Assembly (NCBI RefSeq): GCF_028288205.1
Contig: NZ_JAQBOD010000011.1
Span: forward strand, 1-64,000
Length of the DNA stretch: 64,000 nt
Source of the DNA: Mucilaginibacter sp.
Lineage (GTDB): Bacteria; Bacteroidota; Bacteroidia; Sphingobacteriales; Sphingobacteriaceae
Reading direction: 5' to 3'
Positions 1-64,000 of the stretch are shown here, in pieces. Position 1 is the first letter of the stretch. Each line of letters opens with the position of its first letter. The translations under genes were made by a program, and so were the position numbers. The notes beneath the pieces were generated by a model. It saw only the letters and a program-made list of their open reading frames with translations. It had not been told where the DNA came from and made no database searches.

Positions 1-227
1 ATTTTAAATTGAATATCATCAAGATAAGCGTTTAGTGTTCTGGAATCCGCTTTTGATCCGGTAGCCCGGCCGCTCACTGCATCCCATCTTTCAGGATCAC
101 ATTTTCGACTGACAGCGAGTTCAGTCCGTTGGCCGTCTACGGTAATGCGTAAATAGATTGGCATCTCACCTGATTGATAATTTTTAGGCTTTCTCAGGGA
201 AAAAAGCATCGAGAGTGTCGTTCTCAT
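1..227 (-). CDS. Site-specific tyrosine recombinase, N-terminal part (cut by window edge)
   Basis: Not in the ORF track because it runs off the left edge. Reading leftward from an ATG at 227 gives 75 codons beginning MRTTLSMLFSLRKPKN and including IYLRITVDGQRTEL, CDPERWD and ADSRTLNAYLDDI. This is the arm-type DNA-binding N-terminal domain typical of Bacteroidota phage and ICE integrases; the SAM-like core-binding and catalytic R-H-R-Y domains would lie outside the window. Its start is about 250 bp from the 3' end of tRNA-Asp and it points away from the tRNA, the usual layout of an integrase at one end of an element inserted in a tRNA gene. The family call is firm from the N-terminal motif; the activity of the whole protein cannot be judged. 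Confidence 0.82.
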   Translation of the reverse strand, partial: MRTTLSMLFSLRKPKNYQSGEMPIYLRITVDGQRTELAVSRKCDPERWDAVSGRATGSKADSRTLNAYLDDIQFK

Positions 228-232
228 GACTT

Positions 233-269
233 TTGATTAATTAAAAGTGAAACAAATTTGATTAATTAA
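233..269. repeat. Two direct copies of TTGATTAATTAA upstream of the integrase
   Basis: TTGATTAATTAA occurs at 233-244 and again at 258-269, 25 bp apart, within 45 bp of the integrase start. Such iterated sites next to int are often bound by the integrase arm domain or by a small regulator, but that role is inferred only from position. Confidence 0.5.
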
Positions 270-328
270 TCACCTGGAATCAAGATGTTCAATGATTGAA
301 CAAGCTGTATATCAATTTATTATGCGCT

Positions 329-370
329 AATTCGGGAGTTCGTAAGCAGACTTGAAATGACTCCCGAATT
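329..370. repeat. 11-bp perfect inverted repeat between integrase and tRNA-Asp
   Basis: AATTCGGGAGT (329-339) and ACTCCCGAATT (360-370) are exact reverse complements with a 20-nt spacer. It is not followed by a T-run on either strand, so it looks more like a protein-binding dyad or recombination site than a terminator. Confidence 0.5.
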
Positions 371-421
371 ACTCGCATTTTCTATGCGAAAAGATGAATA
401 ATTTGGTATGCCCTGAAAATG

Positions 422-457
422 AAAAACCCCTCAGATGATGTCATCTGAGGGGTTTTT
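422..457 (-). terminator. Rho-independent terminator downstream of tRNA-Asp
   Basis: Two 17-bp arms, AAAAACCCCTCAGATGA and its exact reverse complement, surround a TG centre. The arms end in A/T runs on both sides, so it should terminate in both directions. It lies 22 bp after the 3' end of tRNA-Asp on the minus strand. Confidence 0.85.
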
Positions 458-479
458 ACTGTTTTTGATATTGAAAAAG

Positions 480-553
480 CGGAATGGACGGGACTCGAAC
501 CCGCGACCCCATGCGTGACAGGCATGTATTCTAACCAGCTGAACTACCACTCC
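480..553 (-). tRNA. tRNA-Asp (anticodon GTC)
   Basis: On the minus strand a 74-nt cloverleaf can be drawn. The acceptor stem GGAGTGG pairs with CCATTCC with one G-T wobble and the discriminator base is G. The D-arm is AGTTCAGCTGGTTAGAAT, the anticodon loop is TGTCACG, and the T-arm is GCGGGTTCGAGTCCCGT. The sequence closely resembles the E. coli tRNA-Asp pattern. CCA is not encoded. The neighbouring integrase makes this the probable attachment site of the element to the left. Confidence 0.95.
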
Positions 554-751
554 GTTTGGGATGGCAAATATACCTTACATTTTTCATTACACAAGCTATT
601 TTTTTAAAAAACTACTAAATGGCAAATTATCAGTGATTTAACTATGCAACGGGTATTAATAATGTAGTTAAATTGTAGTGTTTGTTTGTATAGTATTAAA
701 TACAACCACTGTATACAATAGCAGATTGCTGTGTGATTTTTATATACAGTT

Positions 752-994
752 TTAATATATTCCCCTGAAAAATCCGGATAATGAAACATCAAAGTAATAA
801 CAAACCTTTCGCAAAGTCTCTATGCGGATATCAATTTTACCTGATTCAAGCCGGGCTATATTTATGTTCGTATCAGAGTAAAACTTCTCTTGCGTAACCC
901 GGTTTTGTCTTCTTAATCTTTTAATTTGTAACGAGACCTTCTTTTTGAAGGCGTTGTCAGATGTATTAAGATATTCAAAATCGGTTAATAGCAT
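752..994 (-). CDS. Small XRE/HTH-family DNA-binding protein
   Basis: The 80-residue protein consists almost entirely of a helix-turn-helix domain: the stretch IKRLRRQNRVTQEKFYSDT followed by INIARLESGKIDIRIETLRKV and a final YFDVSLSGFF matches the XRE (Cro/C1) fold, in which TQEKF and INIARLE are helices 2 and 3. It would bind DNA as a dimer in the cytoplasm. There is no partner gene on either side, so a toxin-antitoxin role is not supported. The low-GC 554-751 stretch on its 3' side carries nothing recognisable. It may be cargo or debris of the tRNA-Asp element, or an independent regulator. Confidence 0.75.
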   Translation of the reverse strand: MLLTDFEYLNTSDNAFKKKVSLQIKRLRRQNRVTQEKFYSDTNINIARLESGKIDIRIETLRKVCYYFDVSLSGFFRGIY

Positions 995-1106
995 AATATT
1001 ACATTTTATTAATCAATAGCTAAAAATAAAATTTAACTGTTATTACGGCTAATATAGTATATAATTGGCGATATTTTATTTTAAAATTCTGACGTATAAG
1101 TCATTG

Positions 1107-1134
1107 TTTGTACCGCGTTATGGCAATACATTTG
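1107..1134 (+). promoter_or_regulatory. Candidate Bacteroidota promoter (TTG/TTTG ... TACATTTG)
   Basis: TACATTTG at 1127-1134 fits the TAnnTTTG -7 box of Bacteroidota. An ATTG at 1103-1106 sits 20 nt upstream and a TTTG at 1107-1110 sits 16 nt upstream; either could be the -33 element. Transcription would begin near 1140 and reach the terminator at 1222-1241. Confidence 0.5.
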
Positions 1135-1139
1135 TTCTA

Positions 1140-1242
1140 TGATTATCGGCCTTGCATGTAATCTATGAAAACATATACGGACATCTACCTATGAAATTCG
1201 TTTTGTTTTAAATTCTCAGACACCCAGGCTGGGGTTTTTTGT
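1140..1242 (+). ncRNA. Candidate small RNA of about 100 nt
   Basis: This stretch has no credible ORF. It begins after a good TAnnTTTG box and ends in a hairpin with a T-run. The size is similar to the short 6S-like RNAs known from this phylum, but I could not derive a matching secondary structure, so no family is assigned. The rest of the 995-1377 gap is AT-rich and otherwise holds only a second terminator. Confidence 0.35.
1222..1241 (+). terminator. Hairpin plus T-run ending the candidate small RNA
   Basis: ACCCAG pairs with CTGGGGT (one bulged G) and is followed by TTTTTT. Short but GC-rich stem, correct polarity for the plus strand. Confidence 0.5.
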
Positions 1243-1284
1243 TCTTTGTTTTGGGTTTAATCAATAGTTTAAATTAATTAGGGG

Positions 1285-1318
1285 AAAGAGAGCTTTTTTT
1301 GAAGCTCTCTTTTTTTTG
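1285..1318 (+). terminator. Strong rho-independent terminator before the acyl-CoA dehydrogenase
   Basis: AAAGAGAGCTT (1285-1295) pairs exactly with AAGCTCTCTTT (1302-1312) and is followed by more Ts. It insulates the acyl-CoA dehydrogenase gene from upstream transcription. Confidence 0.75.
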
Positions 1319-1377
1319 CCAAAATTTTTTACTATGCGTGCATAATAGTTTATATATTTACTGTTTAAGGTTCATAT

Positions 1378-2517
1378 ATGTATTTTGAGTTATCCGAAGA
1401 ACATTTAATGATACGTCAGGCGGCGCGCGATTTTGCACAAACAGAATTAAAGCCCGGCGTAATAGAACGCGATGAGCATCAAAAATTCCCGACCGAGCAG
1501 GTGAAGAAGATGGGAGAATTGGGCTTTTTAGGCATGATGGTATCACCCGAATATGGTGGTAGCGGCATGGATTCGATCTCTTACGTATTAGTCATGGAGG
1601 AGCTTTCAAAAATTGATGCTTCTGCATCGGTAATTGTCTCTGTAAATAATTCATTGATATGTTATGGATTAGAGAAATATGCCAATGAAGCGCAAAAGCA
1701 AAAATACCTGGTACCATTGGCCAGGGGCGAAAAAATAGGCGCTTTCTGCTTATCAGAGCCGGAAGCAGGATCAGACGCTACGGCGCTTACCACCACCGCT
1801 ATTGATATGGGCGATTACTATTTGCTAAACGGCGTTAAAAACTGGATCACCAACGGTGGCACGGCATCAACTTACCTGGTAATGGCACAAACCAATCCCA
1901 GCAAGCGCCATCACGGTATAAATACACTGATAGTAGAAAAAGGTATGGAAGGCTTTACTGTTGGGGCCAAAGAAAATAAAATGGGCATACGCGGCTCTGA
2001 TACCCATTCACTGCATTTTAGTGATGTTAAGGTTCCTAAAGAAAACCGGATTGGCGAGGATGGCTTCGGGTTTACGTTTGCTATGAATACGTTAGAAGGG
2101 GGGCGCATAGGTATAGCCGCGCAGGCGTTGGGTATAGCCTCTGGCGCTTATGAACTGGCGCTGAATTATGCCAAAGAACGTAAGGCGTTTGGCAAAACCC
2201 TGGCCGACTTACAGGCCACGCAATTTAAACTGGCAGATATGGCTACAGAAATTGAGGCCTCACGCTTATTATGTTTAAAGGCCGCCTGGCTAAAAGATAA
2301 CGACAAACCCTACGCGCAGGCAAGTTCTATGGCTAAATTATACGCGTCGCAAACGGCAATGAAAACCACGGTTGAAGCGGTACAGATACATGGCGGATAT
2401 GGCTTTGTAAAAGAATACCATGTAGAACGCTTAATGCGTGATGCCAAAATTACCCAGATATACGAGGGGACTTCTGAAATTCAACGAATTGTCATATCGC
2501 GCGAGGTATTGAAATAA
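1378..2517 (+). CDS. Acyl-CoA dehydrogenase
   Basis: A 379-residue FAD flavoenzyme of normal family length, cytoplasmic, oxidising acyl-CoA to trans-2-enoyl-CoA in beta-oxidation or branched-chain amino-acid breakdown. The three domains run in order: helical N-terminus to about residue 115, a beta-domain with FCLSEPEAGSDATAL and WITNGG that contact FAD, and a C-terminal helical domain with ERKAFGKTLADLQATQFKLA. The short/medium-chain catalytic glutamate is visible as E363 in IYEGTSEIQR. The substrate is probably short chain (butyryl-CoA-like) but cannot be fixed from sequence alone. The gene is monocistronic, preceded by a terminator and followed after 45 bp by the TlpA-like gene. Confidence 0.93.
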   Translation: MYFELSEEHLMIRQAARDFAQTELKPGVIERDEHQKFPTEQVKKMGELGFLGMMVSPEYGGSGMDSISYVLVMEELSKIDASASVIVSVNNSLICYGLEKYANEAQKQKYLVPLARGEKIGAFCLSEPEAGSDATALTTTAIDMGDYYLLNGVKNWITNGGTASTYLVMAQTNPSKRHHGINTLIVEKGMEGFTVGAKENKMGIRGSDTHSLHFSDVKVPKENRIGEDGFGFTFAMNTLEGGRIGIAAQALGIASGAYELALNYAKERKAFGKTLADLQATQFKLADMATEIEASRLLCLKAAWLKDNDKPYAQASSMAKLYASQTAMKTTVEAVQIHGGYGFVKEYHVERLMRDAKITQIYEGTSEIQRIVISREVLK

Positions 2518-2562
2518 CCGATTGATTTTATTTAGTTTTGGTGAACATCAATATTTGTCAAA

Positions 2563-3789
2563 ATGAAAGTCAGATCGTTATTAGCTATATTCTTACTTGT
2601 CCTGTCGCTTCCTGTTATTGCGCAGTCTACTCTTAAACCCGGTATATGGCGTGGCGTAACCAAAACCGCTATTGGTGTTGAAATCCCATTTAATTTTGAA
2701 GTAAGTAATGTTGAGGGCCATAGCCAGCTGGCTGTGATTAATGGTACCGAGCGCATTAAAGTAACTGATATAAAGTATAAAGGCGATTCTGTTTTTATAC
2801 GTATGCCACTATTTGATTCTGAATTTAGATTAAAGCTGGCAGCCGGTAATCTGGCTGGCAAATGGATAAAAAATTTAGGCGATAAGTATGTGTCGATGGA
2901 CTTTATGGCTACGCCAAACACACCATGGCGCTTTAAGGCTCCGCAAAAACCTGAGTTTAATATTACAGGCAGATGGGCGGTTCCATTTGGCGAAGGCGAT
3001 AAAAAAGACCTGACCGTTGGCGAGTTTAAGCAGATAGGCTCAAAACTAACCGGTACATTTCTATCAACCACCGGTGATTATAGATACTTAGAAGGTGTAG
3101 TTAGTGGCAATGAATTGTTTTTATCCTGCTTTGATGGCGGGCATGATTATTTGTTTACTGCAACCATCAACAGAAATAAAATAACCAATGGCAAGTTGTA
3201 TGCGGGCCTTACCAGTATAGACCATTGGACAGGCATTAAAGATGCAAATGCCAAATTACCCGATGCTTATTCGCTTACTGCACTAAAGCCGGGCTATAAA
3301 AAATTGGCTTTTACATTTAAAGATGTAAAAGGCGACAAGGTTTCGCTTACCGATAGCCGCTTTAAAAACAAAGTGGTTATTGTTCAGATATTAGGTTCAT
3401 GGTGCCCTAACTGTATGGATGAGACGGCTTACTTAATTAATTACGATAAAAAATATCATTCAAAAGGTGTGGAAGTAGTTGGGTTGGCTTATGAGCGCAC
3501 TACCGACTTTGCCAAATCGCAAAGAACGGTGCAGCAGTTAAAGAACCGTTTCAACATCCCTTATCCATTGCTGATAACCGGATATACACCAACCAATGGC
3601 GATCCGGCTAAAAGCCTGCCTATGATGGCTAAAGTATTAGGGTTTCCTACAACTATTATAATTGATAAAAAAGGCGATGTGCGTAAAATACATACCGGGT
3701 TTAGCGGCCCGGGTACCGGCAAATACTACACAGATTTTATAGCAGAATTTGAAAAACTGACAAATGATCTGCTGACTGAGAAAGGGTAG
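2563..3789 (+). CDS. Secreted TlpA-like thioredoxin-fold protein
   Basis: 408 residues with a Sec signal peptide (MKVRSLLAIFLLVLSLPVIAQ). About 240 residues of beta-rich N-terminal domain, common in Bacteroidota TlpA proteins, precede a C-terminal thioredoxin/AhpC-TSA domain. The redox pair is C281-P-N-C284 in LGSWCPNCMDE, followed by VVGLAYER and the cis-proline region GFPTTIIIDKKG. It should act in the periplasm as a thiol-disulfide reductase, for example in cytochrome c maturation or repair of exported proteins; the exact client is unknown. It is convergent with comM, only 5 bp apart, with no obvious terminator between them. Confidence 0.88.
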   Translation: MKVRSLLAIFLLVLSLPVIAQSTLKPGIWRGVTKTAIGVEIPFNFEVSNVEGHSQLAVINGTERIKVTDIKYKGDSVFIRMPLFDSEFRLKLAAGNLAGKWIKNLGDKYVSMDFMATPNTPWRFKAPQKPEFNITGRWAVPFGEGDKKDLTVGEFKQIGSKLTGTFLSTTGDYRYLEGVVSGNELFLSCFDGGHDYLFTATINRNKITNGKLYAGLTSIDHWTGIKDANAKLPDAYSLTALKPGYKKLAFTFKDVKGDKVSLTDSRFKNKVVIVQILGSWCPNCMDETAYLINYDKKYHSKGVEVVGLAYERTTDFAKSQRTVQQLKNRFNIPYPLLITGYTPTNGDPAKSLPMMAKVLGFPTTIIIDKKGDVRKIHTGFSGPGTGKYYTDFIAEFEKLTNDLLTEKG

Positions 3790-3794
3790 TATTG

Positions 3795-5336
3795 CTACCC
3801 CGCCCAGCCCTCTCTATCCAAACTCCTAAATTGTATAGCCTCGGCCAGGTGTTCTATTTGGATATCTTCGCTTCCGGCCAAATCGGCAATGGTACGTGAT
3901 ACTTTCAGGATACGGTCATAGGCCCGTGCGGATAGGCCTAATTTCTCCATTGCTTTTTTAAGCAAAGTTTGCCCTGCCGCGGTAATTTTGCATAAGTCGC
4001 GCACCATTTGCGGGCTCATCTGGGCGTTCGCGTGCAGATCTGGTCTGTCGCCAAAGCGGGCTATTTGTATCTCCCTCGCTTTTATTACGCGTTCGCGGAT
4101 ATGTTCGCTTTTTTCGGCCAGCCTGTCGGATGCCAACTCATTAAAGTTAACCGGTGTTACTTCCACATGCAAATCGATACGGTCAAGCAGCGGACCAGAT
4201 ATTTTACTCAGGTATTTTTGCACCATACCCGGCGGGCAAATACATTCCTTCTCGGGGTGGTTATAATAGCCACAGGGGCAGGGGTTCATGCTGGCCACCA
4301 ACATAAAGCTGCTGGGATAATCAACTGAGAATTTGGCGCGCGATATGGTTACTTTTCGCTCTTCCAGCGGCTGTCGCATAACCTCTAATGCACTGCGTTT
4401 AAACTCGGGCAACTCATCCAAAAACAAAACACCGTTATGTGCCAGCGATATTTCGCCGGGCTGTGGATTGCCGCCGCCGCCAACAAGCGCCACATCACTT
4501 ATAGTATGGTGCGGCGACCGGAATGGCCGGATAGTAACCAACGCGTCGGCTGCAGAAAGCTTGCCGGCTACCGAATGTATCTTGGTTGTTTCTAAAGATT
4601 CATATAAACTCAACGGCGGTAATATAGATGGCAGCCTGCGCGCCAGCATAGTTTTACCAGCCCCCGGCGGACCAATCAATATGGCATTATGCCCGCCTGC
4701 CGCGGCTATCTCTAATGCTCGTTTAATATTTTCCTGCCCCTTTACTTCGCTAAAGTCGCTATCATAATTGCAGAGGCTGTTGTAAAATTCTTCGCGGGTG
4801 TTTACCACCTCGCGGGTTAACTGTACATCGCCGTTAAAAAATCCGGCAACCTCGGTGATGCTTTCCACGCCATAAACTTCCAGGTCGTTAACAATGGCTG
4901 CCTCGCGGGCATTTTGTTTGGGCAGAATAAAGCCTTTAAAGCCGTCTTTACGTGCCTGTATGGAAATAGATAAAGCGCCTTTTATTGGCTGTAAGCTGCC
5001 GTCGAGCGACAGCTCGCCCATAATTAAATACTTATCCAGTTCTTCTGCATTTATTTGATTAGAGGCAGCAAGAATGGCTGTGGCAATGGTCAGGTCATAT
5101 GATGAGCCTTCTTTTTTAATATCGGCAGGGGCCATATTAACTATGATCCGCTGACGGGGCATACGAAAGCTGTTTGTAGATAATGCTGATTCTATTCGCT
5201 GCAGCGACTCGCGCACTGCATTATCTGGCAGGCCAACTATCGCGTAATAGATGTTGCCCCCGCTTATATTTACCTCGACCGTAATAGTGATGGCTTCTAT
5301 GCCATAAACGGCGCTGCCAAAGGTTTTAACTAACAA
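3795..5336 (-). CDS. comM: ComM/YifB-family AAA+ Mg-chelatase-like ATPase
   Basis: 513 residues, the usual family length. An N-terminal ChlI-type S5-like domain (residues 1-170, with [14 protein letters not shown] and [17 protein letters not shown]) is followed by the AAA+ Mg-chelatase domain. Walker A is [13 protein letters not shown], Walker B is [11 protein letters not shown], and the family motif [18 protein letters not shown] is present. The C-terminal domain contains [19 protein letters not shown]. ComM of naturally transformable bacteria is a hexameric helicase promoting branch migration; in Bacteroidota the role in recombination is presumed. The gene stands alone. Confidence 0.93.
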
Positions 5337-5459
5337 TGTGATAGATTTTAATTAAGCGTAAGATATATATTTTATTTGGACGTTTTTATATCGGATTGCA
5401 AATCTGATGATGCTAAAGCCCGAGATTCGCTTATTGGTGTTGTCTCCTTTGGTGTTAGA

Positions 5460-5679
5460 TTTTGTTTCACGCGAGAGTGAAACAAAATGTAACAAGCGAA
5501 ACAAGATTTTGAGTTAAAGTATTGTTTATAAGCTAATTACCAAAAAGTGGTGAAACAAAATGTAACAACTTATTCGTCAGTACTTTTAAGTATGATTTTA
5601 TATTTATATGTTGATAATCAGATAGCTGCAAATTGCCTGATTTAGGAGTGATGAAACAAGATATGAATCACGTGAAACA
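5460..5679. repeat. Cluster of GTGAAACA/TGTTTCAC half-sites in the comM upstream gap
   Basis: TTTTGTTTCAC (5460-5470) and GTGAAACAAAA (5477-5487) form an exact 11-bp inverted repeat around GCGAGA. GTGAAACAAAATGTAACAA (5477-5495) is repeated exactly at 5550-5568. TGAATCACGTGAAACA at 5664-5679 differs from the parS palindrome TGTTTCACGTGAAACA at two bases. No gene is seen in the 5337-5884 gap. The same 8-mer is clustered at 29355-29657. Confidence 0.7.
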
Positions 5680-5733
5680 CCCATTTCACCATTCGTTCCG
5701 GCCTCCCGATAAGCCACAAAATAAAAACCATAT

Positions 5734-5820
5734 CATTTCGACGAGGAGCGAGGAGAAATCTTAAACGCCAAGCATGGTTGCTTGGCAGGGTGTATAAGAT
5801 TTCTCCCTACGGTCGAAATG
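5734..5820. repeat. Nested palindromic intergenic repeat
   Basis: Outer arms CATTTCGACGAGGAGCGAGG... (from 5734) and its imperfect complement ending GGTCGAAATG (5820) enclose an inner perfect hairpin GCCAAGC-ATGGTT-GCTTGGC (5767-5786). It lies just 3' of the M1 peptidase gene on the minus strand. Repeats with these ATTTCGAC...GTCGAAAT ends are familiar as interspersed palindromes in Bacteroidota genomes; here it could also work as a transcription end. Confidence 0.7.
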
Positions 5821-5884
5821 ACAAGCGGGAGTGTTTCGAACACCTCTAATTTAAATAATTTAAAATCCGGACTAACAATAAAGT

Positions 5885-7468
5885 TTATTTCACTTCCGTC
5901 CCCGTAAAGCTCGCCAATAAATTCACATCAGGATCAACTTTTATAACCGATGGGTTTTGCCCTGCGGGGATATTAATGGCCGCAGACCGGTCGGTCATAT
6001 TTATGGTATGTAGTTGCCCATCAACGGCTATCTCTAACGGAAAGCTGTATAATACCTTTTGGGTTTGGTTAACTTGTATGTTAACGGTATGACTGGCTGC
6101 ATCATATTTCCAGTTTATGGCAAGGTCCGGATGCCCTGCTGTGTTTAGCCATTGTTTAAAAAACACTTCCAGATTTTTGCCGCTTACTTGTTCCATCACC
6201 GTACGAAAATCGGTAGTGTTGGCGTTGCCACCTTTATATTTGGTGAAGTAGGTGCTTATACCCCTCCAAAAAACATCATCACCCAATTGCCTGCGTAACA
6301 TATGCAATGTCCAGTTACCTTTTTCATAGCTGTTGGCATTAAGCAGCGGCATATAGTTGGTTTTTACAGCGGTATCAACAACCGGAGTGAAACGGACCTT
6401 TTCAAACTTTAATACTTTTGTGCGGTCGGCCGTTAAACGCTTTTTTATGGTGTCTATGCCATATTTGCTCTCGAGATAATAATTGGTTAGGTAAGTAGCA
6501 AAGCCTTCGCTTAGCCATAGATGATGAAAGTCTGTTTCGCTTACCGCATCGCCAAACCATTGGTGGGCAATCTCGTGCGCCATTAGTTCTTCAATACCCT
6601 TACTGTTTACCGATTCTTCGAAATAGAAAATAGCGCTGGCATTTTCCATACCGCCAAATATGGTTTTTGATTGCACATTAGCCAGCTTTTTATAAGCATA
6701 CGGACCAATTTTATCGATATAAAATGGCAATATCTGCGCGGCAACCGCGTAGCTTTTAAAGCCAACTGCCTGGTTCTCGGGGAACACATAAGTATAAACC
6801 GGTATACCGTTAACATCTGCGGGATGATCTATAGCGAATTCGGCTACGCCAATAACCATAACTTTTGTGGGCAACTGCGCGGTTTCTGCCCAATGGGTTA
6901 GTTTAAGTTTATTTGGCAGCGTTGTTTCGCTTTGCTTTAATCCGTTTGCTATAACCTGGTAATGGCTGGGCGCGGTAACTAAAAAATCAACCGGGGCCTT
7001 ATCTGCAGGCTCATCAACGCAGGGCAGCCAGTTATGCGCACGGTTGGGCCAGTTATCCCCAAAAAAGGTGCGATGCCCAAATTTATTGGTAGATATGATC
7101 AAGCCATCGGCCGGTATGCCTTCATAAACAATAGTATAGGTTTTCTGTTGATTTTGTGTAGCTATGGTATATATCTTCACCGCATCGCTGTCCTGCTTAA
7201 ATTCAATGGCTTTGCCATTTTGCAGTACTGTACTTACCAACATGCCCTTGCCTTCGGCATTTTTTTTAACCAGGTTAATATTAAACGATTCCGCACTTTT
7301 TAAAAACTTAACCGCGATATCTGCCCGGCCCTTTATAACGTTATTGGCATCGTTTAACTGTATGGCAAAGTTGTAGTGCTGTACATCTATTATTGCGTCG
7401 GGAAGCTGGGCAAAGCCTCGAGCAATCATCAACCATCCGGCTAAAAATACAAATAGGATTTTTTTCAT
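5885..7468 (-). CDS. Secreted M1-family metallo-aminopeptidase
   Basis: 527 residues with a signal peptide ending GFAQ. The N-terminal beta-saddle is followed by the thermolysin-like catalytic domain carrying the exopeptidase motif GGMENAS (GxMEN) and the zinc site H298-E299-x2-H302 with E321 (HEIAHQWFGDAVSETDFHHL... SEGFATY). Residues after about 430 form a short beta domain; the long helical C-terminal domain of classical aminopeptidase N is absent. It should release N-terminal residues from peptides in the periplasm. The start codon overlaps the stop of the upstream TonB-domain frame (TAATG), indicating coupled translation. Confidence 0.92.
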   Translation of the reverse strand: MKKILFVFLAGWLMIARGFAQLPDAIIDVQHYNFAIQLNDANNVIKGRADIAVKFLKSAESFNINLVKKNAEGKGMLVSTVLQNGKAIEFKQDSDAVKIYTIATQNQQKTYTIVYEGIPADGLIISTNKFGHRTFFGDNWPNRAHNWLPCVDEPADKAPVDFLVTAPSHYQVIANGLKQSETTLPNKLKLTHWAETAQLPTKVMVIGVAEFAIDHPADVNGIPVYTYVFPENQAVGFKSYAVAAQILPFYIDKIGPYAYKKLANVQSKTIFGGMENASAIFYFEESVNSKGIEELMAHEIAHQWFGDAVSETDFHHLWLSEGFATYLTNYYLESKYGIDTIKKRLTADRTKVLKFEKVRFTPVVDTAVKTNYMPLLNANSYEKGNWTLHMLRRQLGDDVFWRGISTYFTKYKGGNANTTDFRTVMEQVSGKNLEVFFKQWLNTAGHPDLAINWKYDAASHTVNIQVNQTQKVLYSFPLEIAVDGQLHTINMTDRSAAINIPAGQNPSVIKVDPDVNLLASFTGTEVK

Positions 7469-8206
7469 TAATTAAGTCTAAAACTAACCGGTACTAAATA
7501 CTCTGCGGTTACAGGTTTGCCGTCTAATATACCCGGCAGCCAATCGCCGCCAATGTTTTTAACAACTCTCAGCGCTTCCTCGTCGCAGCCATAGCCAACA
7601 GCGTTTTTTACGCGATAGTTTGACACCACCCCATCTTTATTAATGGTAATTGCCACAACAACTTTGCCTTGTACACCCCTTAGGCGGGCAGTCGTGGGAT
7701 AGCGCAGACTATGTACTAACATATTCGTAAACCGGCCATTGCCCTCTAAATATATAGGGGGGGGGTTCCAGGTGTGTTTTAATAGTATCTGCGCCGTTGA
7801 TTACCCCATAGATTGCTGCCGCAGCTGTCGCGCTTGGCACATAAAGCACTATTTTATTGTTAGTATAATCGTATTGTATTACCAGTTCATACTTATAATT
7901 GTAGCCGCTCCATATGCCCACTTTTTTTCCTTGCTGATAGCGTCCGCTGTCTAATACGCCGCCTTTCCAGTCGGAATAGGTCCATAAACCATCTTTCAGG
8001 TTGTTTTTGTAGTTTCCCTCGCATATCAGTTTATCTGTAAACATTATATACGATTCGTACTTTCCTTCTCGTATTTTTTTATCAGCCTTTAAAACATAAT
8101 ACTGTTCTTTTATTCCTGTTTCCTGGTTTCGGTCGGTAACCCTTATGGTTTGAGCGAAAGCTTTTACAGAAAATAAAAAGACTATAAGTAATATCCGGGT
8201 TTTCAT
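7468..8206 (-). pseudogene. Secreted MORN-like protein with TonB C-terminal domain, split by a frameshift
   Basis: Two ORFs in different frames (7709-8206, 165 aa; 7468-7722, 84 aa) are one gene. The first part has a signal peptide and MORN-like repeats (EGNYKNNLKDGLWTYSDWKGG, YQQGKKVGIWSGY). The second is a TonB C-terminal domain (RGVQGKVVVAITINKDGVVSNY). The break is a run of nine Gs on the plus strand (7757-7765): removing one base gives LEPPPIYLEGNGRFTNMLVH and joins both parts. TonB_C domains of this kind in secreted proteins are common in Bacteroidota and are not necessarily energy transducers. The cause may be a sequencing error, a real mutation, or slippage-based phase variation. Confidence 0.85.
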
Positions 8207-8260
8207 GCCCTAAATATAACTTATAGTCCAAATATTAGTTACTGTTTGTAATAATTTTTG

Positions 8261-9586
8261 CTACCGAGGCATTCTCTTCATCATACTCGCCATAGCTGCC
8301 GGGTTACTCATCTGCTTCATTACCTTGCGCATATCTTCAAATTGTTTTATCAGGCGGTTTACTTCTGCCAGGTCGGTGCCCGAGCCTTTGGCTATACGTG
8401 TACGGCGGCTTTGGTTTATGGTATCCGGGTTTTCTTTTTCGTGCGGGGTCATGGACTGAATAATGGCCTCTATGTTTTTAAAGGCATCATCCTTTATATC
8501 TACGTCCTTCATCATTTTGCCAACACCCGGTATCATGCCCATCAGGTCTTTCATGTTACCCATTTTCTTGATCTGCTGTATCTGGCTGAAAAAATCGTTA
8601 AAGTCGAATTTGTTCTTGCGGATCTTCTTTTGCAGTTCGGCAGCTTCCTTCTCATCAAATTGCTGCTGGGCGCGCTCAACCAATGATATCACATCACCCA
8701 TACCCAAAATACGGGATGCCATACGATCGGGGTGGAAAACATCCAGCGCTTCCATCTTCTCGCCGGTACCAATAAATTTAATAGGCTTGTTTACAACAGA
8801 TTTTATAGACAATGCCGCACCACCGCGGGTATCACCATCCAGCTTGGTTAATACAACGCCGGTAAAGTCAAGGCGGTCATTAAACACTTTGGCTGTATTC
8901 ACGGCATCCTGGCCGGTCATGGCATCAACCACAAATAATATCTCCTGCGGATTTACAGCGGATTTTACCTGCTCTATCTCCACCATCATAGCCTCGTCAA
9001 TAGCTAAACGGCCGGCGGTATCTATAATAATAACGTTGTGCCCGTTTTGTTTGGCAAAGGCAATACCTTCTTTTGCTATCGCGATAGGGTCCTTCGATTC
9101 GCGGTTAACATAAACCGGCACACCTATCTGCTCGCCTAAAACCATTAGCTGGTCCATAGCTGCCGGGCGATAAATATCGTCGGCAACCAATAGCGGCTTT
9201 TTATTTTTTTGTGTTTTTAAGTAATTGGCCAGCTTTCCGGTAAACGTTGTTTTACCCGCGCCGTTCAAACCGGCAATTAATATTATGGTTGGCGATGTGC
9301 TAAGATTAAGCTCGGCAGCGGTACCGCCCATTAACGCGGCCAGCTCATCATTCATGAGCTTGGTTAACAACTGGCCCGGCGACACGGCGGTTAGCACATT
9401 TGCACCTATGGCTTTTTGCCTTACATCATCTGTAAAAGCTTTGGCTGTTTTATAGTTAACGTCGGCATCCAGAAGGGCTTTGCGTATTTCCTTCATGGTC
9501 TCGGCCACGTTTATTTCTGTAATAGTTCCTTGTCCCTTCAGGACCTTAAATGCCCTGTCGAGCTTATCTGAAAGATTTTCAAACAT
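8261..9586 (-). CDS. ffh: Signal recognition particle GTPase Ffh
   Basis: 441 residues, full length. N domain (1-85), G domain with P-loop GLNGAGKTTFTGKLANYL, DTAGRLAIDE, and TKLDGDTRGGAAL, then the methionine-rich M domain (MGNMKDLMGMIPGVGKMM, MRKVMKQMSNPAAMASMM) that binds signal peptides and 4.5S RNA. With FtsY it delivers nascent membrane proteins to SecYEG. It is transcribed alone and divergently from the DUF5916 gene. No Shine-Dalgarno sequence precedes the start, as usual in this phylum. Confidence 0.97.
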   Translation of the reverse strand: MFENLSDKLDRAFKVLKGQGTITEINVAETMKEIRKALLDADVNYKTAKAFTDDVRQKAIGANVLTAVSPGQLLTKLMNDELAALMGGTAAELNLSTSPTIILIAGLNGAGKTTFTGKLANYLKTQKNKKPLLVADDIYRPAAMDQLMVLGEQIGVPVYVNRESKDPIAIAKEGIAFAKQNGHNVIIIDTAGRLAIDEAMMVEIEQVKSAVNPQEILFVVDAMTGQDAVNTAKVFNDRLDFTGVVLTKLDGDTRGGAALSIKSVVNKPIKFIGTGEKMEALDVFHPDRMASRILGMGDVISLVERAQQQFDEKEAAELQKKIRKNKFDFNDFFSQIQQIKKMGNMKDLMGMIPGVGKMMKDVDIKDDAFKNIEAIIQSMTPHEKENPDTINQSRRTRIAKGSGTDLAEVNRLIKQFEDMRKVMKQMSNPAAMASMMKRMPR

Positions 9587-9768
9587 GCGTATTATTTACT
9601 TTAAATTCCCAGTATTTTGAGGTTACAAAGGTATGATTTTGTTGCAATTATGCCTTAATGATTTAACAAACGGTTGCACATATTTAACGCTCTTTAACTA
9701 TTCATTAACAAAAACATTGTAACGTTTTTTCTACCTTGTCGTCTTATACCTAAGCCATCAGCACATTT

Positions 9769-12231
9769 ATGATGAAATTTTTACCTGGTCTTTTTCTTTC
9801 CTGTATAACCCTTTGTGCGTATTCGCAGGCTCCCGTTAAAAAACTGGATGCGGTTAAAGTAGCCACCCCGCCTAAAGTTGATGGTGTGCTGGACGATGAA
9901 GTTTGGAAAAATATACCCATAGCTACCGGTTTTATTGAGAACAACCCGGTAGCCGGCCGGCACGAAAAACCCGAAGAGCGCACCGAAGTAAAAATTATAT
10001 ATGATAACACGGCAATTTATGTTGCCGCGCGGATGTATGAAACATCGGCTAAAAAGGTAGCTGATGAGCTAACCGCACGCGACCAGATAGCACATGATGA
10101 TTTTTTTGGCGTTATACTTGACACTTATCTTGATGGCTTAAATGGTACCGGTTTTTATGTAACCGCTGCCGGGGTACAGTTTGATGCCAAGTATGTTCCA
10201 ACCAGCGGTGGCGGCAATAATGAGGATGCCACCTGGAACGGTGTTTGGGTAAGTAAAGTAAAAATAAACGACGACGGCTGGACGGCCGAATTTAAAATTC
10301 CATATTCTGCCCTGCGTTTTGGCAAAAAAGACATACAAACCTGGGGTCTTAATATGATACGCAGACGCCAATCTACCCAGGCGCAGCTTTTTTGGAACGA
10401 GATTGACCCTAAAAAGAACGGATTAATGAACCAAGAGGGCCAACTAACCGGACTTAAAAATATAACCCCGCCATTACGCCTGGCTTTTTATCCTTATTTT
10501 TCTACCTATGTAAATCATTACCCTTACAATACACCGGGTATAAAAAATACTACCAACTCTGTAAATGGGGGCATGGATGTAAAATATGGCATTAACCAAA
10601 GCTTTACGCTTGATGTAACCCTGGTACCCGATTTTGGGCAGGTACAATCAGACAATAAAATACTTAACCTGACACCTTTTGAGGTAAAGTACACAGAGAA
10701 CCGGCCATTTTTTACCGAAGGCACCGAGCTGTTTAACAAGGGTAACTTATTTTATAGCAGGCGCGTTGGCGGCCAGCCTATTAATTATAGCGCGGCTTAC
10801 AGCAACCTCAAATCCGGCGAATCTGTTATCAGCAATCCTGTAGAGACGCGGTTGTTAAATGCGACCAAGTTATCCGGACGTTTATCAAATGGTTTAGGTA
10901 TTGGTGTTTTTAACGCGGTAACCAATGCGGCCAACGCGGTTATTGAAGACGCGGCAGGCAATCATCGCCTGGTACAAACATCGCCGGTAACCAATTATAA
11001 TATTCTGGTGCTGGATCAAAACCTGAAGAACAACTCTGATATCGCTTTAATTAACACCAACGTTAGCCGGTTTGGTAAAGATTATAGTGCCGATGTAGGC
11101 GGCATTGTTTTTAACCTGAACAATAAGCCTAACTCTTATAATCTTACCGGTTATGGCATGATGAGCAATCTGTTTTATACCAACAAACCAACATCCACCG
11201 GTTTTAACTATGAAATTGGCGGAGGGAAAACACAGGGCAATTTTACCTGGAGCTTTTACCAGGATTTTGTTGACAATAATTATAATCCTAACGATTTGGG
11301 TATCCTTTCATTCAATAATTATTTTAACCATACACTTAACCTCAATTACTATGATTATAAACCAGGCAAGCTTTTTAATCAATGGGGAATATTTTCATCT
11401 ACGCTTTACTCGCGCAGGTATAAAGAGTCGGCATACCAAAATTTAAACATTAATGCGGGTGCCTATTTAAGATATAAAAACAACTGGCAAAGCAATATCA
11501 ACATTAACCATAATTTAGAGGGAAATGATTTTTATGAGCCACGTGTCGCCGGGCGGTATTTCCGCACGGCAGAGGAGAATAATATCAGCATGAATTTAAA
11601 TACGAGCCGTTCTACCCGGTTATATGGCGGTATTTATTATATGCAACGCATATATAACCGCTTTGGCGGACATGGTTCTGATGCAGAAGTGTACTATACT
11701 TACCGCGTTAACAATCAATTTTCATTTGGGCAGGATGTTATCTATTCGCCGCGGTATAATAGTACCGGGTTTTCAACCCTTGATACCTTAAGCAAAAACC
11801 CTGTTTTTGCCAGGCGCAACATTCAAACACTCGAAAACATATTTAATATAAAATATACTTTTAACAATGTAATGGGTTTGTCTTTCAGGCTTAGGCATTA
11901 TTGGTCTAAACTTAACAATCAGCAATATTTTGATCTGGCACCAAATGGCGAACTAACAAATTTAACTTCATCGCATTTTAACCAGGATAATGACCAGAAC
12001 TATAATGTCTGGAATATCGACATGATATACCAGTGGGTATTTTCGCCGGGCAGCGAGATAAGCGTAGCCTGGAAAAGCTCGTCATTAACCAATACTACCC
12101 TGGCCCGGTATGGTTATTTCAATAATTTTGACAACACCCTCAATCAACCTAAAAACAATAATTTTTCGTTTAAAATATTGTATTATATCGATTATCAGAA
12201 TTTAAAAAAGAAAAGCAAGAATAAGCCGTGA
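9769..12231 (+). CDS. DUF5916 outer-membrane-type protein
   Basis: 820 residues with a signal peptide ending AYSQ. Residues about 22-190 form a family-9-type carbohydrate-binding-like module (PPKVDGVLDDEVWKNI, TEVKIIYDNTAIYVAARM, WTAEFKIPYSALRF). The remainder is the DUF5916 region, rich in alternating aromatic strands (YDYKPGKLFNQWGIFSST, YYTYRVNNQFSFGQDV), suggesting a beta-barrel in the outer membrane. The family is common in Bacteroidota, often near hydrolases or peptidases; its substrate is unknown. The final KKKSKNKP is basic and the protein lacks a T9SS C-terminal domain. It converges with the DUF3078 gene. Confidence 0.88.
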   Translation: MMKFLPGLFLSCITLCAYSQAPVKKLDAVKVATPPKVDGVLDDEVWKNIPIATGFIENNPVAGRHEKPEERTEVKIIYDNTAIYVAARMYETSAKKVADELTARDQIAHDDFFGVILDTYLDGLNGTGFYVTAAGVQFDAKYVPTSGGGNNEDATWNGVWVSKVKINDDGWTAEFKIPYSALRFGKKDIQTWGLNMIRRRQSTQAQLFWNEIDPKKNGLMNQEGQLTGLKNITPPLRLAFYPYFSTYVNHYPYNTPGIKNTTNSVNGGMDVKYGINQSFTLDVTLVPDFGQVQSDNKILNLTPFEVKYTENRPFFTEGTELFNKGNLFYSRRVGGQPINYSAAYSNLKSGESVISNPVETRLLNATKLSGRLSNGLGIGVFNAVTNAANAVIEDAAGNHRLVQTSPVTNYNILVLDQNLKNNSDIALINTNVSRFGKDYSADVGGIVFNLNNKPNSYNLTGYGMMSNLFYTNKPTSTGFNYEIGGGKTQGNFTWSFYQDFVDNNYNPNDLGILSFNNYFNHTLNLNYYDYKPGKLFNQWGIFSSTLYSRRYKESAYQNLNINAGAYLRYKNNWQSNININHNLEGNDFYEPRVAGRYFRTAEENNISMNLNTSRSTRLYGGIYYMQRIYNRFGGHGSDAEVYYTYRVNNQFSFGQDVIYSPRYNSTGFSTLDTLSKNPVFARRNIQTLENIFNIKYTFNNVMGLSFRLRHYWSKLNNQQYFDLAPNGELTNLTSSHFNQDNDQNYNVWNIDMIYQWVFSPGSEISVAWKSSSLTNTTLARYGYFNNFDNTLNQPKNNNFSFKILYYIDYQNLKKKSKNKP

Positions 12232-12241
12232 TCAAGACCGG

Positions 12242-13267
12242 TTATGGAAACCTGTAAGCTATCCCCAAAGCCATTCCTTCTGTGCCCTGCGGATCGCGCG
12301 AGGTACTCTTATCATACAGGAAGGTGCCGTTTACTGTAACGTTTATCAGGCGGTTTACTTTTGCGGTCAGAATGGCATCAATGCGGTGACTGGTATAGGC
12401 AAGGGCACGCTCATAGGGGATAAACAACGCGTACCGGGCATTGATATGCATGTTTTTCATAAAGTCCTTATCTAATATAGCTACTATCTGGAAAGCCAGG
12501 TCGTTTTTAAAAGTATGCCCCGGCAGCACGCCATAATTAGCAGGCTGGTTATGGTAAATGGTGGTGTCTTTTACAAAGGTTTGGCGGGCGGTACCGGTAC
12601 CTATACGCAAGTCGAAGTATTTTACCGGTTTATATTCAAACCCCAGCGATTCGGTAAGGTAGCCGGGTGCCATAAAATTAGAAAGCAGCAGCGGGTTAGC
12701 AAGTACGGCCCCGCTTGCATTAGTGTATTGAAATCCTTTATCAAACTGTGATTCAAAACTTAACGAGCCGAAAAAGAACCAGTGTTTGGATAATTGTGTA
12801 GCTATTTTATTATCAAAAAATATTCGGTCGTTTGTTTTGCGCGAGCCCTGGCCCTTGTTTTTTGAGATGCCGTAAATAAGATTTAGCTCGGCAGTATAAT
12901 CAAATGGCGATTTGTTATATTCGGTTTTAAAATCAAAGTTTGTTCCAAGCGCTATGGCGTTAACCCCACCGGCGCTATAATTATTACTAAATGCCGACTG
13001 GCTAAAGTTTAACCCAAATGTTATCCATTTATGCCAGTAGTTAACTTTATAGTCAAGCATAGATAAAGGTATCAGTTCGGGCTCTATCTGCAGAGATCTT
13101 ACACGAACAGGCAAGGCATTTTTAGGCGGGTCTATCCTGTATTTGTTAAGTAAGGCGGTGTCAATTTTAACACTGTCTTTTTTTGATGTATCCGTTTTTT
13201 GAGCCGACGAGGTTATTGCGGCTAAAAAAAACATAAAGAAGACTACTGCGGATCTTGTTTTATACAT
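12242..13267 (-). CDS. DUF3078 family outer-membrane protein
   Basis: I start at the second ATG (MYKTRSAVVFFMFFLAAITSSAQ), which gives a proper signal peptide; the track ORF adds seven residues. After a charged linker (KTDTSKKDSVKIDT) comes the DUF3078 region: YWHKWITFGLNFSQSAFSNNYSAGG followed by regularly spaced amphipathic strands to the C-terminal RFP, which suggests a small beta-barrel of the outer membrane. Function is unknown for the family. It is probably co-transcribed downstream of the carboxypeptidase-regulatory-domain protein, 42 bp away. Confidence 0.85.
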   Translation of the reverse strand: MYKTRSAVVFFMFFLAAITSSAQKTDTSKKDSVKIDTALLNKYRIDPPKNALPVRVRSLQIEPELIPLSMLDYKVNYWHKWITFGLNFSQSAFSNNYSAGGVNAIALGTNFDFKTEYNKSPFDYTAELNLIYGISKNKGQGSRKTNDRIFFDNKIATQLSKHWFFFGSLSFESQFDKGFQYTNASGAVLANPLLLSNFMAPGYLTESLGFEYKPVKYFDLRIGTGTARQTFVKDTTIYHNQPANYGVLPGHTFKNDLAFQIVAILDKDFMKNMHINARYALFIPYERALAYTSHRIDAILTAKVNRLINVTVNGTFLYDKSTSRDPQGTEGMALGIAYRFP

Positions 13268-13308
13268 ACAGGCTACAAAGAAAAGCAAAATTCTGTTTTT
13301 ATGCAGAT

Positions 13309-14076
13309 TTATTCCTTTTTTGCCGGCGATGCAGCGTTAACTTTGGGTGGATATAATGGCGCCAACGCATGCGCACCGGGATTGCGCAAATATCTTCTGT
13401 AATTGGTTCTTATGGACAATATAAAATCATATTCGCTGGAATTGGTAACCAGGTAATATCCGGGCCGGTACTTTAACATAAAATCGGCCAGCCGTTTGTC
13501 TTTTAAACCGGTTACCCTACCTACCAGTGTTTTATTAAAACGATAATCTATAACATCCTGCTTGTAGTCCTCATCTATGGTTTCGCGTAAATGTGCCGCG
13601 TTGCGGCCGCTTCGGCTGAATATATTGTATAAAGCATCTATCCCCAAACCAACTCCGCTGGGACCAAAATTTAAAAGGTCTCGGTTTGCTAATGGCCCGT
13701 ATGCCTTGCTAAAATCGCTTTTCTTTGCCAGCAATCTTTTTTGGGGGTCCATTAAGGTATCAAATATGGTAACTTCTTTAAGCTGTATAGCCATCCGCTT
13801 TAAATAAATAGCCAGGGGTATATAGCTTTGTACTTTTATGGTATCGGCAAAATGTTCTTTTTGGCTAAAAACCAATTGGTCGCCGGGTTTGGCCTCTATA
13901 GTAAATACCCCGTTTAAATTATCATAAACAGATACATGGGTATTCAGGTTTAGTATATTAACCCTTGATAGCCTATCCTTGCTTTCGGTATCAAACACAA
14001 TACCCGCAACAGAGGTTTCCTGGGCAAGGGCATGCACCGATATAATAAAAAAAAACAGAAGTAGTGCCGGTTTCAT
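13309..14076 (-). CDS. Secreted protein with carboxypeptidase-regulatory-like domain
   Basis: 255 residues with signal peptide (MKPALLLFFFIISVHALAQ). Residues 22-100 are a CarboxypepD_reg-like beta-sandwich (SVAGIVFDTESKDRLSRVNI ... LNGVFTIEAKPGDQLVFSQ ... IPLAIYLKRMAIQLKEVTI), the module also found before TonB-dependent receptors, here without any receptor barrel. The C-terminal 150 residues are helical and basic and carry no motif I recognise. Likely a periplasmic or outer-membrane-associated structural protein. Function not determined. Confidence 0.8.
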   Translation of the reverse strand: MKPALLLFFFIISVHALAQETSVAGIVFDTESKDRLSRVNILNLNTHVSVYDNLNGVFTIEAKPGDQLVFSQKEHFADTIKVQSYIPLAIYLKRMAIQLKEVTIFDTLMDPQKRLLAKKSDFSKAYGPLANRDLLNFGPSGVGLGIDALYNIFSRSGRNAAHLRETIDEDYKQDVIDYRFNKTLVGRVTGLKDKRLADFMLKYRPGYYLVTNSSEYDFILSIRTNYRRYLRNPGAHALAPLYPPKVNAASPAKKE

Positions 14077-14139
14077 TAATGGGTCAAAACTAAACGTTTA
14101 TAATGCTGCAGCATACATTTTAACAATAATTAACAGGGG

Positions 14140-15024
14140 TTATTTGGCTATAATCAGCGCCTGGCCAATCTTGATGCCATTGTCTGCCATGTTATTTAAT
14201 GCTTTAAGTTCATCAACAGTTAAGCCAAAACGTTTAGAAATGTTGTATAGTGTGTCGCCGGTTTTTATGGTGTATAATTTATTGGTTGGTGTGTTTTGTA
14301 CGAGCGAGTCTTTTATTGATTTCCCTATATTCTGATTGATCTGGGCCAGCACCCGGTCTTCCCGCTTAATTTTCTGAATTTCACCTTCGGGGCGATCATA
14401 CTGATCCAAATGGTATTTTTCTATAACACCAATTAATAACTGCGGATATTTAGGATTGGTTGCATACCCCGCCTGTTTTAAACCATTGGCCCAGCCCTGG
14501 TAATCGTTCTTATCAAGCTCGAACAACGCTGCGTAGCGCTTTCTTTTTAAAAATTCTGAATGGTCGCGATAAGAATCTTCGGCCTTATCGTATACCCGGA
14601 AACAATCGTTCTCCTGGTCATCATCCTTGTAGTAGCTTTTGCCTTTCCAGTCGCTGGTGCATTTAATACCAAAGTGATTATTGGCAATCTTTGCCAGGTC
14701 GCCATTGCCGTAGCCCGATTCGAATAGCCCCTGCGCCAGGGTAATACTTGCCGGAATGCCATATAAATTCATTTCCTGTATGGCAATGGTTTTAAAGCGA
14801 TCAATATAAGAAGCTACGGTAAAAGGCACATAATTGGCAATAGCTTCGCTGCGTGCTTTTTGAATAATAGCATTGTTTTTGTGAGCCTCACTCTTAGAAA
14901 TAATTGGAGCCGGACTGTGGGTAATGCCTTTTTTATGCACGGAGCATGAGCTAAAAAAAACTACTACAATAAATAAACAAGTGTTTTGCCTTAAAGTTAA
15001 GGCGGTGAGTTTGGCATGGTTCAT
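14140..15024 (-). CDS. Lipoprotein N-acetylglucosaminidase with C-terminal LysM
   Basis: The track start at 15117 would overlap the upstream gene. The ATG at 15024 gives MNHAKLTALTLRQ... with a hydrophobic stretch and lipobox FFSSCS, so I use it (294 residues). The glucosaminidase (FlgJ/LytG-like) domain follows: IPASITLAQGLFESGYGNGDLA with the catalytic glutamate in LFESG, then NNHFGIKCTSDWKGKSYY and CFRVYDKAEDSYRDHSEFL. It ends in one LysM repeat (YTIKTGDTLYNISKRFGLTVDELKALN). It should cleave peptidoglycan glycan strands at the outer envelope. The next upstream gene is a shorter paralogue. Confidence 0.9.
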   Translation of the reverse strand: MNHAKLTALTLRQNTCLFIVVVFFSSCSVHKKGITHSPAPIISKSEAHKNNAIIQKARSEAIANYVPFTVASYIDRFKTIAIQEMNLYGIPASITLAQGLFESGYGNGDLAKIANNHFGIKCTSDWKGKSYYKDDDQENDCFRVYDKAEDSYRDHSEFLKRKRYAALFELDKNDYQGWANGLKQAGYATNPKYPQLLIGVIEKYHLDQYDRPEGEIQKIKREDRVLAQINQNIGKSIKDSLVQNTPTNKLYTIKTGDTLYNISKRFGLTVDELKALNNMADNGIKIGQALIIAK

Positions 15025-15052
15025 TGTGCCAAAATAAGTTTTATTACTGTAA

Positions 15053-15595
15053 TTATGGATTGGTTGAATTGTTTTGTGCCATTTGAGGTTTATCATCCGG
15101 GGTTTGGTCCAGCTCATTTAGCTGATATTTACGGATGATGGCTAATACCTGCGATCCCCATTTTTTGCTGCTGGCATAGCCACTGCGCTGAATACTTTTA
15201 ACCCATTTTTCATAATCGCACAGCGTAAGATCAGAAGCAAGGCGGCCCAATTGCTGGCGCTGAGTAATAATTCGGGCAAAATCATCAAAAGAGTCTAATA
15301 TTGAATCGTATTTTTTATAGGCAGAGTGTACCTTCTTTTTATGTTTATAAAATACAGCACCGCCGCCGCCTTTTACTCCAAATTGATTGTTCAGATTTTG
15401 AGCGATGGCGCTGTTGCCGCAGCCCGATTCATGCATGGCTATCCCTAATATGATGCTGGCGGGTATGCCTGTTTCATGCATAATGGCTATGGCATTGTCT
15501 TTAAACTGTTCTATATAAGATAGTGAAGTGTTCTTTTGAGCGAACGCGCCGAAAGATGATATCAGTAGTGTGATAATCAGTAAGGTTTTCTTCAT
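15053..15595 (-). CDS. Secreted glucosaminidase-domain protein
   Basis: 180 residues with signal peptide ending AFAQ and a single glucosaminidase domain: IPASIILGIAMHESGCGNSAIAQNLNNQFGVKGG, where the glutamate in HESG is the expected catalytic acid, followed by KKYDSILDSFDDFARIITQRQ and a second-half repeat WVKSIQRSGYASSKKWGSQV. It lacks LysM. It is paralogous to the downstream lipoprotein and sits 2 bp after the O-methyltransferase gene, so all three probably form one operon. Confidence 0.88.
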   Translation of the reverse strand: MKKTLLIITLLISSFGAFAQKNTSLSYIEQFKDNAIAIMHETGIPASIILGIAMHESGCGNSAIAQNLNNQFGVKGGGGAVFYKHKKKVHSAYKKYDSILDSFDDFARIITQRQQLGRLASDLTLCDYEKWVKSIQRSGYASSKKWGSQVLAIIRKYQLNELDQTPDDKPQMAQNNSTNP

Positions 15596-15597
15596 AA

Positions 15598-16236
15598 TTA
15601 TTTTTTTTGAATGAGCAAAAGGCCGTCCCGCACAGGTAGTATCAGTTTTTCAACCCTTGTGTCGGCAGCGATCTGGTCATTTAGCTTGCGGATGTTTACG
15701 GTATCGGCGTCATTTTCGTTGCCGTATACTTTCCCTTTCCACAAAACATTATCAATTATTATTAATCCTCCGGATCTGACTTTGTTAAGTATTAACTCAA
15801 AGTAAAGTAAATTATTTTTTTTATCAGCATCTATGAACACTATATCGAAGCTTTTTTCGTCCAAGCTGGCTATTACCTGCTCTGCAGCGCCAAAATGAAG
15901 CCTGATCTTTTTTTCCACATTTGTTAGTGAAAAGTGTGTTTTAAGCATTTCTTCCAATTCGCGGTTAACCTCAATGGTGTGGATCAAGCCATCTTCGGTA
16001 AGGCCCTCGGCCAGGCAAATTGTTGCATAGCCGGTAAACGTCCCAATCTCCAGGATGCGTTTGGGCTGCATCATTTTGCTAAGCATACTTAGCACGCGGC
16101 CCTGGTAATGGCCAGATAGCATATTGGGTTTTAACACCTTTAAATACGTTTCCCTATTGATGGTTTGCAAAGCCTCCGGTTCGGGTTCGCAATGGTTATC
16201 TAAGTAGGTTTGTAGGTCGCCGTCAAGGATTTCCAT
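15598..16236 (-). CDS. Class I SAM-dependent O-methyltransferase
   Basis: 212 residues. The catechol-O-methyltransferase-like fold is shown by the SAM-binding motif RILEIGTFTGYATICLAEGL, the acidic loop TIEVNRELEEML, and the metal-site aspartates FDIVFIDADKKNNL and GGLIIIDNVLWKGKV. The family (methyltransferase 3) methylates catechol-type or related small hydroxyls using a divalent cation; the substrate is not known. First gene of a probable three-gene operon with two glucosaminidases, which need not be functionally related. Confidence 0.9.
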   Translation of the reverse strand: MEILDGDLQTYLDNHCEPEPEALQTINRETYLKVLKPNMLSGHYQGRVLSMLSKMMQPKRILEIGTFTGYATICLAEGLTEDGLIHTIEVNRELEEMLKTHFSLTNVEKKIRLHFGAAEQVIASLDEKSFDIVFIDADKKNNLLYFELILNKVRSGGLIIIDNVLWKGKVYGNENDADTVNIRKLNDQIAADTRVEKLILPVRDGLLLIQKK

Positions 16237-16271
16237 GGCACAAATGTAGGGAATTTGAAATTAATGGGTTT

Positions 16272-16739
16272 TGAACCATGATTTATAGGATGGGCGGATT
16301 GCCTTGATTGTATGACGTTAAAGGATTTTATTATTGTGGACGCGTTTGAATTGTAAACTTTTTGCTCCAAAATTTATTAATAATCCTATTTCCATTTTAT
16401 AGGCTTCAACATACTTCATTGCTTGTGCCAGGTGAACATCTTCTAAATTTATTATTGCTTTTAATTCTACCATTATCACATCTTCTACAAAGAAATCAAC
16501 CCGCCTTGTTCCCACATCTATTCCGTCGTAATATATTGGCATTTCTAATTCTCTTGCAAACCCCAACCCTTGTTTTTGCATTTCAATTGCCAAACACCGC
16601 TGATAGATTACTTCTTGAAATCCGTTGCCCAAAATACCATGAACCTTCATAGCATACCCAATTATTTTTTCAGTAAGTTCCTTGTGTTTCATATATTAAT
16701 TAATCAAGGAAATCAAAAAATCCTATAAATCATGGTTCA
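16272..16739. mobile_element. Candidate GxxExxY cassette with terminal inverted repeats
   Basis: GAACCATGATTTATAGGAT at 16273-16291 and its exact reverse complement at 16720-16738 flank one gene. Beyond the 19 exact bases the similarity continues imperfectly (GGAT-n5-GATTnCCTTGATT) to about 38 bp per end. The right end is 6 bp from the ruvX stop. There is no recognisable transposase. The compact layout of one gene and two inverted ends suggests a small mobilisable unit; this is inference. Confidence 0.6.
16318..16692 (-). CDS. GxxExxY protein (PD-(D/E)XK nuclease-like)
   Basis: 124 residues. The signature G-x-x-E-x-x-Y is present in HGILGNGFQEVIYQRCL, followed by FARELEMPIYYDG, then RRVDFFVEDVIMVELKAI, which fits the D-x(n)-E-x-K core of PD-(D/E)XK nucleases (PDDEXK_3), and LINFGAKSLQFKRV. 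The family is widespread in Bacteroidota, cyanobacteria and others but has no established function. The core motif suggests DNA or RNA cleavage. The gene is enclosed by inverted repeats (see the cassette entry) between the O-methyltransferase gene and ruvX. Confidence 0.88.
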   Translation of the reverse strand: MKHKELTEKIIGYAMKVHGILGNGFQEVIYQRCLAIEMQKQGLGFARELEMPIYYDGIDVGTRRVDFFVEDVIMVELKAIINLEDVHLAQAMKYVEAYKMEIGLLINFGAKSLQFKRVHNNKIL

Positions 16740-16744
16740 GAAAA

Positions 16745-17155
16745 TTAACGCGTTTTCTCCATCCAACCCTGCAACAAAATCACCGCCGAAATATTATCAA
16801 CCAGCTCCTTATTTTGCCTTGCTTTTTTACCCATTCCGCTTTGCGCGATAACCGCCGACGCCATTTTTGAGGTAAAGCGCTCGTCGAGCATTTCAACAGG
16901 TATTTCAGGAAAAGTTTTTTTAAGCAGGTTAACAAACCCCTTAACATGTGGGGCCGATTGTGATGGCGTATTATCCATTTGCTTGGGTTCGCCAACAATA
17001 AAACGCTCCACCTGTTCGGTCTGCAGGTATGTTTTTAAAAAATCTATTATTTTATTGGGATGGATGGTGTCTAAGCCGGTAGCGATGATCTGCAATGGGT
17101 CTGTAACCGCAATGCCTATGCGCTTGGTACCATAGTCGAAGGCCATTATCCTCAT
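16745..17155 (-). CDS. ruvX: RuvX/YqgF Holliday-junction resolvase-like / pre-16S rRNA nuclease
   Basis: 136 residues, full length. The RNase H-like fold is marked by IMAFDYGTKRIGIAVTDP (first acidic residue), RFIVGEPKQMDNTPS, and VEMLDERFTSKMA, with a final acidic VDNISAVILLQ. YqgF proteins trim the 5' end of 16S rRNA and have been described as Holliday-junction resolvases. The cassette abuts its 3' end without damaging the reading frame. Confidence 0.92.
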   Translation of the reverse strand: MRIMAFDYGTKRIGIAVTDPLQIIATGLDTIHPNKIIDFLKTYLQTEQVERFIVGEPKQMDNTPSQSAPHVKGFVNLLKKTFPEIPVEMLDERFTSKMASAVIAQSGMGKKARQNKELVDNISAVILLQGWMEKTR

Positions 17156-17183
17156 GGCTTCGCAGAGATTAGGGGTTGGAGAT

Positions 17184-17262
17184 TAGAGATTGGGCCTGTC
17201 ATGTAGCAAATATAGTTTATCGGTGGTGTTTTTTAATGAAAATCCAACCCGCCCAATCTCTA
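17184..17262. repeat. 12-bp inverted repeat between ruvX and holB
   Basis: TAGAGATTGGGC (17184-17195) and GCCCAATCTCTA (17251-17262) are exact reverse complements, 55 bp apart, in the divergent ruvX-holB gap. It may be a remnant of another small interspersed repeat or a regulatory dyad. Confidence 0.5.
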
Positions 17263-17326
17263 CCCTCCCATCACTATCTCTAAAAACATATCCCACATTT
17301 CAATTCTAATTATTATTTTGCACCAA

Positions 17327-18469
17327 ATGCAGTTTAAACAAATAGTAGGACAGGCGGTAATCAAGCAGCGGTTAATCAATTCGGTAAAAGAAAACCGGGT
17401 TAGTCATGCGCAATTGTTTTTGGGGCCCGAGGGATCGGGAAGTTTGGCCCTGGCAGTTGCTTACGCCCAATACTTATCCTGTTTGGATAAACAGGCCGAT
17501 GATTCCTGCGGCGAATGTTCGTCCTGCCGCAAGTATCAAAAACTAATGCACCCTGATCTGCATTTTACCTATCCTACGTTTGGCCTGCCCAAAGAAACAT
17601 CAATAGATTTTATTGATAGCTGGCGGTTGGCTTTTTTAGAGAATAACTATTTAAACCTTGATATATGGCGCAGCTATCTGGACGCCGGTAACAAACAGGC
17701 CAATATTAATATTGCAGATTGCCACCAGATAATTAAGAAGTTAAGCTTTAAACCTTTTGAGTCTGATTATAAAGTTTTAATACTATGGCTGCCTGAGTTT
17801 TTAGATAAGCAAGGCAATGCCCTGCTTAAAATTATTGAAGAGCCCCAGCCAAATACTTTATTTTTATTAGTAGCCCAAAACCAGGACCAGATATTAAATA
17901 CCATCCTGTCTCGTACGCAGCTGATAAAAATACCGGCGTTGAATTATAATGATATTAAGGAAGAATTAATAGCCCATCATCACCAAACAGAACATGCCGC
18001 AGCCGAAATTGCCTATTTAAGTAATGGCAATTTAACCGACGCGCTTATTATGCTGCAACAGGAAAATAAAAGTTACCATACGCTGTTTGTACAGTGGCTG
18101 CGCTTTTGTTTTGCCAATAAGGGTATAGAGATAGTTGGTTTTGTAGAGCAGCTATCCAAAATGGGCCGCGAAAACCAAAAGAATTTTTTACGTTATGGCA
18201 TCAGCTTTATAAGGGAATGCTGTTTGCTGATAGCCGGTGCCGGCGAATTGGTACACTTACCTTCGGCCGAACTGGAGACCGCGCAAAAGATGGCAACCAT
18301 CATGAACATTTCCATGAACCAGGCCATTATTGCCGAGCTGGAAAAGGCACATTATCACGTTGAAAGAAATGCAAACCCTAAAATTTTATTTTTAGATGTA
18401 TCTTTACAGCTAATCAGTTTTTTAAAACTTAAATCAAGCCCGCAAGGGAATCAATATATAGCGAATTAA
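17327..18469 (+). CDS. holB: DNA polymerase III subunit delta'
   Basis: I start at the ATG of MQFKQIVGQAVIKQRL; the track uses a TTG nine bases upstream. 380 residues. The AAA+ clamp-loader fold is visible: HAQLFLGPEGSGSLALAVAYA is a P-loop-like strand without the GKT lysine, as expected for non-ATP-hydrolysing delta'. The zinc knuckle is CLDKQADDSCGECSSCRK, sensor motifs are LLKIIEEPQPNTLFLLVAQN and ILSRTQLIKI, and the C-terminal collar helices follow. It is part of the replisome clamp loader. The next gene, ricT, starts 1 bp after the stop. Confidence 0.92.
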   Translation: MQFKQIVGQAVIKQRLINSVKENRVSHAQLFLGPEGSGSLALAVAYAQYLSCLDKQADDSCGECSSCRKYQKLMHPDLHFTYPTFGLPKETSIDFIDSWRLAFLENNYLNLDIWRSYLDAGNKQANINIADCHQIIKKLSFKPFESDYKVLILWLPEFLDKQGNALLKIIEEPQPNTLFLLVAQNQDQILNTILSRTQLIKIPALNYNDIKEELIAHHHQTEHAAAEIAYLSNGNLTDALIMLQQENKSYHTLFVQWLRFCFANKGIEIVGFVEQLSKMGRENQKNFLRYGISFIRECCLLIAGAGELVHLPSAELETAQKMATIMNISMNQAIIAELEKAHYHVERNANPKILFLDVSLQLISFLKLKSSPQGNQYIAN

Positions 18470-18470
18470 T

Positions 18471-19847
18471 ATGGGATGTGGAAGTTGCTCAACCGGGGGC
18501 GGATGCTCGCCGGCAGGCTGCAAAAGTAATGGCTCATGCCTCACTGGCGGATGCAGTAAATTAGATGTTTATGACTGGCTGTCGCATATGGATATGCCGG
18601 TTAATTATAAGCCATTTCAAATTGTAGAGATAAAATTTAAAGGCTCACGTAAAGAGTTCTATTTAAATAACGATAATATTTATTTGGAGAATGGCGATCT
18701 GGTGGTGGTTGAAGCGGCCACCGGTGGGTATGATATTGGCCATGTATCTATAACCGGCGAACTGGTTAGGATGCAAATGGTAAAGCGCAGAGTTAAAGAA
18801 GAGGATGTTTTAAAGAAGATATATCGCCGCGCTACACCTGCTGATGTGGACAAGTGGAAAGCCGCCAAAGATATGGAATGGGAAACCATGCATAGCGCGC
18901 GCAAGCTGGCACTTAGCCTTAACCTGTCTATGAAGTTAAGCGATGTAGATTACCAGGCCGATAAAACAAAGGCTACTTTTTATTATACTGCAGAGGGCAG
19001 GGTTGATTTTCGCGAGCTGATCAAGAAAATGGCCGAGACTTTCCGTATTCGTATAGAAATGCGCCAGATAGGCATGCGCCAGGAAGCAAGCCGCTTAGGT
19101 GGTATTGGCTCGTGTGGCCGCGAGTTATGCTGCTCTACCTGGTTAACTGATTTTAAAACAGTTTCTACCTCGGCGGCACGTTATCAAAATCTTTCTTTAA
19201 ATACGTTAAAGCTGGCAGGGCAATGCGGTAAGTTAAAGTGCTGCTTAAATTATGAGCTGGATACGTACATGGATGCACTAAAGCACATCCCCGATAACGT
19301 AAATTATTTAAAAACGCTTAAGGGAGATGCCCGCCTGCAAAAAACCGATATCTTTAAAAAACAGATGTGGTTCAGTTATCCCCGCGAAGAATCATGGATA
19401 GCGGTACCTATTCACCGCGTTAAAGAAATTCAGCAAATGAACAAGGATGGCGTATTGCCTGATGATCTGCTGGTATTTGTTGAGATGGAAACCGAACCTG
19501 TAAAAGCCCTGGACTACGAAAATGTTGTTGGCCAGGATAGCCTTACCCGCTTGGATGAGCGCAACCGAAACAAAAAGAAAAATAAGAACCGCAATAAAAA
19601 CAAACCAAACCCCAACGGACAACCGCGCCCGGCTAATGCTGCCGGACAGCCAACCCCCAACGGACAACCGCGCCCTACTAACATTGCTGAACAGCCCAAC
19701 CCGGGCGGGCAGGTAAACCCGCAGAGGCCAAAACCGGAAGGCGGCAACAATAATCCGAACAGGAACAGAAAACGGCCAAATAAAAACAGGAATAACCCTA
19801 ATCGCCCCAATGGAAACACTGGTGGAAACGAATCGCCAAAAGAGTAA
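18471..19847 (+). CDS. RicT-like iron-sulfur PSP1-domain protein
   Basis: 458 residues. The start is strikingly cysteine-rich (MGCGSCSTGGGCSPAGCK), and the PSP1 domain holds LSLNLSMKLSDVDYQADKTKATFYYTAEGRVDFREL with the conserved CGRELCC and CGKLKCCLNYELD clusters. In Bacillus RicT (YaaT) forms the [4Fe-4S] RicAFT complex that modulates RNase Y; the Bacteroidota homologues have an unknown partner. Residues about 365-458 are a low-complexity basic tail with NGQPRP repeats and NRNRKRPNKNRNN, likely disordered and RNA-binding. The gene is cotranscribed with holB and gldH. Confidence 0.88.
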   Translation: MGCGSCSTGGGCSPAGCKSNGSCLTGGCSKLDVYDWLSHMDMPVNYKPFQIVEIKFKGSRKEFYLNNDNIYLENGDLVVVEAATGGYDIGHVSITGELVRMQMVKRRVKEEDVLKKIYRRATPADVDKWKAAKDMEWETMHSARKLALSLNLSMKLSDVDYQADKTKATFYYTAEGRVDFRELIKKMAETFRIRIEMRQIGMRQEASRLGGIGSCGRELCCSTWLTDFKTVSTSAARYQNLSLNTLKLAGQCGKLKCCLNYELDTYMDALKHIPDNVNYLKTLKGDARLQKTDIFKKQMWFSYPREESWIAVPIHRVKEIQQMNKDGVLPDDLLVFVEMETEPVKALDYENVVGQDSLTRLDERNRNKKKNKNRNKNKPNPNGQPRPANAAGQPTPNGQPRPTNIAEQPNPGGQVNPQRPKPEGGNNNPNRNRKRPNKNRNNPNRPNGNTGGNESPKE

Positions 19848-19850
19848 GCA

Positions 19851-20333
19851 ATGAAAAATGCTTTAACATATATATTCCCTGCCATGATGGCTTTTATACT
19901 GTTGTCATGGACGGGTTGTACAGACCCTAATGCAGTTGTCGATCAAAATATAGAGATCGTTAATAATAATTGGGCCTACTCTAATAAAATAAAGTATGCC
20001 GTTAAGGTTGATAATGAGCAAACTCCTTATAATCTTTACCTAAACTTGCGGGTAACCGGCGATTATAAGTATTCTAACCTGTTTGTGCTGATCTATCAAA
20101 CTAATCCGGATAAAAAAGCAACCGGTACCCGGTATGAGTTTAAGCTGGCAAATCCTGATGGGGAGTGGCTGGGACAGGGGTCGGGTAATTTATATAGCTA
20201 CCAGATACCATTTCGTTTAAACTATAAATTTCCGGCCAAAGGTGTTTATACCATTCAAATAGAACAAAACATGCGCGATAACCCCCTGCATGAGATAAGT
20301 GATATTGGCCTGCGTGTAGAAAAAGCACAATAA
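19851..20333 (+). CDS. gldH: Gliding-motility-type lipoprotein GldH
   Basis: 160 residues with a lipoprotein signal (lipobox LSWTGC). The body shows the GldH features WAYSNKIKYAVKVDNEQTPYNLYLNLRVTGDYKYSNLFVLI, GEWLGQGSGNLYSYQIPF and GVYTIQIEQNMRDNPL. In Flavobacterium GldH is needed for gliding and type IX secretion function; many non-gliding Bacteroidota also carry it at this position after holB-ricT. It starts 3 bp after ricT, so it is in the same operon. Anchored to the inner face of the outer membrane or the periplasmic face of the inner membrane. Confidence 0.88.
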   Translation: MKNALTYIFPAMMAFILLSWTGCTDPNAVVDQNIEIVNNNWAYSNKIKYAVKVDNEQTPYNLYLNLRVTGDYKYSNLFVLIYQTNPDKKATGTRYEFKLANPDGEWLGQGSGNLYSYQIPFRLNYKFPAKGVYTIQIEQNMRDNPLHEISDIGLRVEKAQ

Positions 20334-20399
20334 TTTTACAAACTAATTTCGCGCTAATTTCGCGGGCTTGTCGTTATTATATCGAAAGCCATCATAGTT

Positions 20400-20654
20400 A
20401 TGAAAAAATTATCTTTTATTTTAGTTTTAGCCGCTGCAGCTACTTTATTTGCCTGCAACGGTACCCCAAATAAAACCGGTGGCACCACTCGTGATTCGAG
20501 CGCCAGTCATGATAATTCCGGCCTGGATACAGCATTCGGTGCCGGGGTACCGGAGGCAGAATCAACCAGCGGAACAGATACCAGTACTACCGGGCAAGTA
20601 ACGGACGACCCTACGGCCGATACGCTACGGGCAAGACCTAAAAAACATCATTAA
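20400..20654 (+). CDS. Small Ser/Thr-rich lipoprotein
   Basis: 84 residues. A lipoprotein signal (MKKLSFILVLAAAATLFAC) is followed by a short polar chain rich in Thr, Ser, Asp and Gly (NKTGGTTRDSSASHD, SGTDTSTTGQVTDDPT) ending in a basic PKKHH. No domain is recognisable and the mature part is probably disordered. Small lipoproteins of this type are frequent in Sphingobacteriaceae. Function unknown. Confidence 0.7.
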   Translation: MKKLSFILVLAAAATLFACNGTPNKTGGTTRDSSASHDNSGLDTAFGAGVPEAESTSGTDTSTTGQVTDDPTADTLRARPKKHH

Positions 20655-20709
20655 TTTATTACCATAACTCATTTTTCTTTACTTTCGTTTTGCTAATATT
20701 TTTATCAAA

Positions 20710-22095
20710 ATGATTGTTGCTGCTTTAGTTGCCTCCCTTGTAATTCTTATAATTTCTGTTTTGCTTTTTTTAAAGCGGCCAACAACTGCTGATGGTATTT
20801 CGGCAGATGAGTTTGCGCGTTTAAAAACTGAAAATACAACTCTTAGTATATCTTTAGCCAAAGCCGAAGAACGTGCGCTGGGCCTGGGTTTGGAGCGCGA
20901 TAAAGCCGATAAACAATTACAGGATGAACGCGAACGATACGATGCCGCCATAACCGCATTAAACCAGGAATTGCTGGCCGAAAAGAACCGAATGGCTAAA
21001 GCCGAAGAATCATTTAAAGCACAGCGCGAACGTTTAGGCGAACAGGAAAAAAGCATACAGGATATCCAGCAAAAGTTTCAAAAGGAATTTGAGAACGTTG
21101 CCGAGAAATTGCTTAAAGAGAAATCGAAAGAATTTATTGATGTTAACCGTACCAATTTGGATATTATCCTTAATCCGCTTAAAGAAAATCTGAAAGCATT
21201 TGAGGATAAGGTAGACAAGGTGTATAACATGGAAGCTGCCGAGCGCAATACCATGAAAGGGGTAATAACTCAGTTAATGGAGCTGAACAAGCAAATTAGC
21301 GACGAGGCGCAAAACCTAACCAAAGCCCTGAAAGGCGATAATAAAAAGCAAGGAAACTGGGGCGAGGTTATATTGGAGCGTGTTTTAGAGCGTTCTGGCT
21401 TAGTTAAGGACCAGGAGTATCGACTGCAAGCCAGTTTAATCGGTATAGATGGCACCCGCCTGCAACCCGATGTGGTGATTGACCTACCGGATGAAAAGCA
21501 CCTGATCATTGACTCGAAAGTTTCTCTGATAGCCTATGAGCGCCTGGTTAATTGCGAAACAGAAGATGACCGCAAGCTATTCTCTAAAGCACATGTAGAA
21601 TCAATAAGAAGCCATGTGCATGGCCTGTCATCTAAAAACTATCATGATCTGTACCAGATCAACTCACCCGATTTTGTGTTGCTGTTTATACCTATTGAAT
21701 CTTCTTTCAGTTTCGCTGTACAGATAGATTCTGAACTGTTTAGTGATGCCTGGGATAAGCGGGTGGTTATTGTGAGCCCGTCAACCTTGCTGGCTACCCT
21801 GCGCACTATCGCCAGTATTTGGAAACAGGAGCGTCAAAACCGCAACGTGCTTGAAATTGCCCGTTTAAGCGGCGCCATGTATGATAAGTTCGTTGGTTTT
21901 GTAAACGATATGGAAGGCATCGGCAAAAATATTAAGCTGAGCCAAAACGCTTATGATAATGCAATTAGCAAACTAACGGAAGGCAATGGTAATTTAACCA
22001 AAACTGCCGAGAAAATTAAGAGTTTAGGCGCTAAAGCCAATAAGCAATTGGATCAGAAATATATTGAGGTTGGAGATGATGAGCCGGTAGAATAG
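20710..22095 (+). CDS. rmuC: DNA recombination protein RmuC
   Basis: 461 residues. An N-terminal transmembrane helix (MIVAALVASLVILIISVLLFL) is followed by a long coiled coil (about residues 35-190) and the RmuC nuclease-like domain: GNWGEVILERVLERSGLVKDQEY, QPDVVIDLPDEKHLIIDSKVSL, DFVLLFIPIESSF and VVIVSPSTLLATLRTI. The D...DSK pattern is the PD-(D/E)XK-like core. RmuC limits inversions at short inverted repeats, which is of interest given the repeat-rich surroundings. Monocistronic. Confidence 0.93.
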   Translation: MIVAALVASLVILIISVLLFLKRPTTADGISADEFARLKTENTTLSISLAKAEERALGLGLERDKADKQLQDERERYDAAITALNQELLAEKNRMAKAEESFKAQRERLGEQEKSIQDIQQKFQKEFENVAEKLLKEKSKEFIDVNRTNLDIILNPLKENLKAFEDKVDKVYNMEAAERNTMKGVITQLMELNKQISDEAQNLTKALKGDNKKQGNWGEVILERVLERSGLVKDQEYRLQASLIGIDGTRLQPDVVIDLPDEKHLIIDSKVSLIAYERLVNCETEDDRKLFSKAHVESIRSHVHGLSSKNYHDLYQINSPDFVLLFIPIESSFSFAVQIDSELFSDAWDKRVVIVSPSTLLATLRTIASIWKQERQNRNVLEIARLSGAMYDKFVGFVNDMEGIGKNIKLSQNAYDNAISKLTEGNGNLTKTAEKIKSLGAKANKQLDQKYIEVGDDEPVE

Positions 22096-22131
22096 TGAAT
22101 TCTATTACCGCCCTTTAACTAATCACCTAAT

Positions 22132-22750
22132 GACCCATTCGGGTCAACCTCTTTGTAGAAAAACCCCACATCATTCTTTTTGCCCCATAGGGGCTACCCT
22201 TTAACCATCTAACAGGTTGTGAAAAATATATTTTTCTTCATATTCAACCGCATAATCTTTTAATATTTCCAAATATTCTTCCCTGAATGTCTTTTTGGAA
22301 TGATGTTCTTTTTGATTCAAAACATATTTAACTACACCATCAATCTGCGATCGACTATTACTAAACGCACCATATCCCTCTTGCCAATAAAATTTCCTTA
22401 TTGTAAATCCTTCCTTATTCACAAATTCTGAACTGTCCCCTTTTACCAATCTCATCAGGTCCGAAATCGCTTGTTTAGGGTTTAGTCCGACAAATAGGTG
22501 TAAATGATCTGGCATTGTATTGATGGCCAATAATTTATGCCCATTGTTTTGTACTATACCAGTTATATATTTTTGAAGGCGATCTTCCCACTCCTCTTTT
22601 ATTGTTGCTTGCCTGTATTTTACAGCAAATACAAAATGGATATATAATTGCGTGTATGTGTTTGGCATTACTTTGTGATTATGGGTAGCCCCGTATGGGG
22701 CAAAGACTTTTCTATTTATTTTCTACAAAGAGGTTAACCCTACGGGTTAA
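22132..22750 (-). mobile_element. Y1 (IS200/REP-type) transposase unit with inverted double-hairpin ends
   Basis: The left end (22132-22199) and right end (22683-22750) are about 68-bp imperfect inverted repeats. Each has a tip hairpin (GACCC-ATTC-GGGTC at left; TTAACCC-TAC-GGGTTAA at right), a conserved CCTCTTTGTAGAAAA block, and an inner hairpin (GCCCC-ATA-GGGGC at left; GCCCC-GTAT-GGGGC at right). This resembles a REPtron, in which a TnpA-REP gene is flanked by inverted REP-like palindromes. True IS200 ends are not inverted repeats of each other. Confidence 0.75.
22201..22668 (-). CDS. Y1-family transposase (IS200/RAYT type)
   Basis: 155 residues. HUH single-strand transposase: MPNTYTQLYIHFVFAVKYRQ is the typical start, the metal-binding HUH motif is in NTMPDHLHLFVGL, and the likely catalytic tyrosine is in GVVKYVLNQKEHH. 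FYWQEGYGAFSNSRSQ is also characteristic. The protein is intact. It would cut and rejoin single-stranded DNA at the hairpins flanking the gene. The stop codon sits 1 bp from the left inverted end. It lies between rmuC and thiL and interrupts neither. Confidence 0.92.
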   Translation of the reverse strand: MPNTYTQLYIHFVFAVKYRQATIKEEWEDRLQKYITGIVQNNGHKLLAINTMPDHLHLFVGLNPKQAISDLMRLVKGDSSEFVNKEGFTIRKFYWQEGYGAFSNSRSQIDGVVKYVLNQKEHHSKKTFREEYLEILKDYAVEYEEKYIFHNLLDG

Positions 22751-22778
22751 ATATTATTGTCTCTTTCAAAATATATTC

Positions 22779-22853
22779 CACCTCCCTAAAGGGGGAGTTC
22801 TTGAAGTACATGATTAATGCGTAGCGCTATTCAACTCCCCCTTTAGGGAGGTG
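22779..22853. repeat. 21-bp perfect inverted repeat overlapping the thiL 3' end
   Basis: CACCTCCCTAAAGGGGGAGTT (22779-22799) is complemented exactly at 22833-22853, with a 33-bp spacer. The right arm lies in the thiL reading frame and encodes HLPKGGV, followed by E and the stop. It looks like an interspersed repeat that entered the gene end. Confidence 0.75.
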
Positions 22854-23891
22854 CGTACCAAACGCATTCCACCCCTGCGCCTTCAATGGATGCACATTAC
22901 CGCTCTTAGTTATCAAATTACACCCCGATGCCGGCTCAGTAATATGACCTATGATGGTAATATCCATTTTAAATTTTATTTTTTCATAGTCGGCTTGTTT
23001 AACGGTGAAAAGCAGTTCGTAATCTTCGCCGCCGCTTAGGGCGCAAACGGTTGGGTCGAGGTTAAATTCGCGGGCGGTTTCAAAGGTCATAGGGTCGAGC
23101 GGTATTTTTTCTTCGTATATACTGCAGCCTTTTTCGCTTTGCTTGCAAATGTGCATGATCTCTGATGCTAATCCGTCTGATACATCGATCATTGATGTAG
23201 GCTTAACCTCAATTTCTTTTAACAGGTCGATAATATCCCGGCGGGCCTCCGGCTTTAACTGGCGCTCTACTATATAGTCTTTCCCTTCCAGATCCGGTTG
23301 AATATTGGGGTTCTCTAAATAGATCAGTTTTTCGCGCTCTAATAATTGCAGACCAACGTAAGCTCCGCCCAGATCGCCGGATACACATATCAGATCGCCT
23401 TCCTGTGCGCCGTTGCGGTATACCACATCCTCCGCGTTAGCATAACCAATAGCGGTTACACTTAATACCAATCCTTGTTTTGATGATGATGTGTCGCCCC
23501 CAACCAAATCAACACCATATTTTTCGCAGGCTATGTAAATACCTTCATACAATTCTTCAACCGCCTCAATAGGGAACTTGCTCGACATGCCAATAGATAC
23601 CGTTACCTGCGTAGCAATACCATTCATAGCATAAATATCGCTCAGGTTTACTTGCACCGCTTTGTAGCCCAAGTGTTTTAACGGGGTATAAGCTAAATCG
23701 AAATGAATCCCCTCCAGCAACATATCTGTAGATACCAACATTCTTTTCCCGCCAAAATCAAGCACAGCGGCATCGTCGCCAACGCCTTTAATGGTGCTTT
23801 TTTGCACCAATTCAATATTTTTTGTCAGGTGATTTATCAGGCCGAATTCGCCTAAAGCTTCTATATTGGTTTTCTCTTTATTATCAAACAT
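22827..23891 (-). CDS. thiL: Thiamine-monophosphate kinase
   Basis: I start at MFDNKEKTNIEALGEF; the track ORF adds MRMA. It makes thiamine diphosphate from the monophosphate with ATP. Family motifs are present: GVGDDAAVL, LVSTDMLLEGIHFDL, VQVNLSDIYAMNG, DLVGGDTSSSKQGLVLSVTAIG, DVSDGLASEIMHICK and SGGEDYELLFTV. The last eight residues, HLPKGGVE, come from an inverted repeat (22833-22853) and are probably not ancestral. The gene is single, with the Y1 transposase unit just downstream. No TPP riboswitch is visible upstream. Confidence 0.93.
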   Translation of the reverse strand: MFDNKEKTNIEALGEFGLINHLTKNIELVQKSTIKGVGDDAAVLDFGGKRMLVSTDMLLEGIHFDLAYTPLKHLGYKAVQVNLSDIYAMNGIATQVTVSIGMSSKFPIEAVEELYEGIYIACEKYGVDLVGGDTSSSKQGLVLSVTAIGYANAEDVVYRNGAQEGDLICVSGDLGGAYVGLQLLEREKLIYLENPNIQPDLEGKDYIVERQLKPEARRDIIDLLKEIEVKPTSMIDVSDGLASEIMHICKQSEKGCSIYEEKIPLDPMTFETAREFNLDPTVCALSGGEDYELLFTVKQADYEKIKFKMDITIIGHITEPASGCNLITKSGNVHPLKAQGWNAFGTHLPKGGVE

Positions 23892-24012
23892 TGCCATACG
23901 CATCCGGTTTTTTTCCGAATTGCAAAAATACGAAAGCTTAATTCAAATCGGGTAATAGTATTAAAACAAACCATTAACGGTAATTAACATACGATGCCTA
24001 TACTACACACAA

Positions 24013-24219
24013 AAATATATATCTACGAAATTTAGAAAATTACTCATTTACGCAGGCTTCGCGTTGGTCGTTATCATTGCTGATTGCAAGAAAAACGTCG
24101 CCCCGATTGATAATACTGTACCAACAGGCGCTACACCCTATGCAATAACCGAAGATTTTGAACAAGGTACTAAGGCCGCTTATGCAGCAGCAGATATTAG
24201 CTTAATTACCGGTTGCTGA
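24013..24219 (+). pseudogene. Remnant of a lipoprotein gene (5' fragment)
   Basis: Not in the track because no start remains. The frame reads KYISTKFRKLLIYAGFALVV, then IIADCKKNVAPID, then ITEDFEQGTKAAYAAADISL and ITGC before a stop. This has the shape of a Bacteroidota lipoprotein whose start codon is lost and whose lipobox Gly has become Asp (ADC). The motif EDFEQGTKAAYAAADI is familiar from secreted proteins that continue much longer, so the gene has lost most of its 3' part. It lies at the edge of the small stress block. Confidence 0.6.
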
Positions 24220-24305
24220 TCCTTTCAGCTAAGTATCTTTTAGGAACCAGCATTGGCGGCTGTCGGCCAGATTCTTTTTCATCTATTTGAAACTAACATG
24301 GCCTG

Positions 24306-24332
24306 AAAAAAACAAAGGCGCTGTTAGCGCCT
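24306..24332 (-). terminator. Terminator downstream of hsp20
   Basis: On the minus strand AGGCGCT-AAC-AGCGCCT is followed by TTGTTTTTTT. It lies 28 bp after the hsp20 stop. Confidence 0.75.
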
Positions 24333-24359
24333 GGTTAAACAATTGCCGGTAGCCCCCCC

Positions 24360-24803
24360 TTATTTGATCTCGATCTGGCGGCTGGCCATTCTGGCTTCTT
24401 CTCTTTTGGCTACATTGATTTTGAGCACCCCATCGGTGTATTCGGCTTCGATACCCTCATCATCTGCCGAATCGGGCAGGGTGAATGAGCGCACGAACGA
24501 AGTGTAATTGTATTCACACTTGTTATATTTTTTATCGTTACCGGTCTGTTCTGATTGATGTTCTGCCGAAATCATCAGCACATCCCGGTCGAGGGTTATT
24601 TTAAAATCTTCCTTTTTCAGCCCCGGTGCGGCCAGTTCGATATGATAGTGTTCGTTCGTTTCCGAAATGTTCACTGCCGGTACCCGCGATACCATCCGGT
24701 CAGATAAAAAGGTGTCATTCAGAACAGATTCAAAAATATCGTCAAATCCTGGACGCATCAAGCTACCCCTGTTTTTTCCTTCATTAAATTTTACTAAAGC
24801 CAT
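24360..24803 (-). CDS. Small heat-shock protein Hsp20
   Basis: I start at MALVKFNEGKNRGSL, which has a strong AAGGAGG nine bases upstream; the track ORF begins six codons earlier. 147 residues. The alpha-crystallin domain spans about 45-147 (VPAVNISETNEHYHIELAAPGLKKEDFKITL) with the conserved A-x-x-x-D-GVLKI motif (AEYTDGVLKI) and a C-terminal R-x-I-x-I-like tail (SRQIEIK). It is an ATP-independent holdase for unfolding proteins in the cytoplasm. A 7-bp dyad and a second inverted repeat lie upstream and may regulate it. Confidence 0.93.
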   Translation of the reverse strand: MALVKFNEGKNRGSLMRPGFDDIFESVLNDTFLSDRMVSRVPAVNISETNEHYHIELAAPGLKKEDFKITLDRDVLMISAEHQSEQTGNDKKYNKCEYNYTSFVRSFTLPDSADDEGIEAEYTDGVLKINVAKREEARMASRQIEIK

Positions 24804-24828
24804 GATATTCCTCCTTAACATTTATTAC

Positions 24829-24844
24829 GCCGGAACATTCCGGC
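24829..24844. promoter_or_regulatory. GC-rich dyad in the hsp20 leader
   Basis: GCCGGAA-CA-TTCCGGC sits about 26-41 bases before the hsp20 ATG and upstream of its Shine-Dalgarno sequence. It does not match CIRCE. It could be an operator or, with a four-base loop, a leader hairpin. A further dyad TGGTTTG...CAAACCA occurs at 24872-24902. Confidence 0.4.
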
Positions 24845-25005
24845 TACTTTTACAACAATGGGCAATGACGCTGGTTTGTAATTTTTTAAAATTGTCAAAC
24901 CAAGGCTGTATTATTTATTTGGCCATACTTCAGTTAGCCTGTTGAAAATCCACCATGAAAATTCTTGCTGATGGCGGGTATGTCAGTTTTTATTTCATCC
25001 AAAAA

Positions 25006-25488
25006 CTATGATGGGCTTAATTCCCCTGTCAGCAGTTCGGCGGTAGCTTCAATGGTTTGGTGGATCACTTCTTCGCAAGAACCTGCGAACACTCTCCGGA
25101 AGCTGGCTTCCCGGCCTTTAATCAGCGCAAAAACGAACATGGTGCCTACCGGTTTCTCCGGCGTTTCGCTGCCTCCGGGAGTGGTGAGCCCGGTAACAGT
25201 CACCTGGATATCAGATTCGATGAGTTCCCGCAGGCGGTAGGCCATTTCACGGGTGACCTCCAAAGACTCGGGTGTATATTGATCGATAAGTTCCTGCGGC
25301 ACTTTAAGCAGCTTCACTTTCAAACCGGCATCGTAGCAGGCAATACCTCCTTTTAATATTTTCCCTGATTCTTCGGTCAATGCGAATTCCGAACAAAGCC
25401 AGCCGGCCGTGGCGCTTTCCGCGAAAGCGATGGTCAGGCCTTGATCTGCCATTAATTTACTGCAAATACTGATCTTGCTTTCTGCCAT
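25006..25488 (-). CDS. CinA C-terminal-domain protein (NMN deamidase-like)
   Basis: 160 residues corresponding to the stand-alone CinA C-terminal domain (PncC type): LTIAFAESATAGWLCSEFAL, ILKGGIACYDAGLKVKLLKVP, and VTVTGLTTPGGSETPEKPVGTMFVFAL. PncC hydrolyses nicotinamide mononucleotide to nicotinate mononucleotide in pyridine-nucleotide salvage. The AESAT and GGxxxY motifs are kept, but TGLTTPGG differs a little from the typical TGIAGPxG. It sits with Hsp20 in the small stress block. Cytoplasmic. Confidence 0.88.
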   Translation of the reverse strand: MAESKISICSKLMADQGLTIAFAESATAGWLCSEFALTEESGKILKGGIACYDAGLKVKLLKVPQELIDQYTPESLEVTREMAYRLRELIESDIQVTVTGLTTPGGSETPEKPVGTMFVFALIKGREASFRRVFAGSCEEVIHQTIEATAELLTGELSPS

Positions 25489-25581
25489 GTTACTATAACC
25501 TGCAATAGCCAGGAATGGTTTGATTTTTAGCTAAAAGAAACATTTATACAGACTGGCTGTTTCTTCTCAAAAGGAGGAATG

Positions 25582-25767
25582 ATGCCTTGGTATAATGGAG
25601 ATTACCCGCCATCTTACAAGAACCAGCCTAAGAAGCTGCGGGAAAAGGCGGTCGAGATCGCGAATCAGGTCTTAACGGATGGTGCAGATGAAGGCATAGC
25701 CATTGCTACCGGATTAAAACGAGCCCGGCAATACTTTGCTGACAAAAAGAAAACGGAAAATAAGTAA
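25582..25767 (+). CDS. Small conserved protein with NGDYPPSYKNQP motif
   Basis: 61 residues from the second ATG, 4 nt after AAAAGGAGG; the first ATG at 25579 would be too close. The motif MPWYNGDYPPSYKNQPKKLR followed by EKAVEIANQVLTDGADEGIA and RARQYF resembles a small protein found in many bacteria, usually uncharacterised. It is highly charged and soluble. It precedes the KTSC gene by 3 bp, so the two are cotranscribed. Confidence 0.75.
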   Translation: MPWYNGDYPPSYKNQPKKLREKAVEIANQVLTDGADEGIAIATGLKRARQYFADKKKTENK

Positions 25768-25770
25768 GCC

Positions 25771-25995
25771 ATGCCATCAGCTGTCATCGCCGGTTATAAT
25801 TATGATGCTTCAACGGAAACGCTGACCGTGCGTTACCATTCTGGTAAAATATACAACTACCTAAACGTGCCGGAAAAAGTTTTTAAAGAAATGCGCGCCA
25901 CAATAGCGAAAGGCATCTGGTTTAACCGGCATATCAAAGGCAAATATCCGTACGAAGCGGTAACGCCGGGGCTAAATCAAACCAAATTGTTGTAA
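25771..25995 (+). CDS. KTSC domain protein
   Basis: 74 residues. The KTSC domain is small and named after a lysyl-tRNA synthetase/C-terminal association. Features seen: VIAGYNYDASTETLTVRYHSGKIYNYLNVPEKVFKEM and GIWFNRHIKGKYPYE. The fold is predicted to be a short beta-sheet; the function in stand-alone form is unknown. Second gene of a two-gene unit inside the stress block. Confidence 0.85.
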   Translation: MPSAVIAGYNYDASTETLTVRYHSGKIYNYLNVPEKVFKEMRATIAKGIWFNRHIKGKYPYEAVTPGLNQTKLL

Positions 25996-26050
25996 GCTAA
26001 CAACAACCGAAATAGCTTAAATAACTAAACGCAATTGATATTACAAAAAT

Positions 26051-26117
26051 CGACACAGACTTATATTTTTCGGATATAACTCTGTGTCGCTTGATCTTGC
26101 GGTAAAAATTTTACCGC
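26051..26117. terminator. Two palindromes between convergent genes
   Basis: CGACACAGA (26051-26059) pairs with TCTGTGTCG (26081-26089), with an inner TTATAT/ATATAA pairing. A second palindrome GCGGTAAAA-A-TTTTACCGC covers 26099-26117. They lie between the KTSC gene and the GH99-like gene, so a bidirectional terminator role is likely; the second also resembles an interspersed repeat. Confidence 0.6.
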
Positions 26118-26196
26118 AGAGACCGCAAAGAAGTCACAAAGGCAAATTATTATTTTGCTGCTGTTTACTATTAATGACTTTTGATACAGCCTTTTT

Positions 26197-27483
26197 TTAT
26201 TTGATAGCCGACTTAGCCGATTTTGGCAGCGGAATAGACTCTGGCAACGGCAATTCTTTTTTAAGCACCTTACCGGCATAACCGGCCAGGTACAAATAAT
26301 AATCTGATGGTATGCCTTCCTCAAAAGTTACAAACGGGCTTGGGCCTATCGGTGGGTTTTGCGATACCTTCATAATGGCGGTGCCTTCGTCCACTTCGTC
26401 AAACATGGCTACGTATATCATTTCGGCACCGTTTTTTATGGCTGCCGATAATTCATTCCAGAAAAAGTTACCCCTATTTCTTGGTATAGCGTTAAACTTA
26501 TCTTTTAAATTTAAATTATGCCAGCTAAAGCCCGGGAAACATGTAGGTGCATAATCAATATGGTTTGCTTTGCACCAGGCCAGGTCGGCCTTTTCTATTT
26601 CATTATACTTTTGGAAGCCGGCATCGTCCTTATACCTGCCCACTGTCCATGGATGTATAACATCCACCTTTTTTATCAGAGCATGCAGCTCGGGGTTCTT
26701 TTCGGTATCGTTACCAAACTCGCGCCAATAAGTAGGTACGCCCAGCATTACCGCGCAATGGCCATACTCCGGATCGTTCTGTAAAAAGTCGACAATTTTT
26801 GCCATTGTTTTGGTAGTATAATGCCGGCCGCTATCGTTAAAGCCTACGCCCCACAGCACTACCAATGGTTTACCATTATGGTACAGGTAAGGTTGTTTAT
26901 TGCCTCCGCTGGTTATTTTCATACTATCAACCAAATTCTTCCAGTCACTTTTAAACAACGGAAGATCCAGCGTGTCGCGCATGCCCGAAAAATCATACAT
27001 CACAGCAATGGCACGGTTATATTTACGGGCGGCTTTAAGCGCGTCGCCCAATACTTTATTAAAGTGATTACGGGTATTACCCGGCCGTGTGTTGCCAATA
27101 AAACGCTGCATAAACACGCCATCAACGCCATATTGTTTCATCCATTTAAAGCGCACATCGGTAGTGGTATAATCATGGTCGCTGGGTAACATGGCCACGC
27201 TGCTGTCTGCATGGATAAATGGCGTAGGGTACATCTTTTTGTATTCGTTTAGCTCCGGCCACAAGTCTATTTTTAAATTTCCCGGACCAAACACGCCCCG
27301 TTGCAGGTAATGGCCCCAACCACGATTGGCACCGTCGGTAGGGGTATCATGCCAGCCCTGGTAACCGGCCATTAATAATCCTTTATAACTGGTGTGTTTT
27401 GATGTTTGGCTATGTTTTGTTTGGGCAAAAACTCCGTTTACGGCAAATACCGCAAGCAATAGCAGGATCGATCTTTTTAACAT
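26197..27483 (-). CDS. Secreted GH71/GH99-like glycoside hydrolase
   Basis: 428 residues with signal peptide ending VFAQ. The GH71/99-like TIM barrel is indicated by KGLLMAGYQGWHDTPTDGANRGW, KQYGVDGVFMQRFI, NRAIAVMYDFSGM, GKPLVVLWGVGFND, and EMIYVAMFDEVDEGTAIMK, in which the last acidic cluster probably includes catalytic residues. In GH99 the reaction is endo-mannosidic; for this Bacteroidota branch the substrate is unknown and some are annotated as xylosidases. Monocistronic, exported to the periplasm or beyond. Confidence 0.88.
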   Translation of the reverse strand: MLKRSILLLLAVFAVNGVFAQTKHSQTSKHTSYKGLLMAGYQGWHDTPTDGANRGWGHYLQRGVFGPGNLKIDLWPELNEYKKMYPTPFIHADSSVAMLPSDHDYTTTDVRFKWMKQYGVDGVFMQRFIGNTRPGNTRNHFNKVLGDALKAARKYNRAIAVMYDFSGMRDTLDLPLFKSDWKNLVDSMKITSGGNKQPYLYHNGKPLVVLWGVGFNDSGRHYTTKTMAKIVDFLQNDPEYGHCAVMLGVPTYWREFGNDTEKNPELHALIKKVDVIHPWTVGRYKDDAGFQKYNEIEKADLAWCKANHIDYAPTCFPGFSWHNLNLKDKFNAIPRNRGNFFWNELSAAIKNGAEMIYVAMFDEVDEGTAIMKVSQNPPIGPSPFVTFEEGIPSDYYLYLAGYAGKVLKKELPLPESIPLPKSAKSAIK

Positions 27484-27573
27484 AGTATATGGTTAATTGG
27501 TTTATAGCAGCCTAAGTTAGGGTAAATTTGGTTTAGCGCAAATTCAAAATACCACTCTCTATACTATTGGCCG

Positions 27574-28833
27574 CTACAACGCGTCCACCACCACCGGCTC
27601 AACCAGTTGCTTTTTACGTAATGCTTTTAATTTTTCCCTATGCAGGTAGCGCCAGTGCAGTAAGCCAATTAATAGCGCGGCGATTCCCTCGCCCATCAGC
27701 GTATCGGTTGTACCTATCCAGTTTGATATCGACCCAACAAGCAAGCCGCCCAGGGGTTGCATCCCAAAAAAAGCCATAGCATAAAAACTGATAACACGCC
27801 CGCGCATGTTCTGGTCGACAGTGGTTTGTATCAGTGTATTGCTCACCGTAATTTGCGACATCATGCCAAACCCCGCGATAGTTACAAACAGCAGCGCCAG
27901 CGGGTAACTTTGCTCATGCGAAAACAGCACCAGCCCTGCGCCAAATACAAGCGTATTTATAAATAATATCTTTTTCAAATTAGCTCCCGGCTTTAGCGAG
28001 GCCAGGAATATCGCTCCCGAAAATGCGCCCAGGCCAATAAAACTATCTATAACACCAAAGGTTGTTGCGGTGCCTCTAAAAACATCCCGTGCATAATACG
28101 GTATCAATGTGCTAAAGGGTAATACCATCAAACTTATTAAGGCAAGCATTACCAACACAAATGCGATGGATGGTGTCCGTTTAATATAGGAGAAGCCGTC
28201 CTTCAATTCGCCAAATACGTTTTTAGGGTGTGGCTTACTAATATGTTTAGGTAGCCTCATCATTAACAGCGAACCGATGACCGCTATAAAGCTGATGGCG
28301 TTCCCCAAAAAACAGGCGCCATCGCCAAGCCCCTCTAATATCAATCCGGCAATGGCCGGACCAATGAGCCGCGATAGGTTTACCATAGACGAATTAAGCG
28401 CCAATGCATTTGGCAGATCGCTTTTATCTTCAACCATTTCATATACCAATGATTGCCTTGCCGGCACATCAAACGCGTTAATGATGCCCAGCATAACACT
28501 TAGCGCCAGTATCTCCCAAACCTCATAATGCTTAAGCAATATTAAAACAGCTAATAAAATAGCCTGTATCATAGATGCCACCTGTGTAGCCAGCAAAACG
28601 CGGTAACGATTGTAGCGATCAGACACAACGCCGCCCAATAGCGAAAATAAAAATGAGGGAAACTGGCTGCAAAAAAGCGTTAATCCCAGCATAAAGGTAG
28701 AGTGGCTAAGCGAGTAGATAACCCAGCTTACGGCTGTTTTTTGCATCCACGTGCCAATTAATGAAACGGATTGGCCCGTAAAGTATAACCTGAAATTGCG
28801 GCTCTTAAATGCCTTGAAGGTACTGATGTTCAT
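27574..28833 (-). CDS. MFS transporter (EntS/MFS_3 type)
   Basis: 419 residues with about 12 hydrophobic helices. The start FKSRNFRLYFTGQSVSLIGTWMQKTAVSW and the loop 2-3 motif GGVVSDRYNRYRVLLATQ are characteristic of the MFS_3 (enterobactin exporter EntS-like) branch. RQSLVYEMVEDKSDLPNALALNS is also typical. It probably exports a small hydrophobic compound or drug using the proton gradient. It lies 44 bp downstream of a MarR gene on the same strand, so MarR most likely controls it; the substrate is unknown. Confidence 0.9.
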   Translation of the reverse strand: MNISTFKAFKSRNFRLYFTGQSVSLIGTWMQKTAVSWVIYSLSHSTFMLGLTLFCSQFPSFLFSLLGGVVSDRYNRYRVLLATQVASMIQAILLAVLILLKHYEVWEILALSVMLGIINAFDVPARQSLVYEMVEDKSDLPNALALNSSMVNLSRLIGPAIAGLILEGLGDGACFLGNAISFIAVIGSLLMMRLPKHISKPHPKNVFGELKDGFSYIKRTPSIAFVLVMLALISLMVLPFSTLIPYYARDVFRGTATTFGVIDSFIGLGAFSGAIFLASLKPGANLKKILFINTLVFGAGLVLFSHEQSYPLALLFVTIAGFGMMSQITVSNTLIQTTVDQNMRGRVISFYAMAFFGMQPLGGLLVGSISNWIGTTDTLMGEGIAALLIGLLHWRYLHREKLKALRKKQLVEPVVVDAL

Positions 28834-28877
28834 GTATTAATTCTTTGCTCGCTTTTAACGATAACCCTGTTTGCAGA

Positions 28878-29312
28878 TTATTCAAAGTCGACTAATTTTG
28901 TTAATGGCCCGATGGCTTTTTTTAATAATTCCTGCTCCTCTTCTGTACAGGTTGCCTGGATGGCTTTGGTAAGCCATTGGTCGCGCTCATTGCGTACCTG
29001 CAATAGCGTTTGTTCGCCTTTTTTTGTTAACGTGATCAGCACTTTTCTTTTATCAGTAGCCGATGTGGTACGCGTGATATAGCCCAGTTCCAGCAAATGG
29101 GCCAATATACCCGACATGGATTGATTGGTAATCTTTTCCATTGCTGCTAATTCACTCGGTAGCATTTCTTTATGCTGCAATAATAAAAAAAGCACCGAGC
29201 GCTCCGTAAGTGAAAGCTGCTGCCCGGTGGTCGACTCTTTTCGAAGTTTTTTAATTAAGCGGCCCACGACAGTGCGCAGGTCCGAAACAAATTCTAAGTT
29301 CTTGTTATCCAT
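28878..29312 (-). CDS. MarR-family transcriptional regulator
   Basis: 144 residues. Winged-helix MarR fold: LSLTERSVLFLLLQHKEMLPSELA, the recognition helix region ITNQSMSGILAHLLELGYITR, the wing TSATDKRKVLITLTKKGEQ, and C-terminal dimerisation helices. It is the first gene of a pair with the MFS exporter. A 12-bp-arm dyad overlaps its own promoter region (29317-29344), suggesting autorepression relieved by a ligand. Confidence 0.92.
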   Translation of the reverse strand: MDNKNLEFVSDLRTVVGRLIKKLRKESTTGQQLSLTERSVLFLLLQHKEMLPSELAAMEKITNQSMSGILAHLLELGYITRTTSATDKRKVLITLTKKGEQTLLQVRNERDQWLTKAIQATCTEEEQELLKKAIGPLTKLVDFE

Positions 29313-29316
29313 TGTA

Positions 29317-29352
29317 GTAAGACAAACTAATAAGTTTACCTTACAAAGGTAT
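29317..29352 (-). promoter_or_regulatory. marR promoter with probable MarR operator
   Basis: GTAAGACAAACT (29317-29328) and AGTTTACCTTAC (29333-29344) match as inverted arms at 10 of 12 positions. On the minus strand TACCTTTG (29345-29352) fits the TAnnTTTG promoter box. Binding at the dyad would cover the transcription start. Confidence 0.55.
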
Positions 29353-29354
29353 GG

Positions 29355-29657
29355 TGTTTCACAAGCATAAATGACATGTTAGGGTAATTTTGCACCAAAC
29401 GTTTTTGTAATGTATCCTGCCGGTGCAGTAGCGGTTGGTATATTAAAAAAGATGATATAGTGTTTCACAAAATAATGAAACACATGAAACACTCTTTTAG
29501 GTTAACTTATTGATTTATATTAATTTAACAAAATGAGTGAAACACTTTGAAACAGTACAAAAGCTTTAGGTAAAATAGTATAAATCACTTACAATAAGTA
29601 TTTTATGCTGTTTCATCAATTTTTGCAAATTTGTGGTGAAACACCTGATGTGAAACA
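29355..29657. repeat. Second cluster of TGTTTCAC/GTGAAACA half-sites
   Basis: Exact copies start at 29355, 29461, 29537, 29636 and 29650; one-mismatch copies (ATGAAACA or TGTTTCAT) start at 29475, 29484 and 29609. The region is AT-rich and holds no gene. The same motif is clustered at 5460-5679. Confidence 0.7.
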
Positions 29658-29683
29658 CTTTTTTTTGGAGAGGAATTTAAGCG

Positions 29684-30169
29684 TTATTTCTTTTTCTTAG
29701 GCGGCATCATCCCCGGCCGCTTTTTTACCGGCGATATAGATTTGGTTATGGTTGTCCCTTTAGGCGCATTTGTCAGGTCTTTTGCTTTGCCAACCGAAAA
29801 CGCATAAGCATCGGCCATTAGCTTTTTGATGTAATCCTGCGGCAGGTCCTTTTTTTCTTTGATGATGATATAGCGATACTGGCTGCCGTTACCTAATAAA
29901 ATCTTTTCCGGATCGGGAATTTTTGATCCCCAGTAAAACCCAAGGTGCACATACTTATCATTAAATACAGCAATAGAGCAAAAGGTATCGCCCAATGTAT
30001 GAGACGGCGACCAGCCAAACGCCAGGGCGTTATAGTTATCATAGATCAGTTCGTTGCATTCGGGATAAAGCTCCCACACAAAATCGCGCAGCCATAGGGT
30101 TAGCTCCTGTATCCCTGGGGTGAACGGGCGCAGAAATAACAAGAGGTCGGCATTATCTTCTTTTGCCAT
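29684..30169 (-). CDS. DUF1801 domain protein
   Basis: I start at MAKEDNADLLLFLRPF; the track ORF adds 24 residues that include a cysteine-rich, non-conserved leader. 161 residues. The YdhG/DUF1801 fold is shown by IQELTLWLRDFVWELYPECNELIYDNYNALAFGWS, FCSIAVFNDKYVHLGFYWGS and KDLPQDYIKKLMADAYAFS. A basic tail (SPVKKRPGMMPPKKKK) follows. Related to the frataxin-like YdhG family, biochemical role unknown. Cytoplasmic. Confidence 0.85.
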   Translation of the reverse strand: MAKEDNADLLLFLRPFTPGIQELTLWLRDFVWELYPECNELIYDNYNALAFGWSPSHTLGDTFCSIAVFNDKYVHLGFYWGSKIPDPEKILLGNGSQYRYIIIKEKKDLPQDYIKKLMADAYAFSVGKAKDLTNAPKGTTITKSISPVKKRPGMMPPKKKK

Positions 30170-30368
30170 TATATTTAAATTAATAAAACAGGTCAAAAAT
30201 GGACATACGGATGGTTTACAACATAAATGTAAACAATTCATCTATTTTGTTACTTATCAGCTTCTTATTTTTGCTTATATTAGTTTCCCGGTTTAACATT
30301 TAACGCATAATTTATTATCCTTTTTGCAGTTTAAAGATTGAATACCGGTATTTTAGTGACGGCAATTT

Positions 30369-33300
30369 ATGACCCAATCAGAAAACTACGATATCCTGAT
30401 CGCTAAGATCAATACTTTTACCAGGAAGTTTTATTTAAACAACCTGTTAAGGGGATTGATATTTTTGGGCGCGGGCCTATTTTCGGCTTACGTAGTTATT
30501 ACGTTGACCGAGTATTTCGGCAATTTTAATTCGTTTTTTCGCGGTGTTTTGTTTTATGGCTTTATCCTGCTTAACCTGGGTTTGTTGGGCTGGCTGGTTA
30601 TCCCGTCATTATTGGCCTGGCTTAAAGTAGGCAAAACCCTAACGCATGACGAAGCCGCCAAAATTATAGGCAAACATTTTAGCGATGTTAATGATAAACT
30701 ATTGAATACACTGCAGCTTAAAAAACTTGCCGGCCAGGATGCGCTGCACCGCGAACTCATAGAAGCCGGCATCGACCAAAAAATTCAAAACTTAAAGCCG
30801 GTACGTTTTCCGTCTGCTATCAACATAAAAGAAAATTCTAAATACCTTAAATGGATACTAACCCCCATAGCAATAATAATTATTATTGGGCTGGCGGCTC
30901 CATCAATTTTAACAGAAAGCACTAAAAAGATCATCCGTCATAACGAGTATTTTGCACCCGTAGCGCCGTTTCAGTTTGTGGTATTGAACCAAAAGCTATC
31001 TGCTGTACAAGGCGAGGACCTGAAATTGGAGCTAAAACTGCAAGGCAACCAGCTTCCGGCTGATGTTTATGTAGAGACCGCCAATAATACCTTTAAGCTC
31101 GACAAGGAAAATGTAAGCAAGTTTCATTACCTGTTTACCAATCTTCAACAAAACACATCATTCCGTTTGGTGGGCAATGGTTTTGTATCTGCCCCTTATG
31201 AAATTAAGGTTAATCTGCGCCCGTCATTATTGCATTTTGATGTGGAGCTGCAATATCCGGCTTACCTGCATAAAAAGACAGAGACCCTACCCAATGCCGG
31301 CGATCTGACCATCCCTGCCGGCACAACTGTTGCCTGGAAATTCCATACGCAAAATGCAACTGGTTTAACGTTCGAAATTAATGACAGTAAACATGCCTTG
31401 GCCCCGGTTGGCAATGATCTTTTTGAGCATACCGAACGGATAATTAAGCCGTCGGCCTATAAATTAAGTCCGGTAAACGCGGTTGTTACGCAAAGCGATT
31501 CGGCCTCATACCGCATTAATATTGTTGCTGATGAGCCGCCATCTATTGATGTGCAGGAAAAACCGGATTCAGTTAGCTTGCGCGCATTTTACTTTAATGG
31601 TAAAATACAGGACGATCATGGCTTTACCTCATTAACCTTTCATTATAAAGTTGGCGCAGCCGGCGGAAAAAGCAATGAACATGAAATTGTTAAATCGGTT
31701 AAGGCCGATCTGAATCAAACATTAGCAGATTTCTTTTATTTCTGGAATTTGAAGGAACTGGGTATAAAACCCGGCGACCAAGTAACTTACTTTTTCGAGG
31801 TGGCCGATAATGATGGGGTAAGCGGCCCTAAAAAAGCACGCACCCCAGAGCGCACGCTGAATGTGCCCGATGCGCAAGCATTAAGGGATGAACTAAACTC
31901 GGGTACTACCGGTGTTAAGCAAAAAATGCAGTCGGCTATTAAACTGGCAGACCAGATAGAACGCGACTCGAAAAAGCTTGATCAGGTTTTATTAAATAAA
32001 AACAATCTTTCTTTCGATGAAAAGAAACAGGTGGAAGACTTGCTGCAAAAAAGGAAAGAATTAGATGAGCTGGTTAAACAAATACAGGACGAGAATAAAA
32101 AGAACCTGTATAACCGCCGCGAAAACGAATTGCAAAACAAGGAGTTGTTAGCAGAACAAAAACAAATAGAGGACCTGTTAAATAATGTACTTGATCCTAA
32201 AACAAAAGAACTATTGCAGAAACTGCAGCAACTATTGCAGCAGGATCAAAAGGACGGCACACGTAATGAACTATCAAAAATGCAGATGGATAATAAGTCT
32301 CTTAAAAAAGAGCTTGACCGAATGCTTAACTTATATAAAAAGCTGGAGTTTGATCAAAAGCTAAATCAAAACATTAACCAGTTAAAACAACTGGCAGAGA
32401 AACAACAGAAATTAGGTGACGAAACCCAGCAGCCCGGATCAGACAAGGACCGGTTACAGCAACAGCAGCAAAACCTGAACAAGGAGTTTGAAAATTTAGA
32501 AAAATCACTAAAGGACCTGGATAAAAATACCGACCAGGCGGCCAAACAAGATTTTAAAAACCCTGAGGCCGACGAGAAAAATATTGAAGATCAAATGAAC
32601 CAAAGTTCAGATCAGTTATCAAAGAATAATAAATCAAAAGCTTCGCAATCGCAAAAGCAGTCGGCCAAACAAATGCAGCAGCTTGCCCAAAAAATGGAGC
32701 AGGAACAGCAGGAGCAGGATGAAAAAGAAACCGAAGTTGATGCCAAACAGCTACGCGAGTTATTGAAGAGTTTGGTAAACAGCTCATTCGACCAGGAAAA
32801 GGTGATGCAAACATTGCGAAACACCAGCCAGGCCGACCCAAATTATGTTACCTTGGCCCAAAGTCAAAAAAACATAAAGGATAATTTGAAAACCGCCGAA
32901 GACAGCCTATTTTCGTTGAGCAAACGTATACCGCAAATACAATCGACTGTTAACCGTGAAATTACGGCAATTAATAGCCACATTGATGAATCGCTGGAGT
33001 ATTTGGGAGACAGGCGCACCGCCGAGGCCAACCGCGACCAGCAGTATGCCATGACATCAATGAATAACCTGGCATTAATGTTAAGCGATGCACTTGCACA
33101 ATTGCAGGCCAAAATGAATGCTAAAAGCGGCAAGGGAAAATCGAAGCAAATGTCGGTTTCGCAATTACGGCAAATGCAGGAAAAACTAACCCAGAACATG
33201 CAAAAAATGCGCGACCAAATGCAGCAGCAGGGTAATACGCCACAGGGACAAAGCCAGCGGGGGCAGATGAGCGAACAGCTGGCTAAAATGGCCCGTGAGC

Positions 33301-33695
33301 AGCAAATGATACGCCAATCATTGCAGCAAATTAATAATGAACAAAGCAAAGAGGGCGGCTCGGGCGTGAAGGATGCGGATAAAATATCGCTGCAAATGGA
33401 ACAAACTGAGAGGGATCTCGTAAACAGGAGAATAACAGATGATGCGTTGAAACGTCAGCAGCAAATACAGACCCGACTTTTAGAAGCCGAAAAGGCAGAA
33501 CAGGAACGGGAGCAGGATAAGCAACGCGAAAGCCATATGGGTAAGGATATGCCACCGGGCTACATAAAAGCGTTACAGGACTACCAACAAGTAAAACAAA
33601 AGCAGACTGAACTGGTTAGAACTGTGTCCCCGGCGCTAAATTTGTATTATAAACAGAAAATAAAATCTTATTTTGACCAACTTAATTCAAAATGA
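30369..33695 (+). CDS. DUF4175 family large coiled-coil membrane protein
   Basis: 1108 residues. Two N-terminal transmembrane helices (LIFLGAGLFSAYVVITLTEY; FYGFILLNLGLLGWLVIPSL) and a third near 165 (WILTPIAIIIIIGLAAPSIL) precede a beta-rich extracytoplasmic part (220-500). Residues 510 to the end are Gln/Lys-rich coiled coil with many QQQ runs. The family is conserved in Bacteroidota next to an HATPase and ybeY, as here. Function unknown; a scaffolding or envelope role is plausible. The next gene overlaps its stop by four bases. Confidence 0.88.
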   Translation: MTQSENYDILIAKINTFTRKFYLNNLLRGLIFLGAGLFSAYVVITLTEYFGNFNSFFRGVLFYGFILLNLGLLGWLVIPSLLAWLKVGKTLTHDEAAKIIGKHFSDVNDKLLNTLQLKKLAGQDALHRELIEAGIDQKIQNLKPVRFPSAINIKENSKYLKWILTPIAIIIIIGLAAPSILTESTKKIIRHNEYFAPVAPFQFVVLNQKLSAVQGEDLKLELKLQGNQLPADVYVETANNTFKLDKENVSKFHYLFTNLQQNTSFRLVGNGFVSAPYEIKVNLRPSLLHFDVELQYPAYLHKKTETLPNAGDLTIPAGTTVAWKFHTQNATGLTFEINDSKHALAPVGNDLFEHTERIIKPSAYKLSPVNAVVTQSDSASYRINIVADEPPSIDVQEKPDSVSLRAFYFNGKIQDDHGFTSLTFHYKVGAAGGKSNEHEIVKSVKADLNQTLADFFYFWNLKELGIKPGDQVTYFFEVADNDGVSGPKKARTPERTLNVPDAQALRDELNSGTTGVKQKMQSAIKLADQIERDSKKLDQVLLNKNNLSFDEKKQVEDLLQKRKELDELVKQIQDENKKNLYNRRENELQNKELLAEQKQIEDLLNNVLDPKTKELLQKLQQLLQQDQKDGTRNELSKMQMDNKSLKKELDRMLNLYKKLEFDQKLNQNINQLKQLAEKQQKLGDETQQPGSDKDRLQQQQQNLNKEFENLEKSLKDLDKNTDQAAKQDFKNPEADEKNIEDQMNQSSDQLSKNNKSKASQSQKQSAKQMQQLAQKMEQEQQEQDEKETEVDAKQLRELLKSLVNSSFDQEKVMQTLRNTSQADPNYVTLAQSQKNIKDNLKTAEDSLFSLSKRIPQIQSTVNREITAINSHIDESLEYLGDRRTAEANRDQQYAMTSMNNLALMLSDALAQLQAKMNAKSGKGKSKQMSVSQLRQMQEKLTQNMQKMRDQMQQQGNTPQGQSQRGQMSEQLAKMAREQQMIRQSLQQINNEQSKEGGSGVKDADKISLQMEQTERDLVNRRITDDALKRQQQIQTRLLEAEKAEQEREQDKQRESHMGKDMPPGYIKALQDYQQVKQKQTELVRTVSPALNLYYKQKIKSYFDQLNSK

Positions 33696-34120
33696 TAATG
33701 GAGCAAGCGCCTATTCAAACCACTGATTTATATACTTTACAGCTGCCGTCTGCACGGGAGAGTGTAACACTATTGGAAAATTTGATAGAAGAAATTGCTG
33801 ATAAACATCAGATTAGTGATGACATTTTTGCTAACATGATGACTTGTTTAAATGAAGTTGTTATTAATGCAATTATACATGGCAATAAATTAGACCCCAA
33901 TAAAAAGGTTATTGTAAATGTTGAGGTTGATGCCAAACGTACTATTTGGACCATTACCGATGAAGGCGAAGGGTTTGACTATGTTCATCTGGCCGACCCC
34001 ACTGCCGAGGAAAATTTAGAAAAACTAACCGGCCGCGGCGTGTTTATAGTTAAGCACCTGGCAGATCAATGCGTGTTTAATACAAAAGGCAACGAGGTTG
34101 AACTGCTATTTAAATTATAA
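33692..34120 (+). CDS. HATPase anti-sigma-factor-like kinase (RsbW type)
   Basis: 142 residues, a stand-alone GHKL ATPase domain: N box MTCLNEVVINAIIHGNKLDPNKK, G1 box WTITDEGEGFDY, G2 box GRGVFIVKHLADQCVFN. Proteins like this phosphorylate anti-anti-sigma factors in Firmicutes partner switches. No STAS antagonist or sigma factor gene lies beside it, so the target is unknown. It overlaps the DUF4175 stop by four bases and shares one base with ybeY, a tight operon. Confidence 0.88.
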   Translation: MIMEQAPIQTTDLYTLQLPSARESVTLLENLIEEIADKHQISDDIFANMMTCLNEVVINAIIHGNKLDPNKKVIVNVEVDAKRTIWTITDEGEGFDYVHLADPTAEENLEKLTGRGVFIVKHLADQCVFNTKGNEVELLFKL

Positions 34121-34545
34121 TGCCGGCTATACAGTTTTTTGAAGAGGATATAACCTACACGCTAAAAAACAAAACCAAAATACGGCAGTGGATAAATCAA
34201 ACCATCGTTACCGAAGGTTTTACCTTACATGGGCTTGCTTTTGTCTTTTGCTCGGATGCATATTTGCTGAAGATCAATCAGAAATACTTGAATCATGATA
34301 CCTATACCGATATTATTACGTTTGATAATTCGGTAAAAGAGAATGAGATAACAGGCGATATTTTTATTTCTATACCCCGCATCCGCGAAAACGCTGCCAG
34401 CTTTAATGTGCCCGGAACTGATGAATTACATCGTGTAATTATACATGGCGTTTTACACTTATTGGGCTATAAAGACAAAACCCCTGCTGCTAAGAAAAAA
34501 ATGACAAAAAAAGAAGACTACTATCTTGGGAAAAGGCTTTTTTAA
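34120..34545 (+). CDS. ybeY: Endoribonuclease YbeY
   Basis: 141 residues. The zinc site is within HRVIIHGVLHLLGYKDKT; the third histidine of the classical HxxxHxxGYDH motif is replaced, as is common in Bacteroidota homologues. INQKYLNHDTYTDIITFD is the other diagnostic block. YbeY matures the 16S rRNA 3' end and takes part in ribosome quality control. In several relatives ybeY is directly followed by mnmG; here about 7 kb of other genes separate them. Confidence 0.92.
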   Translation: MPAIQFFEEDITYTLKNKTKIRQWINQTIVTEGFTLHGLAFVFCSDAYLLKINQKYLNHDTYTDIITFDNSVKENEITGDIFISIPRIRENAASFNVPGTDELHRVIIHGVLHLLGYKDKTPAAKKKMTKKEDYYLGKRLF

Positions 34546-34595
34546 TCTTTAATTTTACTTAAAATATTTATCTCACAATTAATTATAAAGACTAA

Positions 34596-35108
34596 ATGAA
34601 AACATTAGCATTAATATTCGCCCTGTTATTTGTAACGAGTGCATCATCAGTGTATGACTTTAAATTGAAGACCATTGATGGTAAAAACTTCTCCCTGTCA
34701 AAATACAAAGGCAAAAAATTATTGATCGTTAACACAGCTTCAAAATGCGGGTTTACCAAACAATATGCCGACCTGCAAAAACTATCAGAACTATACAAAG
34801 ATAAGGTAGTGGTAGTAGGTTTCCCGGCTAATAATTTTGGCGGACAAGAGCCGGGCACCAATCAGGATATTAAATCATTTTGCAAGGATAATTTTTCGGT
34901 TACTTTCCCAATGAGTGGTAAGGTAAGCGTTTTAGGCTTAGATATTGACCCATTGTTCCAATATTTAACAACCGCGGAAAACCCTGATTTTACCGGCGAC
35001 GTTAAATGGAACTTCGAGAAATTTTTGATAGATGAAAATGGCAAGTTAATACACCGTTACCGTTCAAAGGTTACTCCTTTAGATCCGGCTATTACCAGCC
35101 AGCTTTAG
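34596..35108 (+). CDS. Exported glutathione peroxidase (Cys type)
   Basis: 170 residues with an N-terminal signal-like helix (MKTLALIFALLFVTSASS). The peroxidatic residue is cysteine in NTASKCGFTKQYADLQKL; the Gln and Trp of the catalytic tetrad are in FPANNFGGQEPGTN and VKWNFEKFLID. It reduces peroxides, probably with thioredoxin rather than glutathione as in most bacterial Cys homologues. The signal peptide suggests periplasmic location. A clear terminator follows. Confidence 0.93.
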   Translation: MKTLALIFALLFVTSASSVYDFKLKTIDGKNFSLSKYKGKKLLIVNTASKCGFTKQYADLQKLSELYKDKVVVVGFPANNFGGQEPGTNQDIKSFCKDNFSVTFPMSGKVSVLGLDIDPLFQYLTTAENPDFTGDVKWNFEKFLIDENGKLIHRYRSKVTPLDPAITSQL

Positions 35109-35123
35109 GTTTAACAAATAAAC

Positions 35124-35158
35124 AAAAAACGCCCTGAAATCCCGGGGCGTTTTTGTTT
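35124..35158. terminator. Bidirectional terminator after the glutathione peroxidase gene
   Basis: AAAAACGCCC pairs with GGGGCGTTTTT around TGAAATCCC, with A and T runs on the two sides. It can serve the plus-strand peroxidase gene and, less directly, the minus-strand TetR gene. Confidence 0.8.
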
Positions 35159-35219
35159 TCAAATAATTTGGGCGGATGTTGTAGGCTGACTGCCTAAAAG
35201 TTTTAAGGTTAATTTGCTA

Positions 35220-35786
35220 TTACATATACTTCATCATATCCCACACCATTTCATAGCTATCATTAATTGTTTTTTCGTGCAAAGCAGGTGTAAATTCACC
35301 GGATGTAAGATAGTGGTAAATACCATATACCTGGCCATTAAATAGTGCAATGATAAGATCGGGATCTTGTTGTTTCAGCAATTTTCTCTTTACGCCTTCT
35401 TCAATAAAATCTGCATAAATTATTGTCTGTTGCTTCAATACCTCCTTTGGCACTTGTGCTAAATGCGGAGAAAAATTGAATTGCTGGATGTAATAAAATT
35501 TATCCGGATTACTAAGTGCCCAATGAACCGACTGGATAAAAATATTCCTGAATTTGTCTGTTATAAAGCCCGGGCCGCTTATAATTGGCAATATATAATT
35601 AGCCTGCTCTTCTTTTAATTGATTATAAAGGGAAACTATTAGTTCTTCTTTTGTTTTATAGTGATAAAACAAAGTGCCGTTTGCCACCGCAGCTTCTATT
35701 GCTATTTTAGCAGTTGGGGTTCCGTCAAAACCATTCGCTACGAATAAACGCAGTGCGGCAGATAGGATTTGCTGTTTCTTGTCCAA
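35220..35786 (-). CDS. TetR/AcrR-family regulator
   Basis: 188 residues. N-terminal HTH: KKQQILSAALRLFVANGFDGTPTAKIAIEAAVANGTLFYHYKTKEELIVSLY is the classical TetR DNA-binding domain. The C-terminal ligand domain is aromatic-rich (FYYIQQFNFSPHLAQVP). It lies just upstream of the mlaE-mlaF-mlaD operon in map order but is read in the same direction after it, so it could be the distal gene of that operon or independent. A perfect 14-bp palindrome precedes its start. Confidence 0.9.
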   Translation of the reverse strand: MDKKQQILSAALRLFVANGFDGTPTAKIAIEAAVANGTLFYHYKTKEELIVSLYNQLKEEQANYILPIISGPGFITDKFRNIFIQSVHWALSNPDKFYYIQQFNFSPHLAQVPKEVLKQQTIIYADFIEEGVKRKLLKQQDPDLIIALFNGQVYGIYHYLTSGEFTPALHEKTINDSYEMVWDMMKYM

Positions 35787-35793
35787 TTTACAA

Positions 35794-35807
35794 ACTGATT
35801 AATCAGT
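35794..35807. promoter_or_regulatory. Probable TetR operator palindrome
   Basis: ACTGATTAATCAGT is a perfect palindrome 8 bp upstream of the tetR start codon, a typical autoregulatory operator position. Confidence 0.6.
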
Positions 35808-35863
35808 CTATAAACATAAAGAATTAATCCCATTTATATATCAGGCCCTTATTATCTTTACGT

Positions 35864-36622
35864 TTATTGCTTTTGTGGCTTTGGTGCTGCTTCCTGAGTT
35901 TTCTTTATCGAGTCTTGTTTTGCTTTAGCGGCCTTCTTCTTTTTATTAAAGAATCCTTTTAACAGGAAGTTGCTCTGGGCAGCTTTTAGGTCCTCGTTTA
36001 ATGTAGCACTGGTTTTATGTACATTTTGCATGGTTGTTTTTGCCTGCGTAACCGTCTTCTCCATTTCGCGCGCCATCTTATCATTATTTAATAATCGGCT
36101 CAGGCTACCCTTGCCCGTGTTTATTTTAGCTACTATTTGCGCCATGTTGTCAATAAGCGAGCCCGCATTATCTTCTATTTTGGTTAATTTAGCAATTATC
36201 TTGTCTACATCAATCGGGTTAATGGAATTTATCTGATCGCCATCTTTTACCATCGCTGTTGAAGTTGCACCGCCCGGCATCAACACTACCAGCTTATCGC
36301 CCATTAAACCATCACTGCCAATACTCATTTTCGAGTCTTTTTTAATGAATTTTTTTACATCATCGTTAATATTAAGTATTACCCTTACTGCGGTGTCGTT
36401 AATTATTTCAATATCATTAACCACCCCAACATTTATGCCGGCAAAGCGTACGTTATTGCCTATCTGTAAGCCATTTACGTTTTTAAACACGCCGCTTATC
36501 TTAAAAGTCGCGCTGAACAGGCTTTTTTGATTACCTATAAAAAATACTGCCGCTATTAGTACCAACAGGCCAATAAAAGTAAATAAACCTATTTTTAATT
36601 TCTGTGAAGAAGTAGTTTTCAT
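35864..36622 (-). CDS. mlaD: MlaD/MCE-family phospholipid-transport substrate-binding protein
   Basis: 252 residues. One N-terminal transmembrane helix (LKIGLFTFIGLLVLIAAVFFIG) and the MCE domain VFKNVNGLQIGNNVRFAGINVGVVNDIEI ... SKMSIGSDGLMGDKLVVLMPG. A helical and basic tail follows (KKKKAAKAKQDSIKK). It forms the periplasmic hexameric ring that receives lipids. It overlaps mlaF by four bases and the order mlaE-mlaF-mlaD on the minus strand makes a complete core transporter; no mlaB or mlaC is nearby. Confidence 0.9.
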   Translation of the reverse strand: MKTTSSQKLKIGLFTFIGLLVLIAAVFFIGNQKSLFSATFKISGVFKNVNGLQIGNNVRFAGINVGVVNDIEIINDTAVRVILNINDDVKKFIKKDSKMSIGSDGLMGDKLVVLMPGGATSTAMVKDGDQINSINPIDVDKIIAKLTKIEDNAGSLIDNMAQIVAKINTGKGSLSRLLNNDKMAREMEKTVTQAKTTMQNVHKTSATLNEDLKAAQSNFLLKGFFNKKKKAAKAKQDSIKKTQEAAPKPQKQ

Positions 36623-37404
36623 GATATATCTTTAAAAAATAACTGTACAATTTTGTTTTTTGATTTCTTCAGGCTATCAAAAGTGCCTTCTTCTATATAT
36701 TTCCCATCGTCCATAATTACAACGCGGTCTGCCGTAATGCGTGCGCATTCCATATCGTGCGTTATAATAATTGATGTTGTTTTATATTTCTTTTGCATAT
36801 TTAATATCAGCTCGCTTATCTCGCGCGAGGTGATGGGGTCAAGGCCCGTAGTGGGCTCATCATAAAGCATTATCTCTGGGTTTATAATAAGCGTGCGTGC
36901 CAGACCAGCTCTTTTACGCATACCGCCAGACAGGTCAGACGGCAACTTATCAATCGCGTCTTCCAGGCCCACACTATCCAGTACCTCTTCGACCCGCTTA
37001 TCAAGTTCGGCTTGGTCATCTATTTTTAATACCCTTGTTAATGGAAATTCCAGATTTTCTCTAACCGTCATGGAATCATACAGGGCCCCGCTTTGAAACA
37101 GGAAGCCGATCTTCATCCGCAGTTCTTTTAGTTCTTCATCATCCATTTCGGCAACCTCGGCTCCCAATACCTTTAATGTACCATCATCGGGTATAAGCAT
37201 CCCAACTATACATTGTATCATAACTGATTTTCCTACTCCAGACCGACCTAAAATCACCACGTTCTCACCACGTTTTACCTCCAGGTTTATATCCTTTAAA
37301 ACCTCGTTGCTTCCAAATGCTTTTTTAAGGTCTTTTATCTCAATAACTACCTCGTTATTGCCTTTTATTTGTTTGGGCTCCGCTATTGTTTTTTCTTCTT
37401 CCAT
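36619..37404 (-). CDS. mlaF: MlaF-type ABC transporter ATP-binding protein
   Basis: 261 residues. Walker A GRSGVGKSVMIQ, Q-loop FQSGALYDSMTVRENLEFPL, signature LSGGMRKRAGLARTLI, Walker B IMLYDEPTTGLDPITS, and switch histidine IIITHDMEC. The combination of SGGMRKR and TVREN is typical of MlaF. It powers retrograde or anterograde phospholipid movement between inner and outer membrane. About 18 extra N-terminal residues are polar. Confidence 0.93.
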   Translation of the reverse strand: MEEEKTIAEPKQIKGNNEVVIEIKDLKKAFGSNEVLKDINLEVKRGENVVILGRSGVGKSVMIQCIVGMLIPDDGTLKVLGAEVAEMDDEELKELRMKIGFLFQSGALYDSMTVRENLEFPLTRVLKIDDQAELDKRVEEVLDSVGLEDAIDKLPSDLSGGMRKRAGLARTLIINPEIMLYDEPTTGLDPITSREISELILNMQKKYKTTSIIITHDMECARITADRVVIMDDGKYIEEGTFDSLKKSKNKIVQLFFKDIS

Positions 37405-37409
37405 AATTA

Positions 37410-38186
37410 TTAATAAAATAACAAACTGGTTATCTGTACGGCAATGGCATCAATAACAAATATCCACAGCGATGCGGTAACCACGGCCGAGTTTGCAGCC
37501 AATCCTACACTCTCTGTGCCTTTGCTGGAGTGGAAGCCTTTATAGCAACCCACAAAGCCAATGGCCATGCCAAAAAATATAGTTTTAATAAAAGCAGGTA
37601 AAAAATCGGTATAATCAAGTGAGGCTACTACTTTGGTAGCGTATAGCGATAGGCTGATATGATCGCGAAGGTTTAAGGCGAGGAAGCCCCCAAACAGGCC
37701 TATTACATCGCCTAATACAGATAATATGGGTACCATTATGGTTGTTGCCAGTATGCGTGTAACAACCAGGTACTGCAGTGGGTTTGCACCGGATACATCC
37801 ATGGCATCCAATTGCTCCGAAACTTTCATGCTGCCCAATTCGGCACCAATACTTGAGGCTATTTTACCTGCACATATTATGGCAATGATAACCGGGCCAA
37901 TTTCGCGAACAAAAGATACGGAAAGTGTTTTGGGCAGCATGCTTGCCGCGCCAAACGCTACAAGGGTGGGCCTTAATTGTACTATTAAAACCACACCCAT
38001 TATAAAGGAAGTAATACCTACCAGCATAAACGACCGGTAACCTATTTCATAACATTGCCTTACAAACTCTGACCATTCAAAACCGCCAACAAAAATATTT
38101 TTAAGGAAACGGGTAAAAAATGACACCTGCTCACCAATGTCTTCCAGCCACTTTCTCCAGCCGGGTATAATAATCTCTTCTGCCAT
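37410..38186 (-). CDS. mlaE: MlaE-type ABC transporter permease
   Basis: 258 residues with about five membrane segments. Motifs of the MlaE/TGD1 family: LVGITSFIMGVVLIVQ, FVREIGPVIIAIICAGKIASSIGAELGSMKVSEQLDAMDVSGANPLQYLVVTRI, and GFVGCYKGFHSSKGTESVGLAANSAVV. First gene of the operon; mlaF starts 5 bp after its stop. Confidence 0.93.
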   Translation of the reverse strand: MAEEIIIPGWRKWLEDIGEQVSFFTRFLKNIFVGGFEWSEFVRQCYEIGYRSFMLVGITSFIMGVVLIVQLRPTLVAFGAASMLPKTLSVSFVREIGPVIIAIICAGKIASSIGAELGSMKVSEQLDAMDVSGANPLQYLVVTRILATTIMVPILSVLGDVIGLFGGFLALNLRDHISLSLYATKVVASLDYTDFLPAFIKTIFFGMAIGFVGCYKGFHSSKGTESVGLAANSAVVTASLWIFVIDAIAVQITSLLFY

Positions 38187-38266
38187 GGTTTGTATTATTA
38201 ATTGTATACAACAGGTTTTGCCCTGTTGTTAGCGCTCAATAAACTTACCCGGCAGGTATATCTGGT

Positions 38267-38977
38267 TTATAGCATTGGTACGTCAATTATAAGTAATCGG
38301 GTATTTGCCTGGGCATCAATAGTAATTGAACTGGTATCATAAACACCCAATGCGTCCTTTTTGTTTAAAACCTGGTCGTTTATTTTTATAGCGCCATCTA
38401 AAACAAACATGTATGCGCCATTTCCGGCTGTTTTAATATCATAGTTTATTGACTTGCCTGCTTCAAACTCGCCTATAGAAAAAGTGGCGTCCTGGTTTAT
38501 CCATAAGGCGTCAATGTTTTTATCGCCGGTTACCAGGGTGGTAAACTCATTGGGCTTAAAAGAATCAGTAAAGTTTCGTTGATCGTACCTTGGCTCAATG
38601 TTTCTGTGTTTTGGAAACAACCATATCTGCAAAGTATTTGCAGCTTCGGTAGCAGAATGATTATATTCTGAGTGTTCAATGCCGGTACCTGCCGACATTA
38701 CCTGCACTTCGCCGGCATTTATTACGCCTGTATTACCCATGCTATCTTTATGTTCAAGCGCGCCATGTAATGGAATAGTAATAATTTCCATATTATCATG
38801 AGGGTGTGTACCAAAGCCTGTACCACCGGCTATAATATCGTCATTTAATACCCTTAATGCACCAAAATGCACTTTCTCAGGATTATAATACGGACCAAAG
38901 CTGAATGAAAAATTAGCCTTTAACCATCCGTGGTCGCTTGTTCCCCGCTCATTGGCAGGATAAAATATACTTTTCAT
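38267..38977 (-). CDS. Pirin family protein (bicupin)
   Basis: 236 residues. The first cupin contains the metal ligands HPHDNMEIITIPLHGALEHKDSMGN and EHSEYNHS; the second cupin begins at about 150 and lacks a metal site. Bacterial pirins include quercetin dioxygenases and regulators of central metabolism; which applies here is not clear. Single gene, divergent from the NAD(P)-binding protein gene. Confidence 0.92.
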   Translation of the reverse strand: MKSIFYPANERGTSDHGWLKANFSFSFGPYYNPEKVHFGALRVLNDDIIAGGTGFGTHPHDNMEIITIPLHGALEHKDSMGNTGVINAGEVQVMSAGTGIEHSEYNHSATEAANTLQIWLFPKHRNIEPRYDQRNFTDSFKPNEFTTLVTGDKNIDALWINQDATFSIGEFEAGKSINYDIKTAGNGAYMFVLDGAIKINDQVLNKKDALGVYDTSSITIDAQANTRLLIIDVPML

Positions 38978-39060
38978 AATATCAAATTTATATGTTTAAA
39001 CATACAATATTTATTCCAATAATTAATTATGCGTATTTTTGCAAAAAAACATAGCTTTAA

Positions 39061-39720
39061 ATGACAAAAAAAGCAATTATAGTTGGTGCAAGCGGACTAA
39101 TTGGCAGTAATTTGTTAGCAATGCTATCAACTCAACCCAACTATGGTGAAATTTTAATAATAGCCCGAAAAAAAACCCGGACAAATAATATTAAAGTTAC
39201 CCAATTAATAATTGAATTTGCGCATTTGGAACGCTATGCCAAATCAATAACAGGTAGCGTTATATTTTGTTGCTTAGGCTCGACAAGGAATGAAACACCT
39301 GATTTAGATGAATATAGAAAAATAGATCATGACTATCCGGTTAAACTGGCAGAAATAGCCTTAAAAAATGGAATTGAACAATATCATTTAGTTTCATCAA
39401 TAGGTGCAGATGCCGGATCATCAAACTTTTATTTAAGGATGAAAGGTGAAACAGAGGAAGATATAAATAAAATTGGCTTAAAAAGCTTGCATATTTATCA
39501 GCCGTCGGTGTTAATGGGATACAGGCAAAGTGCAAGGCGCTTAGAAGATATCATTATATTTTTTATGAAAATAACAAGTCCGCTTTTATTGGGACGGCTA
39601 AAAAAATATAGGGCTATATCTGCAAACAGTGTAGCTAAGACCATTTTTAAACAATCATTAAAAAATCAAACAGGCGTATTTACTTATACATCTGATAAAA
39701 TAAAACAACTATCTAAATAA
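39061..39720 (+). CDS. NAD(P)-binding oxidoreductase-like protein (atypical SDR)
   Basis: 219 residues. Rossmann motif IIVGASGLIGSNLLAML, then VIFCCLGSTRNETPDLDEYRKIDHDYPVKLAEIALKNG and FYLRMKGETEEDINKIGLKSLHIYQPSVLMGYRQ, resembling the HTATIP2/TIP30-like atypical short-chain dehydrogenases. No clear YxxxK active site, so it may bind NADPH without being a classical dehydrogenase. Notably AT-rich. It precedes the ABC-F gene by 10 bp. Confidence 0.85.
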   Translation: MTKKAIIVGASGLIGSNLLAMLSTQPNYGEILIIARKKTRTNNIKVTQLIIEFAHLERYAKSITGSVIFCCLGSTRNETPDLDEYRKIDHDYPVKLAEIALKNGIEQYHLVSSIGADAGSSNFYLRMKGETEEDINKIGLKSLHIYQPSVLMGYRQSARRLEDIIIFFMKITSPLLLGRLKKYRAISANSVAKTIFKQSLKNQTGVFTYTSDKIKQLSK

Positions 39721-39730
39721 AAAACAAATA

Positions 39731-41605
39731 GTGAGTACATATATATCCGCCGAGAATCTTGGCCATCAGTTCCATGATAATTGGCTTTTTAAAAATATTA
39801 CTATAGGCATTAATCGGGGGCGTCGTGTTGCACTGGTGGGCATTAATGGTGCAGGCAAATCTACCCTGTTAAAGCTTTTGGCCGGCCAGTTTTTGCCTAC
39901 CGAGGGCAAGGTTGTGCAAACCAAGGACCTGCGCATGGGTTACCTGGAGCAAGATCCCGGTTTTAAAGACGCGGTGACTATAAGCGATTACATTTTTCAT
40001 GCAGATAATGTGCAACAACAAGCAATCCGGAAATATGAAGAGCTATTAGAGAACGACCCGGAAAATGCAAAGGCGCTTGATCTGGTAATGGAAGAGTTAA
40101 GCGAGGTTGATGCCTGGGAATATGAATATAAGATCAAAACCATTTTAGGACGATTGGATATTCATCATTTAAATCAAAGTATTAACACCTTATCGGGCGG
40201 GCAAAAGAAACGTTTGGCATTAGCCAAACTGCTTATTGAGGACCCTGATCTGTATATTTTAGATGAACCAACCAATCACCTCGATATAGATACAATAGAG
40301 TGGTTAGAAAAATTGCTTACAGATGGCTCGAAAACTATATTAATGGTTACGCACGACAGGTATTTCCTGGATAATGTTTGTAATGAGATATTAGAGATTG
40401 ATCGGGGTAAAATAATACCCTACGTAGGTAATTACGGCTATTATTTGGAGCGCAAGGCCGAGCGCGAAGCATCTGATGAAGCAACATTTCAGAAAAACTC
40501 TAATTTGTTACGAAAGGAATTAGAATGGATGCGCCGTCAACCCAAGGCCCGTGGCACTAAATCTAAGGCAAGGATAGATGCGTTTTATGACCTGGAATCG
40601 AAAACACAAAACAATGGCCCAAAACTGAATGTAGAATTAAGTGTTAAAACAGCACGCCAGGGCAATAAGATCATGGAAATACATGGTATAAGCAAAGCCT
40701 TTAATGGTGTTACTTATATCGATCACTTTAATTATGTATTTAAAAAGGGCGACCGCATTGGCTTAGCCGGAAAAAACGGCAGCGGCAAATCAACCTTATT
40801 GAATATGATAACCGGCGGCTTAATGCCCGATAGCGGATTTATACAAAAAGGCGAAACCACCGTTTTGGGTTATTTCCACCAATCGGGTATTACATTTAAG
40901 GAGGATGAGCGCGTTATTGATATCGTAAAAAACGTTGCAGAGTTTATTACAATGGCCGACGGAAAGATGATTTCGGCTTCGGCATTGCTTACCTTCTTCC
41001 TTTTCCCTCCGGCCAAACAATATGGGTTTATATCCAAACTAAGTGGTGGCGAGAAAAAAAGGCTGCAATTAATGAGCATCCTGATGAAAAACCCTAACTT
41101 TTTAATACTGGATGAGCCAACAAATGATTTAGATATTGATACTTTAAATGTGCTGGAAGAGTTTTTAACTAACTATGGTGGTGTGTTAATGATCGTATCG
41201 CACGACAGGTATTTGTTAGATAAGCTAACCGACCAGCTATTTATTGTTGAAGAAAAAGGCAAGGTTAAAATATATAACGGCAATTATTCGTCTTATAGAT
41301 TAGAGCAGGAAGAAGAAAAACAACAAAACAAGGCAGATAAAGCTGCCGGTATTGTTGCACAGCCAACCCCTGTTATTACTAAAAACAAGTTAAGCTTCAA
41401 AGAACAGAAAGAGTTGGATACCCTGGATAAAGAAATAGCAGCTCTTGAACAGGAGATAAAAACACAGAACGAAAAACTTAATTCGGGCGCGGCAGACAAC
41501 AATGTCATTATTGAGATAGCAGAAAAGATAACTACGCTAAATAGCAGACTTGATGAAAAAAGCATGCGCTGGATTGAGCTAACTGAACTAAGAGAAGCCA
41601 AATGA
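39731..41605 (+). CDS. ABC-F family ATPase (Uup-like)
   Basis: 624 residues starting with GTG. Two ABC domains: Walker A GINGAGKSTLLK and GKNGSGKSTLLN, signatures LSGGQKKRLALAK and LSGGEKKRLQLMS, Walker B LYILDEPTNHLDI and FLILDEPTNDLDI. The linker holds RKELEWMRRQPKARGTKSKARI, and the C-terminal coiled coil (about 555-624) is Uup-like. ABC-F proteins act on the ribosome to resolve stalled states; no membrane domain is present. Its stop overlaps the following small membrane-protein gene by four bases. Confidence 0.93.
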   Translation: MSTYISAENLGHQFHDNWLFKNITIGINRGRRVALVGINGAGKSTLLKLLAGQFLPTEGKVVQTKDLRMGYLEQDPGFKDAVTISDYIFHADNVQQQAIRKYEELLENDPENAKALDLVMEELSEVDAWEYEYKIKTILGRLDIHHLNQSINTLSGGQKKRLALAKLLIEDPDLYILDEPTNHLDIDTIEWLEKLLTDGSKTILMVTHDRYFLDNVCNEILEIDRGKIIPYVGNYGYYLERKAEREASDEATFQKNSNLLRKELEWMRRQPKARGTKSKARIDAFYDLESKTQNNGPKLNVELSVKTARQGNKIMEIHGISKAFNGVTYIDHFNYVFKKGDRIGLAGKNGSGKSTLLNMITGGLMPDSGFIQKGETTVLGYFHQSGITFKEDERVIDIVKNVAEFITMADGKMISASALLTFFLFPPAKQYGFISKLSGGEKKRLQLMSILMKNPNFLILDEPTNDLDIDTLNVLEEFLTNYGGVLMIVSHDRYLLDKLTDQLFIVEEKGKVKIYNGNYSSYRLEQEEEKQQNKADKAAGIVAQPTPVITKNKLSFKEQKELDTLDKEIAALEQEIKTQNEKLNSGAADNNVIIEIAEKITTLNSRLDEKSMRWIELTELREAK

Positions 41606-41853
41606 AAGCATCGGATATTATTGCATCATTAGGCGTAATGCTATTATTAATAGCGTTTTTATTAAATTTATACAAGAAAATACAGGCAACAAGCAGGGCT
41701 TATTGTTTTATGAATTTTATAGGAGCGGCGCTTTGCGGCCTCTCCTCTTATATGATAAGCTTCTATCCTTTTGTTATTTTAGAAAGCATTTGGGCGGGGT
41801 TTGCATTGGTATCATTCTTTAATGTTCCACGTGGAACACCGGAAAATGAATAA
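41602..41853 (+). CDS. Small membrane protein, CBU_0592 family
   Basis: 83 residues with two to three transmembrane helices ([58 protein letters not shown]). This matches the CBU_0592-like family of unknown function. The C-terminal [10 protein letters not shown] is encoded by the first parS palindrome (41823-41838), so the parS site is partly inside the gene. Translationally coupled to the ABC-F gene. Confidence 0.82.
41823..41838. other. parS-type centromere site 1
   Basis: TGTTCCACGTGGAACA, a perfect 16-bp palindrome fitting the bacterial parS consensus TGTTnCACGTGnAACA bound by ParB. Lies within the end of the small membrane-protein gene. Confidence 0.88.
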
Positions 41854-41864
41854 ATAAAATCAAA

Positions 41865-41880
41865 TGTTCCACGTGGAACA
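41865..41880. other. parS-type centromere site 2
   Basis: Second exact TGTTCCACGTGGAACA, 42 bp after the first. Confidence 0.88.
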
Positions 41881-41903
41881 TTTGCAAAAAAGAAAACATA
41901 GTA

Positions 41904-41919
41904 TGTTCCACGTGGAACA
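41904..41919. other. parS-type centromere site 3
   Basis: Third exact TGTTCCACGTGGAACA, 39 bp after the second and ending 11 bp before the mnmG start codon; bound ParB could repress mnmG. Confidence 0.88.
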
Positions 41920-41930
41920 CGGAGGTTAAA

Positions 41931-43793
41931 ATGTTTAAGAAATACGATGTAATTGTAGTGGGTGCCGGCCATGCCGGATGCGAGGCGGCTGCGGCGGCAG
42001 CCAACTTGGGCTCGTCTGTTTTATTGGTTACCATGAACATGGGTACCATTGCGCAGATGAGTTGTAACCCGGCTATGGGCGGTGTTGCCAAAGGGCAAAT
42101 AGTGCGCGAGATTGATGCAATGGGTGGTTATTCGGGTATAATAACCGATAAAACATCCATACAGTTTAGGATGCTCAACTTATCTAAAGGACCGGCAATG
42201 TGGAGCCCGCGCGCTCAAAGCGATCGCATGCGCTTTGCGGAAGAATGGCGCCTGGCACTGGAAAGAACGGTCAATGTTGATTTTTGGCAGGATACCGTAA
42301 ACTCATTATTGGTAACAAATAATACCATTAAGGGCGTACGCACCTCGCTCGGAATAGAGATAGAAGCGGATGCAGTGGTTCTAACTAACGGTACTTTTTT
42401 AAATGGCATCATACACATTGGCGAAAAGAAATTTGGCGGTGGCCGTACGGCAGAGAAGGCAGCAACCGGTTTAACCGAACAATTGGTGACATTGGGATTT
42501 GAATCGGGCAGAATGAAAACCGGCACCCCTCCACGTGTTGATGGGAGAAGTTTGAACTACTCCTTAATGGAAGAGCAATGGGGCGATGAAGAACGGGGCA
42601 GATTCTCTTACACCGATGTGGAACAGATACAAGAACAGCGGTGCTGCTGGATAACCTATACCAATACCAAAGTACACGAAACACTGAAAGAAGGCTTTGA
42701 AAAATCGCCTATGTTTACCGGGCGCATTAAGGGTTTGGGGCCGAGGTACTGCCCTTCTATAGAAGATAAGATTAACCGTTTTGCTGAGCGCGAACGTCAT
42801 CAGATATTTGTAGAGCCTGAGGGATTGAATACGGTGGAGATATATGTAAATGGTTTCTCTACGTCCCTTCCTGAAGATGTACAATACAAAGCATTAACCC
42901 AGATACCGGGATTTGAGACTGCAAAAATGTTTAGGCCGGGGTATGCTATAGAATATGATTACTTCCCGCCTACCCAGCTTGGTCTTACCTTAGAAACCAA
43001 ACTGGTAAACAATCTTTATTTTGCCGGGCAAATAAATGGCACCACCGGTTATGAAGAAGCGGCATCACAAGGATTTATCGCCGGCATAAACGCGCATCAA
43101 AAATTAAATGATAAACATGAGCTGATAATGAAAAGATCAGAATCATACATTGGTGTGTTGATTGATGACCTGGTAACCAAGGGCACTGAAGAGCCTTATA
43201 GAATGTTCACCTCGCGGGCCGAGCATCGTTTACTGTTGCGCCAGGATAATGCTGATATACGGCTAAGCCCTATCGGTCATGAGCTGGGGTTAATAAGTGA
43301 TGAGCGTTTGGATAAGGTAAAACAAAAAGTAAAAAATGCTGACGACATTGTTGCATATACCCGAACAAAATCAATTGACCAGGCAAGCGTTAATGGTTTG
43401 CTGGAAGAGTTAAATACCAGCGCTGTTTCACAAACAACAAAACTGTTTAATTTGTTGAGCCGTCCGCAGGTATCTATTGATGACCTGAAAAGAGTTGATC
43501 CAACTTTAGAAACATTTTTATCAGCCTATAATAAAGAAACTATTGAGCAGGCTGAAATAAAAATTAAATATGAGAGTTATTTTGAAAAAGAAATGGATAT
43601 TGTTGACCGCATGAAAAAAATGGAAGACAAAGAGATTAACCCGGATTTTAATTATCAGCAAATGCAATCCTTGTCAAAAGAAGCGCGCGAAAAACTAATG
43701 AAAATAAAACCACGTACTTTGGGTCAGGCATCACGCATTTCGGGGGTTTCACCGTCTGACATATCAGTTTTGATGGTGCACATGTCGAGATAG
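41931..43793 (+). CDS. mnmG: tRNA uridine-5-carboxymethylaminomethyl modification enzyme MnmG
   Basis: 620 residues, full length. FAD site [20 protein letters not shown]; family blocks [61 protein letters not shown], and [21 protein letters not shown]. With MnmE it makes cmnm5U at the wobble base of certain tRNAs. A GGAGG precedes the start, and three parS sites lie directly upstream. mnmG (gidA) is often close to the replication origin. Confidence 0.97.
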
Positions 43794-43905
43794 TATATAA
43801 GTTATTGTAGATCAATTAGTTAAAAAATATTAATTATAAGCCATTATTTTTAAATCTTAATGGTAATCCTTATAAAAAAATAAAAATCGTTTATTTCGCT
43901 TAAAA

Positions 43906-45567
43906 ATGACGTTAAATAAAAAAGGAGTGTTTTTTTACAAAAAGTTATGGCTGTTAGTCTTCACTACCCTGTATTTTGGCTGCGCGTCGATACAAAAACC
44001 CCAGGGAGGACCGCGCGACCGCACTCCGCCAAAATTATTAAAGGCTACCCCAAAAAATCAAACACATAATTTTGCGGCTAAACAGATCCAATTAGATTTT
44101 GACGAATACTTTAAACTGACCAATCAGTTTCAGGAAATAACCATATCGCCGGCACCTGATAAGTTACCGGATTTTAAGGTCAAGCAAAAAAGCCTGGTTA
44201 TTACTTTTAAAGATACGCTGTTAAAAAACACAACCTATGTTATAAATTTTGGAACTGCTATTCGCGATGTTAATGAAGGCAACATTTTAAAAAACTTCAC
44301 CTACGTTTTTTCAACCGGCACCCATATCGACTCGTTGAGTATTTCGGGATCAGTAATTAATTCGCTTACCCAAAAGAAAGAAGTGCTGGGACCAAACGAA
44401 AATGTAACCGTTATGCTTTTCACTTTAAAACAAGACTCGTTACTATTTGGTAAAAAGAAACCCAGTGTATTTACAAGTGTAGATAGTGCCGGCAACTTTT
44501 CGCTTAATAATTTAAAAGAGGGCCTGTATAAAATATACGCGTTAAGAGAAACGGCACCCAATAAGATATATGATAACGACAATGAGTTAATCGCATTTTC
44601 AAAAAAAACTATTAATCTGCAGCATGATACTGCCGGTGTACGATTAAAACTATTTAAACAAATACCCCCAAAGTTTAGACTTGCAGAGAAAAAATTTGAT
44701 ATTGATGGAAAAATGCTTTTCGTCTTTAATAAAAGTCTTGATAAACCATCAGTACGCATACTATATCCTCCCGGCCTTGACGAACAAAAAATTGTTGACA
44801 TTAGCAAAACCCGTGATACAGTATTGATCTATTCAAAAAAAATGGATTTCGATTCGGTACGCGTAGCTTTTTATGATAACAACAAACCTATTGACACTAC
44901 CTATTTACGTAAAACCAAAAAAGAAACTTATACCCGAAACCTTCAATTAAAATTTGGCCTCAGTAAAAATGCCAGCGTTTTAAAACCAGGCACAGATTTG
45001 CATATTTATTCTAATACACCTATAGCCAGCTTTGATCAATCGCTTGTTACTTTGATGGAAGATTCAACAAGGGTAAACTTTACTTTAACAAAAGATACAG
45101 GCACGACAAAAAGTCTTATGTTAAAATATCGTTGGCGGCAAAAAGCAGCTTACACCTTAACATTTAATGAGGGGGCCGTTACCAGCATGTACGGTGATAT
45201 CAGTAAAAAACAGTTAGCAAAGTTTATGATAGATAATCCGGAAGACTATAGCACTTTAACATTAAAGGTTAGTGTTCCTGACACAGGCAGATCATATATA
45301 GTAGAATTACTTAATGAGCAAAAAAATGTGTTAAGGAGTGACCGGGTTACCAAAAACACAAACATAATATATAAAAACATTTACACCGGCAAATTTACCG
45401 TAAGTGTTATATACGATGATAATAAAAATGGCAAATATGACCCAGGCAGCTTAAAGAACAAAACACAACCGGAAAATGTATGGGTTTACGACAAAATTTT
45501 TGCGCTCAGGCCAAACTGGGAAATAGATGAGCCACTTGTTATACCAAAAGAACCTACTTCTCCGTAA
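43906..45567 (+). CDS. Lipoprotein with bacterial Ig-like domain
   Basis: 553 residues. Lipobox LYFGCAS after a hydrophobic stretch, then the conserved start IQKPQGGPRDRTPPKLLKATP and an SbsA Ig-like (Big_5) domain at 40-140 (IQLDFDEYFKLTNQFQEITISPAPDKLP). A middle prealbumin-like or carboxypeptidase-regulatory segment (AGNFSLNNLKEGLYKIYALRE) follows, and the end has DDNKNGKYDPGSLK, a calcium-binding-like loop. Such lipoproteins are conserved in Bacteroidota with unknown function, probably in the outer membrane. Its last 14 bp overlap the carbonic anhydrase gene on the other strand. Confidence 0.88.
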   Translation: MTLNKKGVFFYKKLWLLVFTTLYFGCASIQKPQGGPRDRTPPKLLKATPKNQTHNFAAKQIQLDFDEYFKLTNQFQEITISPAPDKLPDFKVKQKSLVITFKDTLLKNTTYVINFGTAIRDVNEGNILKNFTYVFSTGTHIDSLSISGSVINSLTQKKEVLGPNENVTVMLFTLKQDSLLFGKKKPSVFTSVDSAGNFSLNNLKEGLYKIYALRETAPNKIYDNDNELIAFSKKTINLQHDTAGVRLKLFKQIPPKFRLAEKKFDIDGKMLFVFNKSLDKPSVRILYPPGLDEQKIVDISKTRDTVLIYSKKMDFDSVRVAFYDNNKPIDTTYLRKTKKETYTRNLQLKFGLSKNASVLKPGTDLHIYSNTPIASFDQSLVTLMEDSTRVNFTLTKDTGTTKSLMLKYRWRQKAAYTLTFNEGAVTSMYGDISKKQLAKFMIDNPEDYSTLTLKVSVPDTGRSYIVELLNEQKNVLRSDRVTKNTNIIYKNIYTGKFTVSVIYDDNKNGKYDPGSLKNKTQPENVWVYDKIFALRPNWEIDEPLVIPKEPTSP

Positions 45568-46069
45568 ACCAGCCGGAGTACATAATATAGTTGTTAGGCA
45601 ATTTATCCAACATAGTGCGTTGCTCTTCTGTTAACGGTTTTATCTTTTTTGCGGGTGTGCCGGCATACAGGTAGCCAGATTCGCAAATGGTCTTTTCTAA
45701 CACAACGGACCCTGCCCCTATTATTACATACTCTTCTACCACCGCGTGATCCATTACAATGGCGCCCATGCCTACAAGTGTATGATCTTTTAACGTACAG
45801 CCATGTACCAGCGCGTTATGGCCAATAGATACATTGTTACCTATATTGGTTGGCGCGTACAGGTAAGTGCAGTGTATAACCACCCCGTCCTGTATATTGG
45901 TGTTATTGCCTATTTTAATATAATGCACATCACCACGTATAACCGCGTTAAACCATACAGAACAATTATCGCCCATAATTACATCACCAACTATGGTGGC
46001 GTTTTCGGCGATGAAACAATCTTTACCCCATGATGGGTGTTTATCTTTTACGGGTAGGATAACTGACAT
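45554..46069 (-). CDS. Gamma-class carbonic anhydrase-like protein
   Basis: 171 residues of left-handed beta-helix built on hexapeptide repeats (VGDVIMGDNCSVWFNAVIRGDVHYIKIGNNTNIQDGVVIH, NIGNNVSIGHNALVHGCTL). The three zinc-ligand histidines are those in VVIH, IGHN and LVHG. It belongs to the CaiE/YrdA/gamma-CA family; hydration of CO2 is likely but many YrdA proteins show no activity. Trimeric and cytoplasmic. Antisense overlap of 14 bp with the lipoprotein gene. Confidence 0.9.
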   Translation of the reverse strand: MSVILPVKDKHPSWGKDCFIAENATIVGDVIMGDNCSVWFNAVIRGDVHYIKIGNNTNIQDGVVIHCTYLYAPTNIGNNVSIGHNALVHGCTLKDHTLVGMGAIVMDHAVVEEYVIIGAGSVVLEKTICESGYLYAGTPAKKIKPLTEEQRTMLDKLPNNYIMYSGWFTEK

Positions 46070-46119
46070 ATTATTTTGTAGATTTGATATAATAAGTAAG
46101 TATAACTAAATCTGCTTAA

Positions 46120-46674
46120 ATGAAAAAGTTATTATGTTTTTCATATATTCTTTTCCTTGCATTTAATGTATTTAGTCAAAAGCTTCCACCGTTATTAAAT
46201 AATGATACATCTAAATATGTGTATCCGCCTGTTATACTACTATACTCCCCTAATAAACCTGTAGTAAAACTATTCTCTCCAGAAACATTCAATTCTATAG
46301 ATCCTAATAATATTGATTCTATCCGCATATATGGTAAACCCGAAAGTGTAAGTTTATATGGCCCTGACGGCCAAAATGGCGCCATCGTTATTTATACTAA
46401 AACTAAAGTTCAATTAGCAAAAACAGATCTATATAATATTAATGATATTACCCGTGTTTATAGCTTAAAAGCCAAAAATATACCCGTATATATAGACAGC
46501 ATCTTAGTTACACACCCTGATAGGGTGTATTTATCTCCGGGTAAAATTATCTCAGCAAAAATTTATAAAGATGGGTTTTCGGGCACAGAATATATAAATA
46601 TTATCACGCTTCGCGATAAGCAGGAAGTACCAAAAAATGGTGAAATTTGGATAAGAGGATTACCTGGCAGATAA
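46120..46674 (+). CDS. Secreted orphan with TonB-plug-like segments
   Basis: 184 residues with a signal peptide ending VFSQ. Two segments resemble the plug region of TonB-dependent receptors: IDSIRIYGKPESVSLYGPDGQNGAIVIYTK and IISAKIYKDGFSGTEYINIITLR. No barrel follows, so it is not a receptor; isolated plug-like domains also occur attached to BlaR1-type proteins. AT-rich. Function unknown; it may be a stand-alone interaction domain in the periplasm. Confidence 0.6.
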   Translation: MKKLLCFSYILFLAFNVFSQKLPPLLNNDTSKYVYPPVILLYSPNKPVVKLFSPETFNSIDPNNIDSIRIYGKPESVSLYGPDGQNGAIVIYTKTKVQLAKTDLYNINDITRVYSLKAKNIPVYIDSILVTHPDRVYLSPGKIISAKIYKDGFSGTEYINIITLRDKQEVPKNGEIWIRGLPGR

Positions 46675-46683
46675 TTCAATTAC

Positions 46684-46691
46684 TATATTTG
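46684..46691 (+). promoter_or_regulatory. Candidate -7 box for tRNA-Gly
   Basis: TATATTTG fits TAnnTTTG and ends 14 bp before the tRNA. No clear -33 element is seen at the ideal distance. Confidence 0.4.
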
Positions 46692-46705
46692 AATATACAA
46701 ATTAA

Positions 46706-46778
46706 GCGGAAATAGCTCAGCTGGTAGAGCATCAGTTTCCCAAACTGAAGGCCGCGGGTTCGAATCCCGTTTTCCGCT
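46706..46778 (+). tRNA. tRNA-Gly (anticodon CCC)
   Basis: 73-nt cloverleaf: acceptor GCGGAAA with TTTCCGC and discriminator T, D-arm AGCTCAGCTGGTAGAGCA, anticodon stem-loop CAGTTTCCCAAACTG with loop TTCCCAA, T-arm GCGGGTTCGAATCCCGT. CCA is not encoded. The nadB stop codon on the opposite strand starts at the very next base. Confidence 0.95.
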
Positions 46779-48371
46779 CTAAAATACCGTATCCTCCAAG
46801 ACTTCCCGGTGTTCCGGATAATCTGTAGTATAATGTAACCCCCTGCTCTCTTTACGCATCATGGCTGATTTTACAACAATAAACGATACCTGTATCAAAT
46901 TACGTAACTCGCAAAGCTTTACGGATAGCTTGGTTTGTTTATAAAATGCCTCGGTTTCTTCGTATAATAAACCTAAACGGCGCATGGCTCTTTCCAGTCT
47001 AAAATCAGAACGAACAATACCTACATAATCATTCATCAGCTTTTGCATTTCGCGCACATTATGCGTTACCAGGATGTCTTCGTTTGACGATTTTACACCT
47101 TTCTCATCCCAATCAGGTATATTTTCGGGAATAGTTATCGTATCAAATTTATCAATAGCATTTTTATAAATACGATGTGCAAAAACCAACGCCTCTAATA
47201 ACGAATTGGAAGCTAACCGGTTAGCACCATGCAAACCGGTAGATGAGCATTCGCCGCAGGCATATAAACGCATAATGGACGACTGTCCGTAATGATCTAC
47301 CATTACCCCGCCACACATATAATGACAAGCGGGCGAAACCGGTATCATATCCTTGGTCATATCAATGCCTATCTCTAAACATTTAGCATATATATTAGGA
47401 AAATGTGTTAAAATATCCTTTTTACTGCGATGACGTATATCTAAATAAACAAAATCCTCGCCTGATTTTTTTATCTCGGCATCAATGGCCCGGGCAACAA
47501 TATCACGCGGAGCTAAAGACCTCCGTTCATCATACTCCTGCATAAATTCCTCACCATTAGTACGTTTTAATATGCCACCAAAACCACGTACCGCTTCTGA
47601 TATTAAAAATGATGGATAGTCGCCTGGGTTATACAACGCTGTTGGATGGAATTGAATAAATTCCATATTCCTAACTTTCCCTTTTGCCCGGTAAACCATA
47701 GCAACGCCGTCGCCAGTAGCAATAGTTGGATTTGTTGTAACCGAATAAATATGCCCGGCACCACCGGATGCCATTACGGTAACTTTCGATAAGAATTTCT
47801 CTACTTCATTAGTAACTGTATTTAAAGCATATATGCCATAACAGGTAATATCATCTGATGATTTATCAACAAATTTTCCCAAATGGTGCTGTGTTATCAA
47901 ATCTACAGCAAAATAATGCGTAAGTATTTCAATATTAGCGTTTTGGTGTATCTGCTCTAATAAAGAGCGCTCTATTTCAAAACCGGTGATATCTTTATAA
48001 TGCAGCACCCTAAATTCGGAGTGACCACCTTCTTTTGCCAAATCATAAAAGCCTTCATTTGTTTTATCAAAACTGGTTCCGTAATCAATAATTTCATTAA
48101 TGCGGTCCGGGCCTTCCTTTACAACAATTTCAACAACTTCTTTATCGCATAGTCCGTCGCCGGCAATTAAGGTATCATTTATATGTTTTTCAAAAGAGTC
48201 TTCCTTTTTATCAACAACCACGGCAACACCACCCTGTGCATATTTAGTATTAGATTCATCTTCATTTGATTTTGTAACTATCAGTACCTTACCGTGATTA
48301 GCAGCTTTTAGAGCAAAACTCAATCCGGCAATACCCGAACCAACAACCAGGAAATCCACAGATCTGGACAT
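46779..48371 (-). CDS. nadB: L-aspartate oxidase
   Basis: 530 residues. FAD-binding start VDFLVVGSGIAGLSFALKAA, then SNTKYAQGGVAVVV, TSFDKTNEGFYDLAKEGGHS, NMEFIQFHPTALY, RGFGGILKRTNGEEF, and HYMCGGVMVDHYGQSSIMRLYACGECSSTGLHGANRLASNSLLEALVF. It oxidises aspartate to iminoaspartate, the first step of de novo NAD synthesis. Divergent from nadA, which performs the next step; the 409-bp shared AT-rich gap must hold both promoters. Confidence 0.96.
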   Translation of the reverse strand: MSRSVDFLVVGSGIAGLSFALKAANHGKVLIVTKSNEDESNTKYAQGGVAVVVDKKEDSFEKHINDTLIAGDGLCDKEVVEIVVKEGPDRINEIIDYGTSFDKTNEGFYDLAKEGGHSEFRVLHYKDITGFEIERSLLEQIHQNANIEILTHYFAVDLITQHHLGKFVDKSSDDITCYGIYALNTVTNEVEKFLSKVTVMASGGAGHIYSVTTNPTIATGDGVAMVYRAKGKVRNMEFIQFHPTALYNPGDYPSFLISEAVRGFGGILKRTNGEEFMQEYDERRSLAPRDIVARAIDAEIKKSGEDFVYLDIRHRSKKDILTHFPNIYAKCLEIGIDMTKDMIPVSPACHYMCGGVMVDHYGQSSIMRLYACGECSSTGLHGANRLASNSLLEALVFAHRIYKNAIDKFDTITIPENIPDWDEKGVKSSNEDILVTHNVREMQKLMNDYVGIVRSDFRLERAMRRLGLLYEETEAFYKQTKLSVKLCELRNLIQVSFIVVKSAMMRKESRGLHYTTDYPEHREVLEDTVF

Positions 48372-48780
48372 AGAGAATGTGTTATATGTGTAAAATTATA
48401 AAGTATGTTAATAATAGGCTTCAAAGATGTTAATTTTGTGTAAGCAAAAACCTAACAAGTAATTAAATAGTGGATAACCTTACTTTTTGCTGATAATGGT
48501 AACAATTTTTAAGCGACTTTTGAGTCGTTTTAGCAATGAAACTAACATTATAATTATCAATAAAATATTAACAAATAAGTTTTAAAAATAAAACTTGATT
48601 ATGATACGTAACTAATAATCAATAAAATAAGTGGTAACAAATATCAGAAAGCTGTTAGTAAATAGTTAAAAACAATATTTTACCCCTAAACGTAACCAAA
48701 CTTTTAAACATAACTAACACACCAATAACAATAGTTTCTTTTTATATATAAATCTAATTGTTATTAATTGAATTGTTGAA
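48372..48780. other. AT-rich divergent nadB-nadA spacer without a gene
   Basis: A 409-bp very AT-rich gap. It contains one sequence close to a DnaA box (TTATCCACT on the minus strand, near 48470-48479) and a weak hairpin GCGACT-TTTG-AGTCGT near 48512. No riboswitch or small ORF is recognisable. Confidence 0.5.
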
Positions 48781-49773
48781 ATGGATATCTTCGAAGAAAT
48801 AAAACTGAAAGGCTATGCCGAGGAATTAATTGACCCGACACTTGACCTTTTTGATGAAATAGAAAAACTTAAAAAAGAGAAAAATGCGGTTATACTGGCT
48901 CACTATTATCAGGAACCTGATATACAAGATATTGCAGATTATATTGGAGATAGTTTGGGCCTGTCGCAGCAAGCCGCGAAAACAGATGCCGATATTATTG
49001 TTTTTGCCGGTGTACACTTCATGGCCGAAACAGCAAAAATATTATCGCCAACAAAAAAGGTACTTCTACCCGACATAAAAGCCGGCTGCTCTTTAGCCGA
49101 TAGCTGTCCGCCGCACTTATTTAAAAAGTTTAAGGAGCAATATCCTGATCACCTGGTGATAACTTATGTAAATTGTACCGCAGAGTTAAAAGCTTTAAGC
49201 GATATAGTTTGTACCTCAAGCAACGCGGTACAAATTGTTGAAAGCCTGCCAAAGGATCAGAAGATAATATTTGGCCCTGATAAAAATTTAGGCGCTTATG
49301 TGGCAAAAAAAACAGGCCGTGATTTAGTACTTTGGAACGGTGCCTGTATGGTGCATGAAATTTTTTCGAGAGAGAAAATTACCAAACTGAAAGAAAGACA
49401 TCCAGGTGCTAAATTACTCGCACATCCTGAATGTGAAGATGTAATACTGCAAATGGCAGATTATATCGGATCTACAACAGGTATACTAAAATATGCTACA
49501 AATCATCCTGATAAAGAGTTTATAGTAGCTACAGAGCCTGGTATTATTCACCAGATGCAAAAGGATAACCCTGACAAGGTGTTTATACCCGCTCCACCGA
49601 ATAATAATTGCGCATGTAATGATTGCCCTCACATGAAAAGGAATACGCTGGAGAAGCTTTATTTATGCCTTAAAAATGAAATGCCGGAGATAGACGTTCC
49701 TCAGGATATTATTAAAAAAGCTGTGATACCTATTGAAAGAATGCTGGAGATATCGGCGAGGTTGGGATTGTAA
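48781..49773 (+). CDS. nadA: Quinolinate synthase
   Basis: 330 residues. [27 protein letters not shown] is the typical first block. The [4Fe-4S] cysteines lie in [22 protein letters not shown] and the C-terminal [11 protein letters not shown]. Also seen: [13 protein letters not shown]-like block [21 protein letters not shown] and [17 protein letters not shown]. It condenses iminoaspartate with dihydroxyacetone phosphate to quinolinate. Partner of nadB across the divergent spacer. Confidence 0.97.
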
Positions 49774-49980
49774 AAAAATCTGCTCCATTTTTTTTGTTAC
49801 CATCAGCATCAAATCCCACGCTGCAGTCGCAGCGATAAATTTCTAATGAAAAGCCATGTTCGCTTTTGTAATATGATTTTGGAAATAGTCTAATCAAATT
49901 ACTTCCATTAGATCCGATAGTAAATGGGCCGTTAATACCTTTTTTATTTTTAAAGGAGAATACCCATTCAAAAGTAACAC
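49738..49980 (-). pseudogene. Fragment of an unidentified coding sequence antisense to the nadA end
   Basis: On the minus strand an open frame without a start reads VTFEWVFSFKNKKGINGPFT, then FPKSYYKSEHGFSLEIYRCD and [20 protein letters not shown] and stops inside nadA. The amino-acid texture is protein-like, but it is cut at its 5' side by two stops next to the universal-stress-protein gene. I do not recognise the family. It probably marks the scar where the stress block begins. Confidence 0.4.
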
Positions 49981-49984
49981 ATTA

Positions 49985-50839
49985 TTAATCGCTACTATCC
50001 GGTAGCTGATTTTCCCTGATAAGCAACAGCGGTACAGGCGTACGAAAGGCCAGTTTTTGGGTTAGGCTGCCATGAAATAAACGGTCAAAGAAATTATGGT
50101 GCCGGGGTACAGCGATCATCAGCTGTATATCATGTTCCCGGGTGAATTGCAGGATGCCTTCCGCGATATCTTCATTGATCAGATAATGATAATCCGGCTT
50201 TTCCCGGTCCCAAAGCTCGTGCAATGCGGTTTGTTCATCTATGGTGTCCGGCGTAAAATGCGCCCGGTCTTTTGTATCCACATTAAGGATCAGCAAATGA
50301 GCATTCAGTGCATGGATAAGGCGCCTGATCACATCTGCCGGGGTAGCAGCGGAAATATTTTCGAGTTCGCAGGCAAAGGCCACCCGGCGGATCTTTTTAT
50401 ACACGGCCTCCTTTGGTACAAACAGCAAAGGGGCGGCCCATTCTCTGGCCATCAGCAGCGTATTGCTCCCGATCAGGACTTGTGCCAGCTTGCTTTTGCC
50501 GGTAACGCCCATCACCGTCAGTCCAGTCTGCTGTTCTGCCGCAATAGCGGTGGCAGCTGTCAGGAGTGGCCGGCCATCCGTCAGGATACCGATCAGCGTC
50601 CGTTCGCTGACATATGTGCGCAGCTCGTTTTTCAGTTTGGTCAAACCGGCCAGGCTTTCCAACCGCAAACGTTCCATGTCCGCGAGTTCCGGCAGGGGTA
50701 CTTCTGCCGGCGGCATAAACTCATAGGAATGATATAGCATTAATTCATCAGCTTCCAGTTGGTGCGTCAGCCCTGCGGCATAAAGCGCTGCCTGATGCGA
50801 CGCCTGGGAAAAATCGATCAACACGAGGATCCTTTTCAT
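49985..50839 (-). CDS. Universal stress protein, two UspA domains
   Basis: 284 residues. Domain 1 (1-140) starts KRILVLIDFSQASHQAALYAAGL and has the ATP-binding motif G-x2-G-x9-G-S in GVTGKSKLAQVLIGSNT. Domain 2 (about 148-284) starts IRRVAFACELENISAATP and ends in PRHHNFFDRLFHGSLTQKLAFRTPVPLLLI. It is a cytoplasmic stress-responsive nucleotide-binding protein. A paralogue with the same architecture lies at 54338-55420. First recognisable gene of the large accessory block. Confidence 0.93.
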   Translation of the reverse strand: MKRILVLIDFSQASHQAALYAAGLTHQLEADELMLYHSYEFMPPAEVPLPELADMERLRLESLAGLTKLKNELRTYVSERTLIGILTDGRPLLTAATAIAAEQQTGLTVMGVTGKSKLAQVLIGSNTLLMAREWAAPLLFVPKEAVYKKIRRVAFACELENISAATPADVIRRLIHALNAHLLILNVDTKDRAHFTPDTIDEQTALHELWDREKPDYHYLINEDIAEGILQFTREHDIQLMIAVPRHHNFFDRLFHGSLTQKLAFRTPVPLLLIRENQLPDSSD

Positions 50840-50849
50840 GGCTACCGGC

Positions 50850-51173
50850 CTAATAAAATGGTATTTTAGCCTTTAGCGAAGAGGCAACTAATACCGGGTG
50901 GTTTCTGGGCCTTTTGTGGCTTGGCTGCGCGGCATGTGGCTGCTCCGTCTGTTTGACAACAATCTCCCGGCCGTCTATCTCCATGCCGTTTAATGCGTTA
51001 ATAGCTTGGTATCCAGCGGCATCACCGGTTATTTCCAGGAAGCCAAAACCTTTGCTCTGGCCTTTTTGGTCGGCAACAATTTTGGTGGCTTGCACCAGGC
51101 CGAATTGTGCGAACCAGCGTGTGAGTTCAGCGGCTTTGATGCGGTAGGGTAAATTAGCAATGAAGATTTCCAT
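50850..51173 (-). CDS. RRM RNA-binding protein
   Basis: 107 residues. One RNA recognition motif: RNP2 is MEIFIANLPYRI and RNP1 is KGFGFLEI, with ALNGMEIDGREIVVKQTEQ at the end of the fold. A short basic tail follows (HKRPRNHPVLVASSLKAK). Bacterial RRM proteins of this size are often cold- or stress-induced. It precedes the universal stress protein gene by 10 bp on the same strand, suggesting one transcript. Confidence 0.92.
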   Translation of the reverse strand: MEIFIANLPYRIKAAELTRWFAQFGLVQATKIVADQKGQSKGFGFLEITGDAAGYQAINALNGMEIDGREIVVKQTEQPHAAQPSHKRPRNHPVLVASSLKAKIPFY

Positions 51174-51252
51174 GGCCTGTCATTTATAAAGGTGAACAAT
51201 TCATTTCTTATATCAGGGCGCCCGGGGAGCCGGGCCATTGTAACAAGTATTA

Positions 51253-51396
51253 GTGGGTATCGGAAAAATAAAAGCCGGCGGGGCCGCTACAATAAACTAC
51301 ACAGCAACAGCCAAAAAGTTTGGTGCTAATGATGAGATTTTTTTCACAAAATTTGACACTCATTTCAGGTACCATTTACTGAAATTAATGATCTAA
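51253..51396 (+). CDS. Possible small ORF or gene fragment (GTG start)
   Basis: A 47-codon frame from GTG: VGIGKIKAGGAATINYTATA followed by KKFGANDEIFFTKFDT. Composition is protein-like but there is no Shine-Dalgarno sequence and no family I recognise. The rest of the 51174-51603 gap contains only short direct repeats (CCTGCCAG and GGCGGACAA pairs). Confidence 0.25.
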   Translation: MGIGKIKAGGAATINYTATAKKFGANDEIFFTKFDTHFRYHLLKLMI

Positions 51397-51603
51397 TCAT
51401 ACAACGATGAAAAAACATTTTTTTTAATTATCCTGCCAGCCTGCCAGCCATGGATTTTGGCGGACAACTGGCGGACAAAAAAATTTTATTACTTAATAAT
51501 TTCCTTTTGGATCATATTCAAGGTTTATGTTATTTATTTTTCAGAGCGTAAAATAAAACCAAAACACTGGTTAAATGGTTTATAATATAAAAACAAACTG
51601 CTC

Positions 51604-52293
51604 ATGGCAACAGCGACAAAGGAAAAAACCGTAAAGATAACTGCCAAAAATAAAGTAGCCAAGAAAGACCTGTCGGCCGGTTATAATCGCTACAAAAAAT
51701 TCGGCAAAGCGCAATATACAGGCATGCAGATAGGGCGCGGGCACCACTGGCATTATGATGAAGGCGATTGGAAGGAAACAAAGATCACGCCCGATCTCTG
51801 GGAGATCTCGTATGCTGTAACTAAGCGGCGTGTCGGTCATGCGCCCGAAAACTCGGGTGTACCTGTTGGTACAGAATATCAATGGTATATTATTTCGCAT
51901 CAGCACGCTAAAAAACTGAACGCGAACGATTATTCGACCGAAATGACCGGTTTAAAATTCAAACTGGCCCATAAACGTGCGGATAAAGCTGCCTGGAGTG
52001 CCAAAGCACCCACCCAACGAAAGCATTTGGTGCAATTTTTAAAAGATTTTATCGCCCAATTAGAAAAAGAACCGATACCGCTGGAATTTGAATATGAAGG
52101 CAAAGCTTATCAAGGCGAAGGCATACCGATTTCAGCAACCTGTGCAGATGATGTATGCTATTAAGTAGATGTTACGCTGAATGACGAAAACCTCGGCATA
52201 ATCCGCTGCGCAAAAAGCGGCTGGAAAATGGACCGTTTAGAACAAGGGTTGGTTGACGCGATTGGCAATGAAATATTTCTTTATTTTGAATAA
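51604..52293 (+). pseudogene. Conserved hypothetical with in-frame TAA and continuing frame
   Basis: The track gives 186 residues (51604-52164), but the same frame continues for 42 more codons after the TAA: VDVTLNDENLGIIRCAKSGW, KMDRLEQGLVDAIGNEIFLYFE, then a second TAA. The join ...CADDVCY-stop-VDVTLND reads as if a GAA codon had become TAA. The main part has YTGMQIGRGHHWHYDEGDWKE, EISYAVTKRRVGHAPENSGV, and GLKFKLAHKRADKAAW. I recognise it only as a Bacteroidota conserved protein of unknown function. The N-terminus is lysine-rich. A truncated but functional protein remains possible. Confidence 0.6.
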
Positions 52294-52307
52294 TCAATTT
52301 CCAAATT

Positions 52308-53084
52308 ATGCCCGAATTACCCGACCTGCAGGCCTTTAGCCATAACCTCACCAACATATTCCATGGAAAAAAGTTGGATAAGGTAGAGGTGATCGTTGAC
52401 AGAAAACTGAACGTGTCTGAAAAAGAATTACAACAAACACTGTCCTGTCTCGAAGTGGAGCAATTCAAGAGAGCAGGTAAAGAACTCCATATCATTTTCA
52501 AAGGTGGCCATAGCCTGGGTCTGCACCTGATGCTGCATGGGCAATTAGTCATATTTAAAGAAGCAGACACTCCTCCCAAAAACCAGATTATTAACCTGCT
52601 GTTTGAGGATGGAACCAGGCTGGCGCTTACAGATTTTCAGAAAGCAGCGACCCCGACTTTAGATCCTGAAACAAGTTCTGTGCCGGATGCGCTGGATACG
52701 GACACTGATTATCTGTCAGACAAACTCAGCAAAACAAAAACGCCTGTTAAAACAGTGATAATGGATCAGAAGATCATCCGGGGCATAGGTAACGCCTATG
52801 CGGACGAGATCCTGTGGAACGCCAGGATATCGCCTTTTTCGGCAGCCAATAAAATCCCAAAAGATCAAATCAAAATACTGGCCAAATCAATAAAAAAAGT
52901 GCTCATAAATGCTGAGAAGCAAATTCTAAAAATAAAATCCGACATCATCAGTGGCGAAGTGCGGGATTTTATGGAAGTGCATCAGCACGGGAAAAAGCAG
53001 ACCTCTACCGGAGCCGCGATCCATCATAAGGAGCTATCGTCGCGAAGCACTTATTATACCGATGAGCAGGAATTATTCAATTAA
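52308..53084 (+). CDS. Fpg/Nei-family DNA glycosylase lacking zinc-finger cysteines
   Basis: 258 residues. It starts MPELPDL, giving the catalytic N-terminal proline and the conserved glutamate; the helix-two-turn-helix is seen in IMDQKIIRGIGNAYADEILWNARISP. At the C-terminus the usual Cx2C...Cx2C finger is replaced by HQHGKKQTSTGAAIHHKELSSRSTYYTDEQELF: the R/T...YYTDEQ framework remains but no cysteine. This resembles the zincless finger of NEIL1-type enzymes. It excises oxidised bases as part of base-excision repair. Starts 15 bp after the hypothetical gene. Confidence 0.9.
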   Translation: MPELPDLQAFSHNLTNIFHGKKLDKVEVIVDRKLNVSEKELQQTLSCLEVEQFKRAGKELHIIFKGGHSLGLHLMLHGQLVIFKEADTPPKNQIINLLFEDGTRLALTDFQKAATPTLDPETSSVPDALDTDTDYLSDKLSKTKTPVKTVIMDQKIIRGIGNAYADEILWNARISPFSAANKIPKDQIKILAKSIKKVLINAEKQILKIKSDIISGEVRDFMEVHQHGKKQTSTGAAIHHKELSSRSTYYTDEQELFN

Positions 53085-53199
53085 CTAATAATGGCAGCGT
53101 TTCAGGACAAATATTTTTTCCCCGGACCTGTACAATAAAAAAGAACTCATAACAACACACAAAGCATATAAAGAAAACCCACTTTAATCAAAAAATGTG

Positions 53200-53529
53200 A
53201 TGGCAACCGTAAAAAATAAAGCAAATGGAAAGAGGTCTCCTGTCCGAAAATGGTCAGCAAAAGTGACAGAAACAAGCAATGCGCTTGACCTGAAAAACAA
53301 TGTTTTCGAATTATCCGACCCTAAAAAAATTGCGGTATCTTTAAAACATTCGGCGGAAAATAGCGAACGAAAAAAATCCACACCGTTTCGGTCTGCGATG
53401 TCCATGTTGACGTTTTATATTAACCGGGCGGGCAAGAACCTGGACACATCGCAAAAAAAGGTGTTGGAAAAAGCCAAAGATGAACTACGAAAAGCATTTG
53501 GGCGAAACCCGGTACACGGACGCGCCTGA
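53200..53529 (+). CDS. DUF3175 domain protein
   Basis: 109 residues from the ATG at 53200 (the track begins one codon earlier at GTG). The domain shows PVRKWSAKVTETSNALDLKNNVFELSDPKKIAVSLKHSAE and SAMSMLTFYINRAGKNLDTSQKKVLEKAKDEL. Very lysine-rich, predicted helical and soluble; the family function is unknown and it often occurs near stress or repair genes, as here after the Fpg homologue. Confidence 0.87.
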   Translation: MATVKNKANGKRSPVRKWSAKVTETSNALDLKNNVFELSDPKKIAVSLKHSAENSERKKSTPFRSAMSMLTFYINRAGKNLDTSQKKVLEKAKDELRKAFGRNPVHGRA

Positions 53530-53678
53530 ATTACTCAAAGCGCCGGGACCATGATGGAAAACAAGTTTTTATGCAGCAGCTTCTCCCAAGCCCCTTTTAT
53601 AAATATATATCAACAGCCCGATCAAAAACTAACTTGTCATACCCTGTTTTTTGCTTAAAAGGTGGCAGGAGGATGGTT

Positions 53679-54212
53679 TTAATGTTTGGTTTTTGCGTAT
53701 AAACCTATCAGTTCGCCCTCTGCCAATACATGCCCGCTCATCGCTTTTTCCAAAGCTGGTTTGTCTGTACTAATGCCAATATTCAGGCGGGTATCAAGCG
53801 CATATACTTTAAAATGATAATGGTGAGTGCCGGAGGGAGGGCATATGCTTTTGTACCCTGGTTGCTTTGAACCATTCAGGCCTTGCTCCGCGTTTTTAAA
53901 ATGCTCCGGGATATTTCCACTGGTATCAATATTCCAGACTACCCAATGCGTAAAACCACCTGTTACCGGTGCGTCCGGATCGTGCAGGATAAGTGCCAGC
54001 GATTTAGTACCGGCCGGAATGGCGGTTATGGTAAGCGGCGGGCTGATCTCTTCACCCTCACAGGAATATTTAACCGGGATCATACCATTTGCTGTAAAGC
54101 TGGCGCTGGTTACGGTTAACTTTGTTTGATGGGTAAATGCTATCATGAGGATGATGATCAACAAAATGAACAATAGGGAAAGGAAACGGTTTGTTTTTGC
54201 GGAACGGTTCAT
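53679..54212 (-). CDS. YbhB/YbcL-type PEBP family protein
   Basis: 177 residues. An N-terminal hydrophobic helix (FLSLLFILLIIILMIAF) suggests export or membrane anchoring. The PEBP fold has IPVKYSCEGEEISPPLTI, LILHDPDAPVTGGFTHWVVWNI and CPPSGTHHYHFKVYALD, the last two forming the anion-binding pocket. Bacterial members have no defined substrate. A very strong AAAAGGAGG lies upstream of the start. Confidence 0.93.
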   Translation of the reverse strand: MNRSAKTNRFLSLLFILLIIILMIAFTHQTKLTVTSASFTANGMIPVKYSCEGEEISPPLTITAIPAGTKSLALILHDPDAPVTGGFTHWVVWNIDTSGNIPEHFKNAEQGLNGSKQPGYKSICPPSGTHHYHFKVYALDTRLNIGISTDKPALEKAMSGHVLAEGELIGLYAKTKH

Positions 54213-54337
54213 GATTAACCTCCTTTTTATGAGTCAAAGCTGTCCATAAAATACAATTGGGTTTAAAAATGGTTTTATAACGTTCAAATAAAAATACGGT
54301 ATCAAATTCATCTGCTGAAACTTTTAACCACCTTGCT

Positions 54338-55420
54338 TCAGAGGGCTTCATTCAAAAGTAACAAGGGGATATGCGTATGAAAAGCTAATTTCTTTGTAAC
54401 GCTGCGGTGAAACAGGCTTTCAAAAAAGCCATATTTTTGCGGAATGGTAATCACGAGCTGGATATCCTGCCGGTCGGCAAATCGCATAATCCCGTCGGCC
54501 ACATCCTTGTGGGTGATGTAATGGTATTCCGGCTTTTCACCATTCCATTGGTCGTTCAGGGCAGATTGCCCGGCGATCTTGTCCTGATCAAAATAATGCC
54601 GGTCACGCCCAATATTTAAAATAACCAGCTGCGCGTTCAGGTCATGCAGAATAGTTTTAATGGCCGCTACCGGTATGGCGGCCGGAGACAGCTTCAGGTC
54701 GCAGGCAAAAGCGATCCGGCGTATTTTTTCAAACCGGGCGTTGCCGGGGACGATGAGCAGCGGAGCATGGCATGTTTTCGCAAGGTCAAGCGTATGGCTG
54801 CCAATGAGCAGTTGTTTCAGGTTACTTTTCCCGGTGATGCCCACGACCACCAGGCCGGCAGCGCCGTTCTCTGTCATGTTTTTAACCCCCGGGGCAATCG
54901 CGAGCTCATCGGCATAAGTTTCGATGAGGGTTTGCTTACTGACCACGGTCTGCAGTTGTTCCTTAAGGGTTTCCAGTTCCGCGTGGCTTTTCCCGGCAGT
55001 ATCAATTACGCTTTCTGTTGCCAGCCCCGTAACGTTCAGCGCAATAGGATTAAATTCATAGGAATGGTATAAGACCAGGCGGGAAACGTGTAACTGGTGG
55101 GTCAGGCCGGCGGCATAGCGGGCCGCGTTGGCGGCGGTTTCCGAAAAATCGGTGAGGACCAGCAGGACTTGCATATGGGCTATTTTTTCGAAGCGGACAT
55201 CAATCATCCGGCCGAGCTTTTTTAACGCACTTTCCGGGATGTCCCATTTGCCCGGGTTATCGACCAGCCATGACTTTTTGCCGGAACGGGTTAATACCAC
55301 CGGGGCCTTTTCACCGGTCATCCGCTCCACCTTGAATTGGCGGCGTTCCTCATCCATCGTGGTAATGATCAGGCCTATTTCCAGATTGCCTAAAGGCAAT
55401 CTTTCAGTGAATGTTTTCAT
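54338..55420 (-). CDS. Universal stress protein with extra N-terminal domain
   Basis: 360 residues. The C-terminal 280 residues are two UspA domains parallel to 49985-50839: MQVLLVLTDFSETAANAARYAAGL, the ATP motif GITGKSNLKQLLIGSHT, and KIRRIAFACDLKLSPAAIP. The first 80 residues (MKTFTERLPLGNLEIGLIIT ... WLVDNPGKWDIPESALKKLG) are absent from the paralogue and match no domain I know. The leader has a GC-rich hairpin upstream of a GGAGG. Confidence 0.9.
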   Translation of the reverse strand: MKTFTERLPLGNLEIGLIITTMDEERRQFKVERMTGEKAPVVLTRSGKKSWLVDNPGKWDIPESALKKLGRMIDVRFEKIAHMQVLLVLTDFSETAANAARYAAGLTHQLHVSRLVLYHSYEFNPIALNVTGLATESVIDTAGKSHAELETLKEQLQTVVSKQTLIETYADELAIAPGVKNMTENGAAGLVVVGITGKSNLKQLLIGSHTLDLAKTCHAPLLIVPGNARFEKIRRIAFACDLKLSPAAIPVAAIKTILHDLNAQLVILNIGRDRHYFDQDKIAGQSALNDQWNGEKPEYHYITHKDVADGIMRFADRQDIQLVITIPQKYGFFESLFHRSVTKKLAFHTHIPLLLLNEAL

Positions 55421-55447
55421 CAGGTTTCCTCCGTATACTTTCCTATT

Positions 55448-55468
55448 GCGCGGTTACTCCAACCGCGC
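55448..55468. promoter_or_regulatory. GC-rich hairpin in the leader of the stress-protein gene
   Basis: GCGCGGTT-ACTCC-AACCGCGC, an 8-bp perfect stem with five-base loop, 28 bases before the start codon and upstream of GGAGG. Position recalls the dyad in the hsp20 leader. Confidence 0.45.
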
Positions 55469-55564
55469 TGGTTTAATGTCCCCGATCAACTTTCGGATTG
55501 CTTTTTGGACCGTTCCGATCAGTATCTGATGATACTTTATACCTCATTTTTGATCGTTTTAACA

Positions 55565-55598
55565 GCAAATAAAAAGAGTCTGCTGGTGACCGGCAGAC
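55565..55598 (-). terminator. Terminator-like hairpin, minus strand
   Basis: GTCTGCCGG-TCA-CCAGCAGAC followed by TCTTTTTATTTG on the minus strand. Confidence 0.6.
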
Positions 55599-55689
55599 CC
55601 TAACCAATTGTGTAAATACTCCAAGTTAAAATTGCAAAAAACAACAGTTTAAGACTTGGTGATTTTATACGGTAGCAATTCAGGGGCTA

Positions 55690-55728
55690 TTTTTTAAGAT
55701 CAGTACCATAAGTACTGATCTTAAAAAA
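55690..55728. terminator. 17-bp perfect hairpin with A/T-run ends
   Basis: TTTTTTAAGATCAGTAC (55690-55706) and GTACTGATCTTAAAAAA (55712-55728) with loop CATAA. Symmetrical, so it may stop transcription from both sides in the 485-bp gap 55421-55905. No gene is seen in the gap. Confidence 0.75.
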
Positions 55729-55905
55729 AGCCACAAACGAACTTTCAAATTGTTTTAATAAAAACAAATTAAAGACCTCATAACGGATCTGGCTATGGGT
55801 TGTATTTGTTATAAGGGGACCGTTGTTCCCAAAAACGGAGCACCGCGGCCAGTTTACGCACGGATGTTCAGCATCAATTGCAGGTCAATGTTTATTTAAA
55901 GATAT

Positions 55906-56163
55906 TTAAACAGATTTCCATATTTTAAAGACATTTTCGTGCCTTGCGTCCTCGTCCCGGATAACGATCCCTAAATGATCCGGTCTTTCGGGGTGGTGGT
56001 GCTCGATCAACCGGTAGACCTGTTGCAGCAGATTACCCAGCCGGGTCTCAAAATCTGCCCTGCTGATATTGATCAGCACCTGGTCGCGGTATGGCGCCAC
56101 CAGGTTTTTATCTCCCAGCTCGCTTTGCAGCAGTTGGATGATATTTGCTCTAACTTTTTCCAT
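55906..56163 (-). CDS. Small hypothetical protein
   Basis: 85 residues, soluble, mixed charge: MEKVRANIIQLLQSELGDKN, RADFETRLGNLLQQVYRLIEHHHPERPD. I do not recognise the family. Its start overlaps the end of the upstream ORF by 14 bp, consistent with a common transcript with the erythromycin-esterase gene. Confidence 0.6.
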   Translation of the reverse strand: MEKVRANIIQLLQSELGDKNLVAPYRDQVLINISRADFETRLGNLLQQVYRLIEHHHPERPDHLGIVIRDEDARHENVFKIWKSV

Positions 56164-56425
56164 TTTTGATATGATGTTTTACTTTTCGTTTGTTTTTGAT
56201 TCCATTCAGCACAATCTCCGGATCTGCATTAAAAAGAGATGCTATCGATCCGGTGATGCACCAGGGAATTGCGCGAATTCGGTTCTCATTAATGAAACGC
56301 CGGCAGGCATTCGCCGTAGTTTTTTTAGCCGGTTGATTAAACATTTCACCAAGTGAAGCATTTTTACGTACCTGCGCGCCGTCACTTTTGCTGATATTCT
56401 GAAATGGTTGGATATATACTGCCAT
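56150..56425 (-). CDS. Small hypothetical protein
   Basis: 91 residues from ATG at 56425 (MAVYIQPFQNISKSDGAQVR); the track begins at an in-frame GTG three codons earlier. ACRRFINENRIRAIPWCITG and basic IKNKRKVKHHIKNGKS are notable. No known domain. Located between the erythromycin-esterase gene (11 bp away) and the next small gene, overlapping the latter by 14 bp. Confidence 0.5.
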   Translation of the reverse strand: MAVYIQPFQNISKSDGAQVRKNASLGEMFNQPAKKTTANACRRFINENRIRAIPWCITGSIASLFNADPEIVLNGIKNKRKVKHHIKNGKS

Positions 56426-56436
56426 CTGGATCACAT

Positions 56437-57753
56437 TTAAAAATTAAAGGGATAAGTTTCCGGAACCAGGTGTCCGTCGGGTTGGATATGCAATGGATGC
56501 AGGGCCGTAGTCTCATCGATAAACAAAAAGGCATCATACCTGGAACCAAGGATTGTTGGCACATAATTGCCGTGCTTTTCATGCAGCGGGTTATATACTA
56601 CGCCTACAGCACGGTGGGGCCACACTTCATTCCAGCGTTTCTGCGGATGTTTCCGATCAAAGATCAGCATCCGGTTTCCGGCATACGTGCGATGCATTAA
56701 CTCCTCCACGCTGCCTCCCCTTGCAGCGGGTACCGGCATCACCTCCATGGGTGCGCCCCATTCTTTACCCGCGATCACTGTACCCAGGTAGGAGCCAAAG
56801 CCCACCAGCACCGTATCTTTTTCTCCCAATTGCTCGCGGGCCAGCTGCCCGGTATTATACATGCCGTGGTGCTGCATGTCGGTATAGCGCGCATCGCCGA
56901 TATGGGTATTGTGTTCCCAGACAATGGCTTTGGCATCCGGGCCATGGAATTGCATCAAACGCTGCAGGGTTTCCATCATATGGGTATCGCGCAGGTTCCA
57001 GGTGTTGTCATTAAAACTCATCATGTTACTGTAGTATTCCTCGGCATTGACGGCGATATGCGCGTTCTGTTCTGTGTTTAAGGCCGCTTCAGGATCGGAA
57101 TCATAAACGGGCGATTTTTTCCTGATTTCGGCCAATAAATTGATCACTTCCTGCCGGCACGAGCTTTCCAGGCTATATTGGGAGCGGGCATACTTGTGTG
57201 GGTCTTCCTCGTAGGGCTCAAAACAGCGGATAGCTTGTTTTGCCAGTTCCGCCGCTTTGGGGTCATTAGTCTGTAAATAGCCAACCAGCGCGTCCATGGA
57301 TTCCCAGAGGCTGTAAACATCCAGGCCATAAAAACCAACCCGATTGTTGGCGGGCTTTCCGTTGTTAAATAATTTAAGCCAATTCAGCAAAGCGTCCACT
57401 TCCCAGTTGGCCCACATCCAGGTTGGCCAGCGGCGGAAGTCGCGCAATAGCTCGTGTGATTTTTTATCCTGATCGGCATAGCCCTTTATATAGCGGTTCA
57501 GCCGGTAACAATCCGGCCAGTCACCTTCCACAGCGATGAAATTAAAGCCTTTTTCCTCGATCAGTCGTTTACTGATCGCCATGCGCCAAGTATAATATTC
57601 ATGGGTGCCGTGCGTAGCTTCGCCCAGCATCACGCAGCGGGCATTGCCGATGCGCTCCAGGAGCGGATCCAGCTCACCGGCATTCTTTATAGGATATGTC
57701 TTTTGCTTAGGCGTTGGTAACGGAGCTGTTTTTAAAGTCTGTTCAATGGTCAT
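56437..57753 (-). CDS. Erythromycin-esterase family protein
   Basis: 438 residues. Family motifs: VMLGEATHGTHEYYTWRMAISKRLIEEKGFNFIAVEGDWPDCYRLNRYIKG, RRWPTWMWANWEVDALLNWL, and AIVWEHNTHIGDARYTD. In EreA the conserved H and E residues in GExTHGT and EHNxH form the metal or catalytic site. Most environmental members, often found with universal stress proteins, are not proven macrolide esterases, so resistance should not be assumed. Head of a probable operon with two small genes. Confidence 0.93.
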   Translation of the reverse strand: MTIEQTLKTAPLPTPKQKTYPIKNAGELDPLLERIGNARCVMLGEATHGTHEYYTWRMAISKRLIEEKGFNFIAVEGDWPDCYRLNRYIKGYADQDKKSHELLRDFRRWPTWMWANWEVDALLNWLKLFNNGKPANNRVGFYGLDVYSLWESMDALVGYLQTNDPKAAELAKQAIRCFEPYEEDPHKYARSQYSLESSCRQEVINLLAEIRKKSPVYDSDPEAALNTEQNAHIAVNAEEYYSNMMSFNDNTWNLRDTHMMETLQRLMQFHGPDAKAIVWEHNTHIGDARYTDMQHHGMYNTGQLAREQLGEKDTVLVGFGSYLGTVIAGKEWGAPMEVMPVPAARGGSVEELMHRTYAGNRMLIFDRKHPQKRWNEVWPHRAVGVVYNPLHEKHGNYVPTILGSRYDAFLFIDETTALHPLHIQPDGHLVPETYPFNF

Positions 57754-57883
57754 GTTTTACAGAATAAAGGGGTTAATAATTGACCAGTTTTGCCGGAATT
57801 CCGGCAGGATAATTCAATAAAAGAAAAGGATGGGCTTGCTGATTGAAGTATCGGAAAGAATGTAATGGCAGCAGAATGCTATT

Positions 57884-58084
57884 TTATAGCCGCTTTATGT
57901 ATTGAGGAAAGTTTTTATCTCCAACGCCTCCTCTGCCATCTGTAGCCATGGCCAGAGTGTTCCTATGAACCCCACATATAAGTACGTACGGGCCTTGACC
58001 CGTCCCTATGACCACGTGTGTAAACGTATCCGCCTCCGCTCCACATCCCTTCACCATCGATCCAAACTTTGATAATGTTCTCAT
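57884..58084 (-). CDS. Doubtful small ORF in a 499-bp gap
   Basis: 66 codons (MRTLSKFGSMVKGCGAEADT ... GVHRNTLAMATDGRGGVGDK) in the 57754-58252 gap. No ribosome-binding site and no known family; it may be non-coding. The gap also has a small hairpin AACCATA-ATTAAC-TATGGTT at 58140-58159, and nothing else I can recognise. Confidence 0.2.
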   Translation of the reverse strand: MRTLSKFGSMVKGCGAEADTFTHVVIGTGQGPYVLICGVHRNTLAMATDGRGGVGDKNFPQYIKRL

Positions 58085-58252
58085 CTGTATACGTTTTTAA
58101 TCATGCAAGCGCTGTTACAAGCCTGCTTACAAAAAACAACAACCATAATTAACTATGGTTTTAATAATTTTCAATTGTATATAAACAAAACAATATGTAC
58201 TCCGGGTAAAGGCCATGGGGTACTAAAAACAAGATCTGTTGCGCTTAATTTT

Positions 58253-58816
58253 TTATTTTTTTAGCCAATACAAACCCTTTACATTGGTGCGATAATGGGG
58301 AAGCAGTATGATTAGCATGATCTCTTCGATAAGGTCTATGCCGGTGAGGATAAGTGTAAGATAGAACAACCAGTAAACGGGCTGTGGCAAAAAGAAAAAT
58401 GCGATCAGGAATATCCCCTGGCACACTGCAGCAATTTTAGCCACATAAGTATGAAAGCTGGTCATCTTGCGATATTTAATGAATGCCAGGGTATTTTGCG
58501 AAAGATAAAGCACAAGTAAAATCACGATGGGTATGATTTCCTTTAAAAGAAATGCGGGATTTTGAACATACATACCGATAATAGCCGCAACAATAGTTAA
58601 ATCATCGGCAACCGAATCGATCGTTGCCCCAAATGCACTTTTAATTTGATACCGGCGTGCAAAATAGCCATCTATCGCATCGGTAAAAAAGCTGACCACA
58701 AGGAGCCATTTAAACAGGTTAAACTGATTTATAAATACCAGGTAAATCAGCAACGGGGCGGCGATCATCCGATAGAGTGTAATGCCGTTAATTATATAAT
58801 AGCTATTCTTCATCAC
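58253..58816 (-). CDS. CDP-alcohol phosphatidyltransferase family protein
   Basis: 187 residues with about five membrane helices. The family signature D-x2-DG-x2-AR-x8-G-x3-D-x3-D is complete in DAIDGYFARRYQIKSAFGATIDSVAD. Such enzymes join CDP-diacylglycerol or CDP-activated groups to an alcohol to make phospholipids; the acceptor is uncertain (PgsA-like is possible). It lies 6 bp downstream of the YdjM-type gene, so both act at the inner membrane and are cotranscribed. Confidence 0.92.
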   Translation of the reverse strand: MMKNSYYIINGITLYRMIAAPLLIYLVFINQFNLFKWLLVVSFFTDAIDGYFARRYQIKSAFGATIDSVADDLTIVAAIIGMYVQNPAFLLKEIIPIVILLVLYLSQNTLAFIKYRKMTSFHTYVAKIAAVCQGIFLIAFFFLPQPVYWLFYLTLILTGIDLIEEIMLIILLPHYRTNVKGLYWLKK

Positions 58817-58822
58817 GATGCT

Positions 58823-59839
58823 TTAAGGTTGGTGGCCGGCTATCCGCCAGAAATAAGCTTTGAGCGCACTTTTGTTCCAGCCCACCAGTCGGCCCTGTAG
58901 CAATAACACCGTCTTGTTGCCGGCAGTTAACGGATAGCGCAATACAAATGGGGCATTGGGCACCCTCCAACCCTGTACCTGACCGAACTTCAATACATTG
59001 AAATACAGCGAACTGCCGGTTTTTGAAAAGGTGTAATACCGATCAGAAAAGGTGACTAAATGCTGTAATGTCCTTTTATCCCCGATCTGATTGGCCAGCA
59101 CCTCATTTTTTAGCTGCTTTTCATAACGGACCGGTTGCCGCGGATCATCCCATACGGAACTGTAGGCCGTATAATAACCACTATCGATGGCCGCGACAAT
59201 GTACCATAACATACAATTGAATGGCGCCGGTGTAGTAAAATAATAGGCAGGGTTGAAGTGCTGCGATTTAAAAGAATGAATGATCCGATGGTTAATATAC
59301 GCTTTGTTCAAACCTGCATAACCGGTATAGCAGGCTGAAATGAGGAGCATAGCCCAAACCCACTTTTTGCGGTAGGGATAAATGACGGGTTTAACGAATA
59401 AAACTAAGCTTCCAACCAGCAGTCCGGCGGTAAATAGCGGATCGGCCACATATAACAAATTGATGGAAAAACGCCGATGGCTGAAAGGTTCCAAAAGGCC
59501 GGTACCATAGCTGTTACAGGTATCAATCAGGTCATGCAGCGTCAGCTGTAAGCAAAAGAAAAAGAGCAGTGCGGTATAGGATAACACCGCCCGGCTATAA
59601 ATTTTCTGCACCAGGAAGGCCAGAAGCGCTCCCGCGGTTAAGGCGAACAGCAAGGAATGCGTTAAGCCGCGGTGGATCAGCAAGGCCTCGTCCGCCGGAA
59701 AAAAGAAAGCGGGAAACGTATCGATATCGGGCAGCGCCTGTGCTGCTGCACCCCAAAGCAGCCCCTTTTTACCTAACCTTTTAGCTGGTAAAATTTCGGC
59801 GATGCAAGTGCCTAAAGCCAGGTGGGTAATAACATCCAT
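58823..59839 (-). CDS. YdjM-type metal-dependent membrane hydrolase
   Basis: 338 residues. The DUF457/YdjM motif set is at the N-terminus: ITHLALGTCIAEIL, AQALPDIDTFPAFFF and LLIHRGLTHSLLFALTAG, giving the H/D metal ligands in a membrane setting, with LTLHDLIDTCNSYGTGLLEPF completing it. Four to five helices follow and a soluble C-terminal domain from about 190. Related proteins are LexA-regulated in E. coli; no LexA box is recognisable here. Preceded by an AGGTGG. Confidence 0.9.
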   Translation of the reverse strand: MDVITHLALGTCIAEILPAKRLGKKGLLWGAAAQALPDIDTFPAFFFPADEALLIHRGLTHSLLFALTAGALLAFLVQKIYSRAVLSYTALLFFFCLQLTLHDLIDTCNSYGTGLLEPFSHRRFSINLLYVADPLFTAGLLVGSLVLFVKPVIYPYRKKWVWAMLLISACYTGYAGLNKAYINHRIIHSFKSQHFNPAYYFTTPAPFNCMLWYIVAAIDSGYYTAYSSVWDDPRQPVRYEKQLKNEVLANQIGDKRTLQHLVTFSDRYYTFSKTGSSLYFNVLKFGQVQGWRVPNAPFVLRYPLTAGNKTVLLLQGRLVGWNKSALKAYFWRIAGHQP

Positions 59840-59976
59840 GTTTCATCGATATACCACCTATAATAAGCGTTATCGTCATTAAATGTTTGATGCATAGTGA
59901 TTTATTCCTAAAAGGAGTGGTTGCCCGGATTGCTTTTTAATCGCTTTCATAGGGTTGTTTTTTGGAGGCGTTTAAT

Positions 59977-60219
59977 TTATTCTTCGCGATCCTTAAACAT
60001 TTTCACATCCTCGCCTTTATGTAAATGGCGGTTGGGATGGTTAACTTCTGCATTTTCGGCCGGCTGATCGGTATCTTCGTTCATATATTCTGATCTTATC
60101 CGGTCTTCTGTTTCCGGCTTTACGCCGGCAAATGCGCTGTTCAAACCTTTGTTGTCGCGCCCGTTACCTGAAGGTTTGCCCTTTCGGTCAATGCTGTTTA
60201 CTCTTTCGTTCTTTGCCAT
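59977..60219 (-). CDS. Small hydrophilic protein
   Basis: 80 residues, almost no hydrophobic core: MAKNERVNSIDRKGKPSGNG, then NEDTDQPAENAEVNHPNRHL and GEDVKMFKDREE. Probably disordered, resembling small stress-induced hydrophilic proteins, but no family is assigned. Confidence 0.6.
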   Translation of the reverse strand: MAKNERVNSIDRKGKPSGNGRDNKGLNSAFAGVKPETEDRIRSEYMNEDTDQPAENAEVNHPNRHLHKGEDVKMFKDREE

Positions 60220-60300
60220 GGCTTAATGATTTGTTTAATCTAAAACAAAGCGCCTGGCGATATGGTTTTTAATTTGATCAATTCAATTAACAACACGCAT

Positions 60301-60588
60301 ATGAAAAGCTTTGAAATACCTGTTGGCCAGAGCCAGCACTTACTGAAATTCGAACCGCAGGAAAAAACGAATACCTTTAAAATTTACGCCGTAGACCGGG
60401 CGGAGGACTGGATTGACCGGGAACAAGCCCGGTCGGTGGATATACCGGTGGATGGGCTTTTGGGCACCATCACCGTCTATAGCGCGCATCAGTTTGATTT
60501 TGACGGAGTGGGCGCCTTCACCGGTCAGGATCTGTCCAACATCGCTGCCCAAATTGTACAGCACCCGCAGTTCAAGACAGAAGATTAA
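60301..60588 (+). CDS. Small hypothetical protein
   Basis: 95 residues from MKSFEIPVGQSQHLLKFEPQ; the track adds 13 upstream residues. Acidic beta-rich protein (TNTFKIYAVDRAEDWIDRE, VDGLLGTITVYSAHQFDFDG). No family recognised. Isolated, followed by about 100 bp without features and the converging chitinase gene. Confidence 0.6.
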   Translation: MKSFEIPVGQSQHLLKFEPQEKTNTFKIYAVDRAEDWIDREQARSVDIPVDGLLGTITVYSAHQFDFDGVGAFTGQDLSNIAAQIVQHPQFKTED

Positions 60589-60691
60589 AGAATTAGTTGG
60601 AAGGGCAATATATCTGGCCGACAGCGGCCGTCAGCTGTTTTACGATGTGTCAAATAGTGCAGGAACCCTGCCTGGATGTGAAACGCGGGCA

Positions 60692-61756
60692 TCAGGGGTC
60701 TGTAATCGCCTTTAATAGGCGCTGGCCGGGATCAGAAAAGTAATCCCAATACATCAGGCCCGCCAAATGCTGTTGTTGAATGTACCGGAATTTTGCTTTA
60801 ACGGATGCAATATCCTCGTAGGCGATGCGCACACGCGTTTGCGGGTTGAACAGATAGGGCGCTTGTCCTACGGTATCCCAATAGCGCCCGTAGCTCTTTT
60901 GTGCGGCCAGGCGATAAACTTTCGTTAAGCCGCCCCGAAACGGGAGCTTCGCCAGGTAATGCCGGTCGCCGGGATCATTACTGCGCATACGCAAGGCTGC
61001 CGGGAAAAAACCAACACCAATCACCAGCTTTTCTTTGGGTACTCCTGCCGCCAGGAATGCTTTGACCGCACCGACGACGGAACCGGCCGGGTCCCAATTG
61101 GGGGGTGAGTATAAAAAATGCCCGCCGGCCATGCCTCCGCTATTAAAGTTATAGGTCATCAGGCAAACATAATCCACATACTGTGCAACCTGATCCATTT
61201 CGCTATGCGGCAGGAAATGCGTCGCCCAGCCATCCACAGCGGTTGTTAGCTGATAATTTGGTAACGCCTGACGCAAAGTTTTGAATAACAAAGTGTAGTT
61301 CCGTTTATCCTCCGGCCGGTAAATATTGCCGCCCCCGCCGGGATAGCCGGGGAACTCCCAATCAATATCTATACCATCCAGTCGAAATTGTTTGACCAGT
61401 TTCAGACAGCTTTGAGCAAAAGCCTGGCGGCCATTTTCGGTTAAAGCCATATCAGAAAAATTTCGGCTCCAGCCTAACCCACCTACGGATAACAATAGTT
61501 TTATACGGGGGTTGAGCTGCTTCAAGGCGGCTAAACGTTGCAGATTAAGCGCGTCAGTTTTGGGATACTTCAAAACCGCCCGGTTGCTTTCCAGGGTGGC
61601 AAAAGCGTATAAAACATGCGTTAGCCTGCCCGCTTCGATCTGGCGCGTATCGATGAGGTTACCCCTATAGCCGCCAGCGTACGTGATGATGACTGTTTGC
61701 GCTTGCGCCCCAAGCACTATCAGCAGGCTCAGGCAGGTGGTCACTATACTTTTCAT
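60692..61756 (-). CDS. Secreted glycoside hydrolase family 18 (chitinase-like)
   Basis: 354 residues with signal peptide ending AQAQ. The GH18 TIM-barrel motif D-x2-D-x-D-x-E is in LDGIDIDWEFPG with catalytic E134; KLLLSVGGLGW and DYVCLMTYNF are further GH18 blocks, and LAGLMYWDYFSD closes the barrel. It hydrolyses beta-1,4-linked N-acetylglucosamine polymers such as chitin, as a single-domain secreted enzyme with no binding module. Confidence 0.94.
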   Translation of the reverse strand: MKSIVTTCLSLLIVLGAQAQTVIITYAGGYRGNLIDTRQIEAGRLTHVLYAFATLESNRAVLKYPKTDALNLQRLAALKQLNPRIKLLLSVGGLGWSRNFSDMALTENGRQAFAQSCLKLVKQFRLDGIDIDWEFPGYPGGGGNIYRPEDKRNYTLLFKTLRQALPNYQLTTAVDGWATHFLPHSEMDQVAQYVDYVCLMTYNFNSGGMAGGHFLYSPPNWDPAGSVVGAVKAFLAAGVPKEKLVIGVGFFPAALRMRSNDPGDRHYLAKLPFRGGLTKVYRLAAQKSYGRYWDTVGQAPYLFNPQTRVRIAYEDIASVKAKFRYIQQQHLAGLMYWDYFSDPGQRLLKAITDP

Positions 61757-61880
61757 TTGTATTATTATTCAACCTCAAATGCAAATTACGGTTTGCAATA
61801 ATTTTAATTTATTGAAACCGCTAACACCACGCATTGTTATTAGCATACATGGGATTAGTAAGAAATTAAAGGAGGGGATT

Positions 61881-62051
61881 ATGGAAACGACAACAGGAAA
61901 ATTAAAATCCAAAAAGAGCGGTCGTCAACTGGCGACTGTCGACCAAAACGAAAAGATACGTCGAAAAGCAAAAACCGCTGCTACCAATGAAAGTAATGTA
62001 GCAGCCGAATTAAGAAACAGGGAACATGGCGGCGAACAGCCGGCGCGGTAA
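61881..62051 (+). CDS. Small basic hydrophilic protein
   Basis: 56 residues, from the ATG after AAAGGAGGGG; the track ORF begins 66 codons earlier in sequence that overlaps the chitinase start. METTTGKLKSKKSGRQLATV, then RRKAKTAATNESNVAAELRN. Lysine/arginine-rich and probably disordered. Function unknown. Confidence 0.6.
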   Translation: METTTGKLKSKKSGRQLATVDQNEKIRRKAKTAATNESNVAAELRNREHGGEQPAR

Positions 62052-62149
62052 TCAAAATTAATTTATCAGATCGAAGTCAAAGACCAGGCCATCGGCGCTT
62101 ACCGCAGAAGGCCTGGCCCGAACAACACATAGGCGAACAATCCGCAGCA

Positions 62150-62299
62150 ATGAAAGTTAAAAAGATCAAACGGGTATGGGACGAGGTCCTTTTCTGGGCT
62201 AAAAGAGAAATGAGCCTGACGCTGATTTTTTGTTTTGTCGGACTTCCCGGCCTTTATCCAATGGTTGTACCTCAAATAACCGGCCATGGAATTAACTGA
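62150..62299 (+). CDS. Possible 49-aa membrane peptide coupled to the methyltransferase gene
   Basis: Too short for the track. MKVKKIKRVWDEVLFWAKRE is followed by a hydrophobic segment LTLIFCFVGLPGLYPMVV. The stop overlaps the first 14 bp of the next gene, which may indicate coupling. Basic-amphipathic then hydrophobic layout suggests a single-pass membrane peptide. Confidence 0.4.
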   Translation: MKVKKIKRVWDEVLFWAKREMSLTLIFCFVGLPGLYPMVVPQITGHGIN

Positions 62300-63395
62300 A
62301 CTTATCCGCCAGCACATCCGGGAGAATGGACCACTCTCCTTCCGCAATTTTATGGAAACCGCCCTGTATCACCCGGAGCTGGGTTATTACATGTCTGGAC
62401 ACGATAAGATCGGCGCGGGCGGTGACTTTTATACCAGTTGCTGCCTGGGGCCGGTATTCGGCGCAATGATAGCCAAACAACTGGCCGAAATGTGGCGACT
62501 GTCCGGCGAACCTGAATTTACAGTCGTTGAATTCGGCGCCGGTAACGGCTGGCTCTGTCATGATATCCTTGATTATTTCCGGGAATATACCAGCGTTTAT
62601 GAACGACTGCATTATGTGATCATTGAAAAAAGCCCGTTCATGCGCGAAAGTGAAAGGACGCATCTGCATGAAAAGGTTTGCTGGCACAACGATCTGGAGG
62701 CGGTGGGGGCTTTTACGGGTTGTGTCCTTTCTAATGAACTGTTGGATAATTTCGCGGTACACCAGGTAGTCATGCAGGATGAGTTGATGGAGGTATTTGT
62801 GGATGATCAGGATGGCCTGGTGGAAGTGCTTCGGCCCGCAAGCCCACAGTTGAAGGCATACTTTAGCGAACTGAACGTGGAATTACCCGCCGGTTACCGC
62901 ACCGAAGTTAACCTGGAGGCCGTGGAATGGCTTGATAAGATCAGCCGTTATTTGCAAAAAGGCTATGTGCTCACCATTGATTATGGCTACTTGTCTGATG
63001 AGTTTTATAAATCCTGCCGCAGCCGCGGGACAGTGCTTTGCTATAACCGGCACGAGGTAAACGAACAGTTTTATCATCACGTTGGAAAGCAGGATATCAC
63101 CGCTCATGTAAACTTTTCTGCCCTATGCCATTGGGGCCACCAACACGGGATGTCCTGTTGCGGGCTGACCAGCCAGGCGGAGTTTCTTCTGGCGCTGGAC
63201 TTTAAAGACTATTTGCGCAAGCAACCAAACGCAAACGGCGATATCGTTCAACTGGCCATACAGGAAGCGCGGCTGACCCGTACGCTGCTGATTGATATGG
63301 GCAGTAAGTTTAAGGTGCTTGTCCAACAAAAAGGCATGCCGAACGCGCAGCTTAGCGGACTAAGGCCGCTTGTTCAGAATGCCCGGCCCACCTGA
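62286..63395 (+). CDS. MidA/NDUFAF7-type SAM-dependent methyltransferase
   Basis: 369 residues. Family start LTELIRQHIRENGPLSFRNFMETALYHPELGYYM and GAGGDFYTSCCLGPVFGAMIAKQL; SAM motif FTVVEFGAGNGWLCHDIL; later CVLSNELLDNFAVHQV and LTIDYGYLSDEFYKSCRSRGTVLCYNRH. In mitochondria NDUFAF7 dimethylates an arginine of complex I; bacterial targets are mostly unknown. Length and motifs are complete, so it should be active. Confidence 0.9.
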   Translation: MELTELIRQHIRENGPLSFRNFMETALYHPELGYYMSGHDKIGAGGDFYTSCCLGPVFGAMIAKQLAEMWRLSGEPEFTVVEFGAGNGWLCHDILDYFREYTSVYERLHYVIIEKSPFMRESERTHLHEKVCWHNDLEAVGAFTGCVLSNELLDNFAVHQVVMQDELMEVFVDDQDGLVEVLRPASPQLKAYFSELNVELPAGYRTEVNLEAVEWLDKISRYLQKGYVLTIDYGYLSDEFYKSCRSRGTVLCYNRHEVNEQFYHHVGKQDITAHVNFSALCHWGHQHGMSCCGLTSQAEFLLALDFKDYLRKQPNANGDIVQLAIQEARLTRTLLIDMGSKFKVLVQQKGMPNAQLSGLRPLVQNARPT

Positions 63396-63428
63396 TGCGG
63401 CTGTGTGTGGGGTATAGTTAAAGAAAGG

Positions 63429-64000
63429 TTAATCATTCATATAGTCGCCATAATAACGGTAAAATTCATTTTCATAGGTTTCGGGCAGCGGCACGGAGGG
63501 ATCAAATTCCGGGCTGTTTTTTACCGCGTTGACCGTGATATTGACGTAGACGGCAGATTCTTCCCATTTGACCTCGCTGATCCATTTGGGCGCGATCAGG
63601 ACTTTCTTTCCGGGAAACCAGTGCCCGGTATCCACCACCAGGAAATGCATCCGCCAGCTTTGGTCATCTATGATAAAATCTTCCACATCGCCTATCTCGC
63701 CGTTCGTTGCATGGATCCGGTAACCCGTAACCTCGCCGGTGCTGCGCAAATGCGGATCAACCGGCTTGTCCTTGTTAGCCGCTGCCATGATGTTTTCCTC
63801 GAACGGGATCCGGGATTCCATCATACCCGACAAACCCATACCGCCATAAAACCCCGCGCCGGGGATACCCATATAGGGCCAGTCATAGTGCGTATAAAGA
63901 TCAATCTCTTGTTGGCGCGAAACGGTTCTTTCCGTATCAATGTCAGGGCTGTTCTCAATTTGTGCTTTGGTCAGGTTTACCGGGAAAACCTGGTTTTCCC
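63429..64000 (-). CDS. PRC-barrel domain protein (5' end outside the window)
   Basis: The track shows 147 residues from an internal ATG at 63872, but the frame is open to the window edge and reads NQVFPVNLTKAQIENSPDID then RQQEIDLYTHYDWP before it, which is clearly coding. The visible PRC barrel is EVTGYRIHATNGEIGDVEDFIIDDQSWRMHFLVVDTGHWFPGKKVLI, and SVPLPETYENEFYRYYGDY ends it. Duplicated PRC barrels with this spacer are common in stress-associated cytoplasmic proteins. The first barrel lies outside. Confidence 0.88.
   Translation of the reverse strand, partial: ENQVFPVNLTKAQIENSPDIDTERTVSRQQEIDLYTHYDWPYMGIPGAGFYGGMGLSGMMESRIPFEENIMAAANKDKPVDPHLRSTGEVTGYRIHATNGEIGDVEDFIIDDQSWRMHFLVVDTGHWFPGKKVLIAPKWISEVKWEESAVYVNITVNAVKNSPEFDPSVPLPETYENEFYRYYGDYMND

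Follow-up and report, generated by a model that had tools for sequence, protein, structure and literature searches.

The window, meaning the whole stretch of 64,000 nucleotides of DNA of the soil bacterium Mucilaginibacter that was analysed, carries at 29.4 kb a dense array of short boxes between two genes, which raises the question of what kind of element such an array represents. The original prediction regarded it as the second of two arrays of one chromosomal organisation element, 24 kb apart and perhaps recognised by ParB or a relative.

The array in the window and its relation to parS

The array lies in a non-coding gap between a MarR-family gene (28878-29312, minus strand) and a gene with a weak match to DUF1801 (29684-30241, minus strand), and the predicted absence of any gene between 29312 and 29684 is confirmed. 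A scan of the window locates exact copies of GTGAAACA at 29355(-), 29461(-), 29537(+), 29636(+) and 29650(+), and copies with one mismatch at 29475(+), 29484(+), 29547(+) and 29609(-). The five exact copies and the presence of both orientations are as predicted, whereas the near copies number four instead of three. The heptamer TGAAACA is kept in all nine boxes. The window contains 13 exact copies of GTGAAACA, against 1.8 expected, a number reached in none of 100 shuffles; nine TGAAACA boxes fall within 303 bp, compared with a maximum of three in 200 window shuffles. The features of the window that are relevant to the analysis are as follows.

5462..5659, plus strand: type B repeat unit (the first array of the original prediction), one of ~40, with a further box at 5673
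29355..29362, minus strand: isolated GTGAAACA in the MarR upstream region, ~100 bp outside the repeat and absent from the aligned unit
29400..29458, plus strand: left outer module, diverged, resembling a module (..GCCGGTGCAGTAGCGGTTGGTATATTAAAAAAGATGATAT) found in about half of the type A copies (alignment and flank comparison)
29459..29665, plus strand: type A repeat unit, 207 bp (blastn against the own genome; 30-copy alignment with sharp edges)
29461..29467, minus strand: box 1, inverted, TGTTTCA, geometry position 0
29476..29482, plus strand: box 2, TGAAACA (+15)
29485..29491, plus strand: box 3, TGAAACA (+24)
29503..29515, minus strand: IHF/HU-type consensus WATCAANNNNTTR between the left and middle box clusters, conserved in type A
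29538..29544, plus strand: box 4, TGAAACA (+77)
29548..29554, plus strand: box 5, TGAAACA (+87)
29609..29615, minus strand: TGTTTCA in the window copy, TGTTTTA in most type A copies (alignments)
29637..29643, plus strand: box 6, TGAAACA (+176)
29651..29657, plus strand: box 7, TGAAACA (+190), at the right terminus TGTGAAACACT
41823..41919, plus strand: three perfect 16-bp parS-like palindromes TGTTCCACGTGGAACA, directly upstream of mnmG/gidA

The repeat unit thus extends from 29459 to 29665, and the box at 29355 is not part of it. Its left terminus, AGTGTTTCACA, and its right terminus, TGTGAAACACT, are mutually inverted. Outer modules of roughly 30-115 bp on the left and 25-85 bp on the right are present in only part of the copies. 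Some type A copies (L040, L035 and L045) are located within larger intergenic units that start with TAATAGCC and end with GGGCTATTA, possibly a further repeat family.

Binding of the boxes as half-parS sites by ParB or a Noc-like paralogue is an obvious explanation, since GTGAAACA is identical to one half of classical parS, TGTTTCACGTGAAACA (consensus as given in PMC10197239). Nevertheless this explanation is hardly tenable. The boxes of the arrays are mostly head-to-tail heptamers and do not form the 16-bp palindrome. A search of the whole genome for parS with up to two mismatches returns, besides the three TGTTCCACGTGGAACA sites, a single near-match at an array, in one type B copy (at 5664), and none in the 29.4-kb array. 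The genome contains one ParB-domain gene, which adjoins parA. The TGTTCCACGTGGAACA sites form one cluster, as is typical for parS sites, which are few and mostly grouped near the origin; they are likely the real ParB sites of this genome, and they suggest that the window is situated near the replication origin. The arrays, in contrast, number ~78 on dozens of contigs and are not confined to the origin region. On the palindrome search and the single ParB, an identity of the arrays with parS was rejected, and the predicted recognition by ParB is not upheld. The near-match itself, TGAATCACGTGAAACA at 5664-5679, forms the right end of the type B copy, differs from parS at two positions and is not conserved in other B copies.

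Copies, types and box geometry

A search with the array stretch against its own genome (G000, 3.9 Mb in 67 contigs) yields 39 matches, nearly all with 84-91% identity over a core of ~207 bp. Searches, combined with scans that cover contig C50 entirely and contig C55 for the most part, bring the copies in this 67-contig draft to ~37 of type A and ~40 of type B, i.e. ~78 arrays spread over dozens of contigs. The two type A matches of half length result from contig ends and do not represent split copies. All 60 copies that were examined are intergenic, often facing gene 3' ends. The predicted recurrence of arrays therefore stands, but the first array (5463-5679) belongs to a related, different repeat type, with inverted termini TTGTTTCAC and GTGAAACAA. 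Type A copies are ~90% identical to each other, the identity between A and B being far lower, and type A corresponds to type B minus one box of ~10 bp.

The box TGAAACA is common to all types, and in types A, B and C the geometry of the boxes is fixed despite sequence drift between them. Each copy of ~200 bp contains 7-8 heptamer boxes, arranged in three clusters at fixed helical spacing. According to a pattern scan of the genome contigs, the boxes of the Mucilaginibacter copies occupy positions 0(-), 15(+), 24/25(+), often 33/34(+), 77 or 87/88(+) and 87 or 97/98(+), with additional right-hand boxes in A and B near 176/189(+) and 190/203(+). This arrangement is kept in nearly every listed Mucilaginibacter copy, across types with diverged interiors. 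The middle boxes are present in 71 of 78 pattern hits, and five of the seven exceptions come from two viral contigs and three unrelated bacteria. These five hits (L321, L322, L351, L367 and L390), which lie outside Mucilaginibacter and JABDBW01, are without the later boxes and appear to match by chance. In type C the right-hand boxes are absent from most copies, so that terminal inverted repeats are not a universal property of the repeats. Type D, represented by loci L144-L162 of the genome G011, differs in geometry from A, B and C; two boxes in inverted and two in direct orientation lie at its left end, and it also has a conserved TTTGTCAGTA segment. The base that follows the heptamer also depends on the type, being mostly C in type A, A in type B and mostly G in type D, which could give every type its own protein.

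The boxes are under strong constraint. Variable alignment columns of type A amount to 0 of 49 within the boxes versus 57 of 158 elsewhere (P = 2e-8), and those of type B to 4 of 49 versus 74 of 149 (P = 7e-8). A match to the IHF-type consensus occurs in 31 of 35 type A copies, nearly always at one position, and in 22 of 26 type B copies, mostly at another place than in A, compared with ~4% of shuffled copies; as the copies are related, this conservation of a candidate IHF-type site is only suggestive.

Distribution, turnover and spacing of the copies

The own genome has 198 pairs of TGAAACA boxes within 25 bp, G061 has 128, M. corticis (G064) 41 and G011 39, whereas other congeners have only a few to ~20 and a reversed-pattern control gives ~1. 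The repeat is thus abundant only in some Mucilaginibacter lineages, and most congeners are without arrays. Named carriers are M. corticis MAH-19, which has type C, several Mucilaginibacter MAGs (among them RYN_323, RYN_331 and RYN_313) and one 'Bacteroidetes bacterium' MAG. Type A has no match in the phage collection and type B a single short, weak one in the plasmid collection. In the Mucilaginibacter literature no paper on these repeats was found.

Comparison of orthologous loci reveals gain, loss and exchange of copies. The locus at 29-30 kb, including the repeat, is conserved in the sister genome G157 (88%), whereas in G064, G061 and G162 the two genes are separated by 73-90 bp instead of 360 bp and the repeat is missing between them. 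Of 25 type A copies in G157, ~17 correspond to type A loci of the own genome and about a third are without counterpart among the compared loci; for ten own-genome copies traced through their flanking sequences, no full type A is found at the matching G157 locus. At one orthologous site the own genome has type A (L036, C64:29309) and G157 type B (L306, C92), while the right-hand outer module is shared, and at two loci M. corticis and G061 have the same neighbouring genes but repeats of different sub-type. A clean insertion does not account for all differences between filled and empty sites, and the outer modules complicate the definition of the ends. In less related species, copies lie beside orthologous genes in 17 pairs, compared with roughly 5-11 by a rough chance estimate, which hints at preferred or maintained positions. 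One G157 copy (L287, C156) joins the flanks of two type A copies of the own genome, L047 and L050, either by rearrangement through the repeat or by misassembly. Synteny with G157 is broken around 24919, the initial 24 kb of the window having no syntenic counterpart on the same contig of G157.

Random positions of the arrays, which the original prediction had set against its proposal, are not what is observed. The pooled spacing of neighbouring A and B copies has a coefficient of variation (CV) of 0.58 versus 0.95 for the null, none of 3000 simulations being as low; the positions were analysed in a 67-contig draft, and the spacing tests were conceived after these positions had been seen. A complete scan of C50 (247 kb) and of the first 144 kb of C55 returns exactly the known copies, five each, so that missed copies are not the cause of the even spacing. 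The evenness resides in copies of the same type: among pairs closer than 20 kb, A-A pairs number 0 against 6.7 expected and B-B pairs 2 against 8.2, whereas A-B pairs number 13 against 15.7. When labels are permuted with positions fixed, leaving out one doubtful B locus, 1 same-type pair stands against 12 mixed pairs below 20 kb (P = 0.0018). The closed chromosome of G011 shows the same tendency for type D, with a CV of 0.56 versus 0.93 (P = 0.005) over 19 loci, an approximate figure because one of the loci has two boxes only, and no two loci lie closer together than 49 kb (P = 0.006). The copies of M. corticis look clumped among contigs rather than even, at low power, as they are too few. Exclusion thus acts within a type over ~20-30 kb, while A and B ignore each other, a pattern closer to transposition target immunity than to a general role in organising the chromosome.

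Known systems and candidate explanations

The repeats share several properties with bacterial MITEs and small interspersed repeats such as Correia/NEMIS, RUP and ERIC, which are likewise ~100-200 bp long, non-coding, A+T-rich, intergenic, multi-copy and lineage-specific. They are short, non-coding and dispersed in many copies, and types A and B, in contrast to most copies of type C, have inverted termini; the 155-bp Correia element also contains an IHF-type site (PMC2229807), as these repeats appear to do. Unlike in MITEs, no target-site duplication and no parent insertion sequence were found, and 7-8 ordered boxes at fixed helical spacing are combined with type-specific spacing exclusion. REP/BIME elements with their RAYT transposases are also dispersed and extragenic, often at gene 3' ends; the present repeats are longer, have no covarying hairpin and have no RAYT family near the copies, no transposase family being recurrent in 869 neighbouring ORFs. 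The ends of Mu, Tn7 and Tn3 are arrays of transposase-binding sites, which in Mu also involve a host bending protein. These transposons exclude further insertions of themselves over long distances (PMC7350765, PMC11406308), and here a type-specific exclusion over kilobases is found statistically, at the P of 0.0018 for 20 kb and without depletion of A-B pairs. In contrast to these transposons, the repeats measure only ~200 bp in all, no transposase gene was found beside the copies, and the 5-bp duplication that accompanies Mu, Tn7 and Tn3 is not seen. With no target-site duplication found, the element is not classed as either a MITE or a member of the Mu/Tn7/Tn3 group.

Several explanations have to be weighed against each other. 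Each type might be bound by its own host nucleoid protein, with even spacing selected because the copies serve as anchors of loops or domains. The even spacing, the strict box geometry, the strong constraint on the boxes and some positions common to distant species all agree with such a function, yet we consider it unlikely: a general role predicts mutual avoidance of A and B, which are not spaced against each other, and arrays are absent from most species of the genus and differ in presence between sister species. The genome-wide recurrence, the binding-site-like geometry and the over-even spread speak for the chromosome-organising element originally proposed. The type-specific nature of the even spacing, the lack of arrays in most congeners and the differing presence in sister species weaken the case for a role across the whole chromosome. 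Mapping relative to origin and terminus was attempted in G011, where the GC skew of twenty 20-kb samples is too weak to place the origin.

Alternatively, the repeat may be mobile-like and owe its same-type spacing to selection against homologous recombination among similar copies that lie close together. The ~90% likeness of A-A copies, with A-B copies far less alike, would fit this, as would the G157 locus with joined flanks if it arose by recombination and not by misassembly. The explanation is quite improbable, however, because deletion should remove direct pairs, whereas the five same-type pairs closer than 31 kb comprise four direct and one inverted, and because recombination between 200-bp repeats is rare at 20-30 kb. 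Stable folds are predicted (z of about -3.3 and -4.0), so that a structured RNA or single-stranded-DNA element, either REP/BIME-like or a small RNA, must be considered, but it is very improbable. The predicted pairs derive largely from the inverted boxes, and two-sided changes are seen in 1 of 31 predicted pairs for type A and 0 of 8 for type B; with no covariation in the A or B alignments, a conserved fold was rejected. No recurrent gene family, such as the REP-associated transposase, lies beside the copies. Rfam gives two tRNAs only and no match to the repeat, which discards a known RNA family.

The best explanation, to which we assign a probability of roughly 0.5, is that the repeat is a non-autonomous, mobile-like interspersed element with binding arrays for a putative type-specific protein. 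A type-specific DNA-binding transposase or recombinase, acting in trans, would bind the boxes and form a nucleoprotein complex, possibly assisted by a bending protein at the IHF/HU-like site. Such a complex could spread the element into intergenic gaps and, on a resident copy, would block insertion of the same type nearby, like the target immunity of Mu, Tn7 and Tn3. The cis-immunity of Mu peaks near 5 kb and declines from 5 to 25 kb, and that of Tn3 and Tn7 reaches further (PMC7350765), so that the observed range of exclusion fits these systems. By this analogy the repeat probably works like a target-immune mobile element. In 56 A and 31 B copies, matching flanks show no consistent excess at any tested offset that would indicate a target-site duplication, no transposase, integrase or other family is recurrent among the 869 neighbouring ORFs, and no gene was seen between the ends of a copy. 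The original prediction had named decayed copies of one transposon as the contrary outcome; copies of a mobile element largely describe what is found, although these copies are intact and not decayed. More tentatively, types A, B, C and D may be orthogonal ordered arrays, each with its own protein and spacing independently, and would then constitute a tiny element with long-range type-specific exclusion, whether by immunity or by a domain function. We know of no short bacterial repeat with this property.

Short dispersed repeats are commonly regarded as passive debris, whereas the present ones keep a fixed array of boxes like those bound by proteins. If the exclusion reflects insertion immunity, the repeats would provide a natural genome-wide record, in a 200-bp element, of a process whose main known examples are Mu, Tn7 and Tn3, and would point to a new DNA-binding protein with type-specific recognition. 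If they have a host function instead, they would represent chromosome-organising sites of a new kind in Bacteroidota. Both readings are directly testable in cultured Mucilaginibacter.
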